Below are positions 1 through 64,000 of a stretch of DNA of 64,000 nt, piece after piece (the first letter of the stretch is position 1; each line of letters starts with the position of its first letter). This DNA is from Dehalococcoidia bacterium (lineage in GTDB: Bacteria > Chloroflexota > Dehalococcoidia > DSTF01 > JACRBR01), in NCBI GenBank assembly GCA_015478665.1, contig JADMII010000007.1:62001-126000 (forward strand). Direction: 5' to 3'. The notes under the pieces were generated by a model. It did no database searches, was not told the DNA's origin, and saw only the letters and a list, made by a program, of their open reading frames with translations. A program made the translations under genes and the position numbers.

Positions 1-519
1 ACGGTCGGGCTGGCGGTCGCGCTCACCGCCGGCATCCTGTCGTCCGTGCTGGCGACGGCGGCCGCCGGCGCGCCGGTGACGCTGCACGTCGCCGGCGGAC
101 CGTCCGTGCCACAACTGGGCGCGATGATCCTGCGCGCCGGCTATGGCGTCCTGCCGTACGCACTGCTGGCCTTCGCGATCAGCGTCGTCACACGGTCGAC
201 CGCGGCCGGCACGACGGCCGTGGTCCTGTACGTGTTCATCGAATCGGCGGTGCTGGGCATCTTCGGCCAACTTGGCGGCACCTGGTCCGATCTGCGCGTG
301 CTGTTCCTCGGCCACAACGTCTCGGCGGTGCTCGCCGCGAACCGCATCGCCGGCGCCGACTCCTTCCCGTCGCTGGCGTTCCGGCCGCAGCCGTCGCCCG
401 GCGACCTGCCGAACGCGATGACGGGAGCGCTGGTGGTGGCACTCTACTGCCTGGCCTTCGCGCTGATCTCCTACCGGGCGTTCGCGCGCCGCGATATCCG
501 CGCGACCGAGGGCGGTTAA
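1..519 (+). CDS. ABC-2-type transporter permease, C-terminal part (5' truncated by window edge)
   Basis: The reading frame is open from base 1 and ends at TAA 517-519, so this is the 3' end of a longer gene. The roughly 172 visible residues contain three or four hydrophobic stretches and end in a basic tail with a FARRDI motif, as in ABC-2 type (NatB/CcmB-like) permease subunits that pair with an ATPase encoded upstream. No ATPase or substrate-specific feature is visible, so the exported substrate is unknown. An internal ATG at 46 exists but sits inside a hydrophobic helix and is unlikely to be the true start. The family call rests on topology and tail only. Confidence 0.55.
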   Translation, partial: TVGLAVALTAGILSSVLATAAAGAPVTLHVAGGPSVPQLGAMILRAGYGVLPYALLAFAISVVTRSTAAGTTAVVLYVFIESAVLGIFGQLGGTWSDLRVLFLGHNVSAVLAANRIAGADSFPSLAFRPQPSPGDLPNAMTGALVVALYCLAFALISYRAFARRDIRATEGG

Positions 520-622
520 CGCCGCCGCCCGCCGCAGGCATCAGCGACCAGCCCGCGCATCACCGCCGCGCACGCTGTGTTCTGCCGCCAGCCATCGCCG
601 CTGCCGGTGCCCGACACCTTGC

Positions 623-628
623 TACACT
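623..628 (+). promoter_or_regulatory. Promoter -10 (TACACT) giving a leaderless miaB transcript
   Basis: GCTACACT at 621-628 is followed by exactly 6 nt and then GTG at 635. Transcription would start at or next to that GTG. The same TAnnnT-N6-start layout recurs throughout the window. Confidence 0.55.
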
Positions 629-634
629 GCGTCG

Positions 635-2014
635 GTGCGCGACGTGCCGTCGCGTCGTTCGGCGCGGAGGGACACCGGGTTGAAGTACTACATTTGGACC
701 GTCGGCTGTCAGATGAACGTCGCCGACTCGCGCAAGCTCGCCGCCGGGCTCGACCGTGCGGGCTGCACCGCGACCGATGCCGCCGCCGACGCCGACCTCG
801 TCGTGCTGAACACGTGCGCCGTTCGCGCGCACGCGGAGGACCGGGCGATCGGCCAGCTGGGGCGCCTGAAGAGGCTGCGCGAGCGCGGGAAGGACCTGCG
901 CATCGCCGTCATGGGCTGCATGGTCGGCGCACGCAGCGACGACCTGCGCCGTCGCTTCCCGTACGTCGATGTGTTCGCGCGGCCGCAAGACTTCGCGCCG
1001 ATCCTGCGCGTGGCAGGCATCGACGACGGCGGCGGCGAGTTCTGGCCGTCCACCTTCGCGGAGCCGGACGCGCCGACGGCGTTCGTCCCTGTGATCCACG
1101 GGTGCGACAAGTTCTGCACCTACTGCATCGTGCCCTACCGGCGCGGGCGCGAGAAGAGCCGGACGATCGCCGAGATCAAGTTGGAGGTCGAGCACTACTG
1201 CGGGCGCGGCGTGAAAGAGATCACGCTGCTCGGCCAGACCGTCGAGGCGTTCGGCCGGGATCTCGGCGCAGGACGGTTCGTCGGCGCTGACTGGTGCGAG
1301 GAGCGGGGCGCTTCGGCCGCGCGGCCGCCGGATCTCGGCGACCTGATGCGCGCCGTACACGACATCGACGGCCTGGAGCGCATCCGCTTCCTGACGTCGT
1401 ACCCGAAGGACATGACGCCGCGCATCATCGATGCGGTCGCCGAGCTGCCGAAGGTGTGCGAGAACTTCAACATCCCGGTGCAGGCCGGCGACGACGGCGT
1501 GCTGGCGCGGATGCGACGCGGCTACACGCTCGCCGAGTACATCGACACGTTCGAGATGGTGAAGGCGCGCATCCCGGCGGCGGCGATGGTGACGGACGTC
1601 ATCGTCGGCTTCTGCGGCGAGACTGACGCCGAGTTCGCGCGCACGTGCGAGTTGCTCGAGCGGCTGCGCTTCGACAAGGTGCACGTCGCCGCGTACTCGC
1701 CACGCCCGGGAACGATCGCGCATCGCACGCTGGCGGACGACGTGCCGGCGGAGGTCAAGCAGGAGCGCGTGCAGGCGGTCGAGCGCATCGAAGCGCGGAT
1801 CTCGGCCGAGATCAACGCCGGCTTGCTTGACAGCGAGCAGGACGTACTTGTCGAACAGCGGCGCGAGGGGCGCTGGTCGGGGCGGAACCGGCTCGGCAAG
1901 CTGGTACACTTCGGGGGCGAGGCGGGCATCGGACAGATCGCCCGCGTGCGCATCGAGAGGGCAACCGCCTGGTCACTGCAAGGAAGAGCGCTCCCCGCGT
2001 CCGTACCCGCATAA
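635..2014 (+). CDS. miaB: tRNA-2-methylthio-N6-dimethylallyladenosine synthase (MiaB)
   Basis: Radical-SAM methylthiotransferase that adds the 2-methylthio group to i6A37 of tRNAs, using two [4Fe-4S] clusters. The N-terminal UPF0004 domain starts at about residue 16 with TVGCQMNVADSRK and holds the three cluster cysteines. The radical-SAM CxxxCxxC motif is GCDKFCTYC near residue 165, and a TRAM domain occupies the last 60 residues. At 459 aa the length is normal. Two starts are possible: GTG 635, placed for a leaderless mRNA, or TTG 680, which has GGAGGG at 666-671. The TTG start fits the family N-terminus better, so both may be used. A 40-aa membrane peptide begins 2 nt after the stop. Confidence 0.93.
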   Translation: MRDVPSRRSARRDTGLKYYIWTVGCQMNVADSRKLAAGLDRAGCTATDAAADADLVVLNTCAVRAHAEDRAIGQLGRLKRLRERGKDLRIAVMGCMVGARSDDLRRRFPYVDVFARPQDFAPILRVAGIDDGGGEFWPSTFAEPDAPTAFVPVIHGCDKFCTYCIVPYRRGREKSRTIAEIKLEVEHYCGRGVKEITLLGQTVEAFGRDLGAGRFVGADWCEERGASAARPPDLGDLMRAVHDIDGLERIRFLTSYPKDMTPRIIDAVAELPKVCENFNIPVQAGDDGVLARMRRGYTLAEYIDTFEMVKARIPAAAMVTDVIVGFCGETDAEFARTCELLERLRFDKVHVAAYSPRPGTIAHRTLADDVPAEVKQERVQAVERIEARISAEINAGLLDSEQDVLVEQRREGRWSGRNRLGKLVHFGGEAGIGQIARVRIERATAWSLQGRALPASVPA

Positions 2015-2016
2015 CC

Positions 2017-2139
2017 ATGGTCTCGTTCAACGTGCTTCTGTTGCCGCTGCTGGCCGGCGTCGGTGTGTTCGCGCTCGTCGGGCTGATCTGGAACCTCACC
2101 GAGGGCTACTTCGAGGAGCGGCGCAAGGATCAGCGATAA
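2017..2139 (+). CDS. Small single-span membrane protein (40 aa)
   Basis: ATG 2017 follows the miaB stop by 2 nt, and the frame closes at TAA 2137-2139. The translation has one hydrophobic helix of about 25 residues, followed by WNLTEGYFEERRKDQR. This is a typical N-out/C-in single-span peptide with a charged cytoplasmic tail. The next gene starts 9 nt later, so it sits inside a miaB-orf-nudix transcription unit. The composition is protein-like and not a shadow of another frame. Its function is unknown, and the call rests on position, helix and charged tail. Confidence 0.6.
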   Translation: MVSFNVLLLPLLAGVGVFALVGLIWNLTEGYFEERRKDQR

Positions 2140-2148
2140 GGCCTCTCC

Positions 2149-2814
2149 GTGGCGACGCACAGCATTCCCGCCCCGCCACCGCTGACGGCCGTCGTCGTCG
2201 TGATCTTCACTGTGGTCGAAGACGACCTGCACGTCCTGCTGGTCCACCGAAGCGAGGCGCACTACGCGGGCTACTGGGCGCTGCCGGGCGGCCTGCTCGC
2301 CGACGGAGAGACACTGGACCGGGCGGCGGCGCGCAAGCTGCTCGACGAGACCGGCGTGCACGATGTCTACCTCGAGCAGCTGTACACCTTCGGCGAACTG
2401 TCGCGCGGCGACGGCGCGCAGCGCGCTGTCGCCGTGACTTACTTCGCGCTCGTGCAGCACGAACAGGTGCGCCTGGCCGTGCGCACGTCATGGCAGCCCG
2501 GCTGGCACAGCGTCTACAAGCTGCCGGAGCTCGCGTTCGACAACAACGCCGTCGTCGATTATGCGCTGCGCCGCCTGCGCTCGAAGCTCGAGTACACGAA
2601 CGTCGCCTACAGCCTGCTGCCACGGCAGTTCACGCTGAGCGAGCTGCAGCAGGTGTACGAGGCGATCCTCGACCGGGAGATGGACAAGCGGAACTTCCGC
2701 CGGCGCATGCTCTCGCTCGGCGTGATCAAGCCCGCGGGCGGCCAGCGCATGGCCGGCGCGCACCGGCCGGCGCAGCTGTACACCTTCACCAAGCGCGAGC
2801 CGGCTGTGGTGTGA
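2149..2814 (+). CDS. Nudix-domain protein with C-terminal winged helix, NrtR-like regulator
   Basis: Residues 12-145 form a Nudix fold and residues 150-220 a winged helix, the architecture of NrtR-type regulators that sense ADP-ribose-like NAD metabolites. The Nudix box region GGLLADGETLDRAAARKLLD keeps G and the first E, but the REUxEE core reads RKLLDE. This suggests ligand binding rather than full hydrolase activity. YLEQLYTFGE and AVTYFALV match the family pattern. The start is GTG 2149, with AAGG at 2138-2141. No NAD-biosynthesis gene is adjacent, so the regulated target is unknown. ADP-ribose pyrophosphatase activity cannot be excluded. Confidence 0.75.
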   Translation: MATHSIPAPPPLTAVVVVIFTVVEDDLHVLLVHRSEAHYAGYWALPGGLLADGETLDRAAARKLLDETGVHDVYLEQLYTFGELSRGDGAQRAVAVTYFALVQHEQVRLAVRTSWQPGWHSVYKLPELAFDNNAVVDYALRRLRSKLEYTNVAYSLLPRQFTLSELQQVYEAILDREMDKRNFRRRMLSLGVIKPAGGQRMAGAHRPAQLYTFTKREPAVV

Positions 2815-2985
2815 TGCGGGGCGGCGCGGCGCAGGCGCGGCGGCCGGCCACGCGCGCGACGAGCGGTGGAGCGGCTCCGCGATCGGCTGTACGTCACGCC
2901 GGCGCGGTGCGTCGCGCCGCGTTCGCACGGCGATGCAGCTACACTGTGCCAGGCCCCGTGAACGCGCGCGGGCAACGCTCTACGC

Positions 2986-3020
2986 GCCTGCGTAGCTCAG
3001 CGGTGAGCAGTTGTTTCGTA
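2986..3020 (+). pseudogene. Truncated tRNA-Thr(CGT) 5' half
   Basis: These 35 bases match the 5' half of the intact tRNA-Thr at 6530-6604: acceptor strand GCCTGCG versus GCCGGCG, the same D stem, a D loop lacking one A, and the anticodon loop up to TTCGTA. After that similarity stops and no 3' half follows. A TACACT -10 lies 40 nt upstream at 2940-2945, as expected for a former tRNA promoter. The sequence from 2815 to the insertion element holds no coding frame I can support. Confidence 0.75.
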
Positions 3021-3077
3021 CGCCTCCCCATGCCCAGCGCTGTGCTCCAGACGTGAATCCCGCACGATAAAACCGAG

Positions 3078-3092
3078 CAGTTATCTGGTCTA
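3078..3092 (+). repeat. 15-bp direct repeat, left copy (CAGTTATCTGGTCTA)
   Basis: Identical to 6498-6512, 3,420 bp away. A second shared block, AGCGCTGTGCTC, lies at 3036-3047 and 6474-6485 in the same order before each copy. The left copy follows the broken tRNA half and the right copy precedes the intact tRNA, so together they bracket the IS630/MerR segment. Confidence 0.7.
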
Positions 3093-3116
3093 CGCGCGCC
3101 ACTTCGAACCATACAC

Positions 3117-4205
3117 CTAGTGTAGTGCTTCTAACGCTTCTTTAGCTCTGCCGATCTTGTCGAGGATCGTTTGGACGGATGCGGTCCAGACGAACGGCTT
3201 GGGGTGCTCGTTGCGCTGAGTGAGGTACGCATCGATTGCTGCCTCCAACTCCTTCACGGTACGGAAGACGCCACGGCGCAACCGCTTCTGCGTGAGCTTG
3301 CCGAAGAAGCGCTCGACGAGGTTCAACCACGACGCGGACGTGGGCGTGAAGTGCATGTGGATACGGGGATGTCGGATGAGCCAGCGCTCCACCGCCGGAT
3401 GTTTGTGCGTCGCATAGTTGTCGACGATGAGATGGAGGTCCAGGTCGGCCGGTGTCGAGCGATCGATCAGCCGAAGGAAGGCGAGGAACTCGTCATGCCG
3501 GTGGCGCGGCATGCAGGTGCCGATCACGTCGCCGGTGAGCACGTTGAGGCCTGCGAAGAGCGTCGTCGTCCCGTTGCGCTTGTAATCGTGCGTCATCGTC
3601 CCGGCGCGGCCGCGCTTCATCGGTAACCCGGGCTGCGTGCGGTCGAGCGCCTGGATCTGGCTCTTCTCATCGACAGAGAACACGAGCGCCTTCTTCGGCG
3701 GATCGATGTAGAGGCCGACCACGTCGTGCAACTTCTCGATGAATTGAGGGTCTCGCGACAGCTTGAACGTCTCGACCCGGTGCGGCTGGAGCCCGTGCGC
3801 CTTCCAGATGCGCAGCACGCTCGTGTCGCTGATCCCGGCCACCGCTGCCATGCTGCGCGTGCTCCAGTGCGTCGCATCGGCCGGCTTCTCGCGCAGCGTC
3901 AGCTCAACGACACCAGCGATCGTCGCCACACTCAGCTGCGGTTTGCGCCCGGGCCGAGGCGCGTCCTTCAGCAAACCGGGAACACCCGCAGATGCGTACC
4001 GGTTGCGCCACAAGCTAATCGTTGGCGTCGTCGTGTCGAGTCGCTGCATGATCTCGCCCGTCGGTGTACCGTCTCCACTGAGCAGGACGATCTTCGCCCG
4101 CAAGGCGACCTTCTGCGGCGTGTTGCGCCCCTGCGCGAGCCGCTCGAGCTCTGTCCGATTCGCTGCCGAAACGTCGACGTGCTTGCTGCGTCTCATGCCC
4201 AGCAT
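3117..4205 (-). CDS. IS630-family transposase
   Basis: A 362-aa DDE transposase. The N-terminal 110 residues are a helix-turn-helix region (QRLDTTTPTISLWRNRY). The catalytic triad is visible as VDEKSQIQALDR, LIVDNYATHKH and LNLVERFFGKL. No frameshift or internal stop is present, so the element looks recently active. The last codon of the element is followed by TA of the target duplication plus the flanking G, which together make the TAG stop. The element therefore lacks its own stop codon. Start ATG 4205 lies close to the right inverted repeat. Confidence 0.92.
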   Translation of the reverse strand: MLGMRRSKHVDVSAANRTELERLAQGRNTPQKVALRAKIVLLSGDGTPTGEIMQRLDTTTPTISLWRNRYASAGVPGLLKDAPRPGRKPQLSVATIAGVVELTLREKPADATHWSTRSMAAVAGISDTSVLRIWKAHGLQPHRVETFKLSRDPQFIEKLHDVVGLYIDPPKKALVFSVDEKSQIQALDRTQPGLPMKRGRAGTMTHDYKRNGTTTLFAGLNVLTGDVIGTCMPRHRHDEFLAFLRLIDRSTPADLDLHLIVDNYATHKHPAVERWLIRHPRIHMHFTPTSASWLNLVERFFGKLTQKRLRRGVFRTVKELEAAIDAYLTQRNEHPKPFVWTASVQTILDKIGRAKEALEALH

Positions 4206-4241
4206 GATATCATAACTGAAGATATATCGGAAGCGCTACAC
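3120..4241 (-). mobile_element. Intact IS630-family insertion sequence, 1,122 bp
   Basis: The terminal inverted repeats are GTGTAGTGCTTC (3120-3131) and, at the other end, the complement of GAAGCGCTACAC (4230-4241): 12 bp with one mismatch. Each end is flanked by TA (3118-3119 and 4242-4243), the dinucleotide duplicated by the IS630/Tc1-mariner group. One full-length transposase fills the element. Its right end cuts a minus-strand reading frame at 4244. Confidence 0.9.
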
Positions 4242-4458
4242 TAGTGAGCTTGTCCAGCGCCTTGGCAACCTCCAGTTCGTCAGGCCGGAAGGACTTCGTG
4301 TCGTAGCAGGGGTGGCCGGCGTTCTCGAATTCTTTGGTCACCGACCCGGACGGCTGGTAAGGACCAACCGTGTACATAACTTCGACTGGATCCGCCAGTT
4401 CGTGCAGTTGGACGTGCATTTCGTATGCCGCTACCACCTCCACGGCGACGGTTTGCAT
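4242..4458 (-). pseudogene. Hypothetical protein fragment, 3' end cut by the IS630 element
   Basis: From ATG 4458 the minus frame gives about 70 protein-like residues (for example VEVMYTVGPYQPSGSV and CYDTKSFRPDELEVAKALDK) before running into the insertion element, where it is read on for a few codons. The base composition is less GC-extreme than its neighbours, which may point to transfer. There is no ribosome-binding site before 4458, so the N-terminus may also be missing. I do not recognise the family. Confidence 0.45.
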
Positions 4459-4478
4459 TCCGCGCGGGCCGGCCCGAG

Positions 4479-4916
4479 GCGTGCGACTGGTACATCGAGA
4501 CGGAACTGATCGCAGTCGCGGGCGGCGAATGGCGCGTGCGCGACGGCTACGTCGATGTCTACGTGCACGACGGCGCGCGGTACGACGTCGAAGACGTGTG
4601 CGAGCTGGCCGCCGGTCTCGTCACCGGCCAGATTACGCAGGCCGAGCTCATCGATGTGCTGCGCGCGCTCGACCGGCTGTGCGAGGCGCTGCGCGCGCAC
4701 GGCTGCTCGGGGCATGAGTTGCCGCGCGCGTTCGCGCCGTCGTTACCGGCGCCGCGCATCGCCCGCGGCGCCGACGGCGGTTCTCGGTGCGAGGCTACGT
4801 GTGAACTCGCGAAGGCGCGAGAACCACAGGCTCGCTCTCGGTTGGAGGCGCGCCGGCGGTTCGCGGCGCGCCGGCGTCCGCTCACTCCTTCTCGACGGGG
4901 TACTGCACTTCGGTGA
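4479..4916 (+). pseudogene. DUF402 (FomD-like) domain remnant, N-terminus missing
   Basis: The plus frame from about 4479 reads CDWYIETELI, then RVRDGYVDVYVHDG, then a helical tail with ITQAELIDVLRALDRL. This resembles the C-terminal half of DUF402/FomD-like phosphatase-related proteins (W-Y-x-[DE] followed by the xxLDVxV strand). No matching N-terminal half lies upstream, where the frame enters unrelated sequence around 4460. This indicates a rearrangement junction. The frame runs on without similarity to TGA 4914-4916, overlapping the end of merR. Probably non-functional. Confidence 0.5.
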
Positions 4917-5700
4917 CGCTGTCGCCCGGGCGCGCGGCATCGTGCCGGACGTAGATCTCCCGCGACGGGCCGGTGATGCGATAGCCGTTCGCGTCGATCC
5001 AGCGCAGCAGCGCGGGGTGCAGTTTCGTGAAGCCGGCGAAGTCGCCGTGGTGCACGGCTGACGCGAAGGTGCCGCCCGCGAGCTCGTAGACCTTCACGCG
5101 ATCGCTCTCCGGCACGGCTCGATTGATCGGCACGACGGCCTCGGCGTCTTCGTCCGTGTAGGTGTCTGCCGTCGTATGCCAGAGCGCCAGGCACGGCTCC
5201 AGGTCCTTGCCGCCGTGCGTGCTGACGTGCGCGGACGTCTCGCTGTACGCCGTGCGGAGCAGCGCCGGCACCATGTCGTTCTTCGGGATGTGGATGCGGC
5301 AGGCGGCGACCAGCATCGGCTGCACGGTCTTCAGTGCGACGTCGTATTCGGGCATGTTGTCCTCCTGTTCGATATCCCGCAATCGGGCTTCAATACGGGC
5401 CATCCGCCCCTGATCCTCGTGCAATCGATGCTCCGCCTCCGCCCGCGCGAGCATCAGCATCCCGCGCAGTTGCTCGTGCGTGACGCCGTCGTTCAGGACG
5501 CGCGCGATCTGCTCGAGAGAGAAGCCAAGATCCCGCAGGGCGAGCAGCCTGTTGAGGCGCGGGAGCTGCTCGACGGCGTAGTAGCGGTAGCCGGTGAATG
5601 CATCGACGCGCGCCGGCGTGATCAGCCCCAGCTCGTCGTAGTAGCGCAACGTCTTCACGGGCAGCTGGCAGAGGCGGGCGAAGTCACCGATCTTGAGCAT
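4882..5700 (-). CDS. MerR-family transcriptional activator with GyrI-like effector domain
   Basis: Residues 1-70 are a MerR winged helix (KIGDFARLCQLPVKTLRYYD, then GYRYYAVEQLPRLN). A dimerisation coil spans about 75-112, and residues 118-272 form a GyrI/AraC-type effector-binding domain, as in BmrR/TipA-like regulators of multidrug response. Such proteins twist over-long promoter spacers into active form upon ligand binding. Its own promoter has exactly that 19-bp spacer, so autoregulation is likely. No efflux pump is adjacent; the genes on both sides are broken, so the original partner may be lost. The transcript appears leaderless, starting at ATG 5700. Confidence 0.88.
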   Translation of the reverse strand: MLKIGDFARLCQLPVKTLRYYDELGLITPARVDAFTGYRYYAVEQLPRLNRLLALRDLGFSLEQIARVLNDGVTHEQLRGMLMLARAEAEHRLHEDQGRMARIEARLRDIEQEDNMPEYDVALKTVQPMLVAACRIHIPKNDMVPALLRTAYSETSAHVSTHGGKDLEPCLALWHTTADTYTDEDAEAVVPINRAVPESDRVKVYELAGGTFASAVHHGDFAGFTKLHPALLRWIDANGYRITGPSREIYVRHDAARPGDSVTEVQYPVEKE

Positions 5701-5706
5701 GGCGGC

Positions 5707-5737
5707 ACTGTAGGCCCTCCCGCCGGGGGAGAGTCAA
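5707..5737 (-). promoter_or_regulatory. MerR-type promoter/operator with 19-bp spacer
   Basis: On the minus strand TTGACT (5737-5732) and TACAGT (5712-5707) are separated by 19 bp instead of 17. The spacer contains an imperfect dyad, CTCCC-N5-GGGAG. This is the signature layout of MerR-regulated promoters. The -10 ends 6 nt before the merR ATG, so the message would have no leader. Confidence 0.8.
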
Positions 5738-6440
5738 GGGGGCTGTGCGATCTGGTATGCCACCGTCGCTTTCAGCGGCTGTCCGAAGTTACTCCCCATG
5801 CGTTGAACCGCCCGGTGCGCCCTGGAGGATGTGACGGAGGCGCTGCTTTTCGTTGCGGCAGATCCGTGTGTGTCCGAATTCGCCGCAGAGGGCGTAACAT
5901 CCCCCGGGGGGAGTAGGATACGCTCCTCAGGGAGAGGTAACGAGTATGCAACATGCGAAGATGGGTGGATCAGGCCGGTGACAGCGGACGGCTTCGCACA
6001 GCCGGCGACGGTGCTGTTCCCGGAGAAATTCGGGCTCACGTCTATCGATACCTTCAACGTACCGCAGCCCGGCCTGCTCGCCATTGCTGAGCGCGTCGCC
6101 ATGGCCAGCGGAGCGGGAAACTGCGCGTACTCGTCGCCGCCGCGGTCGTCGCTGGGCTTCTCGCCGGGATCGCATCGCCCCAACGCGTCAGGGGTTCAGC
6201 TACAGGCAACGCCATGGAGAATGATGCGCCGGTCACTGGTAACAGCACGACGCGCAACACGGGGCTGTACCCGACGGGCTACTGCAGCGGGGTCTGCGCC
6301 TACTACCAGAACAATTTTGCGAACAACTACACCCGCAAGCTCGTGTGGTCCGAGGGCAGCAGAATCCTGGGGAATGCGGCGATCTGTACAGGCCCGCGGG
6401 CTGTGCATGCAACCGGCGGCCCCTTCGGTCGTGCAAGGAT
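5738..6440. other. Intergenic region without a confident gene
   Basis: No frame here has both a start and convincing coding character over its length. The only protein-like stretch is the possible decayed secreted peptide described separately from 6101 onward. The region lies inside the segment bracketed by the 15-bp repeats. Confidence 0.5.
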
Positions 6441-6451
6441 GTGCGCTTCGC

Positions 6452-6457
6452 TATACT
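6452..6457 (+). promoter_or_regulatory. -10 element (TATACT) of tRNA-Thr
   Basis: TATACT lies 72 nt before the tRNA. The -35 (around 6431) is weak. The layout parallels TACACT before the broken tRNA half at 2940. Confidence 0.5.
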
Positions 6458-6497
6458 GCCGCCGCCACGCGCGAGCGCTGTGCTCTGCGCGATTCCA

Positions 6498-6512
6498 CAG
6501 TTATCTGGTCTA
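6498..6512 (+). repeat. 15-bp direct repeat, right copy (CAGTTATCTGGTCTA)
   Basis: Identical to 3078-3092. It lies 17 nt before the intact tRNA-Thr. See the left copy for the shared upstream block. Confidence 0.7.
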
Positions 6513-6529
6513 GCCAGATTCAGACCGAT

Positions 6530-6604
6530 GCCGGCGTAGCTCAGCGGTAGAGCAGCTGTTTCGTAAACAGCAGGTCACGGGTTCGAATCCCATCGCCGGC
6601 TCCA
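6530..6604 (+). tRNA. tRNA-Thr (anticodon CGT)
   Basis: Cloverleaf: acceptor GCCGGCG (6530-6536) pairs with CGCCGGC (6594-6600). The D arm is GCTC/GAGC and the anticodon stem GCTGT/ACAGC, with loop TTCGTAA giving anticodon CGT (codon ACG). The T loop is TTCGAAT. One T-stem pair is mismatched (C-A). CCA is encoded at 6602-6604. A strong terminator follows. Confidence 0.95.
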
Positions 6605-6619
6605 TCCAGCATCACGCGA

Positions 6620-6647
6620 CACGGCGCCCGAAGCCTCGGGCGCCGTG
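6620..6647 (+). terminator. Terminator hairpin after tRNA-Thr
   Basis: A perfect 12-bp stem CACGGCGCCCGA / TCGGGCGCCGTG with a 4-nt loop (AGCC), followed by TTGG. The T-run is weak but the stem is very stable. Confidence 0.8.
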
Positions 6648-6719
6648 TTGGCGTTCCGGGGATGCCCGGCGTCACGACCGTCGGAGCCCGACGATCTCCC
6701 GATCGCGGCGGCGCCACGC

Positions 6720-7088
6720 TCAGTGCTTGCGACGGGCGCGGTACTCCTGGGCGTACTCGCGGCGCGCTTCCTTCGCCTTCGTGCGCGCCTGCGCAGCCGT
6801 CTTCGCCACCTTGCCGCCGGCTGTCGGCGCCCGCGGCTCTTCCGTCGATGTGTGGCGGGTCGTCGGGCCGCGCGCGGCCTGCGGGTCCGAGGGGCCGCGT
6901 TCCGCCTTCTCCTGCCAACGGTCGCCGCTCTTCTCGTACTCGTGCTTCAACGCAGCGAACGCGACGCGATGCGCGCGGCCGCCCTCGCCGTAGGTCTTCA
7001 CCGCGCTGTCGTGCGCCTTCGCCCATAGCTGCCGGGCGTGCTTCGGCGAGCGTTCGAGGGTGCGCGGCAGTTCCTTCCGTCCAGGCAT
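6720..7088 (-). CDS. chaB: ChaB family protein
   Basis: The N-terminal 60 residues match ChaB: GRKELPRTLERSPKHARQLW, then SAVKTYGEGGRAHRVAFAAL and KHEYEKSGDRWQEK. ChaB is annotated as a regulator of ChaA-type cation antiport, though the role is poorly defined. The C-terminal half is a lysine/arginine-rich extension of about 55 residues with low complexity (TKAKEARREYAQEYRARRKH), longer than the short enteric ChaB. ATG 7088 is preferred over GTG 7097 because GGAGG at 7097-7101 lies 8 nt before it. It is a single gene with no cation antiporter nearby. Confidence 0.82.
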   Translation of the reverse strand: MPGRKELPRTLERSPKHARQLWAKAHDSAVKTYGEGGRAHRVAFAALKHEYEKSGDRWQEKAERGPSDPQAARGPTTRHTSTEEPRAPTAGGKVAKTAAQARTKAKEARREYAQEYRARRKH

Positions 7089-7202
7089 CTTCGTCACCTC
7101 CCGCGTACAGTGTGCCGCCGCAATCGTTGCGCACGCGTGACGCGACGGACGCTGCGCGCTGCGATCGGGATTCAGGCTCGCCGTTCGCGGGCGATCACGC
7201 CG

Positions 7203-7835
7203 TCAGCCGGCCCACGTGACGTCGCCATGAAGGTCGGCCGGATGCTCACGCGCGTCGAAGCCGGCGACCTCGCGGCGGGCATCGCCGATCGTCGTGTTAT
7301 CACCGTGGCCCGGGTAGACGACAGTCTCATCGGGCAGCGGCAGCAGGCGCGCCTTGATCGAACTGACCATCTGGCGCAGGGACGCGGCGCTGTCCGAGCG
7401 CCCCGGGCCGCCGGGGAAGAGCGTGTCGCCGGCGATCAGCGCCGGGCCGTCGGCCGTCTCGACGAAGAGGCAGATGCTGCCCGGCGTGTGACCCGGCGTG
7501 TGCACGACGCGGACGATGCTCTCGCCGAAGCGCACGTCCTCGCGGTCGGCGACAGTGCCGTCGACCTTCGCGGCGTACGGCGCGCGGTCGTCCTCGTGGC
7601 AGTAGGCGGGCGCGCCCGTCGCCGCCTTCACCTGGTCGATGTTGCCCCAGTGATCACCATGACGATGTGTGATGATGATGCGCCGCACATCGGTGCCCTT
7701 CGCAGCATCGATCGCGCGCCCGCTGTCGAGCGGCGCGTCGACGAAGATCGACTGCCGCGTGGCGCCGTCGATGATGACGTAGGCGTTGTTGTCGTACGGG
7801 CCGAGCGGGCCGACCTTGATGATGCTGACTGGCAT
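7203..7835 (-). CDS. MBL-fold metallo-hydrolase (glyoxalase II-like)
   Basis: A 210-aa metallo-beta-lactamase fold. The metal-binding motif THRHGDHWG (HxHxDH) lies near residue 58, the second histidine in HTPGHTPGSICLF, the bridging aspartate in LIAGDTLFPGG, and the final histidine in VYPGHGDNTTIG. This pattern fits hydroxyacylglutathione hydrolase-like or persulfide dioxygenase-like enzymes, and the substrate cannot be told from sequence. GGAGG lies upstream of ATG 7835. Flanked by chaB and mutY on the same strand, but with gaps, so not an obvious operon partner. Confidence 0.85.
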   Translation of the reverse strand: MPVSIIKVGPLGPYDNNAYVIIDGATRQSIFVDAPLDSGRAIDAAKGTDVRRIIITHRHGDHWGNIDQVKAATGAPAYCHEDDRAPYAAKVDGTVADREDVRFGESIVRVVHTPGHTPGSICLFVETADGPALIAGDTLFPGGPGRSDSAASLRQMVSSIKARLLPLPDETVVYPGHGDNTTIGDARREVAGFDAREHPADLHGDVTWAG

Positions 7836-7906
7836 GCGCGTTCCTCCACGGGGTGCTCACGTTGCGGCGTGGCCTGGCGCCCGGCGTTCGGTGCGCCGCC
7901 TCGAGA

Positions 7907-8947
7907 TCAGTCTTCCGGTAACGATACCGCGGGCGGCACCGCTTCCGGGCGGAGGACGGCGAGCCCGTCGCGGACGAGCGACGCGACGATGGCGCGCATC
8001 TGCCGCAGCGAAGGCTTCGGATGCCGCCCGCCCAGCAGCGGCGGCAGCGCGTCGACGTCGATGCACCCGCCCGGCGCGAGGCCGCGCAGGAGGTCGATCG
8101 TCCGGCCGCGGTAGTATCGCCGCGCCGCGTCGTCCGCCGGAACGCGTCGGCGCTGCTGCATGCGTTTCGGCGTCGTGTCGATTTCGTACGTCGCGCGCTC
8201 CTCCGCGACGCGCCTGCCGTCCGACGGCAGCTCATCTTTGGTCCCGCGCGTCTTCGACGCCCGGGACGCGCACCACTCCGCGACGACGCATGCATCGCAC
8301 TTCGGACGCGGCGTGCAGATGCGGGCGCCGTAGTCCATCAGCGCCTGGTTCCAGCGCGCGGGCTTGCGCACGACCAACGCTTCACCGGCGAGGCGCCGGA
8401 GCGCGGCCGGCGTGATGCGCTCCTCGCCGGCCAGGCGGCCGAGGACGCGACGCACGTTGGTATCGATGCAGGCGGCCGGCCGGCCGAACGCGAACGAGGC
8501 GACGACGGCCGCTGTGAAGGGGCCGATGCCGTCGATGGTCGAGAGCGCCTCCATCTCGCGGGGCCATCCGTCGACCACCACAATGCGGGCGGCGGCACGC
8601 AGCCGCAGCGCCCGCTGGTTGTAGCCCATGCCCGACCAGGCGCGGATCACATCGGCCGTCGTGGCGCCGGCGAGCGCCTCGGCCGTCGGGAACGCCGCGA
8701 GAAAACGCTCGTACGCCGGGAGCACGCGCGCCATCTGCGTCTGCTGCGCCATCACGGCGGCGACCAGCGCGTGGTAGGGGTCGCGCGACGTACGCCACGG
8801 CGCCCCCATGCCGTGCCGCCGATGCCAGGCGAGGAGCGCGCGTTGGACCTCAGCCAGTCCGGCGATCCGCGGCGCCGTGGCGCCGGCGATCGCAGATTCG
8901 GCGCGAACGTCCGAAGCCCGCATCGCGGCGCTCGCCGGACTCGTCAT
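7907..8947 (-). CDS. mutY: MutY-like A/G-specific adenine glycosylase with catalytic Glu replaced
   Basis: HhH-GPD base-excision glycosylase of 346 aa. Residues 30-250 carry the glycosylase fold: AAVMAQQTQMARV, a helix-hairpin-helix IDGIGPFTAA, the catalytic-Asp region IDTNVRRVLGRL and a [4Fe-4S] loop CTPRPKCDACVVAEWC. The first cysteine spacing is five, not six. In E. coli MutY the first motif reads SEVMLQQTQ and its Glu37 protonates adenine; here that position is Ala64. No Nudix-like MutY C-domain is present. Instead about 100 residues form a winged-helix-like tail (RYYRGRTIDLLRGL). ATG 8947 overlaps the upstream acetyltransferase stop (ATGA). Substrate specificity is therefore uncertain. 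Confidence 0.8.
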   Translation of the reverse strand: MTSPASAAMRASDVRAESAIAGATAPRIAGLAEVQRALLAWHRRHGMGAPWRTSRDPYHALVAAVMAQQTQMARVLPAYERFLAAFPTAEALAGATTADVIRAWSGMGYNQRALRLRAAARIVVVDGWPREMEALSTIDGIGPFTAAVVASFAFGRPAACIDTNVRRVLGRLAGEERITPAALRRLAGEALVVRKPARWNQALMDYGARICTPRPKCDACVVAEWCASRASKTRGTKDELPSDGRRVAEERATYEIDTTPKRMQQRRRVPADDAARRYYRGRTIDLLRGLAPGGCIDVDALPPLLGGRHPKPSLRQMRAIVASLVRDGLAVLRPEAVPPAVSLPED

Positions 8948-9519
8948 CGCCGAGCATCGTCGTCGCGCGGAGCGCTGGACGCGCCATGCAGCGCGTAGAA
9001 CTCGTCGCGCAGGATCCCCATGACGAGCTGGTCGCGATATTCGCCGCGGGCGTACCGTTCCTGCCGCAGCCGCGCCTCCTCCACCAGGCCGCAGGCGCGG
9101 TAGCAGGCGCGCGCCCGGTCGTTGTCGGCGTCGACGGTGAGGTCGATGCGATGGAGGTTCATCTCGTCGAACCCGAACCGAAGCAGCGTCAGCATGGCGT
9201 CGGTCCCATATCCCTTCGACCACTGAGCCTTGTCGCCGATAGCGATGCCGAGACGCGCGCTGCGGTCCTCCGGCGACGTCAGATGGAAGTTGATGTTGCC
9301 GATGTGCGTGCCGTCCTTCGTCTCGATGGCGAACGCGACGTGAGCGTAGTCGACCGGCGCTTCGATCCCGGCACGCATCCAACTCTCTTCGGCGGCGAGC
9401 GAGATCGGATAGCGCATGTTGAGGTAGCGCGTCACCTCACGGTCGTTGATCCGGCGGTAGTTCCGATCGATGTCGGACATCTCGCGGGCGCGCAGATTGA
9501 TCAGCCTGCCCTCGATCAT
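8944..9519 (-). CDS. GNAT acetyltransferase, RimJ/RimL type
   Basis: A 191-aa GNAT protein resembling ribosomal-protein-alanine or spermidine N-acetyltransferases. Visible elements are the N-terminal strand GRLINLRAREMSDID, the acetyl-CoA site region GDKAQWSKGYGTDAM, and the DEMNLHRIDLTVDADNDRAR plus ACYRACGLVEE motifs of the family. GAGG precedes ATG 9519. It is the middle gene of a minus-strand trio: a frameshifted paralogue ends 4 nt upstream, and mutY starts inside its stop codon. Substrate unknown. Confidence 0.85.
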   Translation of the reverse strand: MIEGRLINLRAREMSDIDRNYRRINDREVTRYLNMRYPISLAAEESWMRAGIEAPVDYAHVAFAIETKDGTHIGNINFHLTSPEDRSARLGIAIGDKAQWSKGYGTDAMLTLLRFGFDEMNLHRIDLTVDADNDRARACYRACGLVEEARLRQERYARGEYRDQLVMGILRDEFYALHGASSAPRDDDARR

Positions 9520-9523
9520 GCTC

Positions 9524-10098
9524 TCACCTCGCGTCGGCGTGTTCGGCGCCCGCGGCGTTTTGCGGCGCCCCCGCGGCGCGCCATTCGTCGCGGAGCACCG
9601 ACATGATCATGCGATCATGGTAAGCGCCTTCGAAGTAGCGCGCCTCGCGCATGCGGCCCTCCTCGATGAAGCCGCACCTTCGGTAGCACGCAAGCGCCCG
9701 CGCGTTGCCTTCGAACACCGTCAGCGCGACCTTGTTAGGTTCATCTCGTCGAAGGCGAAGCGAAGCAGCGTCGTGACCGCGTCGGTGCCGTACCCGCGCG
9801 ACCAGAGATCACGCTCGCCGATGATGATGTCGAGCGTCGCCTTGCGGTCCTCCGGAAGCGCGTCGAGGCCGCAGTTGCCGATATGCCGTCCGTCCTTCGT
9901 CTCAATGGCGAAGAAGACATGCGCGAACGACATCGGGCTCGACACGAGGTTGCGCAGCCATGCTTCCTCGGCCAGGCCGGATACCGGGTAGCGGCCAGCG
10001 AGGTAGCGGGTGGCCTCGCGGTCGTTGATCCAGCGTTGGTTGCGGTCGAGGTCAATGAACTCCGGCGCCCGTAGGTTGATGCGCGTGCCCCCGATCAT
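9524..10098 (-). pseudogene. Frameshifted GNAT acetyltransferase (paralogue of the next gene)
   Basis: ATG 10098, with GGAGG at 10105-10109, opens a frame parallel to the intact neighbour through TLLRFAFDEMNLT at about 9735. It then hits a stop, while the remainder (FEGNARALACYRRCGFIEEG) continues in another frame from 9718 to TGA 9524. Restoring one base near 9733 gives DEMNLNKVALTVFEGNARAL, an exact family match. It is thus a single-base deletion: either a recent pseudogene or a sequencing or assembly error. It arose by tandem duplication with the gene at 8944-9519. Confidence 0.8.
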
Positions 10099-10647
10099 CG
10101 TCGTCCTCCATCGTCGTCCTCCGTCGCGTCGACGCCCGCCCGATGGCCCGTCCCATTCGTGCGGACGAGGCGCCGGCCGGCAGCTGCGGGTGACGCCTGC
10201 GCCCGTCATGCGCTGGCGGTCGGCCCGGCCGCCAGCCAGGGTGAGCTTCGACGGCGGCGCGCGGGTGCCCCTCGGCGCTCCAACACCGACCGAAGGCGGG
10301 TTCGTCTTCGTGCCCTCATCACGCGATGACGCTCGAGATCGCCGCCTCTGAGGCCAGGCGATGGCGTCGTCCGCCGGTTCGCCGCCGCGTGCGCGAATCC
10401 CGCGCGGGTTATCGGTGCGGCATCGGTGCCCGGCTCGCCAATCGGCGGGTCGCAACGCGCCGCGCTGACGAGGTCTTCCGCGGGCATCGACGCGGTCGTC
10501 ACCAAGGGCGCAGTATCGCCGTCCGGCGCATCCGCGCCGGTGCGGCCCTCACATGCGGCAGAACAAGCCCGCGATGCTCGAAGTGCGTCGAACGGGCAGA
10601 GCTTCGATGCGATGGCCCCGCGGGGGCCGGTTGCGGATTCAGCGAGC
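10099..10647. other. Intergenic region, no gene seen
   Basis: Open frames here are arginine/proline-rich shadows without starts or ribosome sites. A GC palindrome (GGCCCC-GCG-GGGGCC, 10614-10628) lies downstream of tRNA-Trp on the minus strand and could act as its terminator, but no T-run follows. Confidence 0.5.
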
Positions 10648-10723
10648 TGGCAGGAGTGGAGGGACTCGAACCCCCGACCGGCGGTTTTGGAGACCGCTGC
10701 TCTTCCAGCTGAGCTACACTCCT
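10648..10723 (-). tRNA. tRNA-Trp (anticodon CCA)
   Basis: On the minus strand the acceptor AGGAGTG (10723-10717) pairs with CACTCCT (10658-10652). D stem GCTC/GAGC, anticodon stem GCGGT/ACCGC with loop CTCCAAA (anticodon CCA), and T arm GGGGG-TTCGAGT-CCCTC. Discriminator G and an encoded CCA occupy 10651-10648. Confidence 0.95.
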
Positions 10724-10733
10724 GCGCGCAGCC

Positions 10734-10763
10734 AGTATAGAAAAGGCGCCTCCTCCACGCCAA
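10734..10763 (-). promoter_or_regulatory. Promoter of tRNA-Trp
   Basis: Minus-strand TTGGCG (10763-10758) and TATACT (10739-10734) with an 18-bp spacer. The tRNA begins 10 nt after the -10. Confidence 0.7.
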
Positions 10764-11326
10764 AACCGCCGCGCCGCCCGTAACGCTGCCGCACGTCCGC
10801 GCGCGTGGCCGCCGGACGCACTCAACCTCAGCGGCGCGTTGGCGCCTGTCACGCAGCAGCTGACGCGCCGCTCCCCGAGCACGGGCGCCTGCGACCCGAT
10901 CCGCTGAGCGTCGCGCCTGCTACCCCTTCCCGTTCGCCGATGCCGGCCTCTCTTCCGCCGGCGCCAGCATCCCCGTCACGGATACGCGCCTGCGCGCGAG
11001 CAGACGCGACGGCACGACGCCCGCCGTCGCAACCGACGGCCACGCAGCATCCTGATGCTCGCTGCGCGCGCACGAGCGCCACCCGGACGTCGCCGTGTCG
11101 CAACCGACGGTCAGCCCAGCATCCTGATGCTCATCTGCGCGCCCCGGCGCTACACGAGCGCCCGGGCACGTCCGAAGCGAAGGGCGCCTCGCCATCTACA
11201 TGCTGACGCGATCTCGACCGCTGATCACCGGGGAGGATGCCGCAGCAGCGTGCACCCGCCGCCTCGCGCCGCGATCCGACATCGCCACAGCGAGCGCGAG
11301 CGACGCGACGCGTGATACGGTGGCGC
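10764..11326. other. Intergenic region with a two-copy tandem repeat
   Basis: No coding frame with start and ribosome site is seen. The notable content is the 71-bp tandem duplication at 11026-11173, described separately. Confidence 0.5.
11026..11173 (+). repeat. Imperfect tandem repeat, two copies of about 71 bp, each with a small hairpin
   Basis: Copy 1 starts at 11026 and copy 2 at 11097, both opening with GTCGCAACCGACGG. Each holds the palindrome GCATCCTGATGC (11047-11058 and 11119-11130) and ends near CG(G/C)ACGTC. It lies in non-coding sequence; function unknown. Confidence 0.65.
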
Positions 11327-12254
11327 ATGCCGAAGAAGCGCCGCACCGACGCGGATGCCGCGCGGCTGACGGTGCTTGCCGCCGCGGGCGACGCCGATGC
11401 CTTCGAGCGCCACGCGATCGCCCTGCTCGAAGACGGCGGCCGGCTGGCGCGCGAGGCGGCGCTCGACGGGCTCATCGCGCGCCCGCCGGCGGCGGCGCGG
11501 CCGGCCCTGCGCGCGCTCTACCACGAGCTGTCCGAAGCCGGCGCCCAGCGCGACCAGGGATGCACCATGCGCGTCGGGATCCTGCGCGTCCTGCGCGCGC
11601 TCGCCGACATCCGCGATGCGGACATCGCCGCGCACGCGACGGACGTCCGCGAGATGGCGTTAGGCGAAGACGTCTCGTGGTCGCTTGCGCGCGCACGGAT
11701 TGATGCTGCTTGCCGACCTGGACGCGCCTGCCTTCGCGTACTACGCGGTGGAGCATCTCGACGACCGCGCCCGCGGCGGCGAGCCGGCGAACACGGCGTT
11801 TCAGCTGCTCGCCGCCACCGGCGGCCATCTCCCGCTGTACCAGTGGCTGCTGCGCGCCGATCCGGCCGACCCGCTGATCGGCGGCGTCTTCGAGCTGTTC
11901 GCGGCCGGCCCGCGTCCGATCGTCGAGCGCTACGCGCGGCAGGCGCTCGAGCGGACGGGCGCGGGACGCGGCGAAGAGCTGGCGATGGTGATCGCCGAAG
12001 CGATCGTACGGCTCGAGCTCGATGGCGCCTATCCCGCGCTGGCGGCGACGATGGCGAACAAGCCTTCGGACGAGTTGTACCAGTACCTCGCCGTGCTGCT
12101 CGCCGCGACGAACCGGCCCGCGCTCCTCGCGATCCTCGAACACGAATTGCACGGCGGCCGGCGGCCCCGGCTCATCGAAGCGGCGCTTCGTGTGCGGCCG
12201 ACAGCGGAGCAAGACGCGATCCTCGAGCGATGGCAGTCCGGCGAGGAGGGATGA
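11327..12254 (+). pseudogene. HEAT-repeat-like protein, frameshifted near 11684
   Basis: The frame from ATG 11327 (MPKKRRTDADAARLTV) encodes helical, alanine/leucine-rich repeats typical of HEAT-like solenoids as far as GEDVSWS at about 11683. It then diverges. From 11685 the next frame continues the same architecture (LRAHGLMLLADLD through ELYQYLAVLLAATNRP) to TGA 12254. One extra base between the halves would explain this, so it is a pseudogene, a +1 frameshift or a sequence error. Intact it would be about 308 aa. It is probably a protein-interaction scaffold. A GATACG hexamer at 11314-11319, 7 nt before the ATG, suggests a leaderless start. Confidence 0.6.
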
Positions 12255-12328
12255 CGCGTCGATGCGCCGCGGCGGGGAGCGGCGTGCTGCCGGGCACCGT
12301 CGTCGCCTCTTCGCCGATGGGCGCCAGG

Positions 12329-13384
12329 TCAGCCGACGGCGCGCCAGGCATCGAATGTGCGACGGGCGCCGCCGGACGCCAGCGCGTCGCGCGCGTGGTC
12401 GAGCGCTTCGACGAGGTTGGCGGCGCGACCGGCGACGAGGATGCGCAGCGCCGCGTTCGCCAGCACGAGGTCGCGCTGACCATCGCCCGCGCTGCCGTCG
12501 AGCACGGCGAGCGTCATCCGGGCGGAGTCGGCGGCGTCGCCGGGCGCCAGATCCTCGTCGCTCGCCGCCGTCAGGCCGAAGTCGGCGCCATCGAAGCGCC
12601 ATTCGTGCTGCTCGCCGGCGGCGTCGATCTCGACGACGCGGGTGCCGCGCGATGTCGTCACGTCTTCGTGCCCTTCGATCCCCTGCACGACCATCGCCCG
12701 CTGCCATCCGAGCGCCGCCGCCACCGGCGCGATCACGCGGATGTACGGGATGTGGGCGACGCCGAGCAGGTGATACGGCGCCGCGGCGAGGTCGGCGAGC
12801 TTATCGACGACGTGCAGCGGCGTGCGCAGGCCCAGCTCCTGCCGGAGCGGCTTCACAGCGGCCAGCGCCGGCGCCGCCTCCGCCTGGCGCACGTAGCCGA
12901 TGCCGCACCCCTCGATGCCGCGCGCGACCGCTTCGCGACGGAGGTCCGTGGCGACGCCGAGGGCGCCGATGACATCACCCACGGTCACCCCCGGCTTTGG
13001 GCCGAGGTTCGGCTCGCCGTGCATCAGCACCGGGACACCGGCCGCGGCGGCGACGATGCTCGCCGCCGGGCTGACCACGACGTGCGCCGTGCGGCCGTCG
13101 TAGGGGCTGCCGACATCGAGCAGCCCTTCGACGCGCGTCGCCAGCGCCACGGAGCGCGCGCGGACGGCGTCGACGTAGCCGAGAAGCTCGTCGGCGGTCT
13201 CGCCCCGGTAGCGCTGCAGGAGCAGGAGCGCACCCGCCTGCGCCTGAGTCGCCGCGCCGGAGAAGATCGCTTCGAGCGCGATAGATGCCTCCCCGCGCGT
13301 CAGGCTGCGGCCGTGCGTCGGCCCCTGCCCGACGGCGGCGAGGAGCGCGCGCATGGCGATGGACGGCTGCGATTCGATCGTCAC
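12329..13384 (-). CDS. TrpD2-like (anthranilate phosphoribosyltransferase family) protein
   Basis: A 351-aa member of the glycosyltransferase-3/TrpD family. The N-terminal helical domain shows SLTRGEASIALEAIFSGAAT, followed by QAGALLLLQRYRGETADEL. Where anthranilate phosphoribosyltransferase has GTGGD for PRPP, this protein reads LLDVGSPYDGRTAHV, and later GVPVLMHGEPNLGPKPG. This is the pattern of TrpD2/YbiB-type homologues, which bind nucleic acid and lack trp activity. No other trp genes are adjacent. GTG 13384 lies 6 nt after a TACACT -10, so the message is probably leaderless. Confidence 0.8.
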   Translation of the reverse strand: MTIESQPSIAMRALLAAVGQGPTHGRSLTRGEASIALEAIFSGAATQAQAGALLLLQRYRGETADELLGYVDAVRARSVALATRVEGLLDVGSPYDGRTAHVVVSPAASIVAAAAGVPVLMHGEPNLGPKPGVTVGDVIGALGVATDLRREAVARGIEGCGIGYVRQAEAAPALAAVKPLRQELGLRTPLHVVDKLADLAAAPYHLLGVAHIPYIRVIAPVAAALGWQRAMVVQGIEGHEDVTTSRGTRVVEIDAAGEQHEWRFDGADFGLTAASDEDLAPGDAADSARMTLAVLDGSAGDGQRDLVLANAALRILVAGRAANLVEALDHARDALASGGARRTFDAWRAVG

Positions 13385-13390
13385 GGATGA

Positions 13391-13396
13391 AGTGTA
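13391..13396 (-). promoter_or_regulatory. -10 (TACACT) for leaderless trpD2-like gene
   Basis: Minus-strand GCTACACT with CTGACG 18 bp upstream as a possible -35. Six nt separate the hexamer from the GTG. Confidence 0.55.
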
Positions 13397-13432
13397 GCCC
13401 TCCCGTTCGCCCGGCGTCAGCGAGCGGCAGCG

Positions 13433-14485
13433 CTACGCCACCCGATGGACGAAGAAGGTGGCGAGCGCGTCGAAGTCGGCGCGGTGCCGCGGCGTCAGCT
13501 CGACGTCACGGAGCGCGCCGAGCGCCGCCTCCGCCCAGCGCGCGGCGGCAGCGGCGCTCGCCCCGCGCGCGTCGACGATATCGAGCAGGCGCAGCACTTC
13601 CGCGACGTCGGCGGCGAGGAGAGGCCGGCGCGAGTAAATCGCGACCAGCCGCTCGCGGTCGTCCGGCGAGAGGCGGTCGAGAGCGAAGACGACCGGGAAC
13701 GACTTCTTGCGCGACCGGATGTCGTCGGCGACGGGCTTGCCCGTAGCGGCGGCATCGCCCCAGATGCCGAGCACGTCGTCCTGCACCTGGAACGCCATCC
13801 CGAGCATGCGCCCGCAGGCGGCGAACGCCTCGGCCGCCCGCGTCTCGGCGCCCGCGGCGATCGCGCCGATGGCGGCGGACGCGCCGAGGAGCGCCGCCGT
13901 CTTGCCGGCGATCATCGACTCGTATTCGCTCGGCGAGACGACCGGCGCCCGCTCGAAGCCGATGTCTGCGTACTGGCCGTCGCAGAGCGCGACGCAGGCG
14001 TCGTCGAGCGCGCGCGCCGCTGCGAGCACGTGGTTCGCCGCCACGCCGGCATCGGCGAGGCGCAGCAGGGTGCGCTGGCCGAGCACGAACATGCCGTCGC
14101 CGGTGTTGATCGCCTGGGGCACGCCCGCCGCCTTCCAGAGCGTCAGGCGGCCGTGGCGCGTCTCGCTGCCATCCTCGATGTCGTCGTGGATCAGGGTGAA
14201 GTTGTGGACGAGCTCGAGCGCCGCGGCCGCCGGCACGGCGCGGGCGACGTCGCCGCCGGCGGCTTCGCAGCAAAGCAGGCAGAGCGCCGGCCGCAGCATC
14301 TTTCCGGCGGCTTCGGCGAGCGGGCGGCCGTCAAGGTCAGCCCATCCGAAGTGATAGCGCAGGTAGCCGGCGTACCCGACGTCCGCGCCGTCGATGCTGC
14401 GACGCAGCCCGGCCAGCACCGGAGCGCGATAGCGGCCGAGTATGGCATCGACCCGCGCGGCGGCATCGGCGACGGACGCGGTCAC
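13433..14485 (-). CDS. Polyprenyl (geranylgeranyl/farnesyl-type) diphosphate synthase
   Basis: Trans-isoprenyl diphosphate synthase of 350 aa that condenses isopentenyl diphosphate with an allylic primer. GKMLRPALCLLCCEAAGG precedes the first Asp-rich motif LIHDDIEDGSETRHG (residues about 97-111). The second is FQVQDDVLGIWGDAA, with DDxxG rather than DDxxD, as in some short-chain IdsA-type enzymes. The lysine motifs GKPVADDIRSRKKSFP are present. The chain length made cannot be read with certainty. Start GTG 14485 has a weak GGA-type ribosome site. A VOC gene lies upstream on the same strand. Confidence 0.88.
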   Translation of the reverse strand: MTASVADAAARVDAILGRYRAPVLAGLRRSIDGADVGYAGYLRYHFGWADLDGRPLAEAAGKMLRPALCLLCCEAAGGDVARAVPAAAALELVHNFTLIHDDIEDGSETRHGRLTLWKAAGVPQAINTGDGMFVLGQRTLLRLADAGVAANHVLAAARALDDACVALCDGQYADIGFERAPVVSPSEYESMIAGKTAALLGASAAIGAIAAGAETRAAEAFAACGRMLGMAFQVQDDVLGIWGDAAATGKPVADDIRSRKKSFPVVFALDRLSPDDRERLVAIYSRRPLLAADVAEVLRLLDIVDARGASAAAAARWAEAALGALRDVELTPRHRADFDALATFFVHRVA

Positions 14486-14591
14486 GGCGCCATCCGGTCG
14501 CTGGTCGCCGGCGGATCGTCGATGGTCGGGGAGAATCGCCCGCTTCCTGGGGGAGACGAGCGGAGGTCGACCCGACCGGATGGGGGAGCGC

Positions 14592-14969
14592 TCATGTGCC
14601 GTCGCCCTCGGTCATGATCTCGATGCGGTTGTTGAAGGGGTCGCGGATGTCTAAGCGGCGCCGCTTGTAGATCGTCGGCTGGTCCCTGACCTCGACGCCG
14701 TGCCGGACGAAGCGCGCGCGCCAGGCGTCGATGTCGTCGACGACGAGCGCCGGATGGTAGTCGGTGGGCTCGTGCGGCACGTCATCGCGCGCCTGAATGT
14801 GCAGCTCCGTCGAGCCGAAGGAGTACCAGATGCCGGGCCGCGACTGGATCTCGGCCGGACGCGGCACCTCGCGCAGCCCGAGCACGTCGGAGTAGAAGGC
14901 GCGAGCGCGGTCGAGGCCGTCGGTCGGAACCGTGACGGCGACATGCTGGAGGCGGATGACCGTGGCCAT
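14592..14969 (-). CDS. VOC family (glyoxalase/dioxygenase superfamily) protein
   Basis: A 125-aa single VOC module with two beta-alpha-beta-beta-beta units: LQHVAVTVPTDGLDRARAF then FYSDVLGLREVPRPAEI, and later YHPALVVDDIDAWRARFV ending in DIRDPFNNRIEIMTE. Metal ligands are likely H9 (LQHV), the mid-domain histidine in TELHIQ and the Glu in RIEIM. Substrate is unknown; members include glyoxalases, fosfomycin-resistance enzymes and dioxygenases. ATG 14969 is 6 nt after TACACT, so the transcript is probably leaderless. Confidence 0.82.
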   Translation of the reverse strand: MATVIRLQHVAVTVPTDGLDRARAFYSDVLGLREVPRPAEIQSRPGIWYSFGSTELHIQARDDVPHEPTDYHPALVVDDIDAWRARFVRHGVEVRDQPTIYKRRRLDIRDPFNNRIEIMTEGDGT

Positions 14970-14975
14970 ACGGTC

Positions 14976-14981
14976 AGTGTA
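14976..14981 (-). promoter_or_regulatory. -10 (TACACT) for leaderless VOC gene
   Basis: Minus-strand GCTACACT, then six nt, then ATG 14969. No clear -35. Confidence 0.55.
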
Positions 14982-15246
14982 GCGCGGTCGCAGCCAGCGA
15001 CCTCGCCCCCGTCGGTGCCTTCTCCCCGGCCCTCTCCCAAAGGGAGAGCGGCGGTGCGCGATCGTCGGGCGAGAGACCTCTCCCCGTCTTGGTGGGATGG
15101 AAGACAACGGCCTCGCCGGCTGCATCGCCATCCCGTCGGAAACGCGCACGCCGGCGCGCATTCGTCGTCACTCTGGCCGCCCGCGAAGAGTCTCTCCGGA
15201 AGCTCGACAGCCGGGATGTGGACGCGGTTGCCGTTTCGGCGCACCA

Positions 15247-15855
15247 CTAGCCGATCTCCGCGACACCCACCAGCGCGCGCGCCAGCTCGTCGCGGGCGAC
15301 GGCGCCCTCGCGGAGGATGCGAACGGTTCGCTCGCCGCTGCAGTCGACGACGGTGGAGGCGACGCCGGTCGCCGGCAGCGGCGCATCGACGATCAGGTCG
15401 ACGTCGTCGCCGAGCTGCGCACGCGCGTCAGCTGCGCTATGCGTCTCCGGCCGGCCGTGGCGGTTGGCGCTGGTGCCGGTGAGCGGACCAAGCTCCGCCG
15501 CCAGCTCGCGCAGCACCGGGTCGGCCGGCGCACGCACCCCGACCGTCGCACCGGCGGCGGCGAGCGTGCGGAACGACGGCCGGCGCGGCAGTACGAGCGT
15601 CAGCGCTCCCGGCCAGAAACGGGCGGCGAGCACACGCGCCGGCGTCGTCAGCTCGACGATCAGCGCTGCCTGGTCGATGCCGGCGACGAAGAGAGGCAGC
15701 GCCTGGCCGGCAGGACGCCGCTTTATGTCGAGCAGACGCTGCACCGCCCCGTCGTCGGCGGCGCGGGCGCAGAGCCCGTACACCGTGTCCGTCGGCAGGG
15801 CGACGACGCCGCCCTCGCGCAGGACATCGAGGGCGTCGCGATACTGATCCTTCAG
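15247..15855 (-). CDS. Sua5/YciO/YrdC family threonylcarbamoyl-AMP synthase, non-canonical start
   Basis: This family makes threonylcarbamoyl-AMP from threonine, bicarbonate and ATP for t6A37 of tRNA. The signature VVALPTDTVYGLCARA is encoded at about 15765-15812, followed by KRRPAGQALPLFV and GPLTGTSANRHGRPE. The only ATG/GTG/TTG in frame (GTG 15783) lies inside the PTDTVYG motif and would delete it. Upstream the frame stays open to a TGA near 15935 with no usual start codon. CTG 15855 gives LKDQYRDALDVLREGGVVA, the normal N-terminal length. So either CTG initiates or an indel hides the start. A DUF/HypF-like role is less likely. Confidence 0.8.
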   Translation of the reverse strand: MKDQYRDALDVLREGGVVALPTDTVYGLCARAADDGAVQRLLDIKRRPAGQALPLFVAGIDQAALIVELTTPARVLAARFWPGALTLVLPRRPSFRTLAAAGATVGVRAPADPVLRELAAELGPLTGTSANRHGRPETHSAADARAQLGDDVDLIVDAPLPATGVASTVVDCSGERTVRILREGAVARDELARALVGVAEIG

Positions 15856-16132
15856 GCTATGCGTCGTCTCCGTCCTCGCCGTATCTGATTTCGCCCTCGC
15901 CTCGTCCTGGTAGTACTGACCGAATCCGAGGCGATCAGTCCTTCTTCAGATTCGTCCACCCGCGCATCGGCTCCACGATCACGGCGCTTCGCCAGGAGGG
16001 CCGACGTGTACCGCCAGTCTCAAGCTCTTTGACAGCGTAGATGCCGCGCGCGGCCGTAGTCTCAAGTCCGCTCGGCCTGCCCATATGACCAAAGCCCCCC
16101 GCTTAAACGCTTATGTCGATGAGCAGAAGATG
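15856..16132. other. Intergenic region before guaA
   Basis: No gene is seen. It separates the minus-strand Sua5-like gene from the guaA promoter and carries no convincing hairpin terminator. Confidence 0.5.
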
Positions 16133-16162
16133 TTGACCCGGCGAGGCCAGGCTGGCTACACT
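16133..16162 (+). promoter_or_regulatory. guaA promoter
   Basis: TTGACC (16133-16138), an 18-bp spacer and TACACT (16157-16162), predicting a start near 16169 and a leader of about 30 nt before ATG 16199. It probably drives the purine cluster. Confidence 0.7.
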
Positions 16163-16198
16163 TGAACCACCGCACTCCAGATTCCCACAGGATAGCCG

Positions 16199-17803
16199 AT
16201 GCCTGAGCCGTCCACCTCCCACAGGACCGACAGCAGCGAGGGCCGCCGCGCCGCCACGGCCCTGCCGGCCACTCCCGAAGCTGTCGTCGTCATCGACTTC
16301 GGGTCGCAGTACTCGATGCTCATCGCCCGCCGCGTCCGGGAGTGCCGCGTCTACTGCGAGCTCGTGCCGCACACGGCGACCTGGGACGACGTGCGGGCGC
16401 TGCGGCCGCGCGGCGTCGTGCTGTCCGGCGGCCCGGCGAGCGTCTACGACGCCGGCGCGCCGACGATCCCGGCCTGGGTGTTCGAGCAGCAGCTGCCGGT
16501 GCTCGGCATCTGCTACGGCATGCATCTGCTGGCGCACCAGCTCGGCGGCACGGTCTCGCCGGCGACGGAGCGCGAGTACGGTAGCGCGACGATCGCGCAC
16601 GACGCCGCGACGGCGCTCTTCGCCGACCTGCCGGCGTCGCTGCCGGTATGGATGTCGCACGGCGACCACGTCGTCGAGCTGCCGGCGGGGTTCCGGGCGG
16701 TCGCGTCATCGGACAACGCGCCCGTCGCCGCCATGGCGAACGACGCCGGCATCGTCGGCATCCAGTTTCATCCGGAGGTCGTGCACACGCCGCAGGGCAC
16801 ACGGATCATCGAGAACTTCCTGTACCGCCTCTGCGGCTGCAACGGCGACTGGACCGCCGGCAACTTCGTCGTCGACGCGGTCGAGCGTATCCGCGCCCAG
16901 GTCGGCGACGGCCGGGTGATCTGCGCGCTGTCCGGCGGCGTCGACTCCGCCGTCGCGGCGGCGCTCGTGCATCGCGCGGTCGGCGACCAGCTCACCTGCA
17001 TCTTCGTCGACAACGGGCTGATGCGACGGCAGGAGCCGCAGCGCGTCGTCGCGACGTTCGGCCGGCATATGCGGATGGACCTCGTCCACGCCGACGCGGC
17101 CGACCGCTTCCTCGCGAACCTGGCCGGCATCATCGACCCGGAGGAGAAGCGTCGCGTGGTCGGTGAGACGTTCATTCGCGTCTTCGAGGCGGAGGCCGAC
17201 AAGATCGGCGCAGTCGACTTCATCGTGCAGGGGACGACGTATCCCGACGTCATCGAAAGCGCGCCCGGCGCCGGCGCCGCGGTGAAGATCAAGTCGCACC
17301 ACAACGTCGGCGGGCTGCCGAAGGAGCTGACGTTCGAGCTGGTGGAGCCGCTCCGCTTCCTGTTCAAGGACGAGGTCCGGCAGGTCGGCGCGGCGCTCGG
17401 CCTGCCGGACGAGATGGTGTACCGGCAGCCGTTCCCCGGCCCCGGGCTGGCGATCCGGATCATCGGCGAGGTGACGAACGAGCGGGTGGCCGTGCTGCAG
17501 GCGGCCGACTGGATCGTGATGGACGAGGTGAAGAAGGCGGGGCTGTACTACGACCTCTGGCAGTCGTTCGCAGTGCTCACGGACACGCGCTCCGTCGGCG
17601 TCATGGGCGACTATCGCACGTACGGTCACGTCGTCGCGCTGCGCGCGGTGAACGCGGAGGACGCGATGACGGCCGACTGGGCGCGGCTCCCCTACGACGT
17701 GCTGGCGCGGATCAGCAGCCGCATCGTGAATGAGGTTCCGGGCGTCAACCGCGTCGTCTACGACATCACGTCGAAGCCTCCGGGGACGATCGAATGGGAG
17801 TAG
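16199..17803 (+). CDS. guaA: GMP synthase (glutamine-hydrolysing)
   Basis: Converts XMP to GMP using glutamine and ATP. The class I amidotransferase domain (residues 25-215) shows [17 protein letters not shown], the nucleophile Cys in [14 protein letters not shown] and the catalytic His/Glu in QFHPEVVH. The ATP-pyrophosphatase P-loop is [19 protein letters not shown]. The C-terminal dimerisation domain ends [14 protein letters not shown], the conserved GuaA terminus. At 534 aa it is full length, with an N-terminal extension of about 25 polar residues. AGGAT lies before ATG 16199. purD follows after 186 nt. Confidence 0.97.
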
Positions 17804-17989
17804 CGTCGCCGCTCGATACTGTATGCGCACTGAGACAACAGCCGGGCGGCTGCCAGGAGGCTGGGGTCTGGCGGCTGGATCTCCCCTTGATCCGGCCTCC
17901 AGCGTTCGGCGTCCAGTAGTGATGTACAGCACCGCAGGAGAGCGCCGGCCGGCGCGCGGCGAAGACCGGATCGGAGGAGGCGCCATCTC

Positions 17990-19300
17990 GTGAACGTGTT
18001 GGTGATCGGCTCCGGCGCACGCGAGCACGCGATCGCCTGGAAGCTGCGCCAGTCGCCGCGGCTGTCGGCGTTGTACGCTGCGCCGGGGAACGCCGGCATC
18101 GCCGCCCTCGCGGAGACCGCGCCGGTGGCCGTGCCGAGGGCTGATGCGGCGCCAGACGTCATCGACGGCTACGCCGCGGGTATCGTCGAGTTCGCACGCC
18201 GGCACGCGGTCGAGCTCGTCGTCGTGGCGCCGGAGGACCCGCTCGCCTTCGGGCTCGCCGACCGGCTGCATGCGGCGGGCGTCCGCGCCTTCGGGCCGAT
18301 GCAGGCGGCCGCGCGCATCGAATCGTCTAAGGGGTTCGCGAAGGACGTGATGGAGCGCTACGGCGTGCCGATGAGCGCGTCGGCGCGGTTCGACGACTTC
18401 GCGTCGGCGCGCGCGTACGTCGAGTCGCGCCGCGGCAACGTCGTGGTGAAGGCGGATGGGCTGGCGGCGGGCAAGGGCGCCATCGTCACGGCGTCGCACG
18501 CCGCGGCGGTGGATGCGCTCCACCAGCTGATGGTCGACGGCGCGCTCGGGCTCGCCGGCCGCTCGGTCGTCGTCGAGGACCGGCTCGCCGGGCGCGAAGT
18601 GAGCGCGCACGCGTTCAGCGACGGCCGCAGCGTCGCGCACATGCCGTTCGCCTGCGACCACAAGGCCATCTTCGACGACGACCAGGGGCCGAACACCGGC
18701 GGCATGGGCGCCTACAGCCCCGTCGCCTGGCTCACGGACGACGACGCCGATCGCATCCGGCGCGATGTCACAGAACACACGGTCGCGGCGTTGGCGGCGG
18801 AAGGTGCGCCGTTTCGCGGCGTGCTCTATCCCGGGCTCTTCGTCACCGAAGACGGGCCGCGCGTCATCGAGTTCAACTGTCGCTTCGGGGACCCCGAGGC
18901 CGAGGTGCTGCTGCCGCGGCTCGAGAGCGACCTGCTCGAGCTCATGCTGGCCTGCGCCGACGGCCGGCTCGCCGGCGTCGATGTGCGCTGGCGCGACGAC
19001 GCGGCGGTGACGGTGATGCTTGCGTCCGGCGGCTATCCCGGCGCCTACGAGACGGACAAGGTGATCTACGGGCTCGGAGACGTGGACAGCGACGTGCTCG
19101 TGTTCCATGCCGGCACGAACTTCGACGGCCGCGGACGCGTCGTCAGCAACGGCGGCCGCGTGCTCGCCGTCACGGCGCTGGCAGCGACGGCCGCCGAGGC
19201 GCGCGCGAAGGTGTACCGCAACGTCGAGCGCATCGGATTCGCAGGCATGCACTACCGGCGCGACATCGGGGCGAAGTCGGCGATGGCGGCGAGCGCATGA
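17990..19300 (+). CDS. purD: Phosphoribosylamine-glycine ligase (GAR synthetase)
   Basis: Second step of de novo purine synthesis: phosphoribosylamine + glycine + ATP to GAR. The N-terminus [19 protein letters not shown], the ATP-grasp segment [15 protein letters not shown] and [12 protein letters not shown], and the metal-binding [19 protein letters not shown] are all family signatures. 436 aa, normal length. GTG 17990 has GGAGGAGG at 17973-17980. The stop overlaps purK by ATGA, so translation is coupled. Confidence 0.97.
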
Positions 19301-20442
19301 GCGTACCCATTGTCGGCATCGTGGGGGCGGGACAACTGGCGCGCATGCTGTACCAGGCAGCCATCCCGCTGGCGATCCCGATCCGGCTCCTCGCCGCAAG
19401 CGAAACGGACAGCGCGGCGCGTGTCGCGCACGATGCGGCGACCGGCGCGCCGGACTCCATCGAAGCGCTGCGAGGATTCGCGGCGACGTGCGACGTGGTC
19501 ACGTTCGAGACGGAGCTCGTCGAACCGGATCAGCTGCACGCGCTCGAGGCTGCGGGCGTGGTGCTTCGACCGAGCGCCGCGACGCTCACCGTGGCCGTCG
19601 ACAAGCGCGAGCAACGGGCGGCGATGCGGCGCGTGGGCGCCCCGGTGCCGCTGCACCAGGAGGCACGTACGATGCGCGCCGTCACGGAATTCGCTGCATC
19701 GTCCGGGTGGCCGGTCGTGCTCAAGACGACGCGCGGCGGCTACGACGGACGTGGCGTGTGGATCGTCGGCGACGAGGACGAGGCGCGGGCGGTGGTGGAG
19801 GGACTGACGGGGCGCCCGTTGCTCGTCGAGGAATACTGCGACATCGATGCCGAGTTCGCCGTGCAGGTGGCACGGCGGCCCGGTGGCGAGATGGTCATCT
19901 ATCCGGCGGTCGATACAGTCCAGCGTGACGGCGTGTTCCGCGAAAGCCTGGCGCCGTCGTCGCTCGATGCGAGCCGCACATCTCATGCGGCTCGCATCGC
20001 GACGGCGATCGCGAGCGAGATCGATTGCGTAGGCATGATGGCCGTCGAGTTTTTCGTCGCCGGCGGCCGGCTGCTGACGAACGAGCTGGCGGTGCGGCCC
20101 CACAACACCGCGCACTACACCATCGAGGGATGCGTAACGTCGCAGTTCGAGAACCATCTGCGGGCTGTCTGCGACCTGCCTCTCGGCTCCACCGCCCTGA
20201 CCGCGCCGGCCGTTGCCACAGTCAATGTCATCGGCCCGGACGACGGGAGCGACCCGGCCACGAGTCTCGCAGGCATGCTGGGCGTCGAAAGCGCGCACGT
20301 GCACCTCTACGGGAAGGCCGCGCGCCCCGGGCGCAAGCTGGGCCACGTGACGGTCTGCGCGGACAGCGGGGACGAGGCGATGGCGCGCGCGCGCTCGGCA
20401 GCGGAGAGGGTCGCCACGGGCGCTCGCGGCGGCGGCCGATGA
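19297..20442 (+). CDS. purK: N5-carboxyaminoimidazole ribonucleotide synthase
   Basis: ATP-grasp enzyme converting AIR, bicarbonate and ATP to N5-CAIR, the substrate of PurE encoded next. Family hallmarks: [19 protein letters not shown] at the N-terminus, [45 protein letters not shown], and [17 protein letters not shown] with SQFENHLRA near the C-terminus. 381 aa. It overlaps purD upstream and purE downstream by ATGA. Confidence 0.97.
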
Positions 20443-20945
20443 GCCCGTCACGCGGCGCAGCGAAGCCGCTCGTCGGCATCATCATGGGAAGCGACTCCGA
20501 CCTGTCGGTCATGCAGGCTGCGGCCGATATCCTGGCCGAGTTCGGGGTGCCGGCAGAAATCCGCGTCATCTCCGCGCACCGCACGCCGTCCGAGATGCTC
20601 GACTATGCCCGAACCGGCGCAAAACGTGGCCTGCGGGTGATCATCGCCGGCGCCGGCGGTGCGGCGCACTTGCCCGGCATGGTGGCTTCCGCGACGACGC
20701 TGCCGGTGATCGGCGTGCCCGTGCCGCTGCAGCACCTCTCGGGGCTGGACTCGCTGCTGTCGATGGTGCAGATGCCCGCCGGCATCCCGGTCGCCACGAT
20801 GTCGATCGGCGGCGCGCGCAACGCCGGCATCCTCGCGGCGCGGATCCTGGCGCTCGGTGACCGCGCGCTCGCGAGAAAGCTCGATGCGTACGCACGACGC
20901 TTGTCGGATGAAACGCACGCGAAGGACGCGGGGCTGGCGAGGTGA
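20439..20945 (+). CDS. purE: N5-carboxyaminoimidazole ribonucleotide mutase
   Basis: Class I PurE that isomerises N5-CAIR to CAIR. The conserved [47 protein letters not shown] and [20 protein letters not shown] are all present, including the catalytic His in SAHRTP. ATG 20439 is inside the purK stop (ATGA). 168 aa. Having both purK and class I purE indicates the two-step bacterial route. Confidence 0.97.
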
Positions 20946-20993
20946 GCAGGCTGCGCCGCGTGACGGTGCGCGGCGTACCCGAGGGCTACCGGC

Positions 20994-21137
20994 ATGATGC
21001 TGGCAACGAACGACGATCGAAGCTGGAAGACCAACCGGAGGGCCGAAGGCGGCGTTCATCCCCCGTGTTCGATCGCGGACGTACTGCCCGACGGCACGCC
21101 TGTGTGGGACTTCGACGAGAACGCGCCGGAGGCGTAG
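20994..21137 (+). CDS. Small ORF (47 aa) in the purine operon
   Basis: ATG 20994 is preceded by GAGGG at 20981-20985 (8-nt spacing), and the frame closes at TAG 21135-21137, 1 nt before the purB start. The product begins MMLATNDDRSWKTNRRA and ends PDGTPVWDFDENAPEA, with an acidic, proline-containing tail. It fills the otherwise unexplained purE-purB gap. Composition, ribosome site and tight spacing argue that it is real. Another frame through the gap bridges both neighbours by GTGA overlaps, but is arginine-rich and looks like a shadow. Function unknown. Confidence 0.55.
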   Translation: MMLATNDDRSWKTNRRAEGGVHPPCSIADVLPDGTPVWDFDENAPEA

Positions 21138-21138
21138 C

Positions 21139-22431
21139 GTGATCGAGCGATACACGCGCCCGGAGATGGGCGCCATCTGGACCGACGAAGGCAAGTACGA
21201 CCGCTGGCTGCAGGTCGAGGTGGCCGTCGTCGACGCCTGGGCGGAGGCTGGCCGCGTGCCGCCGGAGGATGCCGGGAGGGTGCGGCGCGCGCGCTACGAC
21301 ATCGGCGACCTCAACCGCTACCAGGCGGAGACCCACCACGAGGTGACGGCATTCCTGCGCTCCGTCAGCGACAGCCTCGGCCCCGAGGGCCGCTGGGTGC
21401 ACTTGGGACTGACCTCGTCGGACGTCTGGGACACGGCGACGGCGCTGCAGCTGCGTGACTCCGCCGAGATCCTCGAACGCGACCTCGCGGAGCTGCTCGA
21501 GGTCGTCGGGCGGCGCGCGGTCGAGTTCAAAGACACGCTCACCATCGGCCGCTCGCACGGCGTGCACGCGGAACCGACGACATTCGGGCTGAAGCTCGCG
21601 GGCTGGGTGGCGGAGATGCGACGCGACCAGCGACGGCTCGCCGAGGCCAAAGCCGAAGTCGCCGTCGGCGCCATCAGCGGCGCCGTCGGCACCCACGCGA
21701 CGGTGCCGCCGGAGATCGAAGAGCGCGTCTGCGCGCGGCTCGGGCTCGGCGTCGAGCCGATCAGCACGCAGGTCATCGGCCGCGACCGGCACGCGGCGTT
21801 CGTGCAGACGCTGGCGGTGATTGGGGCCTCGCTCGAACGCTTCGCGCTGGAGCTGCGGCACCTGCAGCGGACCGAGGTGCTCGAGGCGGAGGAGCCGTTC
21901 AGCGAAGGGCAGACCGGTTCCAGCGCGATGCCGCACAAGCGCAACCCGGAGTTGAGCGAGCGCGTGTGCGGCCTGGCGCGCGTGCTGCGCGGCAACGCCG
22001 TCGTCGCGACGGAGAACGTGGCGCTCTGGCACGAGCGCGACATCTCGCACTCATCCGCCGAACGGATCATCTTGCCCGACTGCTGCGTCCTGCTCGACTA
22101 CATGCTGTCGCTGTTCACCGGGGTCATGCGCGGGCTGCAGGTGTACCCGGAGAACATGCGCCAGAACCTCGAGCTCACCCAGGGGCTGGTGTTCTCGCAG
22201 CGGGTGCTGCTGGCGCTGATCGATGCCGGCATGTCGCGGCAGGACGCGTACAACATCGTGCAGTCGAACGCCATGCGGGCATGGAAGGAACGCGTCCCGT
22301 TCCGCTCGCTCCTCGAAGCGGACGCCAGCGTGACTTCGCGGCTCGACGCATCGACGCTGGAGGCGATCTTCGACTACGGCTACTACACGCGGCACGTCGA
22401 CGACGGCTTCCGCCGGCTCGGGCTGTCATGA
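21139..22431 (+). CDS. purB: Adenylosuccinate lyase
   Basis: Fumarase/aspartase superfamily enzyme acting twice in purine synthesis (SAICAR to AICAR, and adenylosuccinate to AMP). TSSDVWDTATALQLRDSA and GRSHGVHAEPTTFGLKLAGW hold catalytic histidines. The superfamily signature is GSSAMPHKRNPELSERV, with the flexible-loop serine. 430 aa. Start GTG 21139 lies directly after the small ORF stop. The stop overlaps the following membrane-protein gene by ATGA. Confidence 0.97.
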   Translation: MIERYTRPEMGAIWTDEGKYDRWLQVEVAVVDAWAEAGRVPPEDAGRVRRARYDIGDLNRYQAETHHEVTAFLRSVSDSLGPEGRWVHLGLTSSDVWDTATALQLRDSAEILERDLAELLEVVGRRAVEFKDTLTIGRSHGVHAEPTTFGLKLAGWVAEMRRDQRRLAEAKAEVAVGAISGAVGTHATVPPEIEERVCARLGLGVEPISTQVIGRDRHAAFVQTLAVIGASLERFALELRHLQRTEVLEAEEPFSEGQTGSSAMPHKRNPELSERVCGLARVLRGNAVVATENVALWHERDISHSSAERIILPDCCVLLDYMLSLFTGVMRGLQVYPENMRQNLELTQGLVFSQRVLLALIDAGMSRQDAYNIVQSNAMRAWKERVPFRSLLEADASVTSRLDASTLEAIFDYGYYTRHVDDGFRRLGLS

Positions 22432-23246
22432 AGCCAGCCGATCTGCGCGGGAAGCAGGACGTAGGCTCGATCGTCGGGCTGGCGTACCAGATCTACGCGC
22501 AGAACTTCCTGACGCTGTTCGCGATCGCCCTGATCGTGGCGCCGGTCGAGCTGCTGACCGGCGTCCTCCAGGCGCGCTTCACGTCGCCACCCGCACAGCA
22601 GGCGATCTCGCTGCTGACGGTGCCCGGCGCGCTGCTGACGCTGCTGGCGACGGCGGCGCTCATCGCCGCGCTGCACGAGTTCACCGCCGGCACGAAGCCC
22701 GCGTTTTCGCGCGCGCTCGATGTCGCGTTCCAGCGCTTCGGCACGATGCTCTCGACGCTGCTGCTGGCAGCGGCTCTCGCCGTCGCCGCGCTGCTCGCCG
22801 TGCCGTTCCTGACGCTCTGGTGGCTCAGGCATCCCCGAGCCAGCATCGATGGCGAGCGCAACTGGTGGCTGGCGCTGATACCCGGGGCGCTGACGTTGTA
22901 CCTGCTCGTTCGCTGGGCGGTCCAGCAGCAAGCGGTGATCATCGAAGGGCGCGCGAACTGGAGCGCGCTGGACAGCAGCGCCGCCGCCGTGCGCGGCTGG
23001 TGGTGGCGGACGCTCGGCATCATCATCGTCATCGGCCTCATCCAGGCGGGGCCGCTGCTGCTGTCGCAGGCGGCGAAGGCGGGGCCGCCGATCATCGCCG
23101 GCGGCGTGACGAGCATCGTCTCCGCGCTCGTGCTACCATTCGCTGTGAGCGCCCACACCCTTCTCTACTACGATCTGAAAGCGAGGCAGCATGACGCCGT
23201 CAGTGCTGATCGACTCACCCCTGCCGAACCGGACCTACCGGGGTAA
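22428..23246 (+). CDS. Polytopic membrane protein within the purine operon
   Basis: A 272-aa protein with about six hydrophobic segments (for example LLTVPGALLTLLATAALIAAL, about residues 63-83, and LGIIIVIGLIQAGPLLLS near 205). It resembles DUF975 or glycerophosphodiesterase-membrane-domain families, and I assign no activity. ATG 22428 overlaps the purB stop by ATGA, indicating coupling. The frame runs 56 nt into purC, so the last 18 residues are encoded in purC's first codons on the same strand, an unusually long overlap. Why a membrane protein sits here is unclear; nucleobase transport would be guesswork. Confidence 0.65.
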   Translation: MKPADLRGKQDVGSIVGLAYQIYAQNFLTLFAIALIVAPVELLTGVLQARFTSPPAQQAISLLTVPGALLTLLATAALIAALHEFTAGTKPAFSRALDVAFQRFGTMLSTLLLAAALAVAALLAVPFLTLWWLRHPRASIDGERNWWLALIPGALTLYLLVRWAVQQQAVIIEGRANWSALDSSAAAVRGWWWRTLGIIIVIGLIQAGPLLLSQAAKAGPPIIAGGVTSIVSALVLPFAVSAHTLLYYDLKARQHDAVSADRLTPAEPDLPG

Positions 23247-24084
23247 GGTCCGCGACACCTACGACCTCGGCGACGGCCGCATGCTGATCGTCGCCATGGA
23301 TCGCATCTCTGCCTTCGATGTCGTGCTGCCGACGGGCATCCCCGACAAGGGGAAGGTGCTGAGCCAGATGTCCGCGTGGTGGTTCGAGCACACGGAGGAC
23401 GTCGTGCCGAACCACTTCATCCGCATCGCCGATGGCACGCCGGCCGACGATCTGCCCTTCGCATTGCCGCGCGAGCTCGCTGGCCGCTCGACGACCGCGA
23501 AGAAGGCCGAGCGCATCGACGTCGAGTGCATCGTCCGCGGCTACCTTGCAGGCAGCGCGTGGGCCGAGTACCGGCAATACGGCACGGTCAACGGCGTGCG
23601 CATGGAGAAGGGGATGGTCGAAAGCGAGCAGCTCATCGAGCCGATGTTCACGCCGACAACCAAGGCCGAAGCGGGGCATGACGAGCCGATGACACTCTCG
23701 GACCTGATCCAGGAGGTGGGGCCGGAGCAGGCGCAGGTGCTGAAGCTGCGCAGCCTCGCCCTGTACAACTTCGCAGCCGCCTACGCACGCGAGCGCGGCA
23801 TCATCATTGCCGACACGAAGTTCGAGTTCGGCCGCCACGAGGGCGAGCTTATCGTCATCGACGAGATGCTGACGCCGGATTCGAGCCGCTTCTGGGATCT
23901 CGCCGACTACAAGGCCGGACAGCCGCAGGCGAGCTTCGACAAGCAGTACGTGCGCGACTGGCTAAGCGCTACCGGATGGGACAAGGAGCCGCCGGCGCCG
24001 CAACTGCCGGCCGACGTCGTCGAGGGGACGGCGGCCCGCTACGCCGAGGCGTACCGCCGCCTTACCGGGGAGGAGGTCCGATGA
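23191..24084 (+). CDS. purC: Phosphoribosylaminoimidazole-succinocarboxamide synthase
   Basis: SAICAR synthetase joining CAIR and aspartate with ATP. Diagnostic stretches: YRGKVRDTYDLGDGRMLIVA, DRISAFDVVLPTGIPDKGKV, ECIVRGYLAGSAWAEY, IADTKFEFGRHEGELIVIDE and LTPDSSRFWD. 297 aa, the longer yeast/actinobacterial-like form with the extended C-terminus QYVRDWLSATGWDK. GAGG precedes ATG 23191. Substrate and product link it to purE and purB in the same operon. Confidence 0.97.
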   Translation: MTPSVLIDSPLPNRTYRGKVRDTYDLGDGRMLIVAMDRISAFDVVLPTGIPDKGKVLSQMSAWWFEHTEDVVPNHFIRIADGTPADDLPFALPRELAGRSTTAKKAERIDVECIVRGYLAGSAWAEYRQYGTVNGVRMEKGMVESEQLIEPMFTPTTKAEAGHDEPMTLSDLIQEVGPEQAQVLKLRSLALYNFAAAYARERGIIIADTKFEFGRHEGELIVIDEMLTPDSSRFWDLADYKAGQPQASFDKQYVRDWLSATGWDKEPPAPQLPADVVEGTAARYAEAYRRLTGEEVR

Positions 24085-24149
24085 CGAGCGGCGGCTGGCA
24101 TACGCCGGCGCACGACACGACCTGGCTTCCTCATCCCGCGCGAGGTTAG
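24081..24149 (+). CDS. Possible 22-aa ORF overlapping the purC stop
   Basis: ATG 24081 overlaps the purC TGA (ATGA), and the frame reads MTSGGWHTPAHDTTWLPHPA before TAG 24147-24149. Only the coupled start supports it. It could equally be non-coding leader of the next gene. Confidence 0.2.
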   Translation: MTSGGWHTPAHDTTWLPHPARG

Positions 24150-24152
24150 CTG

Positions 24153-24434
24153 TTGGATGTTCGATCCTGGCGGCGTCGCTTCGTGTCCGAACGCGGGCAT
24201 GCCGGCTCGACGCTGTCGGGGCTCGCAGCGGTTATAGCGACGATCGTCACCGCAGTGGCGATCGGCGGCGGCTGGACGGCGCTTGAGATCGCCGGTGTCA
24301 TCCTCTTCGGGCTGGCGCTGCTCGGCGCCACGCAGGTGCCGCATCTCTGGCTGCGCAAGGTCTACCGGCGCCTCGACCGCATCACCGACGAGAGCGACCC
24401 GGATCGCCACGAGGAGTTCCGCATCGAGGTGTAA
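24153..24434 (+). CDS. Small membrane protein (93 aa)
   Basis: TTG 24153 with GAGG at 24142-24145. The product has a basic N-terminus (RSWRRRFVSERG), two hydrophobic helices (SGLAAVIATIVTAVAIGG and IAGVILFGLALLGATQV) and a charged tail rich in Asp, Glu and Arg (RRLDRITDESDPDRHEEF). It is probably the last gene of the purine transcription unit. I do not recognise the family. Confidence 0.6.
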   Translation: MDVRSWRRRFVSERGHAGSTLSGLAAVIATIVTAVAIGGGWTALEIAGVILFGLALLGATQVPHLWLRKVYRRLDRITDESDPDRHEEFRIEV

Positions 24435-24632
24435 GCGCGCGCCTGCCGATCGGAGGCGCCCTCGGCGCGCCGGTACGTCGCCGATGGAGCCGGCTCGCGC
24501 AGTCGTCAGGCCGTCAGGTTGCGCTGACGGCGGTGAGCATTCGGTGAAAGGCGAACGGGGCGATCAGCCGAGCGTGGCGCGTGGCGCGGCGACGTGACTG
24601 CACACGCATGAGCGTGCGCCTGGAGTGAGGCG

Positions 24633-25118
24633 ATGAGCACGATCGAGGCGCGGCTGGCAGAGATGGGGCTGGTGCTGCCGCCGGAGTTGCGCGCGCCCGA
24701 TGGCTCGGCGTTGCCGTTCCGCTTCGTGCGCGTCACCGGCGAGCGCGCGCTGATCTCCGGGCACGGCCCGCAGGACACCGACGGCTCGGTGGCGCGGCCG
24801 CTCGGCAAGCTGGGACGCGACCTCACCGTCGAACAGGGGTACGGAGCGGCGCGGCTGACGGCGCTCGCCATCCTCGGCAGCTTGCAGCGCGCCCTCGGTG
24901 ACCTCGACCGCATCGTCGCCTGGACCCGCCTGTTCGGGATGGTGAACTCAGCGCCGGGCTTCAGTCAGCAGCCGAGCGTGATCAACGGCTGTTCGGACCT
25001 GATCCTTGAGCTGTACGGTGCGGACGCCGGCGCGCACGCACGCAGCGCGGTCGGCATGGCGGAGCTGCCGTTCAACATTCCAGTGGAGATCGAGGGCGAG
25101 GTACAGATCCGCCCGTAG
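24633..25118 (+). CDS. RidA/YjgF-family protein
   Basis: A RidA-fold protein of 161 aa, larger than classical RidA (about 130) and closer to the YjgH/UK114-like or endoribonuclease L-PSP subgroup. Typical segments: RALISGHGPQDTDGSVARPL, GAARLTALAILGSLQRALGD and DRIVAWTRLFGMVNSAPGF, then GAHARSAVGMAELPFNIPVE. The last contains the RSAVG motif, whose Arg contacts the carboxylate of imine/enamine substrates in RidA. It may detoxify reactive enamines. GGAGTGAGG precedes ATG 24633. Confidence 0.85.
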   Translation: MSTIEARLAEMGLVLPPELRAPDGSALPFRFVRVTGERALISGHGPQDTDGSVARPLGKLGRDLTVEQGYGAARLTALAILGSLQRALGDLDRIVAWTRLFGMVNSAPGFSQQPSVINGCSDLILELYGADAGAHARSAVGMAELPFNIPVEIEGEVQIRP

Positions 25119-25277
25119 CGGACGCCGCCGCGGCGGCTCGGCGCTCCCGTGCGAGTGCGCTGCAAGCAGGGTCGTCGCGCGCCGACAGGGCGGCGGGAGC
25201 GGCACCAGCGCCCGCCCGCATCTTCCAGCGCGTGGGGGAAGATCGAGGCTGTACCGTCGACGCGGCTCCCGTGCGCA

Positions 25278-27542
25278 TCAGCTGAGGAATCTGCGCAGCA
25301 GCTCGCGCGCGTCGTCGACGGAGCGGATGCGGTAGCGGGCGAGCGACATGCCCCGGCCCACATGGACTGTGGGCGCCTCGTCGGGCAGGGCGGCGAACAG
25401 ATCCTCATCGGTGCGGTCATCCCCCATCGCGAAGACGACGGCATCGTCTTCGACCGTCGCCAGCAGCAGCGGCACCACCATTCCCTTGTGCACGCCCTGC
25501 GGCCGTACCTCGACGACCTTCTGCCCGGCGAGCACCTGCACCGGCGCGTTGCTCAGCATCTCGCCGAGCAGCATCCGCAGCTCCTTCGCCTGGAACTCGC
25601 CGAAGTCGTTCTCGTGCGTGAAGTCTGCCGTCGCCAGACGGTAGTGCCACGCCAGCGACCCTGTCTTCTCTTCGATGAACGTGCCGCGCGTGGTGACGAC
25701 GAAGTGCTCCATGATCGGCCGCACCGCCTCCTTCCACTGCTGCGTCACCGGCCGCAGGATGCGCCAGGGGCTATCAGGCGTGATGCGCGACCAGAGCCCG
25801 TGCTCAGCATGCAGGCCGATCGGCACTCCGCCCAGCCAGCGGTCGAGCGAGGCCCGCGTGCGACCGCTGATCACGTGGACGCGCGTGTCGTCGCGCGCCG
25901 CGAGCGCCTGCAGGAGGTCGAGCAGCTCGGGGTCCGGCGCGGCCTCGTCGGGCGTCGGCGCGAAGGTCACCAGCGTGCCGTCGTAGTCCAGGATCAGCAG
26001 CCGCTCCGGGGCGCGCCGCACCTGCTCGACGACGGCGTCGATCGCGGCCGGCGGCGAGAGCCGTCGCGAGCCGCGGTCTTCCGGCGTCGTCTTGCCGAGC
26101 GCGGCGATGAACGCCTCAGCCCAGCGGTGCACGTCGTGCATCAGCACGCGCGACCGTAGTGCCTCCATGCGCGCGTGGCGTTCGGCCTCCGGCATCGCCA
26201 GCGCCTGGGAGATGCGGTTCGCGAAGCGCTCGACGTCGTAGGGGTTGATATGCAGCGCCTCGCCGAGCTCGGTCGCCGCGCCGGCGAACTCGCTCAGGAT
26301 CAGCACGCCGTCATCGTCCGTCCGCGATGCGACGAACTCCTTCGCGACGAGGTTCATGCCATCGCGCACGGGCGTCACCAGCATCACGTCGGCGGCGCGA
26401 TAGAGCGCGCACACCTCCGCCTGGGAGATCGAGCGGTAGAGGTGATGGATCGGCATCCAGCCGGCCGTCGCGTGGGCGCTGTTGATGCGGCCGACCATCT
26501 CGTCGATGCGGCGTTTGAACTCGGCATACTGCTCGACGTGCTCGCGCGACGGCACCGTCACCTGGATGACGCGCACGCGCTCGCAGAGCTCCGGATGATC
26601 GGTGAAGAGACGGTCGATGGCGAGCAGCCGGCGGGGGATGCCCTTCGTGTAGTCGAGGCGGTCGATGCCGACGATGATCTTGCGATCGCCGGCCTCCTGG
26701 CGCAGGTCGGACACCTGCTTCGTGACATCGTCGCTGTCGCCGCAGCCCGCCCAGCGAGCGGCGTCGACGCCCATCGGGAAGACGCCGACGCGCACCTGGC
26801 GGTCATCCTGCCAGAGGCGGTCGACCTCGACGTCGATGCCCAGCACCCGGCGCAACGACGTCGTGAAGTGCCGCATGTAGCCCGGCGTGTGGAAGCCGAT
26901 GAGGTCGGCGCCCAGCAGTCCTTCCAGGATCTCGGCCCGCCACGGCAGCACGGTGAAGACCTCAGATGATGGGAACGGCACGTGCAGAAAGAAGCCGATG
27001 CGGGCATCGGGCAGGGCGCGGCGGAGCATCGCCGGGACGAGGACGAGATGGTAGTCCTGCACCCAGATCAGGTCGCCGGGGCGATAGTTGTCGATCACCG
27101 CCTGCGCGAACTTCTGGTTGACGCTGCGAAAGACATTCCAGTCGCCGAGGTCGTCCGGCAGCTGGTCGATCAGATAGTGAAACAGCGGCCAGAGGACGCC
27201 GTTCGCCATGTTCTCGTAGTACTCGTTGATCTCATCCTGCGTCAGGTAGACGGGGAGGGCGCGCAGGTTCGCGAGCCGCTCGTCGAGGTCGCGCTTCTGC
27301 CCATCGCTCAGCTGGAGCTCGCCGGGCCAGCCGATCCAGAGGCCGCCGGAGCGCTGGTGTGGACCCCAGAGCCCCGTCGCCAGGCCGCCGCTTGATGGTT
27401 CGGCGACGAAGTGCCCATCGTCGTCGAGCCGCACCGTGATCGGCAGGCGGTTGGCGACGAGGATCAGGCGGCCGATCGGTGGCGGTTCGGAGGAGGCGCC
27501 GGGCTGGGCGGGCGGCTGCGCATCGGGGACGAGCGTGCTCAA
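25278..27542 (-). CDS. otsAB: Fused trehalose-6-phosphate synthase / trehalose-6-phosphate phosphatase
   Basis: A 754-aa bifunctional enzyme making the osmoprotectant trehalose from UDP/ADP-glucose and glucose-6-phosphate. Residues 25-490 are a GT20 OtsA domain: [52 protein letters not shown], and [13 protein letters not shown] with the donor-binding end. Residues 510-750 are a HAD-type OtsB domain: [19 protein letters not shown] (nucleophile Asp), [15 protein letters not shown] and [15 protein letters not shown]. Start TTG 27542 has AAGG upstream. A c-di-AMP-type riboswitch and a short terminator-like hairpin lie in its leader, so second-messenger control of osmolyte synthesis is likely. Confidence 0.95.
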
Positions 27543-27621
27543 ATCGCGGGCCTTCTTTCGCCGTCGCTGCCAGCGTCCGGGGTACGACGGTTCAGCGGGT
27601 CACGAAGGCAACAACATGAAA

Positions 27622-27636
27622 CAGGGTACGACCCTG
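27622..27636 (-). terminator. Terminator-like hairpin in the otsAB leader
   Basis: Minus-strand CAGGGT-CGT-ACCCTG followed by TTTCATGTTGTT, between the riboswitch and the otsAB start. It is a plausible expression platform, though the T-run is short. Confidence 0.45.
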
Positions 27637-27659
27637 CCCGAATCGCGGCGTCGTCCCCT

Positions 27660-27785
27660 CTCACGTGCCTGCGGGGTTAGCTGTCGGGTTCGGTCTGAGA
27701 AGGTTGACCTACTCGCCCTGCGGCGAGATGCACCCCTGTGTCGGTTCCCCCGCTCCGCTCACGCGGATTCGGCCCCATCACATGC
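27660..27785 (-). ncRNA. Cyclic di-AMP riboswitch (ydaO/yuaA class) upstream of otsAB
   Basis: Read on the minus strand, the leader carries the conserved blocks of the ydaO-yuaA aptamer in order: CCGAATCCGCG (27772-27762), a small stem and GGGGGAACC (27751-27743), GGGGTGCATC (27736-27727), a variable hairpin CTCGCC-GCAG-GGCGAG, then CCGAACCCG and CAGCTAACCCCG (27683-27672). A TACACT promoter ends 6 nt before the predicted 5' end. This class binds c-di-AMP and usually switches off osmolyte and cell-wall genes. Confidence 0.85.
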
Positions 27786-27790
27786 CGGGC

Positions 27791-27796
27791 AGTGTA
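27791..27796 (-). promoter_or_regulatory. -10 (TACACT) of the riboswitch-otsAB transcript
   Basis: TACACT on the minus strand places the RNA start near 27785, directly at the aptamer. The -35 is weak. Confidence 0.55.
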
Positions 27797-27973
27797 CCAT
27801 CGCCCAGCCCGCCGGTCGTGCTTGAGTTCACGTGTCGCCCTCGAGATCATCGAGTCGCTATGGTTCCGTCATCTCGCATTGCGCGGCTGTATGCACGGCG
27901 TTTATGCAGCGCTGAACATACTTGCACATCGGCCAGTAGTGCTCGCGCGAAGCGAACGCGGAAGGAGCCCAGG

Positions 27974-28153
27974 ATGCCGGACAAGGCGGAGAACCAGAAG
28001 ACGCGCGGCCGGATGACGCAGGCGAAGGGCAAGGCACGCGAGCTTGGCGCCAAGATTACGGGCGACCGCAAGGCGGAAGCGCGCGGCAAGGCGGAGCAGA
28101 TGAAGGGCAAGGGCCAGGCGGCGATGGGCAAGGCGCGCGACAAGATGCGCTGA
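27974..28153 (+). CDS. CsbD-family small stress protein
   Basis: A 59-aa, highly charged, hydrophilic protein: MPDKAENQKTRGRMTQAKGK then TGDRKAEARGKAEQMKGKG. This is the repeated Lys/Gly/Ala pattern of CsbD-like (YjbJ) general-stress proteins, which are predicted to be intrinsically disordered. AGGAG lies 6 nt before ATG 27974. Its neighbour across the divergent region is the c-di-AMP-controlled trehalose gene, consistent with an osmotic-stress locus. Molecular function is unknown for the family. Confidence 0.8.
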   Translation: MPDKAENQKTRGRMTQAKGKARELGAKITGDRKAEARGKAEQMKGKGQAAMGKARDKMR

Positions 28154-28241
28154 GCGAGTCACGGTGGGGCGTCCGGGCGCAGGCGCGCGCACGCGATCGC
28201 CCATCATCACGACGTCCCATGTGCTGCTCTCGGAGGGAGTC

Positions 28242-28379
28242 ATGACGCTCCGGGTCGATGTCCCGCGTCCGCCGATTATCCCGCCGGTGCCGCCGCAGCC
28301 GCCGGGACCGACGCCCGAGGCGCCTCCGCGTCCGCCGACCATCCCACCCGGCACCCCGCCGGGTCCTCGGCCGCGTTGA
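28242..28379 (+). CDS. Proline-rich small protein (45 aa)
   Basis: ATG 28242 has GGAGG at 28232-28236. The product starts MTLRVDVPRPPIIPPVPPQP and is about half proline, with poly-Pro and GPTPEAPPRPP segments. Such a peptide would form polyproline helix and need EF-P for translation. There is no signal peptide or recognisable domain. A good ribosome site and clean stop favour a real gene, but low-complexity GC-rich DNA can imitate this. Confidence 0.45.
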   Translation: MTLRVDVPRPPIIPPVPPQPPGPTPEAPPRPPTIPPGTPPGPRPR

Positions 28380-28832
28380 ACCGCAGCCAACGCAGACGCG
28401 CGATGCGTTGGCGTCCTGTCTGACGCAGGCGAACGACCTCTCGAAGGATCTCTCCGCCGCGATGTTGGGTTCGCGCCAATCTCTCCCCGGGGCCTTCTCC
28501 ACACTCTTGAGGCGGGGAGCCTCGCGGTGGCATGTGGTCGAGCGAGAGCCGCGCTGGCCGGGTGGCATCCCGAGCGAAGCGAAGGATATCCCCGTCGCAC
28601 GATGCTGCACGCAGGGCGACCCACAAGCTGCACACAGATGGAAACTGATGCGGGGTGATGGAGGTCGCCTGTCGGGAGGCCGTGCCGAGACCGGGGCGAC
28701 CGGCAGGTGGGCCAGAGGGAAGAAGATGACAAGGGTGCGTGTGCAATGTCATCCTGATGAGCGAAGGGTCTCGGCGCAGGACGACGCAGCCAGGCGACGG
28801 CAGCTGCAACGTTGTACAAGGATGATCGAGCG
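28380..28832. other. Intergenic region with fragments of a dispersed repeat
   Basis: No gene seen. Three related pieces occur: TCGAAGGATCTC (28441-28452), GAGCGAAGCGAAGGATATCC (28571-28590) and GTCATCCTGATGAGCGAAGG (28748-28767). They look like copies or decayed pieces of one intergenic repeat family. Confidence 0.35.
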
Positions 28833-29057
28833 ATGCCACCCGACTGGGAGATACCACCGCCCGGGGAGGACGCCGATGCGGACGACGATGACGAGTTCGG
28901 GCCGGACAGCCCGGACTGGGATCTGTCGGAGGAGCACGGGTACCTCTGGGAGCCGAAGCGCGAGCACTGGCCCCTGCCGCCCTGGCTGCTGGCGCTCGTC
29001 TCTCTGCTCGTGATCGTCGCGTTGTTGCTGCCCGGGGTGCTGTTGGTGCTCCGCTGA
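28833..29057 (+). CDS. Acidic single-span membrane protein (74 aa)
   Basis: From ATG 28833 the protein has a strongly acidic proline-containing head (EDADADDDDEFGPDSPDW), a tryptophan-rich linker (YLWEPKREHWPLPPW) and a C-terminal helix of about 24 hydrophobic residues ending in R. A TTG at 28812 could add seven residues. Topology suggests a tail-anchored membrane protein. Not recognised. Confidence 0.5.
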   Translation: MPPDWEIPPPGEDADADDDDEFGPDSPDWDLSEEHGYLWEPKREHWPLPPWLLALVSLLVIVALLLPGVLLVLR

Positions 29058-29171
29058 CGATAGCCGCCGGGCGCGCTCCTGCGCGTCATCGGCGGCGCCG
29101 GGCGCGCGCTGACGGCCGCGCGCCGACGGCGGGCAGACGCCAACGGACGGAGGACGGTGCGTGTCCGGCGC

Positions 29172-30050
29172 TCAGGCGCGGCGGGCTTCGATCGCGTGCT
29201 GCGCGGCCCGCAGATCCAGGCGCCCGTCGTAGAGCGCGCGTCCGATGATCACGCCTTCGATGTCGAAGTCCGCGGCGAGCCTCGCGACGTCTTCGATCGA
29301 CGTGATGCCGCCGCCGAAGATGACGGGCGCGGCGACGCTGCCGCGCCCGTGCGAAGCGGCGCCGGCCGGTGACGGCTCGCTTGGCCGCGCGTCGACATCG
29401 CGGGCCGTGGAGGCGCCGGATGACGCGTCGTCCATCGCATCTGCCGGCGTTTCCTGCGCGGGTCGTCGGCGCGCCGGCAACGCGGCGCTTTCGAGCACGC
29501 GCGCGAAGGCGTCGAAGTCCGGGTGTTGCATCGTGCCGTCGCGGCGGATGTCGGTGTAGATGAAGTGCTCGATGCCGCGCGCGGCCATGTCGCGCATGAC
29601 GGCGGCGACGGTGCGGTCGCTCGTCTCGACCCATCCCCTGACGGCGACGCGGCCATCGCGCGCGTCAATGGCGACGGCGATCCTGCCGGGATAACGGCGC
29701 GCCGCCGCCTCGACGACGTCCGGCTGCTCCACGGCGAGCGTGCCGGTGACGATGCGGTCGGCGCCGGCGTCGGCCCAGCGGTCGAAGTCGGCGGCGCCGC
29801 GCGGGCCGCCCGCGACCTCTACCGGCACGCCGGTCTCGGCGATGATGCGGGCGACGATCGCCGCGTTCACCGGCCGGCCTTCGCGAGCGGCATCGAGGTC
29901 GACGACGTGCAGGCGCGTCGCGCCTTCGCCGGCCCAGCGTTGGGCCAGTGCGAGGGGGTCGTCGCCGAAGACGGTCTCGCGCGCGAAATCGCCCTGCACG
30001 AGGCGCACGCAACGGCCGCCGCGGATGTCGATCGCGGGGATGAGCTCCAT
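29172..30050 (-). CDS. hisA: HisA-like phosphoribosyl isomerase with a low-complexity insertion
   Basis: (Beta-alpha)8-barrel isomerase of histidine synthesis (ProFAR to PRFAR). IPAIDIRGGRCVRLVQGDF contains the catalytic Asp near residue 8, VAIDARDGRVAVRGW the second Asp near 130, and FIYTDIRRDGTMQHP with FGGGITSIEDVARL close the phosphate sites. At 292 aa it is about 50 longer than usual. Residues 189-239 (Ala/Pro/Ser/Arg-rich, such as RRRPAQETPADAMDDASSGA) are inserted between helix 6 and the IFGGGIT strand. EVAGGPRG replaces the usual VGGGIR. No other his genes are adjacent. ATG 30050 is 6 nt from a TACCCT hexamer. Confidence 0.85.
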   Translation of the reverse strand: MELIPAIDIRGGRCVRLVQGDFARETVFGDDPLALAQRWAGEGATRLHVVDLDAAREGRPVNAAIVARIIAETGVPVEVAGGPRGAADFDRWADAGADRIVTGTLAVEQPDVVEAAARRYPGRIAVAIDARDGRVAVRGWVETSDRTVAAVMRDMAARGIEHFIYTDIRRDGTMQHPDFDAFARVLESAALPARRRPAQETPADAMDDASSGASTARDVDARPSEPSPAGAASHGRGSVAAPVIFGGGITSIEDVARLAADFDIEGVIIGRALYDGRLDLRAAQHAIEARRA

Positions 30051-30056
30051 GACGGG

Positions 30057-30062
30057 AGGGTA
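30057..30062 (-). promoter_or_regulatory. Candidate -10 (TACCCT) for leaderless hisA
   Basis: Minus-strand TACCCT ends six nt before ATG 30050, matching the spacing at other leaderless genes. The hexamer is weaker. Confidence 0.35.
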
Positions 30063-30296
30063 TCGGCGGCAGGGCGCACGGGGTAGTCGCGGGAGCGGAA
30101 TTGGAGATGGGCGGTGATGCGGGCGTCCTGAAAAGACAGCACCGCCGGGCGCGAGATGATGGCGTCGCGTTGCTTCCGGCGTTTGTCATGGATGTGATAG
30201 AATCAGAGCGAAGCCGGACCGGTAGAGATGCCCAGGCCCACGGCCGAAGCAACTCGTCCCGGGCGGCTTAACTTGTCATAGGGAGGAAGCAGCACG

Positions 30297-31970
30297 TTGA
30301 CCGACATCAGTAGTGGTGGCATCGCGGAGAGCGGGGTGGCGACGAAGACCGAGGATGATGCCTCCTTCACCATGCAAGACTGGCTCGACGGCACGTCCGA
30401 CTTCAAGACATTGCGTCGCGGCGAGGTCGTCGAAGGCACCATCATGGCGATCCAGCGCGATGGCGTCCTTGTCGATCTGGGATCGAAGTCGGAGGGCATC
30501 ATCCCTCCGCACGAAATGCACTCGATGGGCGCCGAGCCGCTGAGCAAGGTGACGGTCGGCGAGACGATCCTCGTGTACGTCATGCAGCCGGAGGCGGACC
30601 AGGGGCAGATCCTGCTCTCGGTCGACCGCGCGCGCGGCGAGCGCGGCTGGCGCGTGCTGCAGCAGCGCTTCGAAGAGGGTGAAGCGTTCGAGGGCGAGGT
30701 CACCGGCTACAACAAGGGCGGCCTGCTCGTGAACGTCGAGGGCGTGCACGCCTTCGTGCCGCTGTCGCAGGTCGTCGGCGTGCGCCCGGACCGCGAGGAG
30801 AGTGACGGCGGCCTCGGACAGGCCGTCGGCAAGAAGCTGCGGCTGAAGGTGATCGAGATCAACCGCCGTCGCAACCGCGTCATCCTCTCCGAGCGCGCGG
30901 CGCTGCAAGAGTGGCGCTCGCAGCAGAAGGATCGGCTGCTCTCCGAGTTGAAGGAGGGCGAGGTGCGCAAGGGCCGCGTCTCGAGCGTGCGCGGCTTCGG
31001 CGTCTTTATCGACCTCGGTGGCGCCGATGGCTTGGCGCACCTGAGCGAGGTTTCGTGGGACCGCAATAAGTCGCCCGAGGACATGTACAAGGTCGGCGAC
31101 GAGGTCGACGTGTACGTGATGAAGGTGGATCCGGAGACCAAAAAGATCGCGCTGAGCCTGCGGCGAGCGCAGCCGGAGCAGTGGGATCTGATCGTCGACA
31201 AGTACCAGGTCGGGCGGGTGGTGCCCGGCATGGTGACGAAACTCGTCACGTTCGGCGCCTTCGCCCGCATCGAAGGGCCGGTCGAGGGCCTGATCCATGT
31301 CTCCGAGCTCGTCGACCGCCGCATCGCGCATCCCAAGGAAGTGGTGCGCGAGGGCGACCTGCTGCCGCTGAAGATCGTCCGCATCGAGCGCGACCGGCAC
31401 CGCCTCGGGCTCAGCCTGCGCGAGGCGCGGGAAGAGGGCGAGCGCATGGGCTTCCGCTTCACCGACGCCGGCGAGGTGATGGAGGTCCCGGAGGACCTCC
31501 GCAAGGAGTTCGAAGAGCGCGAGGGCGTGACGGTGCCCGAGCGCGCGCCGACGGCGACCGACGCCATCGCGACGCCGCCGGCCAGCGACGACAGCAGCGA
31601 CGACTCCGCCGCGGCGACGGTCGCGCGCCCCGCGCCAGTGCCGGCGCCCGAACGAGAGCCCGAGGAGCCGCCCCGCAGCGCGCTCGCCGATGCGCTGCAT
31701 GCATCCGGCGCGGCGGCGGCGTTCCGCGACGAGCCGGCGCGCGTCGACGACGATACGTCATCCTCGCCCGCGGCCGTAGCCGACGCCGGCGATGCGGCGG
31801 ATGCGTCCGACGTCGTGGCAGCGGCGGATGCGATGGCGACGCCGGACCACGTCTCGGCGGTGAGCGAGCCGCCGGCCGACGCGGCGACGGCGGACGAGCC
31901 GTCGAGCGCGAACGGCAACGGCGCTCACGTCGATGCGGCGCCCGCGGCCGAAGAAGCCGGCACCGAATAA
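30297..31970 (+). CDS. rpsA: Ribosomal protein S1 (four S1 domains, acidic C-terminal tail)
   Basis: RNA-binding protein that helps mRNA engage the 30S subunit. Four S1 OB-folds are visible: GEVVEGTIMAIQRDGVLVDL (about 42-110), GEAFEGEVTGYNKGGLLVNV (about 125-200), GEVRKGRVSSVRGFGVFIDL (about 218-288) and GRVVPGMVTKLVTFGAFARI (about 305-375). From about 410 to 557 the tail is Ala/Asp/Pro-rich and probably disordered. This four-domain form is typical of Gram-positive and Chloroflexi S1. Start TTG 30297 with GGAGG at 30283-30287. Because leaderless mRNAs seem common here, S1 dependence may be gene-specific. Confidence 0.93.
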   Translation: MTDISSGGIAESGVATKTEDDASFTMQDWLDGTSDFKTLRRGEVVEGTIMAIQRDGVLVDLGSKSEGIIPPHEMHSMGAEPLSKVTVGETILVYVMQPEADQGQILLSVDRARGERGWRVLQQRFEEGEAFEGEVTGYNKGGLLVNVEGVHAFVPLSQVVGVRPDREESDGGLGQAVGKKLRLKVIEINRRRNRVILSERAALQEWRSQQKDRLLSELKEGEVRKGRVSSVRGFGVFIDLGGADGLAHLSEVSWDRNKSPEDMYKVGDEVDVYVMKVDPETKKIALSLRRAQPEQWDLIVDKYQVGRVVPGMVTKLVTFGAFARIEGPVEGLIHVSELVDRRIAHPKEVVREGDLLPLKIVRIERDRHRLGLSLREAREEGERMGFRFTDAGEVMEVPEDLRKEFEEREGVTVPERAPTATDAIATPPASDDSSDDSAAATVARPAPVPAPEREPEEPPRSALADALHASGAAAAFRDEPARVDDDTSSSPAAVADAGDAADASDVVAAADAMATPDHVSAVSEPPADAATADEPSSANGNGAHVDAAPAAEEAGTE

Positions 31971-32157
31971 GTACGCGACACCCGTTAACCGCAGGGATGC
32001 GGCGAGCGTTCTACGATCGGCGGGTCCGGTCCGGAGACCGACGTCAAGCTGAAGATCGGGGGTTCACCCGTCGCGGCGCGAAGGCGTGCGTCCGACATGA
32101 ATGATAGGCCTGCGAGCGCGGCCGCAAGGCGCTGGGACTGGACTTCGAAGCCCCCGT

Positions 32158-32166
32158 TGTGATAAT
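32158..32166 (+). promoter_or_regulatory. clpC promoter, extended -10 (TGT-GATAAT)
   Basis: TG at 32158-32159, then GATAAT at 32161-32166. Start near 32173, leader about 34 nt containing GTTA-GCAAT-TAAC (32180-32192). No CIRCE or CtsR box is seen. Confidence 0.55.
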
Positions 32167-32206
32167 CTGGTTAAGAAGAGTTAGCAATTAACGCGGGAGC
32201 GCTGAG

Positions 32207-34681
<2,475 letters not shown>

Positions 34682-34711
34682 TGGCGCCGCCACACCAAAC
34701 GATGGTTCGCC

Positions 34712-34743
34712 AAGAAGCCCCGCGAGTGTTCGCGGGGCTTCTT
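34712..34743 (+). terminator. Terminator after clpC
   Basis: Perfect 14-bp stem AAGAAGCCCCGCGA / TCGCGGGGCTTCTT with loop GTGT. The A/T-rich outer stem makes it work in both directions. Confidence 0.88.
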
Positions 34744-34911
34744 CGTACTGGCGGAGGCGTGGGCAACCACACATAGGCACAGGGTGCTGATGGAGGTCGG
34801 GGGCCGGAGGCGGCAGGGCGTGCCGGGGCGCCGGCGACGCTGCCGGAGCTACACGTTCGGCGGCGGATGTTACGGTCGCGTGAAATTCCTTTGGCAGCGA
34901 CCAATGAAACC

Positions 34912-34944
34912 TTGCGGCCAGACTATATAATGATTTATATATAG
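34912..34944 (+). promoter_or_regulatory. AT-rich promoter/operator of the PadR module
   Basis: TTGCGG (34912-34917) and TTATAT (34935-34940) are spaced by 17 bp. Over the spacer and -10 lies an AT-rich dyad: CTATATAAT (34923-34931) then TTATATATAG (34935-34944). In GC-rich DNA this stands out as a likely PadR binding site. Confidence 0.55.
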
Positions 34945-34999
34945 ATGCCGATACCTACAGGCGACCAGACGAACGGGGTCGGCGCGACAGGAGGAACCC

Positions 35000-35203
35000 A
35001 TGTTGGACTACGCGATCGCCATGGCACCGGAATGGCACGACGCCCTGCAGACCGCCCGCACGCAGGAAGCGGAGAGGAAGGGCTGGCTCCGCAAGCTCCG
35101 CGCGATCGAGAAGGTCGAGCGCCGCGACCGCCGCCGTCGCACCCGCACGGTGATCATCAGCAAGCCGGCGCACCTCGCTGGCCCGTACAAGACGTGGATC
35201 TAG
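35000..35203 (+). CDS. Small basic protein (67 aa) ahead of padR
   Basis: ATG 35000 has GGAGG at 34990-34994. The product, MLDYAIAMAPEWHDALQTAR through a Lys/Arg cluster (VERRDRRRRTRTVIISK), is strongly basic, suggesting nucleic-acid or membrane contact. It follows an AT-rich promoter/operator and precedes padR by 275 nt on the same strand, so may be co-regulated. Family not recognised. Confidence 0.5.
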   Translation: MLDYAIAMAPEWHDALQTARTQEAERKGWLRKLRAIEKVERRDRRRRTRTVIISKPAHLAGPYKTWI

Positions 35204-35349
35204 CCGGCGTGCCGTCGCCGACCGGGCCATCAGTTCTCGCCGCCCGCCACCGTGGCGACGGCGTCGATCAAGCCGGCCTGCCGCCGACCGGGGCATCAGC
35301 GCAGCTCGCGCCCACAGCGCCGGGATCCCGCGCGCTGCGGCGTCCGATC

Positions 35350-35481
35350 ATGGCACGCCCGGCGCTGCCCCTGCGCGGCCACCAGCCGCATGATGCGTGG
35401 CGGGCGCTGCACGCCGCCGACGGCGACCGCGTCCGCAACGGGACGACCGCGGCGCGCGCTCTCCCGGCGGCGATCGCATGA
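35350..35481 (+). CDS. Possible 43-aa ORF coupled to padR
   Basis: ATG 35350 opens MARPALPLRGHQPHDAWRAL and ends at TGA 35479-35481, overlapping the padR ATG (ATGA). No clear ribosome site. Support is only the coupled overlap; it may be non-coding. Confidence 0.25.
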   Translation: MARPALPLRGHQPHDAWRALHAADGDRVRNGTTAARALPAAIA

Positions 35482-36068
35482 GCCTCAAGCACGCGCTGCT
35501 CGGCATCCTTCACTACGGCCCGATGACCGGCTACGAGCTGAAGCAGTTCTTCGACTCCTCCGTCCAGCACTTCTGGAACGCCGAGCTGAGCCAGATCTAC
35601 CCGACGCTCAAGCAGATGGAGGAACTCGGGTACGTCGACAAGCGGGTCGAGGTGCAGGAGAACCGGCCGAATCGCAAGATCTACGAGATCACCGCCGGCG
35701 GCCGCGCGGAGTTCGCCCGCTGGGTGCGCGAGCCGATGCCGCCGGCGGCGCTGCGCGACCCGTTCCTCATCAAGATTTTCTTCGGATCGGAGCTGCCCAT
35801 CGATGACATGCTCATCCTCCTGCGACGGCAGCAGGAGGAAGAACAGAAGCTGCTCGCGTTCTCGGAGATCGTGCTCAGCGCGCGCATCGACCATGCCCAC
35901 AAGGAGCACCACGACATCGCCGGCGCGGCGACGTTCTGGCGCCTGACGCTCGAGATGGCGATCGCCCATCGCCGCGCCTACATCGCCTGGTGCGACGCGG
36001 CGATGCACGCGCTCGAGTCGATGCGCGATGAGTCATCGGCCGCAGGCGAAGCGTCCGGAGGCGAGTGA
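35478..36068 (+). CDS. PadR-family transcriptional regulator
   Basis: A 196-aa PadR repressor. The N-terminal winged helix shows LKHALLGILHYGPMTGYELK, then FWNAELSQIYPTLKQMEELG and RKIYEITAGGRAEFARWV. The C-terminal half is the Vir_act_alpha_C coiled dimerisation helix (MLILLRRQQEEEQKLLAFSE). PadR proteins sense phenolics or antibiotics and usually repress an adjacent efflux or catabolic gene. No transporter is adjacent; the downstream iron alcohol dehydrogenase is the nearest candidate target, 152 nt away. Confidence 0.88.
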   Translation: MSLKHALLGILHYGPMTGYELKQFFDSSVQHFWNAELSQIYPTLKQMEELGYVDKRVEVQENRPNRKIYEITAGGRAEFARWVREPMPPAALRDPFLIKIFFGSELPIDDMLILLRRQQEEEQKLLAFSEIVLSARIDHAHKEHHDIAGAATFWRLTLEMAIAHRRAYIAWCDAAMHALESMRDESSAAGEASGGE

Positions 36069-36220
36069 GCGGCGGCGGGCGGCTCCTTCGCCGTCGCGGC
36101 CGCCTACGCCGGCGGCATCGGTCCGCGCTTCGGCCCGCTGTCGCCGTTGCCCGAAGACCTCGCCCGATCCATAGTTCCAACACTGCGCGCCGCCGATGCG
36201 CGCGATAGGAAAGGATCGTC

Positions 36221-37369
36221 ATGCCATCGTTTGCCCTGCGCGTCGAGACCGTATTCGGGGACGGCAGCATCGCCGAATTGGGGCGCCGCGCCAAGGCCGC
36301 CGGCTACAAGCACGCCTTCGTTGTCACCGACCCTGGCATCAAGGCCGCCGGCATCCTCGATTCCGTACTGGCCTCGCTCGACGAAGCCGAGGTCGCGCAC
36401 ACGGTCTACGACAACGTGACGCCGAATCCGACGATCCCGGAGGTCGATGGCGGCGCCGCGGCGATGCACGATGCCGGCGCGGATCTCGTCGTCGCCGTGG
36501 GCGGCGGCAGCGCGATCGATGCGGCGAAGGGCATCGCCGTCGCCGCGGAGCTGGGCGGCGGCGCCAAGGACTACCTCTTCGGCGTCGGCGGTACGCCGTT
36601 CCCCGCTTCGATGAAGCCGCTCTTCGCCATCCCGACGACGTGCGGCACGGGCTCGGAGATCTCGAACGCGGCCGTGATCACCGACCCGGATTCGCACTAC
36701 AAGCACCTGCTGCTGAACTGCACACCCGCCGTCGCCATCCTCGACCCGCAACTCGTCGCCGGCATGCCGGCGCCGATCACCGCGGCGACCGGGATGGACG
36801 CGCTCACACACGCCATCGAGGCGTACGTGAACCCCGGCAACACGCCGTTCACGCGGATGTTCGCCACGCGCGCCATCCAGCAGATCAGCAAGAACCTGCG
36901 GCAGGCGGTCAACGGCCCCGGTCGGCCCGATGCGATCCGCCAGATGCTCTACGCCGCCGACATCGCCGGTCAGTCGATGGCCGTGGGCCTTGGGCAGGTG
37001 CACGGGCTCTCGCACGTCGTCAGCGGCCGCCTTGGCACGCCGCACGGCGTCGCCAACGCGATCCTGCTGTCGCACGTGCTCGACTACCACAAGGACTTCC
37101 TGGCGGAAGACCTGCACGAGATCGCGCCGCTGATGGGCATCAACGCCGCCGGCGTGCCGGCCGCGAAGGCCGCGAGCGACGTCGTGGCGACGGTCCGCTC
37201 GCTGCGCGATGACATCAACATCCCGTCGAAGCTCAGTGACGTCGGCATGACGGAGTCGGACGTCGCACAATTCGTCGACGACGCGCAGAAGTCTCAGGGC
37301 ATCTTCATCGCCGCGCCGAAGCCGGCGACCGCAGAGGACCTGAGCGCGATCTACCGCAGCGCACTCTAG
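36221..37369 (+). CDS. Iron-containing (type III) alcohol dehydrogenase
   Basis: NAD(P)-dependent Fe-ADH of 382 aa. Nucleotide-binding VVAVGGGSAIDAAKGIA, IPTTCGTGSEISNAAVI, and metal ligands in GMDALTHAIEAYV (Asp, His) and GLSHVVSGRLGTPHGVANAI (two His) match the family. Substrate is unknown: butanol, 1,3-propanediol, lactaldehyde or similar. AAAGGA precedes ATG 36221. A hairpin terminator follows, shared with the convergent gene. padR upstream may control it. Confidence 0.92.
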   Translation: MPSFALRVETVFGDGSIAELGRRAKAAGYKHAFVVTDPGIKAAGILDSVLASLDEAEVAHTVYDNVTPNPTIPEVDGGAAAMHDAGADLVVAVGGGSAIDAAKGIAVAAELGGGAKDYLFGVGGTPFPASMKPLFAIPTTCGTGSEISNAAVITDPDSHYKHLLLNCTPAVAILDPQLVAGMPAPITAATGMDALTHAIEAYVNPGNTPFTRMFATRAIQQISKNLRQAVNGPGRPDAIRQMLYAADIAGQSMAVGLGQVHGLSHVVSGRLGTPHGVANAILLSHVLDYHKDFLAEDLHEIAPLMGINAAGVPAAKAASDVVATVRSLRDDINIPSKLSDVGMTESDVAQFVDDAQKSQGIFIAAPKPATAEDLSAIYRSAL

Positions 37370-37463
37370 CGGCGGACGCCGACCTCGGGAACGTCAACCG
37401 CGCAACGACGAACGGCGCCGTTCTCGGCTGTCTCGCCGCGTGACCGCCAGCGCGTGTGACGCG

Positions 37464-37490
37464 GATGGGCGCCCATCCCGGGCGCCCATC
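37464..37490. terminator. Bidirectional hairpin between convergent genes
   Basis: An 11-bp perfect stem GATGGGCGCCC / GGGCGCCCATC with loop ATCCC. No T-run, but it sits exactly between the Fe-ADH and the minus-strand surface-protein gene. Confidence 0.7.
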
Positions 37491-37505
37491 GTCGCGTCGC
37501 TGCGG

Positions 37506-37982
37506 CTAGCGTCGACGCAGGCTATAGCCGATCGATGAGATGCCGGCGACGGCCAGAGCCAGCGCGACGACCGTCAGCCACCGGCTGTTGGCGGCGCCCG
37601 CGCCGCCGCCGCTGCCGGTGTTCGGACCGGTCACGGCACCGAGGCGTCCGCCGGTCGGCGACGTCGCCGCCGGCGCCGGCGGCGCCGGTGTCATCGTCGA
37701 TGCCGGCGCCATGGTGGCGGACGGCTGCGGGGTGTTCGTCGCTGCTGCGGTTGCCGATGCCCGGGGCGTGGCGGTGCGCACGACGCTCGCCGGCGTGCAG
37801 GTGCCCGCCGCTTGCAGGGCGGTCAGTTGCTGTCCTCCGCACACCGTCGGTGTCGACGCTACGGTGCTCGTGGTACTCACCTGAGCGCCCACCTGCGGCG
37901 TCGCGGTGCCGAGGTTCATGCCGAACAACGCCAGCGCCGCGACGAGGGCGGCGATTCCCGCGATCATGCTTCGGTGCTTCAT
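37506..37982 (-). CDS. Secreted Thr/Pro-rich protein with a sortase-type C-terminal sorting signal
   Basis: A 158-aa protein: signal sequence MIAGIAALVAALALFGMNLG, a Thr/Ala/Pro-rich low-complexity body with two or three Cys (VCGGQQLTALQAAGTC), then TGPNTGSGGGAGAANSRW, a hydrophobic helix and RRR at the C-terminus. NTG followed by a helix and a positive tail is the layout of sortase substrates, and a class F-like sortase is encoded at 51010. ATG 37982 has GGGGGA before it. The promoter is about 130 nt upstream. Confidence 0.65.
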   Translation of the reverse strand: MKHRSMIAGIAALVAALALFGMNLGTATPQVGAQVSTTSTVASTPTVCGGQQLTALQAAGTCTPASVVRTATPRASATAAATNTPQPSATMAPASTMTPAPPAPAATSPTGGRLGAVTGPNTGSGGGAGAANSRWLTVVALALAVAGISSIGYSLRRR

Positions 37983-38120
37983 CTGTTGTCCCCCTGGTTG
38001 CTCCCGCCGGTTCCGTCCGGCGGCTGTGGCAGCATCCGCCTGCCTGCGGTGCCCGGCGCACCAGCGCCGCCCATGCTGCCGCCCACACGGACGGCGACGC
38101 GCCTGCGGCACGAACGGCTG

Positions 38121-38149
38121 AGGATAGCGATATCGACTGGCGACTTCAA
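38121..38149 (-). promoter_or_regulatory. Promoter of the sortase-substrate-like gene
   Basis: Minus-strand TTGAAG (38149-38144), 17-bp spacer, TATCCT (38126-38121). Predicts a leader of about 130 nt. Confidence 0.55.
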
Positions 38150-38257
38150 CAACAATTGGTCAAAGTGACGCGCCGCGGGCGGCGGCTCAGTCGCAGGCGG
38201 GAACCGCGGACCGGCATCGACTGACCGAACATGCGCGCCTGCTGCGCCGGCGTTCCA

Positions 38258-39256
38258 TCACCGCGTGGCCCACGCCACCACGGCGTCGACGACGCGACGC
38301 TGCACCGCCGGCGCGTCGTCGAGCGTCTTGTGGCTGACGAGCGCCGAGCCGCCGCCGCCGTCGCTCGGCGCGACGGGCGCCATCGCCATTGATGCGTCAA
38401 CGTTTGTCACGTTTGCCTGGTCGATGGCTTCGCCGTGCCAGCCCTCGTTGGCCTGGTAGATGTTGAGCAGCGGCGTTTGCCGCGGCATCTCCTTCGCCTG
38501 GCGATCGTAGAGCACGGTCGTGCGGTCGAGCAGCACGCCGAACATGCGCCGGCCGAAGCGCGCGTCGAGCGCTGCTGTCACCGAGGTGACAGTAACGCCG
38601 CCGTGGCTGTGACCGATGATCGCGGTGCGCAGGCACGGCATGGCGATCAGGCGCAGGCCGATCTGCTGCGTCAGCCACTGCTCCATGCTTGTCTGCGGCG
38701 GCCGGGCGCCGAACACCGCCGACGCGGCGAGGATCGGCAGCGAGCTTGTGCCGGCGGCGCGCACCTGCGCCTGGATAGCGTTGACCATGTCCAGCTCGCC
38801 GATGCTCTCGCCCTCCTTTGGCGCCAGCAGGTCGCTGCCGGCGCTGGCGACGGCGACGATCAGCAGCGGCGGCCGCTTCGCGGAGCACGAGAAGCCGGCG
38901 GCATCCGACGGCGTGCCGGCGTAGAAGTCGGCATGCTGCTGCGGGTCGCGGCACGCCTCGCCGGGGACGAGCGCGATGTCGAGGCCGGCGAGCTGCGCGT
39001 CGTCGCGGCCGTCGAGCCGGCCGTCGCCGTTACGGTCGCGGCAGGAGATCAGCTCAGGCGCGCCGGCCGATGGGAGCCGCAGGCCGGCCTGCCACGTCCG
39101 CGGCAGCGGCGTCGGCGCGGGCGTCGGCGCCGGCGCGCGCGTGGCGATCGCTTCGACGCCCGCCGTACGCGACGTGCCGCTGCTGAACGTGAGGACGATG
39201 ATGGTGACGGCGGCGACGCACACGACGCCGAGGAGCGCGAAGGCCGCGAGCTTCAT
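38258..39256 (-). CDS. Secreted alpha/beta-hydrolase (esterase/lipase-like)
   Basis: A 332-aa protein with an N-terminal membrane anchor or signal (MKLAAFALLGVVCVAAVTII), a Pro/Thr linker, an EF-hand-like acidic repeat CRDRNGDGRLDGRDDAQLAG (dockerin type I-like calcium loop), and an alpha/beta-hydrolase core with the nucleophile elbow AIIGHSHGGVTVTS. Candidate acid and His residues follow in the C-terminal part. Substrate unknown. ATG 39256 overlaps the preceding gene's stop (ATGA), so it is the last gene of a minus-strand operon. Confidence 0.7.
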   Translation of the reverse strand: MKLAAFALLGVVCVAAVTIIVLTFSSGTSRTAGVEAIATRAPAPTPAPTPLPRTWQAGLRLPSAGAPELISCRDRNGDGRLDGRDDAQLAGLDIALVPGEACRDPQQHADFYAGTPSDAAGFSCSAKRPPLLIVAVASAGSDLLAPKEGESIGELDMVNAIQAQVRAAGTSSLPILAASAVFGARPPQTSMEQWLTQQIGLRLIAMPCLRTAIIGHSHGGVTVTSVTAALDARFGRRMFGVLLDRTTVLYDRQAKEMPRQTPLLNIYQANEGWHGEAIDQANVTNVDASMAMAPVAPSDGGGGSALVSHKTLDDAPAVQRRVVDAVVAWATR

Positions 39257-39648
39257 CCGGCGCGGCGTCGCCCGGCGTCGAAGCGCGCCGGCGCGGGCCG
39301 CAGCGAGGCCAGCGCGGCGATCTCGCGGAGCCACGGCTGCGCACGGTCGCGTGGCGCCAGCATCGACCCGACGAGTGCGAACGACGCGCTGCCGCTGTCC
39401 GCCGTCACGTGCAGGCGATGCCGCCCGGTGCGGGCGACGCGGGCGACCTCATCGATCCAGAACGCGGCGCCGGCGATGAGCGGATTCGTCACCTGCGGCA
39501 GGAAGAAGAGGCGCTCGCTCGTCAGCACGAGTGCGCCGTCCCATCGGTACGGCTCGAAGTGCAGGAGCAACTCGGCGCGGGCCTCGCGCAGCAGGCGCTC
39601 GCCCGGAAGCAACTGCTTGGTGTCGAACCGGCTCAGCCTCCCCGTCAT
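39253..39648 (-). CDS. GRAM/PH-like domain protein
   Basis: A 131-aa protein with the pattern LLPGERLLREARAELLLHFE, GALVLTSERLFFLPQ and IWIDEVARVARTG-like strands (here AAFWIDEVARVART). These resemble GRAM or bacterial PH domains that bind membranes or protein partners. No catalytic motif. The stop overlaps the esterase start by ATGA. ATG 39648 lies 6 nt after TATACT, so a leaderless promoter reads this gene and the esterase as a unit. Confidence 0.6.
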   Translation of the reverse strand: MTGRLSRFDTKQLLPGERLLREARAELLLHFEPYRWDGALVLTSERLFFLPQVTNPLIAGAAFWIDEVARVARTGRHRLHVTADSGSASFALVGSMLAPRDRAQPWLREIAALASLRPAPARFDAGRRRAG

Positions 39649-39654
39649 GACCCA

Positions 39655-39660
39655 AGTATA
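39655..39660 (-). promoter_or_regulatory. -10 (TATACT) for leaderless GRAM-like gene
   Basis: Minus-strand TATACT then TGGGTC (6 nt) then ATG 39648. Confidence 0.6.
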
Positions 39661-39775
39661 CGCTCATGCAGGGATGACGACGGCATGCGTGCGGGGATCG
39701 CGCCGCTTGCATCCGCACGACAACACCCGTCGTCGCCGGCGCGCGCCAGCGGGCGTGCGGCTGCCTGGCGCCGGC

Positions 39776-40645
39776 TCACGGAGCATCGGCGGGGAGCGCG
39801 TAGGTCTGCGGCTCGCGCTGCACGAACGACGTCGCGCTTGCGTAGCCGGCGCGCCGCGCCCACGCAGCGAGCGCAGCGAAGTCCTCGCCGACGCGCGCCG
39901 GCGTATGCGCGTCGGATGCCAGGGTGACCGGCAAACCGAGGTCGTGCGCACGCTGGAGCAGCGGCAGCGCCGGGTAGATCTCGCCGCACTTTCGCAGCCC
40001 GTTGCTGTTCAGCTCGATCGCCGTCCCCGCGCCTGAAGCCCCCGTCAGAATGGCATCGTGCAGCGGCGTCTCGCTCTGCGGCCGATGACCGAACACCTTC
40101 GGCAGGTCCGGATGCGACAGGACGTCGGCGAGGCCGCTCGCCGCCAGCTCGCCGACGAGCACGCCGTAGTCGTGCCAGACGGTCGATGTCTGGCGGCGGT
40201 CCCATTCGGCGCGGAAGCGCTCGTCGTCGAACCCGAAGGAGCCGATGTAGTGGACGGAGCCGAGTACGATGTCCCAGTCGTAGGGCGCCAGGAAGCGCGC
40301 GAGGTCGTCGGCGCGGCCGTGGATCCAGTCCATCTCGAGCCCGAGCAGCACCGGCAGCCCGTCGCGCTTCGCCGCCTCGACCTCGCGCACGTAGTCCGCA
40401 ACGCTGCCCGAGACGTGGTCCTGCCAGTACGCGCAGGCCAGCTTCGCCAGCGCCGGGTCGGGGTCGTCGTCCCACCATCCGTAGAGCAGCTCGAACGCCT
40501 CGCGAAAGCGGAACAGGTGCTCGGTGAAGGCGACGTGCGTGACGCCGCGCGCGCGCGCGGCCTCGACGTACGCCATGATGCGCGCGCGGTCCATCGGCGG
40601 CTGGTCGCCGTGCGGCTGCAGGTGTGTGTGACAGTCGACGAGCAG
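39776..40645 (-). CDS. PHP-domain phosphoesterase (histidinol-phosphatase type)
   Basis: Polymerase-and-histidinol-phosphatase fold. Metal ligands: VDCHTHLQPHGD at the N-terminus, AFTEHLFRFREAF, LGLEMDWIHGRADDL, LGSVHYIGSFGFDD, SHPDLPKVFG and TLASDAHTPARVGED. The metal-binding DCHTHL lies upstream of the first ATG, so the start must be earlier. The frame offers CTG 40645 with GAGG at 40652-40655 (6-nt spacing) and no ATG, GTG or TTG. It overlaps nothing but starts 14 nt after the DinB stop. Probably a histidinol-phosphate phosphatase-like enzyme, although no his operon is here. Confidence 0.82.
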   Translation of the reverse strand: MLVDCHTHLQPHGDQPPMDRARIMAYVEAARARGVTHVAFTEHLFRFREAFELLYGWWDDDPDPALAKLACAYWQDHVSGSVADYVREVEAAKRDGLPVLLGLEMDWIHGRADDLARFLAPYDWDIVLGSVHYIGSFGFDDERFRAEWDRRQTSTVWHDYGVLVGELAASGLADVLSHPDLPKVFGHRPQSETPLHDAILTGASGAGTAIELNSNGLRKCGEIYPALPLLQRAHDLGLPVTLASDAHTPARVGEDFAALAAWARRAGYASATSFVQREPQTYALPADAP

Positions 40646-40659
40646 CCGGCGCCTCGCTT

Positions 40660-41178
40660 CTACTGCGCCGCCTGCGCGTTGCGCCGGACGGCGTACTGGC
40701 GATAGTCCACGAACGGCGGCTCCTGCCCGAGCTGGTACAGCAGGGTGCTCAGGTCGCCGTGGTGCCCGCGCTCGTGCAGCAGCAGGTTGCCCAGGATGTC
40801 GGCGAGGCTCTGCGTCTCCGGCGCGGCTCCCGGGTCGTAGACGCCGGCGAACGTCGCAGCGAGCCCGTCGTCCGAGACGGCAGCGAGCGTGCGACGGAAC
40901 GTCGCGCGCGTGCGACGCCGGTAGTCTTCGATGCCGTCCCACGTGCCGAGCCGCTCGGGCGGCGGATTGATCAACTCGCCACGCTTCAGGCTGTAGTGCA
41001 ACCAGCCATCGTAGGCGCCGACGACGTGGCGGTAGCAGTCGCGCAACGATGGCCAGCCGGAGCCGGGCGCGGCCTGCGTCAGCATGCCGGGAGGCAGGCC
41101 GCGCATCGTCTCGGCGAAGACATCCCAGGCGTACTCGGTGTAGCGGTAGAGCTCGTCGAGCGCGTCGCGCGTCAGCAT
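40660..41178 (-). CDS. DinB-family four-helix protein
   Basis: A 172-aa DinB/YfiT-like metalloprotein. The fold's histidines appear in RDCYRHVVGAYDGWLHYS and LLLHERGHHGDLSTLLYQLG, the typical H-x3-H tail motif with HGD. Family members are bacillithiol/mycothiol-dependent transferases or stress proteins. GAGGAGG precedes ATG 41178, whose first base is the last base of the upstream stop (TGATG). PHP follows on the same strand. Confidence 0.82.
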   Translation of the reverse strand: MLTRDALDELYRYTEYAWDVFAETMRGLPPGMLTQAAPGSGWPSLRDCYRHVVGAYDGWLHYSLKRGELINPPPERLGTWDGIEDYRRRTRATFRRTLAAVSDDGLAATFAGVYDPGAAPETQSLADILGNLLLHERGHHGDLSTLLYQLGQEPPFVDYRQYAVRRNAQAAQ

Positions 41179-41726
41179 CACCGCCTCCTCGCCGCTCCGT
41201 GCGCTCTCGCCGGCGCGCGCGCGGGCCGCAACGCGGCGGCGAGGCGGCGCAGATCCATCTGGTCGATGATCGGCTCCATGCCGCGGATCAACGCACACAG
41301 CCGGTCGGCGGCATCGTCGGCCAGCGCCGGCGTCAGCGACGGAGCCTCCGACGAGCGGTGCAGCCGCGTCCAGGACTTCGTCCACTCCTCGAACTCGTAC
41401 GCCGTGCCGATGCGCTCCTGGACGTCGGGCGCGCGCAGCGCCAGCGCTTCGAGCGCCTCGTAGTTGCGCTCACGCTCGCCCTCGAAGTGCAGGCCGATCT
41501 CGACGCGCCCGGTCTTGCGCTGCGCCCACACCTCGTAGTGCATTTCGGCCGAGCCGGCGCGAAAATACTGCACGAAGCTGAACCGCTGCCGCATCTCCAG
41601 GCCGTCGAGCCCGGCGCCGAGGCGCCCGCGCACACCCTCATGCACGAGCGCGAGGAAGTCGCGGACGCGCAGCGGCGGCTCGCCGCGGGGGTTGCCGGCT
41701 GGCGTTCGCACGATCTTGCGTGCCAC
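41178..41726 (-). CDS. Hypothetical protein (182 aa), first gene of the DinB-PHP operon
   Basis: GTG 41726 gives VARKIVRTPAGNPRGEPPLR, then RVRDFLALVHEGVRGRLGAG, a beta-rich middle (MHYEVWAQRKTGRVEIGLHF) and a helical C-terminus ending in an Ala/Arg-rich tail. Evidence that it is real: a coupled TGATG junction with dinB, and TACACT 5 nt before the GTG (leaderless layout). No recognised family, membrane segment or catalytic motif. Confidence 0.6.
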   Translation of the reverse strand: MARKIVRTPAGNPRGEPPLRVRDFLALVHEGVRGRLGAGLDGLEMRQRFSFVQYFRAGSAEMHYEVWAQRKTGRVEIGLHFEGERERNYEALEALALRAPDVQERIGTAYEFEEWTKSWTRLHRSSEAPSLTPALADDAADRLCALIRGMEPIIDQMDLRRLAAALRPARAPARAHGAARRR

Positions 41727-41731
41727 GGTTG

Positions 41732-41737
41732 AGTGTA
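41732..41737 (-). promoter_or_regulatory. -10 (TACACT) for the hypothetical-DinB-PHP operon
   Basis: Minus-strand TACACT, five nt, GTG 41726. The leaderless start of a three-gene unit. Confidence 0.5.
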
Positions 41738-41882
41738 CGACGCCCCGCCGACTCGCGCTCGCGGCGTGTCGCGCGCCGTCGTGAGCCTGCACCGGGCGCT
41801 TCCAGACTGCCGCCTCGCGCGCAGGCCGCGGGACCGGCCGCCACGCGCGGCGACGCCCGGCCGATTGCCTGCAGGGCAGTCG

Positions 41883-41888
41883 TACACT
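41883..41888 (+). promoter_or_regulatory. -10 (TACACT) for leaderless phosphodiesterase gene
   Basis: TACACT, then six nt, then GTG 41895, which is exactly the expected start of the metallophosphatase fold. Confidence 0.6.
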
Positions 41889-41894
41889 GCATGG

Positions 41895-42404
41895 GTGCTG
41901 ATCGGCATCATCGCCGATACCCACGGCTACATCGACCCGCGGCTGCCGGCGGCGTTCGCAGGCGTCGACGCGATCGTGCACGGCGGCGACGTCGGCGGCG
42001 AGGCGGTGCTGGCAGCGCTGCGGGCGATGGCGGCGCTGCACGCCGTCCGCGGCAACAACGAGGAGAAGCTCGGCGGGCTGGGACTGCCCCTGCGGGCGGA
42101 CTTCGTGCTCGCGGGCGTTCGGTTTCACCTGGTGCATCAGCTGCCGCAGGCGCAGCCGAAGCGGACGACGCAGGTCGTCGTGTTCGGGCACAGCCACAAG
42201 GCGCTGATCGAGCCGCGCGCCGACAAGCTCTACGTCAACCCCGGCGCCGCCGGCCGGGCCGGCTTCCATCGCCGCCAGACGGTGGTGCTGATGCGCGCCG
42301 GCGACGGAGTGATCGAGGACGCCGCCATCGTCGAGCTTGGCGCGCGGGAGCCGCGGCAGCGTAGCGGCGAAGCGAGCGCGCGGCGCCGTCAGGAGTCGCG
42401 GTAG
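41895..42404 (+). CDS. YfcE/MJ0936-type metallophosphodiesterase
   Basis: Calcineurin-like phosphoesterase of 169 aa. From GTG 41895 the product starts LIGIIADTHGYIDPRLPAAF (metal-binding DTH), then DAIVHGGDVGGEAVL (GGD), HAVRGNNEE (GNND-like, reading GNNE), VFGHSHKALIEPRADK (GHSH) and LYVNPGAAGR. These are the five dimetal motifs. Activity against phosphodiesters such as cyclic or linear dinucleotides is typical. An earlier in-frame start would add a basic segment without similarity, so the leaderless GTG is preferred. Confidence 0.85.
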   Translation: MLIGIIADTHGYIDPRLPAAFAGVDAIVHGGDVGGEAVLAALRAMAALHAVRGNNEEKLGGLGLPLRADFVLAGVRFHLVHQLPQAQPKRTTQVVVFGHSHKALIEPRADKLYVNPGAAGRAGFHRRQTVVLMRAGDGVIEDAAIVELGAREPRQRSGEASARRRQESR

Positions 42405-42640
42405 CACGAGGCGCCCGACGACATGGCGCCACTGGAACGGGTGCGGGTCGAAGGTCGGCATGACGACGCTGATGCACGGCGTCGCGACGGAGGAGCGCAC
42501 GAAGACAGGACGAGCCCTGCCACTGCTGCGAGCGTCGGAGCGCGGCGGGCGGTTCGCCGCGACGCCAGGAGGGGACGTGGAGGGGGCCGGGCGTATGCCG
42601 CCACGACCGCACGAGGGGAAGACAGGGCTCGCCAGACACA

Positions 42641-42670
42641 TTGACAGTTGAGCAATCTTGCAACTATACT
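42641..42670 (+). promoter_or_regulatory. arsR-type promoter with operator dyad in the spacer
   Basis: Consensus TTGACA (42641-42646), 18-bp spacer and TATACT (42665-42670). The spacer holds AGTTG (42646-42650)...CAACT (42661-42665) and the inner dyad GCAA-TC-TTGC (42652-42661), a likely SmtB/ArsR operator. ATG 42678 follows after 7 nt, again nearly leaderless. Confidence 0.8.
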
Positions 42671-42677
42671 GCCGCAG

Positions 42678-43046
42678 ATGATCGAACAAGACGCCTGTGA
42701 CACTCGCTACATCGACCATGAGGCGGTCGCGGCGGTACTCTGCTCGCTCCTCGATCGCACCGCGGCCGAGGACATCGCGTACGTCTTCCGCCTCCTCGCA
42801 GATCCCCGGCGCGTGCTGATCATCCACGCGCTGTCTCTGGCGGAGCTGTGCAACTGCGACCTCGCGGCGATTTTGGGCGTGTCCGAATCGGCCGTATCGC
42901 ATCAGATGCGAGAGTTGCGGCTGATGAAGCTCGTGACGGCGGAGAAGCGCGGCCGCATGGTGTATTACCGCCTCGCCGACACACACATCCGCCACATCTT
43001 CGAGGACACACTGCGCCACGTGAGGGAAGACGCGCATGTCCACTGA
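42678..43046 (+). CDS. ArsR/SmtB-family metal sensor (Zn/Cd type)
   Basis: A 122-aa winged-helix repressor released by metal. Helix 3 carries LAELCNCDLAAI, the Cys-x-Cys seen in CadC/CmtR-type alpha3N sites, and the N-terminus offers Cys7 and His. Helix 5 reads DTH then ten residues, then HVRE. This is the D-x-H-x10-H-x2-[EH] alpha5 zinc site of SmtB/CzrA. It thus has elements of both sites. Recognition helix: SESAVSHQMRELRLM. The start ATG 42678 fits the promoter. It overlaps the CDF exporter gene by 11 nt, so it almost certainly controls it. Confidence 0.93.
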   Translation: MIEQDACDTRYIDHEAVAAVLCSLLDRTAAEDIAYVFRLLADPRRVLIIHALSLAELCNCDLAAILGVSESAVSHQMRELRLMKLVTAEKRGRMVYYRLADTHIRHIFEDTLRHVREDAHVH

Positions 43047-43983
43047 TCAAGGCAGCGCCGGGCTGAAGCACCGGCGGCGACTCTTCGCCGCGCTAGGCCT
43101 GACGGCGACCTACATGGTCGTCGAGGCGACCGCCGGCTTCCTGGCGAATAGCCTCGTGCTGATCGCCGATGCCGGGCATATGCTGAGCGATGTCGCCGGC
43201 CTGTCGCTCGCGCTCACGGCCATCTGGTTCGCACAACGCCCGCCGACGCCGCGCAAGACGTTCGGCTATTACCGCGCGGAGATCCTCGCCGCCGTCGTCA
43301 ATGCGATGCTCCTGTTCGCGATCTCCGGCTACATCCTCTACGAGGCGTACACGCGTCTCGTCGCGCCGCCGGAGGTAGCGAGCGTTCCGCTCCTCGTCGT
43401 CGCCAGCATGGGGCTCGTCGTGAACCTGGCAAGCGCGAGGCTGCTCATGTCGGGAGCGGGCGAGAGCATGAACGTGCGCGGCGCCTTCCTCGAAGTGGTG
43501 AGCGATCTGCTCGGCTCGGTCGGCGCGATCGCAGCCGGAGTGATTCTGCTTACGACCGGCTGGAAGTATGCGGACCCGCTGTTCGCGGGCTTCGTCGGGC
43601 TCTTCATCCTGCCGCGCACGTGGCTCCTGCTCAGGGGCGCACTCGACGTCCTGTTCGAGGGCACACCGGCGCACATTGACATCAACGCCGTCCGGGAGGC
43701 GATCATCGCCCAGCAGGGTGTGGAAGCGGTGCACGACCTCCACGTCTGGAGCGTGACGAGCGGGTTCATCGCCTTGAGCGGCCATGTGCAGGTCGGAGAC
43801 GCCGCAGACCGCGACGCCCTCTTGGTATCCCTACGACGAGAATTGCGGTCGCGGTTCCAGATCGAACATGTCACGATCCAGGTAGAAAACGACCAGCTCT
43901 CCGCGGAGCTCGGACAGGATTGCTTTCCCGAGACGTCGCCGTGGGACGGCAGGCGTCCATCGTCGAAGCGAGCCGGAACATGA
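43036..43983 (+). CDS. Cation diffusion facilitator (CzcD/ZitB-type Zn/Cd exporter)
   Basis: A 315-aa CDF with six membrane helices and a cytosolic C-domain. The site-A residues in VLIADAGHMLSDVAGL (HxxxD) and LEVVSDLLGSVGAI, plus the C-terminal VEAVHDLHVWSVTSGFIALS are signatures of zinc-type CDF proteins that export metal against protons. ATG 43036 overlaps arsR, so the two are coupled. The stop overlaps the MgtC-like gene by ATGA. Confidence 0.93.
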   Translation: MSTDQGSAGLKHRRRLFAALGLTATYMVVEATAGFLANSLVLIADAGHMLSDVAGLSLALTAIWFAQRPPTPRKTFGYYRAEILAAVVNAMLLFAISGYILYEAYTRLVAPPEVASVPLLVVASMGLVVNLASARLLMSGAGESMNVRGAFLEVVSDLLGSVGAIAAGVILLTTGWKYADPLFAGFVGLFILPRTWLLLRGALDVLFEGTPAHIDINAVREAIIAQQGVEAVHDLHVWSVTSGFIALSGHVQVGDAADRDALLVSLRRELRSRFQIEHVTIQVENDQLSAELGQDCFPETSPWDGRRPSSKRAGT

Positions 43984-44459
43984 TCGAAGCGGGCGGCATC
44001 CAGACGGACACGATCCTCCTGCTGCGCGCCGCCGTCGCCGCGGCCCTCGGCTTCGTCGTCGGCTGGGCGCGCGAGCGGCGCGGCTCGGCGGCCGGCGATC
44101 GCACGTACGCGATGGTCGCGCTCGGCGCGGCCGCCTTCACCGCGGTCGCCGTCGATGACTTCGGGCCAAACGCCGACCGGCTGATCGCCGGCATCGTCAC
44201 CGGCGTCGGGTTCCTTGGCGCCGGCGTCATCCTCCGCCAGGGCACCGGCGAGGTGAAGGGACTGACGACGGCCGCCAGCATCTGGGCCGTCGCGGCGGTG
44301 GGCGTCATCGTCGGCACCGGCGATTACCTGATGGGCGCGGCGGTGTGCGCTCTCGTGCTGATCATTCTGGAGTGGGACCACATCCCGCTGCTGCAACACC
44401 TCGGCCAGCATCACACGCCGCCGCTGGCGCCCGACGATCGCGAGCGGGAGGAGCCCTGA
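43980..44459 (+). CDS. MgtC/SapB-family membrane protein
   Basis: A 159-aa MgtC-like protein with four to five helices. LLRAAVAAALGFVVGWARER, RTYAMVALGAAAFTAVAV, IVTGVGFLGAGVILRQG and GLTTAASIWAVAAVGVIVG are the family blocks. The protein ends in an acidic tail. MgtC proteins modulate ATP synthase and divalent-cation homeostasis. ATG 43980 overlaps the CDF stop (ATGA), preferred over an upstream TTG. Operon arsR-cdf-mgtC suggests a divalent-metal stress response. Confidence 0.9.
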   Translation: MIEAGGIQTDTILLLRAAVAAALGFVVGWARERRGSAAGDRTYAMVALGAAAFTAVAVDDFGPNADRLIAGIVTGVGFLGAGVILRQGTGEVKGLTTAASIWAVAAVGVIVGTGDYLMGAAVCALVLIILEWDHIPLLQHLGQHHTPPLAPDDREREEP

Positions 44460-44623
44460 CCGGCAGGGTCGCCGGGCCCGTATCCCGCGCAGTGAGCGCG
44501 CCATCTCACCGCTCGCCGGTAGCGGCGCTCGCCATCGCGCTCCGAACCACCAACGAAGGCGTCGAGGCGCGGCGCGGCGTGCGGAGGGGCGTGGCAGGGG
44601 GCAGACGGCAGTAGCCCGAGCCG

Positions 44624-45331
44624 TCAGCCCATGATCTTTTTGATGTCGTCGGCGATCGTCTGCGCGGACATCGGCCCGAAGAAGCGGGCGCGCACGACGC
44701 CTTGGCGGTCGATGAAGTATGACGACGGGATGCCCTTGATCGGGCCGCCGATCCGCCAGGTCTGTCCCACCTCGCCCGTGCGGTCGATGACGATGGGGAA
44801 CTTCATGCCGAACTCACTGGCGAACGAGTTCGTGGCGCCGGCGTTCTCCTGGAGGTCGACGCCAACGACGACGAAGCCGGCGGCCTGGTTGGCGGTGTAT
44901 GCCTTGACGATCTCCGGCACCTCCTTGCGGCAGGGCGGGCACCAGGTGGCCCAGAAGTTGACGAGCACCGGCCTGCCGCGCAGATCGCTCAGCCGCAGCG
45001 TGCCGCCGTCCGCCCGCTCGAGCAGAAAGTCCGGCGCGACGCGACCGACCTCGCTCGATGGAGACGTGCCGGCCGGATACAGGGCGGCGGGCAAGGCGAC
45101 GGTGCCGAAGCCGCCGGGGTTCGCCGCCGGTGCGGCGCCGCCGCGGTTCTGGAGGTAGTACACGCCGCCGACGATCACCGCGACGATGAGCAGCGGCAGC
45201 GCGAGGCTACGGAGCGGCCCCTGCCACTCGCGCCGCCCCTGGGGACGCTCCTCGACCTCCGGATCGAGGTCGGGCGGGCGGTCGGCGGCCGGCTCGGACG
45301 GCCGCTCATCGACGACGGGTAGGTCACTCAT
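44624..45331 (-). CDS. TlpA/ResA-like membrane-anchored thiol-disulfide oxidoreductase
   Basis: A 235-aa protein: 40-residue Pro/Glu-rich cytosolic head, one helix (LALPLLIVAVIVGGVYYL), then a periplasm/exterior thioredoxin domain with VNFWATWCPPCRKEVPEIV. The cis-Pro segment is IKGIPSSYFID, with GVDLQENA. TlpA/ResA proteins reduce apocytochrome c haem-binding cysteines or copper-protein cysteines. It is a paralogue of the TlpA at 48578. The promoter at 45425-45430 is followed by a CTACTAC dyad at its start point, shared with the BlaI cluster. Confidence 0.9.
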   Translation of the reverse strand: MSDLPVVDERPSEPAADRPPDLDPEVEERPQGRREWQGPLRSLALPLLIVAVIVGGVYYLQNRGGAAPAANPGGFGTVALPAALYPAGTSPSSEVGRVAPDFLLERADGGTLRLSDLRGRPVLVNFWATWCPPCRKEVPEIVKAYTANQAAGFVVVGVDLQENAGATNSFASEFGMKFPIVIDRTGEVGQTWRIGGPIKGIPSSYFIDRQGVVRARFFGPMSAQTIADDIKKIMG

Positions 45332-45399
45332 CGCGTCGCCCTCTGCTCTGCGGCGACGAGGACGGGGCTGGGCACCGGCAAGCGAACCATCGCAGTCTC

Positions 45400-45430
45400 C
45401 TACTCGCTGTAGTAGAGCCGCGACAGTATA
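45400..45430 (-). promoter_or_regulatory. tlpA promoter with CTACTAC dyad (BlaI-type operator site 1)
   Basis: Minus-strand TATACT (45430-45425) followed by CTACTACAGCGAGTAG (45415-45400) covering about +2 to +18. The half-site CTACTAC is shared with sites at 45961, 47308 and 50981. Confidence 0.6.
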
Positions 45431-45461
45431 CGCAGGCCGGGCCGTTGCGACGAGCGCGCGA

Positions 45462-45499
45462 AAGCCGAGATTCGCGCAGGATTGCGGGAATCCCGGCTT
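45462..45499 (-). terminator. Probable terminator hairpin after csp
   Basis: AAGCCGAGATTC (45462-45473) and GAATCCCGGCTT (45488-45499) form an 11-of-12-bp stem, 22 nt downstream of the csp stop on the minus strand. Confidence 0.5.
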
Positions 45500-45521
45500 C
45501 GCCGCCCGTGGGCGCGTCAGG

Positions 45522-45887
45522 TCAGGCCGCGCGCGCCATCGACGCCATCTTCCGGCACGACTCGGCGCAGGAGCGGCAGGCCTGTGCGCACGCCTTCATC
45601 ATGTCGTCGTCGCCGAAGCGCTCGCAACTCTTGGCGCAGCGCTCGCAGACCTCGGCACAGATCGCACAGACCTTGGGATGGGCCTCGGCCCCCATGAGCA
45701 TGAAGTCGGCGCTCGTCCGGCAGATCTCGGCGCACTCGAGGAGCACCTGAATGTGCCGCTGACTGGCGTGCTCACCGCCCTGGCCGAGGCAATACTGCAC
45801 GGTCTGCACGCAGACGTCGTGGCAGTTCTGGCACTCGTCGATACACGTCTGCATCTCGCTGCTCATGTGCGTCGCGGTGTGTGGCAT
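45522..45887 (-). CDS. Cytosolic copper storage protein (Csp/DUF326 four-helix bundle)
   Basis: A 121-aa protein with 16 cysteines, mostly in CxxxC and CxxC spacing along helices: TCIDECQNCHDVCVQTVQYC, LLECAEIC, KVCAICAEVCERCAKSC and KACAQACRSCAESC. This is the pattern of Csp proteins, whose Cys-lined bundle holds many Cu(I) ions. No signal peptide, so Csp3-like and cytosolic. ATG 45887 is preferred over ATG 45893 because GGAGG (45895-45899) is 7 nt before it. It is divergent from blaI, sharing the operator at 45961. Confidence 0.9.
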   Translation of the reverse strand: MPHTATHMSSEMQTCIDECQNCHDVCVQTVQYCLGQGGEHASQRHIQVLLECAEICRTSADFMLMGAEAHPKVCAICAEVCERCAKSCERFGDDDMMKACAQACRSCAESCRKMASMARAA

Positions 45888-45960
45888 GGTCATTCCTCCG
45901 TGAAATGGTCGTCGCTGAAGCCGTCATCACGGATCCTAACGGAGCCCGCCGGGCCCGTCT

Positions 45961-46006
45961 CTACTACCGCTGGTCGTAGTGCGCGTACGGCGCTGTGCGC
46001 TACGCT
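45961..46006 (+). promoter_or_regulatory. blaI promoter and CTACTAC dyad (operator site 2), between csp and blaI
   Basis: CTACTAC (45961-45967) and GTAGTG (45976-45981) form a dyad over the -35 region. TACGCT (46001-46006) is the -10, followed by 6 nt and GTG 46013. The site also lies upstream of the divergent csp -10 (TAGGAT, 45938-45933). Confidence 0.6.
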
Positions 46007-46012
46007 ATGCGC

Positions 46013-46420
46013 GTGATGCCGAAGAAAGCCGCGGGAGCACAGCGCGACGACGCGATCGCCGGCCTCGGATCGCTCGAATCGCGGATCATGGAGGCGATGT
46101 GGCGCCTCGGCGAGGCGTCGGTGCGGGAAATCACCGACGAGATCGCCCAAGCCGGGTCGCCGGCCTACACGACCGTGATGACCGTGATGACGCGCCTGAC
46201 CGACAAAGGGCTGCTCAGCCGCGCGCTCGCCGACCGCGCCTACGCCTACCGGCCGGCGACGAGCCGGGAGGAGTACGCCCGAAGCGTCGCCGTCGCGCGC
46301 GTTCGAAGCTTGATCGCCGAGTTCGGCGACCTGGCGGTCGCGCAGTTTGCCGACGAATTGCAGGAAGTCGACCCGGTCCGCGCCCGGCGGCTCGGTGAAC
46401 TGCTGCGGAGACGCCGATGA
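46013..46420 (+). CDS. BlaI/MecI/CopY-family transcriptional repressor
   Basis: A 135-aa winged-helix repressor: LGSLESRIMEAMWRLGEASV, REITDEIAQ, PAYTTVMTVMTRLTDKGLLS (recognition helix), ADRAYAYRPATSREEYARS (wing). The C-terminal dimerisation helices are VARVRSLIAEFGDLAVAQF. In BlaI/MecI systems the repressor is cleaved when a partner M56 membrane protease is activated. That partner is the next gene, overlapping by ATGA. Dyads resembling its expected site lie at its own promoter and three neighbours. GTG 46013 fits a leaderless transcript. Confidence 0.92.
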   Translation: MMPKKAAGAQRDDAIAGLGSLESRIMEAMWRLGEASVREITDEIAQAGSPAYTTVMTVMTRLTDKGLLSRALADRAYAYRPATSREEYARSVAVARVRSLIAEFGDLAVAQFADELQEVDPVRARRLGELLRRRR

Positions 46421-47256
46421 TGAGGCTCGCCGCCGTCGCCCTCGCGGCCGTGCCGCCCGCGCTGCTGGCGGCGGTCGGGGCGCGTGAGAGCGTGCTCGCC
46501 GCCGTTTCTCCGCTCTATCTCTCCTGCATGAACCTCGGTGCCGCGATGATCGGCCACACGAGGAGCGTCCTGGGAGGCGCCGTCGTCGTCGCCATGCTGA
46601 TGGCCGCCATCGGACTGATGTCTGCCTGGCGACAGCTCCGCCGGACAGACGCCGCGCTGCATCGGTACCGGCTGCGGGCGCCGGTCGACGCGCGGGTGCG
46701 TCGCATCGCCGGCCCGCTCGGCCTCGAAGGCCGCGTCGATGTCGCGGAGAGCGACGCGCTGTTCGCGTGTTGCTACGGGTTCACCCGGCCGCGCGTGATG
46801 CTGTCTGCCGGCATCGCCGGCGCCCTGGGCGACGACGAGCTGGAGGCGGTGCTGCGCCACGAGGCGGCCCACCTGCGAAGGCACGACCCGCTGCGCATCC
46901 TCCTCGCGCGGTCGCTCGCGCGGGCCTGCGCGCTCATCCCTATGGCGCCACTGATGCTCGATGCCTACCTCTGCCAGCGGGAGATCGACGCCGACCGCGA
47001 CACCGTGCGTGCGATGGGCGATGCCAAGCCGCTTGCCGGCGCGCTCTATCGCATGCTGCGTTCGGTGCAGCCGCCGCAGCTCGCTTCGTTGGCCGTCGGA
47101 GCGCTGGTGGCGACCGACGTGCGGATCGACCGCTTGCTCGGGGAACCGACGTCGCCGCTCCGTGCCGGCAGGGTCGGCAGGGTCCACGGTCTCGCGTTCA
47201 CCGCCGCGGCCGCCGCGCTGGCGTGCAACGCCGTCGCCGTTCTGGCCGCGCTGTAA
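46417..47256 (+). CDS. M56-family membrane metalloprotease (BlaR1-like, no sensor domain)
   Basis: A 279-aa polytopic protease of the BlaR1/MecR1 peptidase family. Helices lie near residues 5-30, 52-72, 155-175 and 258-278. The zinc motif AVLRHEAAHLRRHDPLR (HEAAH, residues 148-152) is followed by a third ligand in LCQREIDADRDTV. It lacks the C-terminal penicillin-binding sensor of BlaR1, as do short actinobacterial homologues (for example mycobacterial BlaR). The signal sensed is therefore unknown, and thiol, copper or envelope stress fits the neighbours. ATG 46417 overlaps blaI. Confidence 0.9.
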   Translation: MMRLAAVALAAVPPALLAAVGARESVLAAVSPLYLSCMNLGAAMIGHTRSVLGGAVVVAMLMAAIGLMSAWRQLRRTDAALHRYRLRAPVDARVRRIAGPLGLEGRVDVAESDALFACCYGFTRPRVMLSAGIAGALGDDELEAVLRHEAAHLRRHDPLRILLARSLARACALIPMAPLMLDAYLCQREIDADRDTVRAMGDAKPLAGALYRMLRSVQPPQLASLAVGALVATDVRIDRLLGEPTSPLRAGRVGRVHGLAFTAAAAALACNAVAVLAAL

Positions 47257-47300
47257 GCCGCCCGCAGATTCGGCCGCCGTCGTTGCGCACGACGGGCGAT

Positions 47301-47329
47301 TTGCCTGCTACTACACGCGATAGTAGACT
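47301..47329 (+). promoter_or_regulatory. Promoter with CTACTAC dyad in the spacer (operator site 3)
   Basis: TTGCCT (47301-47306), 17-bp spacer, TAGACT (47324-47329). CTACTAC (47308-47314)...ATAGTAG (47320-47326) fills the spacer and enters the -10, an ideal repression position. Confidence 0.72.
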
Positions 47330-47364
47330 CTCGATCGGTCTCGTCCGGCGCGACTGGAGGTTGC

Positions 47365-47625
47365 ATGCCGTACCTTCCGCTCATCCTCGCGGCGCTTGCC
47401 TGCCCGGTCGGCATGGCCCTGATCGTGCTCTTTATGATGCGTACGGGCATGCTGGACCTGGGGCATGGCGACGAAGAGAGCCGAACTGCGTGCCACGACT
47501 CGCCCCGACACATGGCGCCGGACGCCGGGAAGCAGCTCGCGATCCTCCGTGCCCAACGGCACGTGGCGGCGATGGAGGATCCGGCGACGACCGCGCGGCC
47601 GTCCTCGCTGCAGGCAGCGCGATGA
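47365..47625 (+). CDS. Small membrane protein (86 aa), first gene behind operator 3
   Basis: GGAGG (47356-47360) precedes ATG 47365. One helix (LPLILAALACPVGMALIVLFM, with a Cys in the helix) and a polar tail with His/Cys/Asp (LDLGHGDEESRTACHDSPRH). It recalls short DUF2933-type metal-island proteins, but the match is not firm. The stop overlaps the redoxin gene by ATGA, so the two are co-translated. Metal binding is only a guess. Confidence 0.6.
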   Translation: MPYLPLILAALACPVGMALIVLFMMRTGMLDLGHGDEESRTACHDSPRHMAPDAGKQLAILRAQRHVAAMEDPATTARPSSLQAAR

Positions 47626-48314
47626 GCGGCGTGGCGAGCGGCGCGGAGCGCGGCCAGCCGGCATCGCCGCGACGGGGCCGGCGGCATCGCCGGCGGCTCG
47701 CGCTCGCTGGCGCGCTGGTGGCGATCGCAGCCGTCGCTGTGGGGATCATCTGGTACGGAAATCGGCCAGGCGGCGTGGCGCCAGGCGGCATGGCGGCGGA
47801 TACCCCGATCCAGATGGGCAAGCAGGTGCAGCCCGTGTCGCTCGAGGACAGCCGCAGCGGCCAGATGTTCGACCTCAGCCAGGACCTCGGCAAGAGGGAC
47901 GTCGTCGTCGTCGCCTACATGGGCGACTTCTGTCTTGGCTGCCGGGAGTTGCTGGTCGCACTCCAGACGCGCGCGGCTGAGTTCGCGGCGGCGAACGCGA
48001 GCCTCGTCGCGCTGGGACCGGAGACGGGGCAGGCGGGCCGCGCGACGGCCGCGAGCCGCGGCATCACGGCGTATCCCCTGCTCCAGGAAGGCGGCTCGCG
48101 CAGCTTCACGCGGAGCATCGGCATGTGGAGCGATATGATGCAGATGCCCTTCATGGGCTATGTAATCATCGGCAGGGACGGGACGATCATGGCCGGTGAG
48201 CAGAGTTCGCTCAGCGAGGCGGAGGGCGCCGCCTCGTCGAACGTGGACAGCATCCTGGCGGCGCTGCAGGCTGCGCGCGACAGGGCGGGCGGCACGGGCG
48301 CGACCGCTCGCTGA
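47622..48314 (+). CDS. Membrane-anchored redoxin (AhpC/TS-like thioredoxin fold)
   Basis: A 230-aa protein: basic head (RRGRRHRRRLALAGALVAIA) with one helix, then a redoxin domain with VVVVAYMGDFCLGCRELLVA. CLGC (Cys104, Cys107) occupies the thioredoxin/peroxiredoxin active-site position. Further segments are RGITAYPLLQEGGSRSFTRS and GYVIIGRDGTIMAGEQ, resembling AhpC/TSA-like seleno-independent redoxins. It faces the cell exterior and probably reduces thiols or peroxide. ATG 47622 overlaps the upstream stop. Confidence 0.75.
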   Translation: MSGVASGAERGQPASPRRGRRHRRRLALAGALVAIAAVAVGIIWYGNRPGGVAPGGMAADTPIQMGKQVQPVSLEDSRSGQMFDLSQDLGKRDVVVVAYMGDFCLGCRELLVALQTRAAEFAAANASLVALGPETGQAGRATAASRGITAYPLLQEGGSRSFTRSIGMWSDMMQMPFMGYVIIGRDGTIMAGEQSSLSEAEGAASSNVDSILAALQAARDRAGGTGATAR

Positions 48315-48577
48315 TTCGGCGACGCCTCGCCGGCGGCATCGCCCTCGTCTGCCCGCGGACGAAGTTTGGCCCGGCGCTGCCGCGCTGTGACGCGTGAAGC
48401 GCGTCGGCCCGGAGGAAGCGTGCCTGATGGCCGTTCGAAGCCGGCGCCGACCGCGGATGGAAGCGATGCGTGAGCGGCGACGCCGAGGCGAGGTGCGCGC
48501 ACGAGAGGCATGAGCGGGGAGGCGTCGAGCGGAGGCAGCACCTCCCTCGCGCGGCAGGGGTGGAGGGCGAAGCATTC

Positions 48578-49225
48578 GTGTCAGACCGCACGTGGAAGGT
48601 GCTGCGTTACATCGTGTTGCCGCTCAACACGATCGCGCTGATCGTCCTAGTGATCTGGGCGATCGAGGGCGGACGCGTTCCGTTCATCGCCGGCGGCGGT
48701 CCAGGCGCGGCGGCGCCGGGCGGAGCCAGCGCCTCTGCGAGCACGCAGTTCTACGCACTCGACGGCGCGCTGATCGGCGCGGCGAAGGGGAGCGGGCCGA
48801 GGATCGGCGAGCCGGCGCCCGAGTTCACGCTGCAAGACATCAATGGCAAGGTGGTCCGGCTGAGCGATTTCCGCGGCAGGCCGGTGCTGATCAACTTCTG
48901 GGCGACGTGGTGCCCGCCGTGCAGGAAGGAGTTCCCGCAGCTCGTGCGCAGCTATGATCAGGGCAACGGCAGCTTCGTCGTCCTCGGCGTGGACATCCGC
49001 GAGAGCCTGAACGACGTGCGGCCGTTCGTGAAGCAGTACAAGGCGACCTACCCGATCCTGATGGACGACACGGGCGAAGTGGTGCGCGCGTACCGGCTGA
49101 CCGGCGTGCCGAGCTCGTACTTCATTGATGCGCAGGGCATCTTGCGGGACGAATACTTCGGGCCGCTCAGCGGCAGCAAGATCGACAGCAGGATCGCCGC
49201 GCTTCGGGCGGGCGGGAGCGGCTGA
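48578..49225 (+). CDS. TlpA/ResA-like membrane-anchored thioredoxin (second copy)
   Basis: GTG 48578 with GGAGGG at 48562-48567. Helix at residues 9-28 (IVLPLNTIALIVLVIWAIEG), Ala/Gly linker, then PEFTLQDINGKVVRLSDFRG, INFWATWCPPCRKEFPQLV, VLGVDIRESLNDVRPF and the cis-Pro loop LTGVPSSYFIDAQG. Close paralogue of the gene at 44624. Its position directly before ccdA suggests it receives electrons from CcdA and keeps apocytochrome cysteines reduced for CcsA-type haem attachment. Longer open frames upstream of GTG 48578 are not supported by similarity. Confidence 0.92.
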   Translation: MSDRTWKVLRYIVLPLNTIALIVLVIWAIEGGRVPFIAGGGPGAAAPGGASASASTQFYALDGALIGAAKGSGPRIGEPAPEFTLQDINGKVVRLSDFRGRPVLINFWATWCPPCRKEFPQLVRSYDQGNGSFVVLGVDIRESLNDVRPFVKQYKATYPILMDDTGEVVRAYRLTGVPSSYFIDAQGILRDEYFGPLSGSKIDSRIAALRAGGSG

Positions 49226-49230
49226 GGACG

Positions 49231-49965
49231 ATGCAGGTCACGCTGTTCACGCCGCTGCTCGCCTTCGCCGCCGGACTGCTGTCGTGCCTGTCGCCCTGCG
49301 TCGTGCCATTGCTGCCGGCATACATCGGGAACCTCTCGGGCGTGGCCGCCGGCACGCCCGGCGAGCGGCCGCGGCGCGTGGTGTTCTCGCACGCCGTCGC
49401 CTTCGTCGTGGGGTTCACACTGGTCTTCGTCGTGCTCGGCGCGAGCGTCGGCCTTGTCGGCTACGCGGTGCGCGACCAGCAGGACGTGCTCCGCAAGATC
49501 GGCGGCATCTTCATGATTGTCATGGGGCTGCAGATCGCGGAGATCATCCGCATACCGGTGCTCAGCCGGACGTTCCAGCCGGTCGGCGCCTCGGCGGGTG
49601 TCACGGGGCAGCGCGTGGGCTACGCGCGCTCCGTCGGCCTCGGCTCGGCGATGGCGATCGGCTGGACGCCGTGCATCGGGCCGACGCTGGGCGGCATCCT
49701 GACGCTGGCGGCGACCTCCGGCTCGACGGCGCAGGCCAGCGGCCTGCTGCTCGCGTACTCGGCCGGGCTGGCGGTGCCGTTCCTCGCCGCCGGCCTCTTC
49801 GTCGGCCAGATCTCTCGTTGGAGCCGCCGGCTGCAGCCGATGATGCCGGCGATCACGCTGCTCAGCGGCGTCATCCTGATCATCGCCGGCATGCTCGTCT
49901 ACACGAACGCGCTGGCGCAGTTCAACTCCTACTTCTCGGCATCCGGGATCGGGACGAGCATATGA
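49231..49965 (+). CDS. ccdA: CcdA-type cytochrome c biogenesis membrane protein
   Basis: A 244-aa, six-helix DsbD-beta-like protein carrying electrons across the membrane. Conserved cysteine motifs: GLLSCLSPCVVPLLPAYIG (helix 1) and IGWTPCIGPTLGGILTLA (helix 4). It sits 5 nt after tlpA and overlaps the following lipoprotein gene by ATGA. With TlpA and CcsA it forms most of a system II cytochrome c maturation set; ResB/CcsB is not in the window. Confidence 0.95.
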   Translation: MQVTLFTPLLAFAAGLLSCLSPCVVPLLPAYIGNLSGVAAGTPGERPRRVVFSHAVAFVVGFTLVFVVLGASVGLVGYAVRDQQDVLRKIGGIFMIVMGLQIAEIIRIPVLSRTFQPVGASAGVTGQRVGYARSVGLGSAMAIGWTPCIGPTLGGILTLAATSGSTAQASGLLLAYSAGLAVPFLAAGLFVGQISRWSRRLQPMMPAITLLSGVILIIAGMLVYTNALAQFNSYFSASGIGTSI

Positions 49966-50945
49966 GGCGGCGGCGCTGGCACGCCGCCGTCGCCTTCGTC
50001 CTGCTGGCGGGAGCCGGCGTGCTCGCCGCTTCCTGCGGCGGCAGCACGAGCGGGGCGGTGTCGTTTCCGACGGTGCTCACACTTGGTGGACGAGACATCT
50101 ATCCCAACATCGAGTCGACCTCGCTCGCCGTCGGCCCGAACCGCTTTCTCGTCGGACTGACCGACAACGCGTCGAACATCATCTCCGACGCGCAGATGTC
50201 GTTGCGGTTCTACGACCTGACGGGTCCGAAGCCGGTCTTCAGCGCGGCGGCCACGACGGAGCTCGTGAAGACCGACCTCACGCTCGAGGTACCGGGCGGA
50301 GGCAAGAAGCCGGCCGGGACGGACGCCGTCTACGTCGCACAGGACGTGCGGTTCAACAAGCCCGGACAGTGGGGCGTGCAGATCGACCTGACACGAAACG
50401 GCAAGAAGCTGAAGCCGATCCCGTACACGTTCAACGTGCTCGAACGCACACCGGAGCCGGCGATCGGCGCCCCGGCGCCGGCCAGCGTGCAACAGGTGCT
50501 GTCCGACGTCGGCGGCGACGCAGCGCGGATCGACTCGTCCGACCCGCCGCGACCGCAGATGCACGGCGTGACAGTGGCCGATGCCCTCAAGACGGGTAAG
50601 CCGATCGTGCTGGCGTTCGCGACGCCGGGATACTGCGCGTCGCGGACGTGCGGGCCGATGATGGAGAACGTGATGGATCCGCTGTACGCGAGGTACAAGG
50701 ATCAGGCCATCTTCATCCAGATTGAGCCGTACGACCTCAAGACCCTGTTCGACACCGGCAAGCAGGTGCCGGTGCCGGCCTTCCGCCAGTGGAATCTGCA
50801 GAGCGAGCCGTGGATCTTCGTCATCGACCGGCAGGGCAAGGTGGCGGGGAAGTTCGAGGGCATCGCCACGGCGGGGGAAGTGGAGGCCGTGCTGACGCGG
50901 GCGCTGGGCCGCGGCGCGCCTTCGGGAACGGCGACATCCGGGTGA
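49962..50945 (+). CDS. Lipoprotein with C-terminal thioredoxin-like domain
   Basis: A 327-aa lipoprotein: signal and lipobox LAASC (lipidated Cys25), a beta-rich N-domain (about 30-165; ISDAQMSLRFYDLTG, PGQWGVQIDLTRNGKKL) similar to FixH/YtkA-like or CopC-type sandwiches, and a C-terminal thioredoxin fold (about 195-315) with FATPGYCASRTCGPMMENV. The two cysteines, 225 and 230, are in C-x4-C rather than CxxC or SCO-type CxxxC spacing. EPWIFVIDRQGKVAGKFEGI closes the fold. Co-translated with ccdA, so likely a reduced partner of CcdA or a copper chaperone-like protein. Role inferred. Confidence 0.75.
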   Translation: MRRRRWHAAVAFVLLAGAGVLAASCGGSTSGAVSFPTVLTLGGRDIYPNIESTSLAVGPNRFLVGLTDNASNIISDAQMSLRFYDLTGPKPVFSAAATTELVKTDLTLEVPGGGKKPAGTDAVYVAQDVRFNKPGQWGVQIDLTRNGKKLKPIPYTFNVLERTPEPAIGAPAPASVQQVLSDVGGDAARIDSSDPPRPQMHGVTVADALKTGKPIVLAFATPGYCASRTCGPMMENVMDPLYARYKDQAIFIQIEPYDLKTLFDTGKQVPVPAFRQWNLQSEPWIFVIDRQGKVAGKFEGIATAGEVEAVLTRALGRGAPSGTATSG

Positions 50946-50974
50946 CAGGTAACAAGTGTTACCACGATGACGCC

Positions 50975-51003
50975 TTGTCCCTACTACGCTGAGTCGTATA
51001 GTG
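50975..51003 (+). promoter_or_regulatory. Promoter of sortase-ccsA operon with CTACTAC dyad (operator site 4)
   Basis: TTGTCC (50975-50980), 16-bp spacer and TATAGT (50997-51002). CTACTAC (50981-50987) abuts the -35, and GTATAGTG (50996-51003) overlaps the -10. Start predicted at about 51009, giving a leaderless ATG 51010. Confidence 0.68.
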
Positions 51004-51009
51004 CGAGTG

Positions 51010-51675
51010 ATGGTTCCGGCAACGCGCCTCTCGCAGCGGTCCGTCTCCTGGCTCCTCCTCGTGGTCGGAGTCGCCCTCATTCTCGCCGCAGGCTCCCTGT
51101 TCGTCCTCATCTCGACCGGCTTTGTCGGCGGCGGCAGCGGATCGAGCGGACCGGGGACGGTCACCGGCTTCGGCTCGGTGCTCTCCGCCCAAACGCCGGC
51201 GGCGCCGCCGACGGTAGCGGCGCCGCTCACGACGGCGCCGCTCGCCCGCGTGATCATCCCGGCGGCCAAGGTCGACGCGCCGATCGTGACGAAGGGCGTC
51301 GACGCGAACGGCGTCATGCAGGCGCCGGACAACGCGTACGACGTCGCCTGGTACGGGTTCTCGGCGCGGCCGGGCAGCGGCAGTAACGCGGTCTTCTCGG
51401 GCCACCTGGATTACGTCAAGGTCGGGCCGGCCGTCTTCTGGAACCTGAAGGACGTGAAGGCGGGCGACAGCGTCCAGATCCGGTACGCCGACGGCACGAC
51501 GCTCAACTACGCGGTCACCGCGGTGAACACGTTCGATGCGGCGACGGCGCCGATCCCGCAGATCGTCGGGCCGACGCCGAAGGACTCACTGACGTTCATC
51601 ACCTGCGCCGGCACGTTCAACCGGATCACGCGGCAGTACGACAAGCGGCTCATCGTGCGTGCGGAGAAAGTCTAG
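51010..51675 (+). CDS. Sortase (class F-like)
   Basis: A 221-aa membrane-anchored transpeptidase. Helix SWLLLVVGVALILAAGSLFV is followed by a Gly/Ser/Pro linker and the sortase barrel: VIIPAAKVDAPIVTKGVD, FSGHLDYVKVG (catalytic His), SLTFITCAGTFN (catalytic Cys in TC) and DKRLIVRAEKV (catalytic Arg). The layout with FSGH and a C-terminal RLIVRAE fits class F. A candidate substrate with TGPNTG lies at 37506. GTG 51001 and 51007 are alternative starts. The gene heads an operon with ccsA. Confidence 0.9.
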   Translation: MVPATRLSQRSVSWLLLVVGVALILAAGSLFVLISTGFVGGGSGSSGPGTVTGFGSVLSAQTPAAPPTVAAPLTTAPLARVIIPAAKVDAPIVTKGVDANGVMQAPDNAYDVAWYGFSARPGSGSNAVFSGHLDYVKVGPAVFWNLKDVKAGDSVQIRYADGTTLNYAVTAVNTFDAATAPIPQIVGPTPKDSLTFITCAGTFNRITRQYDKRLIVRAEKV

Positions 51676-51679
51676 GAGC

Positions 51680-52561
51680 ATGGAACACCTCTCGTACTCC
51701 CTCTTCATTGTGTCGATCTTCGGTGCCGCGCTGGCATTCGGGCTCTACACATTGAACCTCGTCGGCGTGCGCATCGCGCTGCGCCAGGCGGCGACCGGCG
51801 CGGGCAACATCAGCATGCTGACAGCCGAACCGGCTTCGGGCGCCGCCGGACGCGCCGCTACCGTCGCGCTCGTCGGCACGGTGATGACGCTTGCGGCGAC
51901 GATCGCGACGCGCGCGGTCGCGGCTGGCCGGCCGCCGCTTGGGAACATGTACGAGTACAACATCGCCCTCGCATGGGGGGTGCTGCTGTTCTCCGCGCTC
52001 TTCGAGCTCAAGTACCGGCAGCGGGCGAGCGGGATGATCGCCGCCGCGTTGGCGCTCGCGATCCTGGTGATCAACCTGAAGTTCTTTCCGAGCACGCTCG
52101 TCACGCTGGTGCCGGCGCTGCAGGCGAACCGCATCCTCGGCATCCATGTGGCGACGATGACAGTGTCCTACGCGGCGCTATCGGTCTCGTTCGCGGCCGC
52201 AGTGCTCTACCTCGTGCAGGGAGACGCGCGCCGCTTCGCCGGGATCCCACCGCGGCGAGCACTGGATCAGATCGCGGAAGCCTCCGTCATGATCGGCTTT
52301 CCGCTGCTCGCCCTCGGCATCGCCCTCGGCGCCTGGTGGGCGAATTCGGCGTGGGGCCGCTACTGGGGCTGGGATCCGAAGGAGACGTCGGCGCTCGTCA
52401 CCTGGCTGATCTACGCCGTCTACCTCCACGCGCATCATCTCAAGTCCTGGCGGAACGAGCGGTCCGCCTGGCTCCTCGTCCTGGGGTACGCCGCTGTCAT
52501 GTACACGTACTTCATCGTGAACCTCTGGGTTCCCGGGTTGCACAGTTATGCCGGAGTCTAA
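51680..52561 (+). CDS. ccsA: CcsA-type cytochrome c biogenesis protein (WWD haem-handling)
   Basis: ATG 51680 with AGGAG 5 nt upstream. 293 aa with about eight helices. The haem-binding WWD signature is WWANSAWGRYWGWDPKETSA, with conserved histidines in ILGIHVATMTVSYA and YAVYLHAHHLKSW. CcsA with CcsB/ResB ligates haem to apocytochrome c outside the membrane. No ResB gene is visible in the window, so it must be elsewhere or the system is atypical. Overlaps the next small gene. Confidence 0.92.
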   Translation: MEHLSYSLFIVSIFGAALAFGLYTLNLVGVRIALRQAATGAGNISMLTAEPASGAAGRAATVALVGTVMTLAATIATRAVAAGRPPLGNMYEYNIALAWGVLLFSALFELKYRQRASGMIAAALALAILVINLKFFPSTLVTLVPALQANRILGIHVATMTVSYAALSVSFAAAVLYLVQGDARRFAGIPPRRALDQIAEASVMIGFPLLALGIALGAWWANSAWGRYWGWDPKETSALVTWLIYAVYLHAHHLKSWRNERSAWLLVLGYAAVMYTYFIVNLWVPGLHSYAGV

Positions 52562-52778
52562 TCGCCGCACCCCGCGCCGGGTCGAGATCCGGCAACCGCT
52601 GAGCCCGGTACCCGCCATCGTCGGCTTCGTGGTCGTCGCCGTCGGCATGTACCTGTTCGCCGAGTCGAAGTTCGCAAGCAACCCGCACCCGGTGCACTGG
52701 GCGATCACACTGGGAGGCGGCGCCGTCGGCTACGGCTTCGGAACCGCCGTGGCCTGGGTGATGTCCCGCGGGGCGTGA
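52548..52778 (+). CDS. Small two-helix membrane protein (76 aa)
   Basis: ATG 52548 overlaps the ccsA stop by 14 nt. The N-terminus is basic (NRRTPRRVEIRQPLSPV), with helices PAIVGFVVVAVGMYLFAE and HWAITLGGGAVGYGFGTAVA. No Cys or obvious ligands beyond NPHPVHW. It is co-transcribed with ccsA and could be an accessory of cytochrome maturation. Family not recognised. Confidence 0.6.
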   Translation: MPESNRRTPRRVEIRQPLSPVPAIVGFVVVAVGMYLFAESKFASNPHPVHWAITLGGGAVGYGFGTAVAWVMSRGA

Positions 52779-52790
52779 CGGAGGTTCGGC

Positions 52791-53291
52791 ATGGCTGCAC
52801 GGCGGGTCGAGGCGACGGCCCTGGACCTCCGGCTGCTGGGGTCGATGCTCCGCGGGTTCAGCCCGCGCTCCTGGCTGGTGGCGCTCGTCGCATCAGCGGC
52901 GACCGCGCTCGCCATAGGCCTGCCGACGCGGCTGATCGCGAATGACTGGTTCGTGCGGATGACGCCGACGCGTCCGCAAGACTATGCGGTGTGGGCGGCG
53001 ACCTCGCTCCTGGCAGGCGTCATCGCGGCGAGCTATCTCGGCGGCGGCTCGACGTCGTCGCAGTACCGGGTGATGTCCGGCGGCTTGGCGTCGTATCTCG
53101 CCGTCGGCTGTCCGATCTGCAACAAGATCGTCGTCCTGCTGCTCGGCCTATCGGGAGCGATGACGTACTTCGCGCCGCTACAACTCTACATCGGCATCGC
53201 CTCCGTCCTCCTGCTTGCCTGGACGCTGATCCTGCGGGCGCGCGCGCTCCAGCTCGCCTGCCCGGTCGCGCCGGTGCCGGTCCAGCCATGA
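52791..53291 (+). CDS. Membrane protein with CPIC motif
   Basis: A 166-aa protein with four helices. The third contains LAVGCPICNKIVVLLLGLSG (Cys107, Cys110), a redox- or metal-type CxxC in the membrane, and the last carries FAPLQLYIGIASVLLLAWTL. ATG 52791 has GGAGG at 52780-52784. Position between ccsA and a methyltransferase in a BlaI-type operon suggests thiol or metal handling. I do not know a named family with certainty. Confidence 0.65.
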   Translation: MAARRVEATALDLRLLGSMLRGFSPRSWLVALVASAATALAIGLPTRLIANDWFVRMTPTRPQDYAVWAATSLLAGVIAASYLGGGSTSSQYRVMSGGLASYLAVGCPICNKIVVLLLGLSGAMTYFAPLQLYIGIASVLLLAWTLILRARALQLACPVAPVPVQP

Positions 53292-53392
53292 ACGAGCGGC
53301 GGCGACGACGACGTCACCGTGGACTCCAGGGTCTGCCGGGGCGGGAAGCGGCCTGGACGGCCGCCCGACGGCGCGGCGAGGCTGCCGGATGA
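53288..53392 (+). CDS. Arginine-rich 34-aa ORF bridging two genes by ATGA overlaps
   Basis: ATG 53288 lies inside the previous stop and its TGA 53390-53392 inside the next start, both ATGA. The product MNERRRRRRHRGLQGLPGRE ends WTAARRRGEAAG: strongly basic. The double coupling is hard to get by chance, but arginine runs are common in GC-rich shadows. It may act as a translational bridge rather than as a protein. Confidence 0.4.
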   Translation: MNERRRRRRHRGLQGLPGREAAWTAARRRGEAAG

Positions 53393-54318
53393 GCGTCAAC
53401 GAGCATCCCGATCCGGGTCAGAGCCCGCCGCCCGATCCAGAGACATTACCGGCGGGCTGGAGGAGAGCGCTCGGCAGTCCCCTGATGGCCGAATTCCGCG
53501 CGGCTCTTCGCCTTCGCGACGACATGTCGCTCCGCGCGTCCGTCATCGATGACCTGAGCACGTACTATCACTGCAGCGAAGCGGAGTGCATCGAGCGGTC
53601 GGTGCACTGGGGCCGTTATTTCGACGAGGAGTGGGCCGCGGCCGTCTCACCGGAGGCGTTCCACCGCACGACGACGTCTTCGTCGTTTTCGCTCCTCTGG
53701 TACGCCTACTGCCAGGCCGAAGGCTACGTGTGGCCCGGTGTCGTCGGCATCGCGGAATCTGTGCTCACGGCCGCGCCGGCGGCCGGCGAGCACCTCGACT
53801 TTGCCGCTGCGGTCGGCGTGACGAGCCAGCTCTTCGCCCGCATGGGCTTCCGCACCACGCTCGCCGACATCTCGACCACGATGCTGGACTTCGCGCGGTT
53901 TCGCCTCGAACGGCGGGGCACGGCCGCCAGCTTCATCGACCTCAATGAATCAGCGCTGCCAGTCGGCGCCTTCGACGTCATCACCGCGAGCGACGTCCTC
54001 TGGCTTGTGCCGGACTTCGATGCCACGATGCGCGAGCTGTACGGCGCGCTGAAGCCCGGCGGCGTGCTCGCGGCGAACATCGCTCCCGGCGGCGCCTCGA
54101 CCGCACCCTGGGAGCTGCAGCACGACGAGATGTCGCTGCGGCGCCGCCTGCAGGCCGTGGGCTTCGAGCCGGTCGGGCGCGTGACGGGCGTCTACCGGAA
54201 GGTGCACGCGGAGGGAGCCATGCGCTCGTATCGGCGCGTCCGCGACCTGATGCTGCTGAATCAATGGCGGTACGCGTATCGGTCGGCACGGTCGAAGCTG
54301 CGCGGGTTGCGGCGATGA
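53389..54318 (+). CDS. SAM-dependent methyltransferase-like protein
   Basis: A 309-aa protein. The Rossmann core lies at about residues 125-240: HLDFAAAVGVTSQLFARMGF (motif I lacking the usual GxGxG), TLADISTTMLDFARFRLERR, FDVITASDVLWLVPDF and ELYGALKPGGVLAANIAPGG. The N-terminal 120 residues hold YYHCSEAECIERSVHWGRYF and are not recognised. Substrate unknown. Last gene of the sortase-ccsA operon. Motif I degeneration leaves activity in doubt. Confidence 0.75.
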   Translation: MSVNEHPDPGQSPPPDPETLPAGWRRALGSPLMAEFRAALRLRDDMSLRASVIDDLSTYYHCSEAECIERSVHWGRYFDEEWAAAVSPEAFHRTTTSSSFSLLWYAYCQAEGYVWPGVVGIAESVLTAAPAAGEHLDFAAAVGVTSQLFARMGFRTTLADISTTMLDFARFRLERRGTAASFIDLNESALPVGAFDVITASDVLWLVPDFDATMRELYGALKPGGVLAANIAPGGASTAPWELQHDEMSLRRRLQAVGFEPVGRVTGVYRKVHAEGAMRSYRRVRDLMLLNQWRYAYRSARSKLRGLRR

Positions 54319-54543
54319 TGCGGCCGGGCGACGCGGCGTTCGTCGTCGGCCGGTGCGGAAAGCTGGGGCCGCTGTCGACCTGCGGATGACGCGCCGCGTC
54401 CACGTGCGATCTTGCAGCCGCCGCCAGTCGCTGGCCGCCTCTCTGCCGAAGGCTCGTCGAACTGTGGAGCGACGAGACGCTTTGAGCCGTCGCTGGATCC
54501 ACCGGAACTGGAGCGCGCGTGCGACCAGCGCCCTGCGACCCTG

Positions 54544-55311
54544 TCACTTCCCCCCGCCTCGCGACGGCCGCACGACCGGGTACCCCAGTGCATACCCGAC
54601 GCCGTGAAAGTCGATGATCTTCGACCCACCGATCGCGCCGTCTATCCTGATCCGCAGCCGCTCGATGCACGCCTGCAGCAGCTCTGTATCGAGCGCGTGC
54701 CGGCGGCCGAGCGCCTGCACCAGCAGCTCACGGTGCAGCACCGCCGCACCGTCGTGCGCGGTCAGCGTCTGCAGCAGCGTCCAGTCCGTCACGCTCAGCC
54801 GCAGCATCGCATGGTCGCGGAACACCGCCTGCCGCTCCATGTCGACGCTCAGGTCGCCGAGGCGCATGGCATCGCCCGGGTCTGACGGCGACTCATCGTG
54901 CCGCAGCAGGAAACGCAGTCGTCGCTCGAGCTCGTCCGGGTTGAATGGCTTCTCGATAAAGTCGTCCGCGCCACGTCGGGTGCACTCGATGCGCGTCTCC
55001 GCGCGGGAGTCGCCGGACACGACGATGACGGGCACGTCGGCCTGCAGCTTCAGCGCTCCGACCAACTCCGGGCCGCTGATCCCCGGCGGGAGCCGCACAT
55101 CGACGAGGATCGCGTCGGGCTGCTGCGCGGTCGCCGCACGGAGCGCGCTCGCGCCCTCGGCGGCCGTGATGATCCGAAATCCGACCGTCGAGAGTGTGAG
55201 CCGGATCATCCGCGTCAGCGCCTTGTCATCCTCCACCACGAGGATCAGCGGCCCGCCTTCCCCGGCCGGCCGCATCGCGCGATCGTCTCCGAGATGTTCT
55301 TCGCCAGTCAT
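54544..55311 (-). CDS. OmpR-type response regulator
   Basis: A 255-aa regulator. Receiver domain: LILVVEDDKALTRMIRLTLS (acidic pair), AILVDVRLPPGISGPELV (phospho-acceptor Asp), VIVVSGDSRAETRIECTRRG and DDFIEKPFNPDEL (switch Lys). The C-terminal winged helix is of OmpR type (RLSVTDWTLLQTLTAHDGAA, LQACIERLRIRIDG, IIDFHGVGYALGYP). No histidine kinase is nearby. Instead its start overlaps the kaiC stop by ATGA, so it is the output partner of the KaiC-like ATPase. Confidence 0.92.
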   Translation of the reverse strand: MTGEEHLGDDRAMRPAGEGGPLILVVEDDKALTRMIRLTLSTVGFRIITAAEGASALRAATAQQPDAILVDVRLPPGISGPELVGALKLQADVPVIVVSGDSRAETRIECTRRGADDFIEKPFNPDELERRLRFLLRHDESPSDPGDAMRLGDLSVDMERQAVFRDHAMLRLSVTDWTLLQTLTAHDGAAVLHRELLVQALGRRHALDTELLQACIERLRIRIDGAIGGSKIIDFHGVGYALGYPVVRPSRGGGK

Positions 55312-56756
55312 TTCAGCTCGCTGGATCTCTCTTCCTTCGGTTCATGGAACACATCGCCGATCGCGATCCGCGGTGGCTCGATGATGTACTCGCGCACCGC
55401 CTTGTCGTGTCCGCTCCCGCGCATCTTCAGCACCGTCAGCGTCCGGCGCAGCTCGCCGTCACGCGTCGTCAGTTTCGTGTTGATGATCGAGTCGGCGATG
55501 AAGGAGATGTGGTTCACGCCGGCCTCCGGCAGCTCGGTCTGCGCCGCGGACTCGTAGGTCATCGCCACCGTCACGCCCACCCGCTTGAAGTAGTCGACGA
55601 TCGCCCAGAGATAGCTCTGGTACTTCCCCGGCTGATGTGCAGAAGCCTCCATCGCGGTGATCGTGTCGATGACGACGCAGCGCGCCCCGATCGCCTCCGC
55701 CCGCTCCTTGAAGATGATCGCGTGGCGGTCGAGGTCGAGCTCCGACGGCGAGACGTGGTACGCCTCGACCAGACCCTGCTCCTTCAGCCGATCCAGGTTC
55801 CAGCCGAACGCCAGCGAGTTGCGGGCGAGCTGGGACGCGTCTTCTTCGAAGCTCACGAAGAGGCTCGGCCGGCCCCGCTGCGCCTCCCCGATCACGAGGC
55901 TCAGCGCCGCCAGCGTCTTGCCTGAGCCGGCACCGCCGATGATCAGCAGCGCCGTGCCCATCGGCAGCCCGCCGCCCATCATGGCCGCCAGGCCGTCGAT
56001 CGCGCTGCCGATGCGCCCCTCCGGCTCTTCGTACGCGCCGATGACGTTGGGGTTCATCCGCGGGTAGAGTGTGACGCCGTCGCGCGAGATATCGAAGAAA
56101 TGCTCACCCGAGAAGTACCCCGTGCCGCGCATCTTCATCACCCGCAGGAAGCGCTTCTGCGCGTGCGGCTCCTCCGTCCCGTACAGGTAGAGGATGCCGT
56201 CGGCGATGGCGAACTCCGGCTGATCCCAGATGTCCTCGTGCGAGTACTCGCCGACGAAGAACGCCGTCACCTCCCACGCCGAAAGCCGCACCATCAGCTC
56301 CGAGGTGAACTCGCGGAACTCGCGCTCAGTCGGGAAGTGCTCGCGGATCACCTTGTAGCTATCGATCACCAGGAAGTCCGGCCGGTGTTCCTTCACGAGC
56401 GCGTCCAGCACCGCCAGCACGCCCGGTCCGCCGTCGCGCATAAGGGCCGTGCCGAGGTCGCCGTAGACGACATCGTTGCCGACGAAGTTCGCGTTGAAGA
56501 ACGAAAACTCCTGCACGTACCGCACCATCTTGAACACCGGCTCGGAGAGCGTGGCGAGATACAGCGACGTGCCGTTCGCGCGCGCGTTGGCGAAGAGCGC
56601 CTGCTGGCAGAGCACCGTCTTTCCGGTGCCCGGCGGGCCGGCGATGAAGACGATCGCGTACTGCGGGACACCGCCTTCGAGCACCTGATCGAGGGCGTCG
56701 ACGCCCGTCGTGATGCGGCGCAAGTGGCCGTTCTTGCCGTCGTTAACCTGCACCAC
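55308..56756 (-). CDS. KaiC-like two-domain RecA ATPase
   Basis: A 482-aa KaiC homologue. CI domain with FIAGPPGTGKTVLCQQALFA, CII with LLIIGGAGSGKTLAALSLVI and LFVSFEEDASQLARNSLAFG (catalytic EE). Near the C-terminus VNHISFIADSIINTKL aligns with the KaiC segment holding Ser431/Thr432. The Ser is kept and the Thr is Phe, so at most one of the two clock phosphosites remains. It ends LKMRGSGHDKAVREYIIEPP, a KaiC hallmark. No KaiA or KaiB is visible. It forms an operon with an upstream 118-aa protein and a response regulator. Confidence 0.92.
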   Translation of the reverse strand: MVQVNDGKNGHLRRITTGVDALDQVLEGGVPQYAIVFIAGPPGTGKTVLCQQALFANARANGTSLYLATLSEPVFKMVRYVQEFSFFNANFVGNDVVYGDLGTALMRDGGPGVLAVLDALVKEHRPDFLVIDSYKVIREHFPTEREFREFTSELMVRLSAWEVTAFFVGEYSHEDIWDQPEFAIADGILYLYGTEEPHAQKRFLRVMKMRGTGYFSGEHFFDISRDGVTLYPRMNPNVIGAYEEPEGRIGSAIDGLAAMMGGGLPMGTALLIIGGAGSGKTLAALSLVIGEAQRGRPSLFVSFEEDASQLARNSLAFGWNLDRLKEQGLVEAYHVSPSELDLDRHAIIFKERAEAIGARCVVIDTITAMEASAHQPGKYQSYLWAIVDYFKRVGVTVAMTYESAAQTELPEAGVNHISFIADSIINTKLTTRDGELRRTLTVLKMRGSGHDKAVREYIIEPPRIAIGDVFHEPKEERSSELK

Positions 56757-57099
56757 GTGGCTGCCCTCCTCTGGTACCGCCGTTATGCACGAGACGTGTG
56801 GCGACCTCCTTGCCGAGGAGTCGCGCCAGAATCAGCATCACGACGCCAGAGAGGGCATCGAACGCCGCACGGATCTGGGCGTCCGTCTTGCCTTCCATCG
56901 CCACTTCAAACGCCTCGAGATCGATCGCGTGATCGGCGATGCGCAGCAACTTCATCTCCGGGTACACGCCGTCGATCTCAACCGCCGCCCGCTCGATGAT
57001 CAGGTCCACCGTCGTCGCGCCGAGGATCGGCACGAGTTGCGCGCGCAGCTCCCGAAAGCGAGCGGCGTAGGATTCGATGCTGCCGGAGGTGTCAGCCAT
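56743..57099 (-). CDS. Small protein (118 aa), first gene of the KaiC operon
   Basis: The product begins MADTSGSIESYAARFRELRA and is mostly helical: VDLIIERAAVEIDGVYPEMK, then a hydrophobic segment FDALSGVVMLILARLLGKEV. It overlaps kaiC by 14 nt. It resembles no Kai protein I know, but its coupling to kaiC suggests an input or partner. ATG 57099 follows TAGAGT by 6 nt, the leaderless layout used elsewhere in the window. Confidence 0.7.
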   Translation of the reverse strand: MADTSGSIESYAARFRELRAQLVPILGATTVDLIIERAAVEIDGVYPEMKLLRIADHAIDLEAFEVAMEGKTDAQIRAAFDALSGVVMLILARLLGKEVATRLVHNGGTRGGQPRGAG

Positions 57100-57105
57100 G
57101 GCGTC

Positions 57106-57135
57106 ACTCTACGACGGCACCCCCCCCCCCCGCAA
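57106..57135 (-). promoter_or_regulatory. KaiC-operon promoter with a C12/G12 tract in its spacer
   Basis: Minus-strand TTGCGG (57135-57130) and TAGAGT (57111-57106), 18-bp spacer, ATG 6 nt later. The plus strand has 12 consecutive C at 57120-57131, so slippage would change spacer length. Confidence 0.5.
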
Positions 57136-57139
57136 ATTT

Positions 57140-57698
57140 GGGCGCCATCGAGCACCGCCAGATCCGGCAGCGACGCGTCGTTATGTAATGACCGTGCCGA
57201 ACGCGCGGCTGCGGCTGGTGCCGTTTCGTCCGCACCCACGCAGCGTGACGATCCTTGCCTGCGCGTCGCCGGCGCTCACGTTCGCCTCGTGCCGAAGCGC
57301 CGCCGCCGGCAAGCCCTGCGATGAGCGCCGCCACGCTGCCCGCCGGCCGCGGCGCACCGGAACCGGCGCTGCCGCGCCCGCTGCGGCGACGTTCGTCGGC
57401 ACCCACTGCGGCAACGTTCGGCCCACCCAGCGGCGCGATCCCCGCGTCGGTCGTCGCCTACAAGGAGGCCGACCGCTCGCGCATCGACGTCTCGCCGGCT
57501 CGGCTCCTGCCGCGTACTCGGCCTACCGCATGGCCGAGGGCGAAGAATTCTGCGCCGCCCCCCGCCAACCAGACGCCGCCGGTCGTCGCGCAGACGATCG
57601 CCGGTTCCACGAAGGTTGCCGCCGGACGGGGCTCGCGCTCTACCCGCGCGAGCGGCGGGACAACGCTCTGGGTGATGATGCGACCCAGACCGTCCGAC
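57140..57698. other. Region without recognisable gene before the CRISPR relic
   Basis: Open frames here are Arg/Ala/Pro-rich and lack ribosome sites or known motifs. No cas gene or AT-rich CRISPR leader is seen. Confidence 0.5.
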
Positions 57699-57905
57699 GG
57701 TTCACGCCCACGCGCGTGGGGCCAACGTCCATCCCCGCATCGACCTATACCGGCGCACTCGGGTTCACCCCCACGCGCGCGGGGACAACGTTAGCGGCGC
57801 ATTGACCCTCGGTGGTGGGATGCGGTTCACCCCCACGCGCGTGGGGACAACGGACAAGGCCGACAGTTCGAGCGCGCGTCTGCGTGGTTCACCCCCAGGC
57901 GCGTG
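57699..57905 (+). CRISPR. Relic CRISPR array (type I-E-like), four repeats, last one broken
   Basis: The repeat is 29 nt, opening GGTTCACCCCCACGCG and closing CGTGGGGACAACG. Copies lie at 57699-57727 (two mismatches plus GCC for GAC), 57762-57790, 57824-57852 and a truncated 57886-57905. The spacers are 34, 33 and 33 nt. Inner palindromic arms CCCCAC/GTGGGG match type I-E repeats. The fourth repeat is cut after 20 nt by TGACCTGACCCCC, the end of an IS3-family element. No cas genes occur in the window. Confidence 0.88.
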
Positions 57906-58265
57906 TGACCTGACCCCCGAAAACTAAACCAAGGTTGGTGTGCATCCGCTCGCGATCGTAGCATCGGGCAAGGAGGATGCATGCGGAAGTCAAAGTACAC
58001 GGAGGAGCAGATCGTCGGCGTGCTGAAGGAGCACGAGGCGGGCGCGCAGACGGCGGAACTCTGCCGCCGCCGGGGCATCTCGCAGCAGACGCTGTACCGC
58101 TGGAAGGCGAAGTATGGTGGGTTAGGCGTCGGCGATGCCCAACGGCTGAAGGCGCTGGAGGACGAGAACCGGCGGCTGAAGAAGCTCGTCGCCTACCAGC
58201 GCTCGACATCGACGCCCTGAAGGACGTTCTCAGGCGCCGCCACATCGATACAATGACGGGACATG
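57906..58265 (+). mobile_element. IS3-family remnant inserted in the CRISPR repeat
   Basis: The left end TGACCTGACCCCCGAAAAC (57906-57924) resembles IS3-family termini. orfA starts at ATG 57981 with AGGAGG at 57971-57976 and encodes a HTH (EEQIVGVLKEHEAGAQTAEL, GISQQTLYRWKAKYGGL) and a leucine-zipper start (LKALEDENRRLKKLVA). A two-base loss near 58195 shifts the frame; the continuing zipper LDIDALKDVLRRR is read in another frame. orfB and the right end are missing, so it is dead. Confidence 0.8.
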
Positions 58266-58495
58266 ACGCGCGTGTGCCGGATGGGCAGCGCGGCTGCACG
58301 GCGCGTCAACGGCGCGGACGCCACGATCGCCAGGCCGGGAACGGCAGCCTGGTGGACGAGATGTCTGGTTCGGATCTACCCGCTTCCGTGGCCGGCGCCG
58401 CGGCGGTGGAGAATGGAAGTGTGCGGCGAACCGGGGCGACGTGATGGCGCCCGCGGGCGACGAAGCACGACGAGCTTGACACGGGAGACAGGACG
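58266..58495. other. Upstream region of glnA
   Basis: No gene is seen. A TTGACA (58474-58479) lies too close to the start to pair with a -10 before it. The glnA ribosome site is GGGAGACAGGA just before ATG 58496. Confidence 0.4.
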
Positions 58496-59824
58496 ATGAT
58501 CGACGACCAGAAGAGCTTTGTGATGCAAGCTTGCAAGGACCGCGACATCAAGTTCATCCGGCTCTGGTTCACGGACATTCTCGGCTCGCTGAAGAGCTTC
58601 GCGATCACGGTTGAAGAGCTCGAACAAGCGATGGACGAGGGCCAGGGGTTCGACGGCTCGAGCATCGAGGGCTTCGCGCGCGTCGACGAGTCGGACATGG
58701 TGGCGATGCCGGACCCGGCGAGCTTCCAGGTGCTGCCATGGCGCCCGCGTGAGCGCGGCGTCGCGCGCATGTTCTGCGACGTGCAGCTACCCGACGGCGC
58801 GCCGTTCGAAGGCGACCCGCGGTTCGTGCTGAAGCGCCAGCTGAAGCGCGCGGCGGATCTCGGCTACACCTTCTACGTCGGGCCGGAGTTGGAGTTCTTC
58901 TACTTCAAGACGTCGGAGCGGCCGGAGGGGCTGGACAAGGGCGGCTACTTCGATCTGACGCCGCTCGACGTCGCCAGCGACCTGCGCCGCCAGACGGTGC
59001 TCACGCTCGAAGAGATGGGGATCGGCGTCGAGTACAGCCACCACGAGGCGGCGCCGAGCCAGCACGAGATCGACCTGCGTTACACCGATGCGCTGACGAT
59101 GGCCGACAACGCGATGACGTATCGGCTCGTCGTGAAGGAGGTTGCGCTGGCGTCCGGCGCCTATGCCACGTTCATGCCGAAGCCGCTCGAAGACGAGAAC
59201 GGCTCCGGCATGCATACCCACCAATCGCTGTTCAAGGGCGACCGCAACGCCTTCTTCGATGCGTCGGATCAGTACCACCTGTCGGCGCTGGCGAAGTCGT
59301 ACCTGGCCGGCCTGCTGCGCCACGCGCCGGAGTTCACGCTGGTGACGAACCAGTGGGTGAACAGCTACAAACGGCTGATGCCCGGCTACGAGGCGCCGGT
59401 GTACATCACGTGGGCGCGCCGGAACCGCTCGGACCTCGTGCGGGTGCCGGAGTACAAACCGGGGAAGGAGGTGGCGACGCGCCTCGAGTACCGGGCGCCC
59501 GACGCCGCCTGCAACCCCTACCTGGCGTTCGCCGTGATGCTCGCCGCCGGCCTCAAGGGCATCGAGAACGAGTACCCGCTCGTCGAGCCCACCGAGGAGA
59601 ATGCGTTCGAGCTGACGGAGCACGAGCGCCGCGAGCGCGGCATCGCATCGCTGCCGGGCAGCCTCAAGGAGGCGATCCAGGCGTTCGCCGACAGCGACTT
59701 CTGCCGGCAGGCGCTCGGCGACCACGTGTTCGAGAGCTTGATCCAGAACAAGACGATCGAGTGGGACGCCTACCGCAAGCACGTCAGCGACTTCGAGCTC
59801 GACCGCTACCTGGCTGTGCTCTAG
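58496..59824 (+). CDS. glnA: Glutamine synthetase, type I-alpha-like
   Basis: Assimilates ammonia: glutamate + NH3 + ATP to glutamine. FIRLWFTDILGSLKSFAI, GFDGSSIEGFARVDESDMV (N-terminal signature), VGPELEFFYFKTSE and NGSGMHTHQSLFKGDRNAFF (metal-binding His), and RLEYRAPDAACNPYLAFAVM match GSI. At 442 aa it lacks the 25-residue insert and the adenylylation-site Tyr region of GSI-beta. Regulation would therefore be by feedback or GlnR-like means, not GlnE. Stands alone as a single gene. Confidence 0.96.
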   Translation: MIDDQKSFVMQACKDRDIKFIRLWFTDILGSLKSFAITVEELEQAMDEGQGFDGSSIEGFARVDESDMVAMPDPASFQVLPWRPRERGVARMFCDVQLPDGAPFEGDPRFVLKRQLKRAADLGYTFYVGPELEFFYFKTSERPEGLDKGGYFDLTPLDVASDLRRQTVLTLEEMGIGVEYSHHEAAPSQHEIDLRYTDALTMADNAMTYRLVVKEVALASGAYATFMPKPLEDENGSGMHTHQSLFKGDRNAFFDASDQYHLSALAKSYLAGLLRHAPEFTLVTNQWVNSYKRLMPGYEAPVYITWARRNRSDLVRVPEYKPGKEVATRLEYRAPDAACNPYLAFAVMLAAGLKGIENEYPLVEPTEENAFELTEHERRERGIASLPGSLKEAIQAFADSDFCRQALGDHVFESLIQNKTIEWDAYRKHVSDFELDRYLAVL

Positions 59825-59887
59825 CGGCCGGTCGCAGGCAGCGGAGCGCACCGCCACCGACATCTCCGCCGAGGGCGGCCTGCGGCG

Positions 59888-60571
59888 TTACGTCGCGAGC
59901 GCCGTCCTGCGAAGCATGAAGGCATCGGCATCGTAGCGGCGGAGGTCGTTGAACCGCTCGACGACGATGTCCGGCGTGTAGTCGACCGCGTGCTTCGGGT
60001 CGAGCGCATACTTCCCCTGCAGCACGTGCACCGTCGTCAGCCGCTCGCCGAGTAGCCCCTTCGATCGCATGAGGATGCCCGGCTTGTCGTCGATGAGGAC
60101 GTAGTGCTCGGCCTGGAAGTAGCGCTCGACGGCCGGCAGGTGCCGCTCCTTGTGCACGAAGATCAGCACCCGCCCATCGACGGCAGCGGTGATGCCGCAC
60201 TGGAGGATCTTCGACGGCTGGAAGACGGGGTCGCCATCGGACACGATCACCGGCAGGCCCAGCGACTTGATGTGCGCGATGGTCTCGAGCGCGTACGGGT
60301 AGAGCCGCGTGCAGAAGTCCCAGGTGGCGAGCGCCGTCGTCGCCCGGTCGATGGCATCAGCGGCCTCCGGCTGCTCGTCGCCGAGGCGGCGCATCGTCTC
60401 GATGAAGTCGACGACTTCCGTCTCGCCGCGGACGACCTCGTAGAGTTCCCAGAAGCGCGCCGCAAGCGGCGGCCCCAGGATGCCGAGCATCACCCGCTCC
60501 ATGTCGGACTTCACGCCGTCGTTGTCAAGGATAGTGTTGTCGACATCGATCATGAACACGAGTTGGCGCAC
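59888..60571 (-). CDS. HAD-superfamily hydrolase
   Basis: A 227-aa HAD phosphatase-like protein. Motif I is LVFMIDVDNTILDNDGVKSD (nucleophile Asp), motif II PVIVSDGDPVFQPSKIL, motif III Lys in IFVHKERHLPAVERYF, motif IV VLIDDKPGILMRSKG. Substrate unknown. GAGGG lies only 1 nt before ATG 60577 but 7 nt before GTG 60571, so the GTG start is preferred. It is divergent from the DHS-like gene across a 420-nt gap. Confidence 0.85.
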   Translation of the reverse strand: MRQLVFMIDVDNTILDNDGVKSDMERVMLGILGPPLAARFWELYEVVRGETEVVDFIETMRRLGDEQPEAADAIDRATTALATWDFCTRLYPYALETIAHIKSLGLPVIVSDGDPVFQPSKILQCGITAAVDGRVLIFVHKERHLPAVERYFQAEHYVLIDDKPGILMRSKGLLGERLTTVHVLQGKYALDPKHAVDYTPDIVVERFNDLRRYDADAFMLRRTALAT

Positions 60572-60577
60572 GTTCAT

Positions 60578-60959
60578 TCCCTCGAACTCTTCGCGCTCGC
60601 CCCGCGGCGGATTCGCTCCTGTATACGCACCAATATAAGCGCGAGGCAGCGTAGAGGCATTACAGCACCGTCAACTTTCGGTGGAGTTGGCTGCTCGAAT
60701 CATCAAGCGCAGTCGCATGCAGTGGGCATTCCCGCCGCGATGCATCGTGCTTCGACCACGCTCCGCACTCAGATCATCGGCTGCCTGCCGCCAGTACCGA
60801 TGCTGGCGGCAGGCGGCCGCGACCCGCGCATGATGCCGTGACGCCAGCGGTGCCGGTCGTCGCCGGGCGGCAGCGATGCGGGCGACGCCACGGGCGCCGG
60901 GCACTCGTGTTCGGGTCCGCAGCCCGTGCCTCGCCGGTTGATCGCACGACCGGGGGAGC
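60578..60959. other. Divergent intergenic region with a strong hairpin
   Basis: No gene is seen. It contains the 12-bp hairpin at 60783-60814 and AT-rich promoter-like sequence (TATACA and TATATT on the minus strand, 60621-60640) upstream of the HAD gene. Confidence 0.45.
60783..60814. repeat. Perfect 12-bp inverted repeat
   Basis: GCCTGCCGCCAG (60783-60794), loop TACCGATG and CTGGCGGCAGGC (60803-60814). No T-run on either side, so not a standard terminator for either flanking gene. Confidence 0.7.
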
Positions 60960-60965
60960 GATAAT
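60960..60965 (+). promoter_or_regulatory. -10 (GATAAT) of the DHS-like gene
   Basis: GATAAT 30 nt before ATG 60996, with a ribosome site AAAGGA at 60985-60990. A conventional leadered start, unlike many neighbours. Confidence 0.5.
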
Positions 60966-60995
60966 CAGGCGTCCCGGGGCTCGAAAGGAACGGCG

Positions 60996-62066
60996 ATGAC
61001 CAGCGAGTTTCTCGTCCACCCCATCACGCGCTTCGCGCCCGACCCCGATGCGTCGCTCCGCTCGTTCGTCGAGGCGCTTGGCCGCACCGGCGGCCAGCCG
61101 CGACGCCTGGCGTCCGCGCTCGCCTTGTGGGATGCGATGATCGCCCGCGACCGGGTGATCTTCTGCTCCGTCGCTGGCGCGCCGGTGCCGCTCGGCTTCG
61201 GGCCGGCGATCGCCTCGCTCGTGGAGCGCGGGCAGATCGACGTGCTCGACATCACCGGCGCCCAACTCACGCACGACATGCTGGAGATCATCGGCAGCAA
61301 GCACTACCAGGGCCAGGTGAACGCGGATGACGCCGAGCTGGTGAAGCACGACGTGAACCGCTTCTGGGACACATTCGGCGACGAGGCGGACTACCGGCGC
61401 GTCGAGCCAATGATCTTCGAGTTCGCCGCGGCGCTGCCCGACCGCCCGCTGACGACGCGCGAGTACATCTACCGGATGGGGCGCTACTTCTCGAAGATCG
61501 GCTCCCAGCGGGGCATCCTGACGGCGGCCGCCGCGCGCCGGACGCCGGTCTACTGCCCGGCGATCGGCGATTCCGTGCTCGGCATGGACCTCGGGTTCTT
61601 CCGCGCGGAGCACGGCAAGCGCATCGTCTTCGACGTCGTTCAGGACGTGCTCGAGATGTCGGCGATCGTCCTGCTGGCCGAGGAGCTCGGGCTGCGGACG
61701 GCCACGACGATCTTCGGCGGCGGCGCGCCGCGGAACCACATCCAGCAGTCGCAGATCGGCTCCTACATGTTCGTGACGAAGAGCAAAGGCCACGCCGAGG
61801 CGGTGCGCTTCAGCATCGAGCCGGCGGAGACGGGCGGGCTGTCCGGGTCGACGATCTCGGAAGGGATCAGCTGGAAGAAGTTCGACCCGCACGTAGAGTC
61901 GGCCGAAGTCTTCCTCGACTCGAACCTTTCGCTCGCGCTGGCGTCGTCGCTGGTGCAGGCGCGTGACGTCAGGCGCTGCTTCGACTACCGGCACGAGGAC
62001 GACGGCAGCCTGAGTGTGCTGTACGCCGGCGCTGCCTACAACCTGTCCGACAAGTACCACTTCTAG
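60996..62066 (+). CDS. Deoxyhypusine synthase-like protein
   Basis: A 356-aa member of the DHS family, which transfers the aminobutyl group of spermidine using NAD. Markers are IDVLDITGAQLTHDMLEIIG, VYCPAIGDSVLGMDLGFF, TIFGGGAPRNHIQQSQIGS and the active-site Lys region SEGISWKKFDPHVESAEV. Bacteria lack eIF5A, so bacterial DHS-like enzymes are thought to act on polyamines (for example homospermidine formation) or unknown substrates. No polyamine genes lie next to it. The Lys is conserved, so catalysis is plausible. Confidence 0.9.
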   Translation: MTSEFLVHPITRFAPDPDASLRSFVEALGRTGGQPRRLASALALWDAMIARDRVIFCSVAGAPVPLGFGPAIASLVERGQIDVLDITGAQLTHDMLEIIGSKHYQGQVNADDAELVKHDVNRFWDTFGDEADYRRVEPMIFEFAAALPDRPLTTREYIYRMGRYFSKIGSQRGILTAAAARRTPVYCPAIGDSVLGMDLGFFRAEHGKRIVFDVVQDVLEMSAIVLLAEELGLRTATTIFGGGAPRNHIQQSQIGSYMFVTKSKGHAEAVRFSIEPAETGGLSGSTISEGISWKKFDPHVESAEVFLDSNLSLALASSLVQARDVRRCFDYRHEDDGSLSVLYAGAAYNLSDKYHF

Positions 62067-62223
62067 CCCGGCGCGCTCGTCCTCTCATCCGCGTAGAGCT
62101 ACAAGCCGGCAATCCACGCACGCCCGGACGCGCCCTCGGGGTGGTGATGGTCGCCGCCGGCGTCGTCACGAAGCCGTCACGCCGGCATCCGCGCGGGTAA
62201 TGCCGCCGGCCGCGGTCCGCGAT

Positions 62224-62229
62224 TACGAT
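62224..62229 (+). promoter_or_regulatory. -10 (TACGAT) for leaderless lipoprotein gene
   Basis: TACGAT, six nt, ATG 62236. No ribosome-binding site is present between them. Confidence 0.5.
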
Positions 62230-62235
62230 CGAGCC

Positions 62236-62781
62236 ATGATTCCCGAATCGGCGTTGCGAACGCGTTCGGTTGCATCGGTGACGCGCCCAAGGGCGCTGGC
62301 AGCGCTTGCGATGGTGGCGGCGCTCCTGGCGACGGCGTGTCTGGGACGCGGCAACACCAACAGCACTTCCTCCGCGGAAAACAGAGGCACCGTTGCCGCC
62401 GCCGCCCGCTCGGCGAATACGCCCGTGAGCGCCGGGTCGTGTCGCGGAGGCATCACGCCGGAGGCCGCGACGCAGCGGCTGAACCAGGAGGTCACGGTGA
62501 TCGGGCCAGTCGTCGCGACAGGTCAGGACACCAACGGGCAGGATACGCCGACGTACCTCGAGATGGGGGCGCCGTTCCCGGATCCGAAGAGCCTGTCGAT
62601 CGTCATCCTCGGCGCCAACCGCAACAAGTTCCCGGCGCCGCCGGAAACACTGTACAAGGGCAAGACGATCTGTGTCGTCGGCGTCGTGCAGGACTACAGG
62701 CAGCGCAAGGCGATCATCGTCGGCACGGCGGAGGGCATCACGACGGTGGCCACCGGGCCGTCGCCGGTCGCAACGCCGTAG
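62236..62781 (+). CDS. Lipoprotein with OB-fold-like domain
   Basis: A 181-aa lipoprotein. Signal with lipobox LLATAC (Cys about 35), Ser/Asn/Ala linker, then ITPEAATQRLNQEVTVIGPV, TYLEMGAPFPDPKSLSIVIL and KGKTICVVGVVQDYRQRKAI. These strands resemble the small OB-fold (tRNA_anti/YgiW-like) modules that bind nucleic acid or oligosaccharide. Role unknown. nhaA follows 60 nt downstream on the same strand. Confidence 0.6.
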   Translation: MIPESALRTRSVASVTRPRALAALAMVAALLATACLGRGNTNSTSSAENRGTVAAAARSANTPVSAGSCRGGITPEAATQRLNQEVTVIGPVVATGQDTNGQDTPTYLEMGAPFPDPKSLSIVILGANRNKFPAPPETLYKGKTICVVGVVQDYRQRKAIIVGTAEGITTVATGPSPVATP

Positions 62782-62841
62782 CCGCCGTCCTTGCGGACCC
62801 ACGCCCGTCTGTCATCATGACGAGAGACGGGGGGGGCGAAG

Positions 62842-64000
62842 GTGGCGAAGCAACTGCTGGAGCGCCGGCCTGCGCTGCGGCGGCTCGTCCTGCAGCCGCT
62901 GCAGGCGTTTCTCGAGACCGAGGCCGCCGGTGGCATCGTGCTGCTGACGGCGGCGGTGGCGGCGCTGGTCTGGGCGAACGTCGCCGACGGCTCGACCTAC
63001 GCCAGCATCTGGGGCACGCCGTTGCGCCTCGGAGCGGGCCGCTTCGCGATCGACGAGCCGCTGCAGCGCTGGGTGAACGACGCGCTGATGGCGGTCTTCT
63101 TCTACGTCGTCGGGCTCGAGGTCAAGCGCGAGGCGCTGCAGGGGGAGCTCGCCGACCGCCGCCGGATGGCGCTGCCCATCGCTGCCGCGGGCGGCGGCAT
63201 GCTGGTGCCGGCGCTCATCTACCTGGCGGTGAACGCCGGCGGCGCCGCTGCGGACGGTTGGGGCATCCCGATGGCGACCGACATCGCCTTCGCCGTCGGC
63301 ATCGTGGCGCTGGTCGGCGCGCGCGTGCCGCCTGCGCTCAAGGTCTTCCTGCTGGCGCTGGCGATCATCGACGACATCGGCGCGATCGTCGTCATCGCCA
63401 TCTTCTACAGCGGCGGCGTAGCGTGGGGCTGGCTGGCCGGCGCCGCGGCGCTGCTCGCGCTCGTCGCGCTGCTCGTCCGCTCCGGGGTGCGCGCCTGGCC
63501 TGCCTACGCGCTGGCGGCGGTCGTCGTGTGGATCGCCGTGTTCGAATCCGGCGTCCATGCGACGATCGCCGGCGTCGCGCTGGGCGTCCTGACACCGCTG
63601 GCACCGCTGCCGGGGCGCCGGCTCCAGCCAGACACCGCGACAGGTCGTCCGGCATCCGGCGTCGACGTGTCGCGCGCGGCCGAATCGACCGCGTTCGTCG
63701 ATGACCGCGCGGCGGCGCCGTCCCCGCTCGAGCGGCTGGAGCGGACGCTGCATCCCTGGACGAGCTACCTGATTATCCCCGTCTTCGCACTCGCCAACGC
63801 CGGCGTGAAGGTGGATGCCGACGCGCTCGGCGATGCGCTGCAGTCGCGGGTGGCCGTCGGCGTCGCGCTCGGCCTCATCTTCGGCAAGCCGGGCGGGATC
63901 CTCGTGTTCTCGATGGTCGCCGTGAAGACGGGGCTGGCGGCGCTGCCGGCGGAAGTCGACTGGCCGCGGATGGCGGCGGTGGCGACGATCGCCGGCGTGG
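62842..64000 (+). CDS. nhaA: Na+/H+ antiporter NhaA (3' end beyond the window)
   Basis: The frame from GTG 62842 stays open to the window edge (386 codons). VFFYVVGLEVKREALQGELA, GGGMLVPALIYLAVN, WGIPMATDIAFAVGIVALVG (transport Asp in ATDIAF) and FLLALAIIDDIGAIVVIAIF (the DD pair) are NhaA signatures, followed by ESGVHATIAGVALGVLTPL. It exchanges sodium for protons for pH and salt balance. A Pro/Ala-rich cytoplasmic insert lies at about 255-295. The ribosome site is weak and the upstream G8 tract (62829-62836) may be slippery. Confidence 0.93.
   Translation, partial: MAKQLLERRPALRRLVLQPLQAFLETEAAGGIVLLTAAVAALVWANVADGSTYASIWGTPLRLGAGRFAIDEPLQRWVNDALMAVFFYVVGLEVKREALQGELADRRRMALPIAAAGGGMLVPALIYLAVNAGGAAADGWGIPMATDIAFAVGIVALVGARVPPALKVFLLALAIIDDIGAIVVIAIFYSGGVAWGWLAGAAALLALVALLVRSGVRAWPAYALAAVVVWIAVFESGVHATIAGVALGVLTPLAPLPGRRLQPDTATGRPASGVDVSRAAESTAFVDDRAAAPSPLERLERTLHPWTSYLIIPVFALANAGVKVDADALGDALQSRVAVGVALGLIFGKPGGILVFSMVAVKTGLAALPAEVDWPRMAAVATIAGV

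Follow-up and report, generated by a model that had tools for sequence, protein, structure and literature searches.

The leader of a fused trehalose-6-phosphate synthase/phosphatase gene, otsAB, in the draft genome of an uncultured Dehalococcoidia bacterium (Chloroflexota) is a genuine riboswitch of the c-di-AMP (ydaO/yuaA, RF00379) class, a familiar type of switch rather than a novel one. Most likely the otsAB mRNA begins with this element, through which c-di-AMP would switch trehalose synthesis OFF. The gene and its leader lie on the minus strand of a stretch of 64,000 nucleotides, here called the window.

Ligand binding, an OFF response and the physiology that follows are all taken by analogy from the studied members of the class. 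On this view the CdaA of the host would make c-di-AMP, a bacterial signal of salt and turgor, and the aptamer in the otsAB leader would bind it. When c-di-AMP is high, in the absence of an osmotic or K+ shortage, folding of the aptamer would favor a terminator lying about 12-32 nt downstream, and with that terminator formed otsAB would not be transcribed. When c-di-AMP falls, for example upon a hyperosmotic shift, polymerase would read through otsAB and trehalose would be made as a compatible solute.

The aptamer and the otsAB leader

When the whole window was scanned with cmscan, the Rfam matches were two tRNAs and one RF00379 aptamer, which scored 94.8 bits (E 4.4e-21). This check had been set beforehand as one that could refute the riboswitch, and the score lies far above the gathering score of 38. 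The match covers model positions 1-134, the full length, and its alignment to the model has the conserved core and all the consensus helices complete. The ordered ydaO/yuaA blocks quoted in the earlier, sequence-only reading of this DNA are all present in the leader, in the expected order. That reading had set the limits of the aptamer at 27660-27796, where it indeed lies, with ends about 10 nt off that took in the -10 element and cut the 3' tail.

Compensatory changes were evaluated in a set of 20 trehalose-linked RF00379 aptamers, with shuffles as the control. The model helices are paired in 96.2% of the cells, a figure falling to about 54% when helix partners are slid by one column. Changes on both sides are seen in 54 cells versus 14.8 in shuffles, with double changes at 11 of the 24 helix pairs, and the covariation score is 0.313 versus 0.144 after shuffling. 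The helices thus belong to a maintained RNA structure and are no chance likeness of sequence. Judging from the studied members of the class, the window aptamer most likely binds c-di-AMP.

Table 1. Features of the otsAB locus in the window
Feature	Position	Strand	Basis
otsAB, fused trehalose-6-phosphate synthase/phosphatase, 754 aa, TTG start	25278..27542	-	Pfam, NCBIfam, PDB
Shine-Dalgarno-like AAGAAGG	27551..27557	-	Sequence; 8 nt before TTG start
Intrinsic-terminator-like hairpin, putative expression platform	27619..27639	-	Terminator scan
Tail segment B (GGGGACGAC), candidate switching strand	27650..27658	-	Folding
c-di-AMP (ydaO/yuaA, RF00379) riboswitch aptamer, complete	27651..27784	-	cmscan and compensatory changes
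Putative extended -10, TGG-TACACT (tentative)	27791..27799	-	Sequence and alignment of relatives
csbD	27974-28153	divergent from otsAB	PF05532, 40.4 bits vs threshold 40

The elements of the leader follow one another in the order TGG-TACACT, aptamer, purine-rich 3' tail, hairpin with T-rich tail, Shine-Dalgarno and TTG start (table 1). The -10 that had been proposed directly before the aptamer is plausible as an extended -10, and in the leader alignment its position is matched by TGGTATACT elements in two relatives and by weaker ones in two others; its assignment is tentative because no full sigma-70 site emerged from a consensus scan. The putative transcription start would lie about 7 nt downstream of it, at the 5' end of the aptamer. 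The purine-rich tail continues as GAGAGGGGACGAC, and its segment B has, in folding, two complementary partners, the aptamer strand ACCCC and the loop plus 3' arm of the terminator. The hairpin, GGGCAGGG-TCG-TACCCTGTTT, is followed by the tail CATGTTGTTG, which is moderately U-rich and forms an imperfect U tract. As the sequence-only reading had anticipated, a short terminator-like hairpin does follow the aptamer, and it is the one such site in 27400-28100 (0.3 expected in shuffles). The two closest relatives have a corresponding 11-bp hairpin and keep both its position and the Shine-Dalgarno; GGAGG stands in two relatives at the position of AAGAAGG in the leader alignment.

The fused OtsA-OtsB expected downstream of the aptamer is borne out by two Pfam domains, PF00982 (GT20, E 1.5e-156) and PF02358 (Trehalose_PPase, E 1.6e-47), and by NCBIfam PRK14501 (NF011071), which matches residues 24-753 with 956.2 bits versus a curated cut-off of 634. 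Its relatives in the PDB comprise OtsA and T6PP enzymes, and the HAD motif LDYDGT is visible beside the GT20 and HAD domains. The product, scoring above the curated equivalog cut-off, is predicted to be a bifunctional synthase and phosphatase. The stress gene csbD is divergently placed, as had been noted. Its role as a component of the otsAB system was considered and rejected, since no csbD adjoins otsAB in the relatives examined and the neighborhood is not conserved.

Does the host have the means to make the ligand? Its draft genome (2.67 Mb, 66 contigs, 98.9% complete), whose nearest named relatives by OtsAB are the Chloroflexota MAGs REEB247 (78%) and WY5.bin150 (80%), has one diadenylate cyclase (DAC domain), identified as CdaA by equivalog (TIGR00159, 225 bits vs a cut-off of 188.8). 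A YbbR/CdaR-like gene adjoins cdaA. The genome also encodes a PgpH-type 7TM-HD protein with the hydrolase domain, while the sole DHH-domain match reads, in our view of its sequence, as RecJ-like. By this gene content the host would make c-di-AMP. The earlier proposal that trehalose synthesis is tied to c-di-AMP is largely supported, by the orthologous aptamers, their covariation, CdaA with its CdaR-like partner and the PgpH-type protein.

The host genome contains three RF00379 aptamers, that of the window and two further ones. The second (L073, G000:C22:21598-21738, minus strand) has a clear terminator and precedes a protein of about 104 aa with two CxxC motifs and a weak PF10080 match, homologues of which come after aptamers in four relatives. 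The third (L074, G000:C49:17843-17985, minus strand) precedes a membrane glycosyltransferase (PF13632), a pairing that recurs in relatives at nine more aptamer loci.

Expression platform and direction of switching

With a terminator taken as a hairpin plus a T-rich run within 110 nt after the aptamer, 58 of 145 Chloroflexota aptamers are followed by a terminator-like hairpin, versus 7.6 in dinucleotide shuffles and 6/141 at a control site 900 nt downstream. The hairpin starts at a median of 11.5 nt past the model end, and that of the window sits at this phylum-typical position. Since it fits the pattern of the phylum, the leader in the window and those of its nearest relatives are likely to work by intrinsic termination. 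Control at the translation start, or by other means than an intrinsic terminator, is unlikely for the window. It would agree with the poor U tract, and with nlpC of C. glutamicum, apparently regulated at the translational level (PMC9960051). Moreover, the same criterion found no terminator in two of the five otsAB leaders of the family, those of G305 and G306, for which a translational or other platform is therefore possible; yet at the offset typical of the phylum a hairpin and its T-rich tail are preserved in the window and in the two relatives nearest to it.

Regarding the direction, an OFF switch is most likely, as in the studied members of the class. The c-di-AMP riboswitch of Bacillus thuringiensis kdp (kdpFABC) is OFF, its transcription being lowered by c-di-AMP (PMC6488665); those of C. 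glutamicum nlpC and B. subtilis ydaO are likewise OFF, as reviewed (PMC9960051), and in Dehalobacter a c-di-AMP riboswitch turns off ablA, an osmolyte-precursor gene (PMC9337991). Equilibrium folding was tried as a proof of switching and discarded as uninformative: the same tail-terminator helix dominates with or without the aptamer imposed, with no ligand-dependent change, and as this downstream helix is identical in both states the switch is not reproduced in silico. Nor do the alternative pairings in the tail settle the direction.

These pairings allow the same riboswitch to be read in the inverted sense, with the Chloroflexota c-di-AMP riboswitches, that of the window included, working as ON switches whose tail toggles between aptamer strand and terminator. 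Unliganded, tail B would pair with the aptamer strand GCUAACCUC and leave the terminator free; c-di-AMP would release the tail, which would then pair with the loop and 3' arm of the terminator, letting transcription pass. In 52 Chloroflexota leaders the tail exceeds shuffled tails in its complementarity to the aptamer strand (p 4e-4) as well as to the loop plus 3' arm of the terminator (p 5e-6), p values that are optimistic because related leaders were treated as independent. Between the window and G302, moreover, CCCC/GGGG corresponds to CCUC/GAGG and ACGAC/GUCGU to GCGAC/GUCGC, paired in each. Against this stands the window leader itself, in which neither the tail-aptamer (p 0.52) nor the tail-terminator pairing (p 0.26) beats shuffles. 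The anti-terminator of the type in the literature (PMC9337991), aptamer strand against terminator 5' arm, is also slightly above shuffles in Chloroflexota leaders (p 0.003-0.005). Furthermore, the tail-terminator pairing is shared by two of five Bacillota copies (L301, p 0.02; L304, p 0.013), which are from plasmids; the studied members there are OFF, so the pairing does not imply an ON switch. For these reasons, namely the Bacillota pairing and the window pairings that do not exceed shuffles, we do not claim the inversion and keep it as a quite improbable rival. Were it true, c-di-AMP would raise trehalose synthesis, with trehalose for example replacing K+ once K+ is high, the reverse of all the studied class members in the literature examined.

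Conservation in the family and recurrence in Chloroflexota

The family set has eight members, five of which possess otsAB: the host (G000), G301, G302, G305 and G306. In all five the aptamer lies directly upstream of otsAB, with OtsAB identities to the window protein of 78-80% in G301 and G302 and of 62-63% in G305 and G306. When the five otsAB leaders are aligned, the aptamer stands out as highly conserved against diverged upstream DNA and a diverged distal leader. No aptamer accompanies the otsAB/otsA loci scanned outside the family, which include some from Myxococcota, Bacteroidota, Spirochaetota and Planctomycetota. A joint horizontal origin of aptamer and otsAB was considered and rejected, since the element is also missing from the otsAB genes that come closest from beyond the family (Polyangiaceae, 49%, and others). 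That the aptamer is a relic, or was placed before otsAB by accident, is scarcely credible: the wider flanks do vary among genomes, csbD among them, but the adjacency is kept at 62% protein identity despite diverged flanking DNA, the helices covary, and the nearest outside genes lack the element.

In G284 and G303, two family members without otsAB, the aptamer leads into a tandem treT-like pair. Members having otsAB own a treT-like pair as well, and a permissive scan found no aptamer before it, though the contigs of G301 and G302 stop at most about 1.2 kb upstream of the pair. G305 and G306 each carry the treT-like pair a few kilobases from the aptamer-led otsAB, on the same contig (L295, L296). 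Another genome, G309, has an aptamer-led otsB-otsA operon alongside an otsAB-like gene (L240, G309:C73:93580-95022) that is 55% identical, contains three in-frame stops and shares its contig with no aptamer.

In a sample of 301 Chloroflexota genomes, RF00379 occurs in 50 and an OtsA-like gene in 130. Downstream DNA was taken for 145 aptamer loci, orthologues included; at 22 of them, in 18 genomes, a same-strand gene of trehalose type comes first or soon after. By our estimate, chance would give well under one such case at about 3000 genes per genome. The targets are fused otsAB (5), otsB-otsA (L070, L259), otsA alone, otsA with treT-like or GlgE-like genes, and treT-like genes. L070 encodes an OtsB that passes its curated cut-off. 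For the treT-like proteins TreT is the best family, yet below the strict equivalog cut-off, and also the best PDB match of the one protein tested. The OtsA-only product is less certain because these relatives score below the curated OtsA cut-off; the specificity of both the treT-like and the OtsA-only enzymes is, by sequence, likely but not certain.

The recurrence of the pairing across the phylum indicates that trehalose genes are a real target of a familiar switch. Since it extends over fused OtsAB, OtsB-OtsA and treT-like routes, the pattern, small as its numbers are, suggests selection on trehalose output and not on one gene.

Other loci of the sample deserve mention. At L066 (G089:C62) the aptamer and otsA are followed by what we read as a GlgE-like glucan maltosyltransferase, with weak TreS/TreC matches. 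The aptamer of L109 (G158:C1:523668-523798, minus strand) precedes a bifunctional inositol-phosphate cytidylyltransferase/di-myo-inositol phosphate synthase, another compatible-solute enzyme, which is below its strict equivalog cut-off. Those of L112, L128 and L107 precede, respectively, a Na+/H+-exchanger-family protein with USP domains, a mechanosensitive channel and an ABC ATPase resembling a betaine transporter subunit. Paired aptamers also occur, divergent and 276 nt apart at G121:C67:26560-27104, and co-oriented with about 0.95 kb between them at G081:C33:37400-38632.

Relation to described systems

The targets of RF00379 described in open papers are K+, osmoprotectant and amino-acid transporters and cell-wall genes (PMC10117811, PMC9960051). 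The window element shares with the class the full-length aptamer, the invariant core, the position in the 5' leader and the terminator-like hairpin that follows, whereas its target, trehalose synthesis, is different. A further close system is the tandem Na+/c-di-AMP riboswitch of Dehalobacter ablA (PMC9337991), which also combines a c-di-AMP riboswitch and terminator before a gene for osmolyte synthesis; there, however, the product leads to beta-lysine instead of trehalose, and the window has a single aptamer, with no Na+ aptamer in the Rfam scan. With kdpFABC of B. thuringiensis (PMC6488665) it has in common the order of aptamer, intrinsic terminator and gene, but that system serves K+ uptake and its control was shown by experiment, while the control proposed here is inferred. 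Compared with other fused OtsAB proteins of NF011071/PRK14501, the window protein equally joins GT20 and T6P phosphatase in one chain above the cut-off; its gene has the aptamer that the scanned relatives outside the family lack.

In the open-text literature we found apparently no paper linking trehalose or otsA to a c-di-AMP riboswitch, without excluding priority elsewhere, and no experimental work on c-di-AMP osmoregulation in Chloroflexota. Trehalose genes are thus apparently an undescribed target of a familiar riboswitch class. Most described targets being transporters and cell-wall enzymes, the present arrangement would place the de novo synthesis of a compatible solute under a c-di-AMP riboswitch. 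What makes it interesting is that in Chloroflexota it recurs across alternative routes to trehalose, and the pairing of aptamer and trehalose genes offers a simple way to test c-di-AMP osmoregulation in this phylum.
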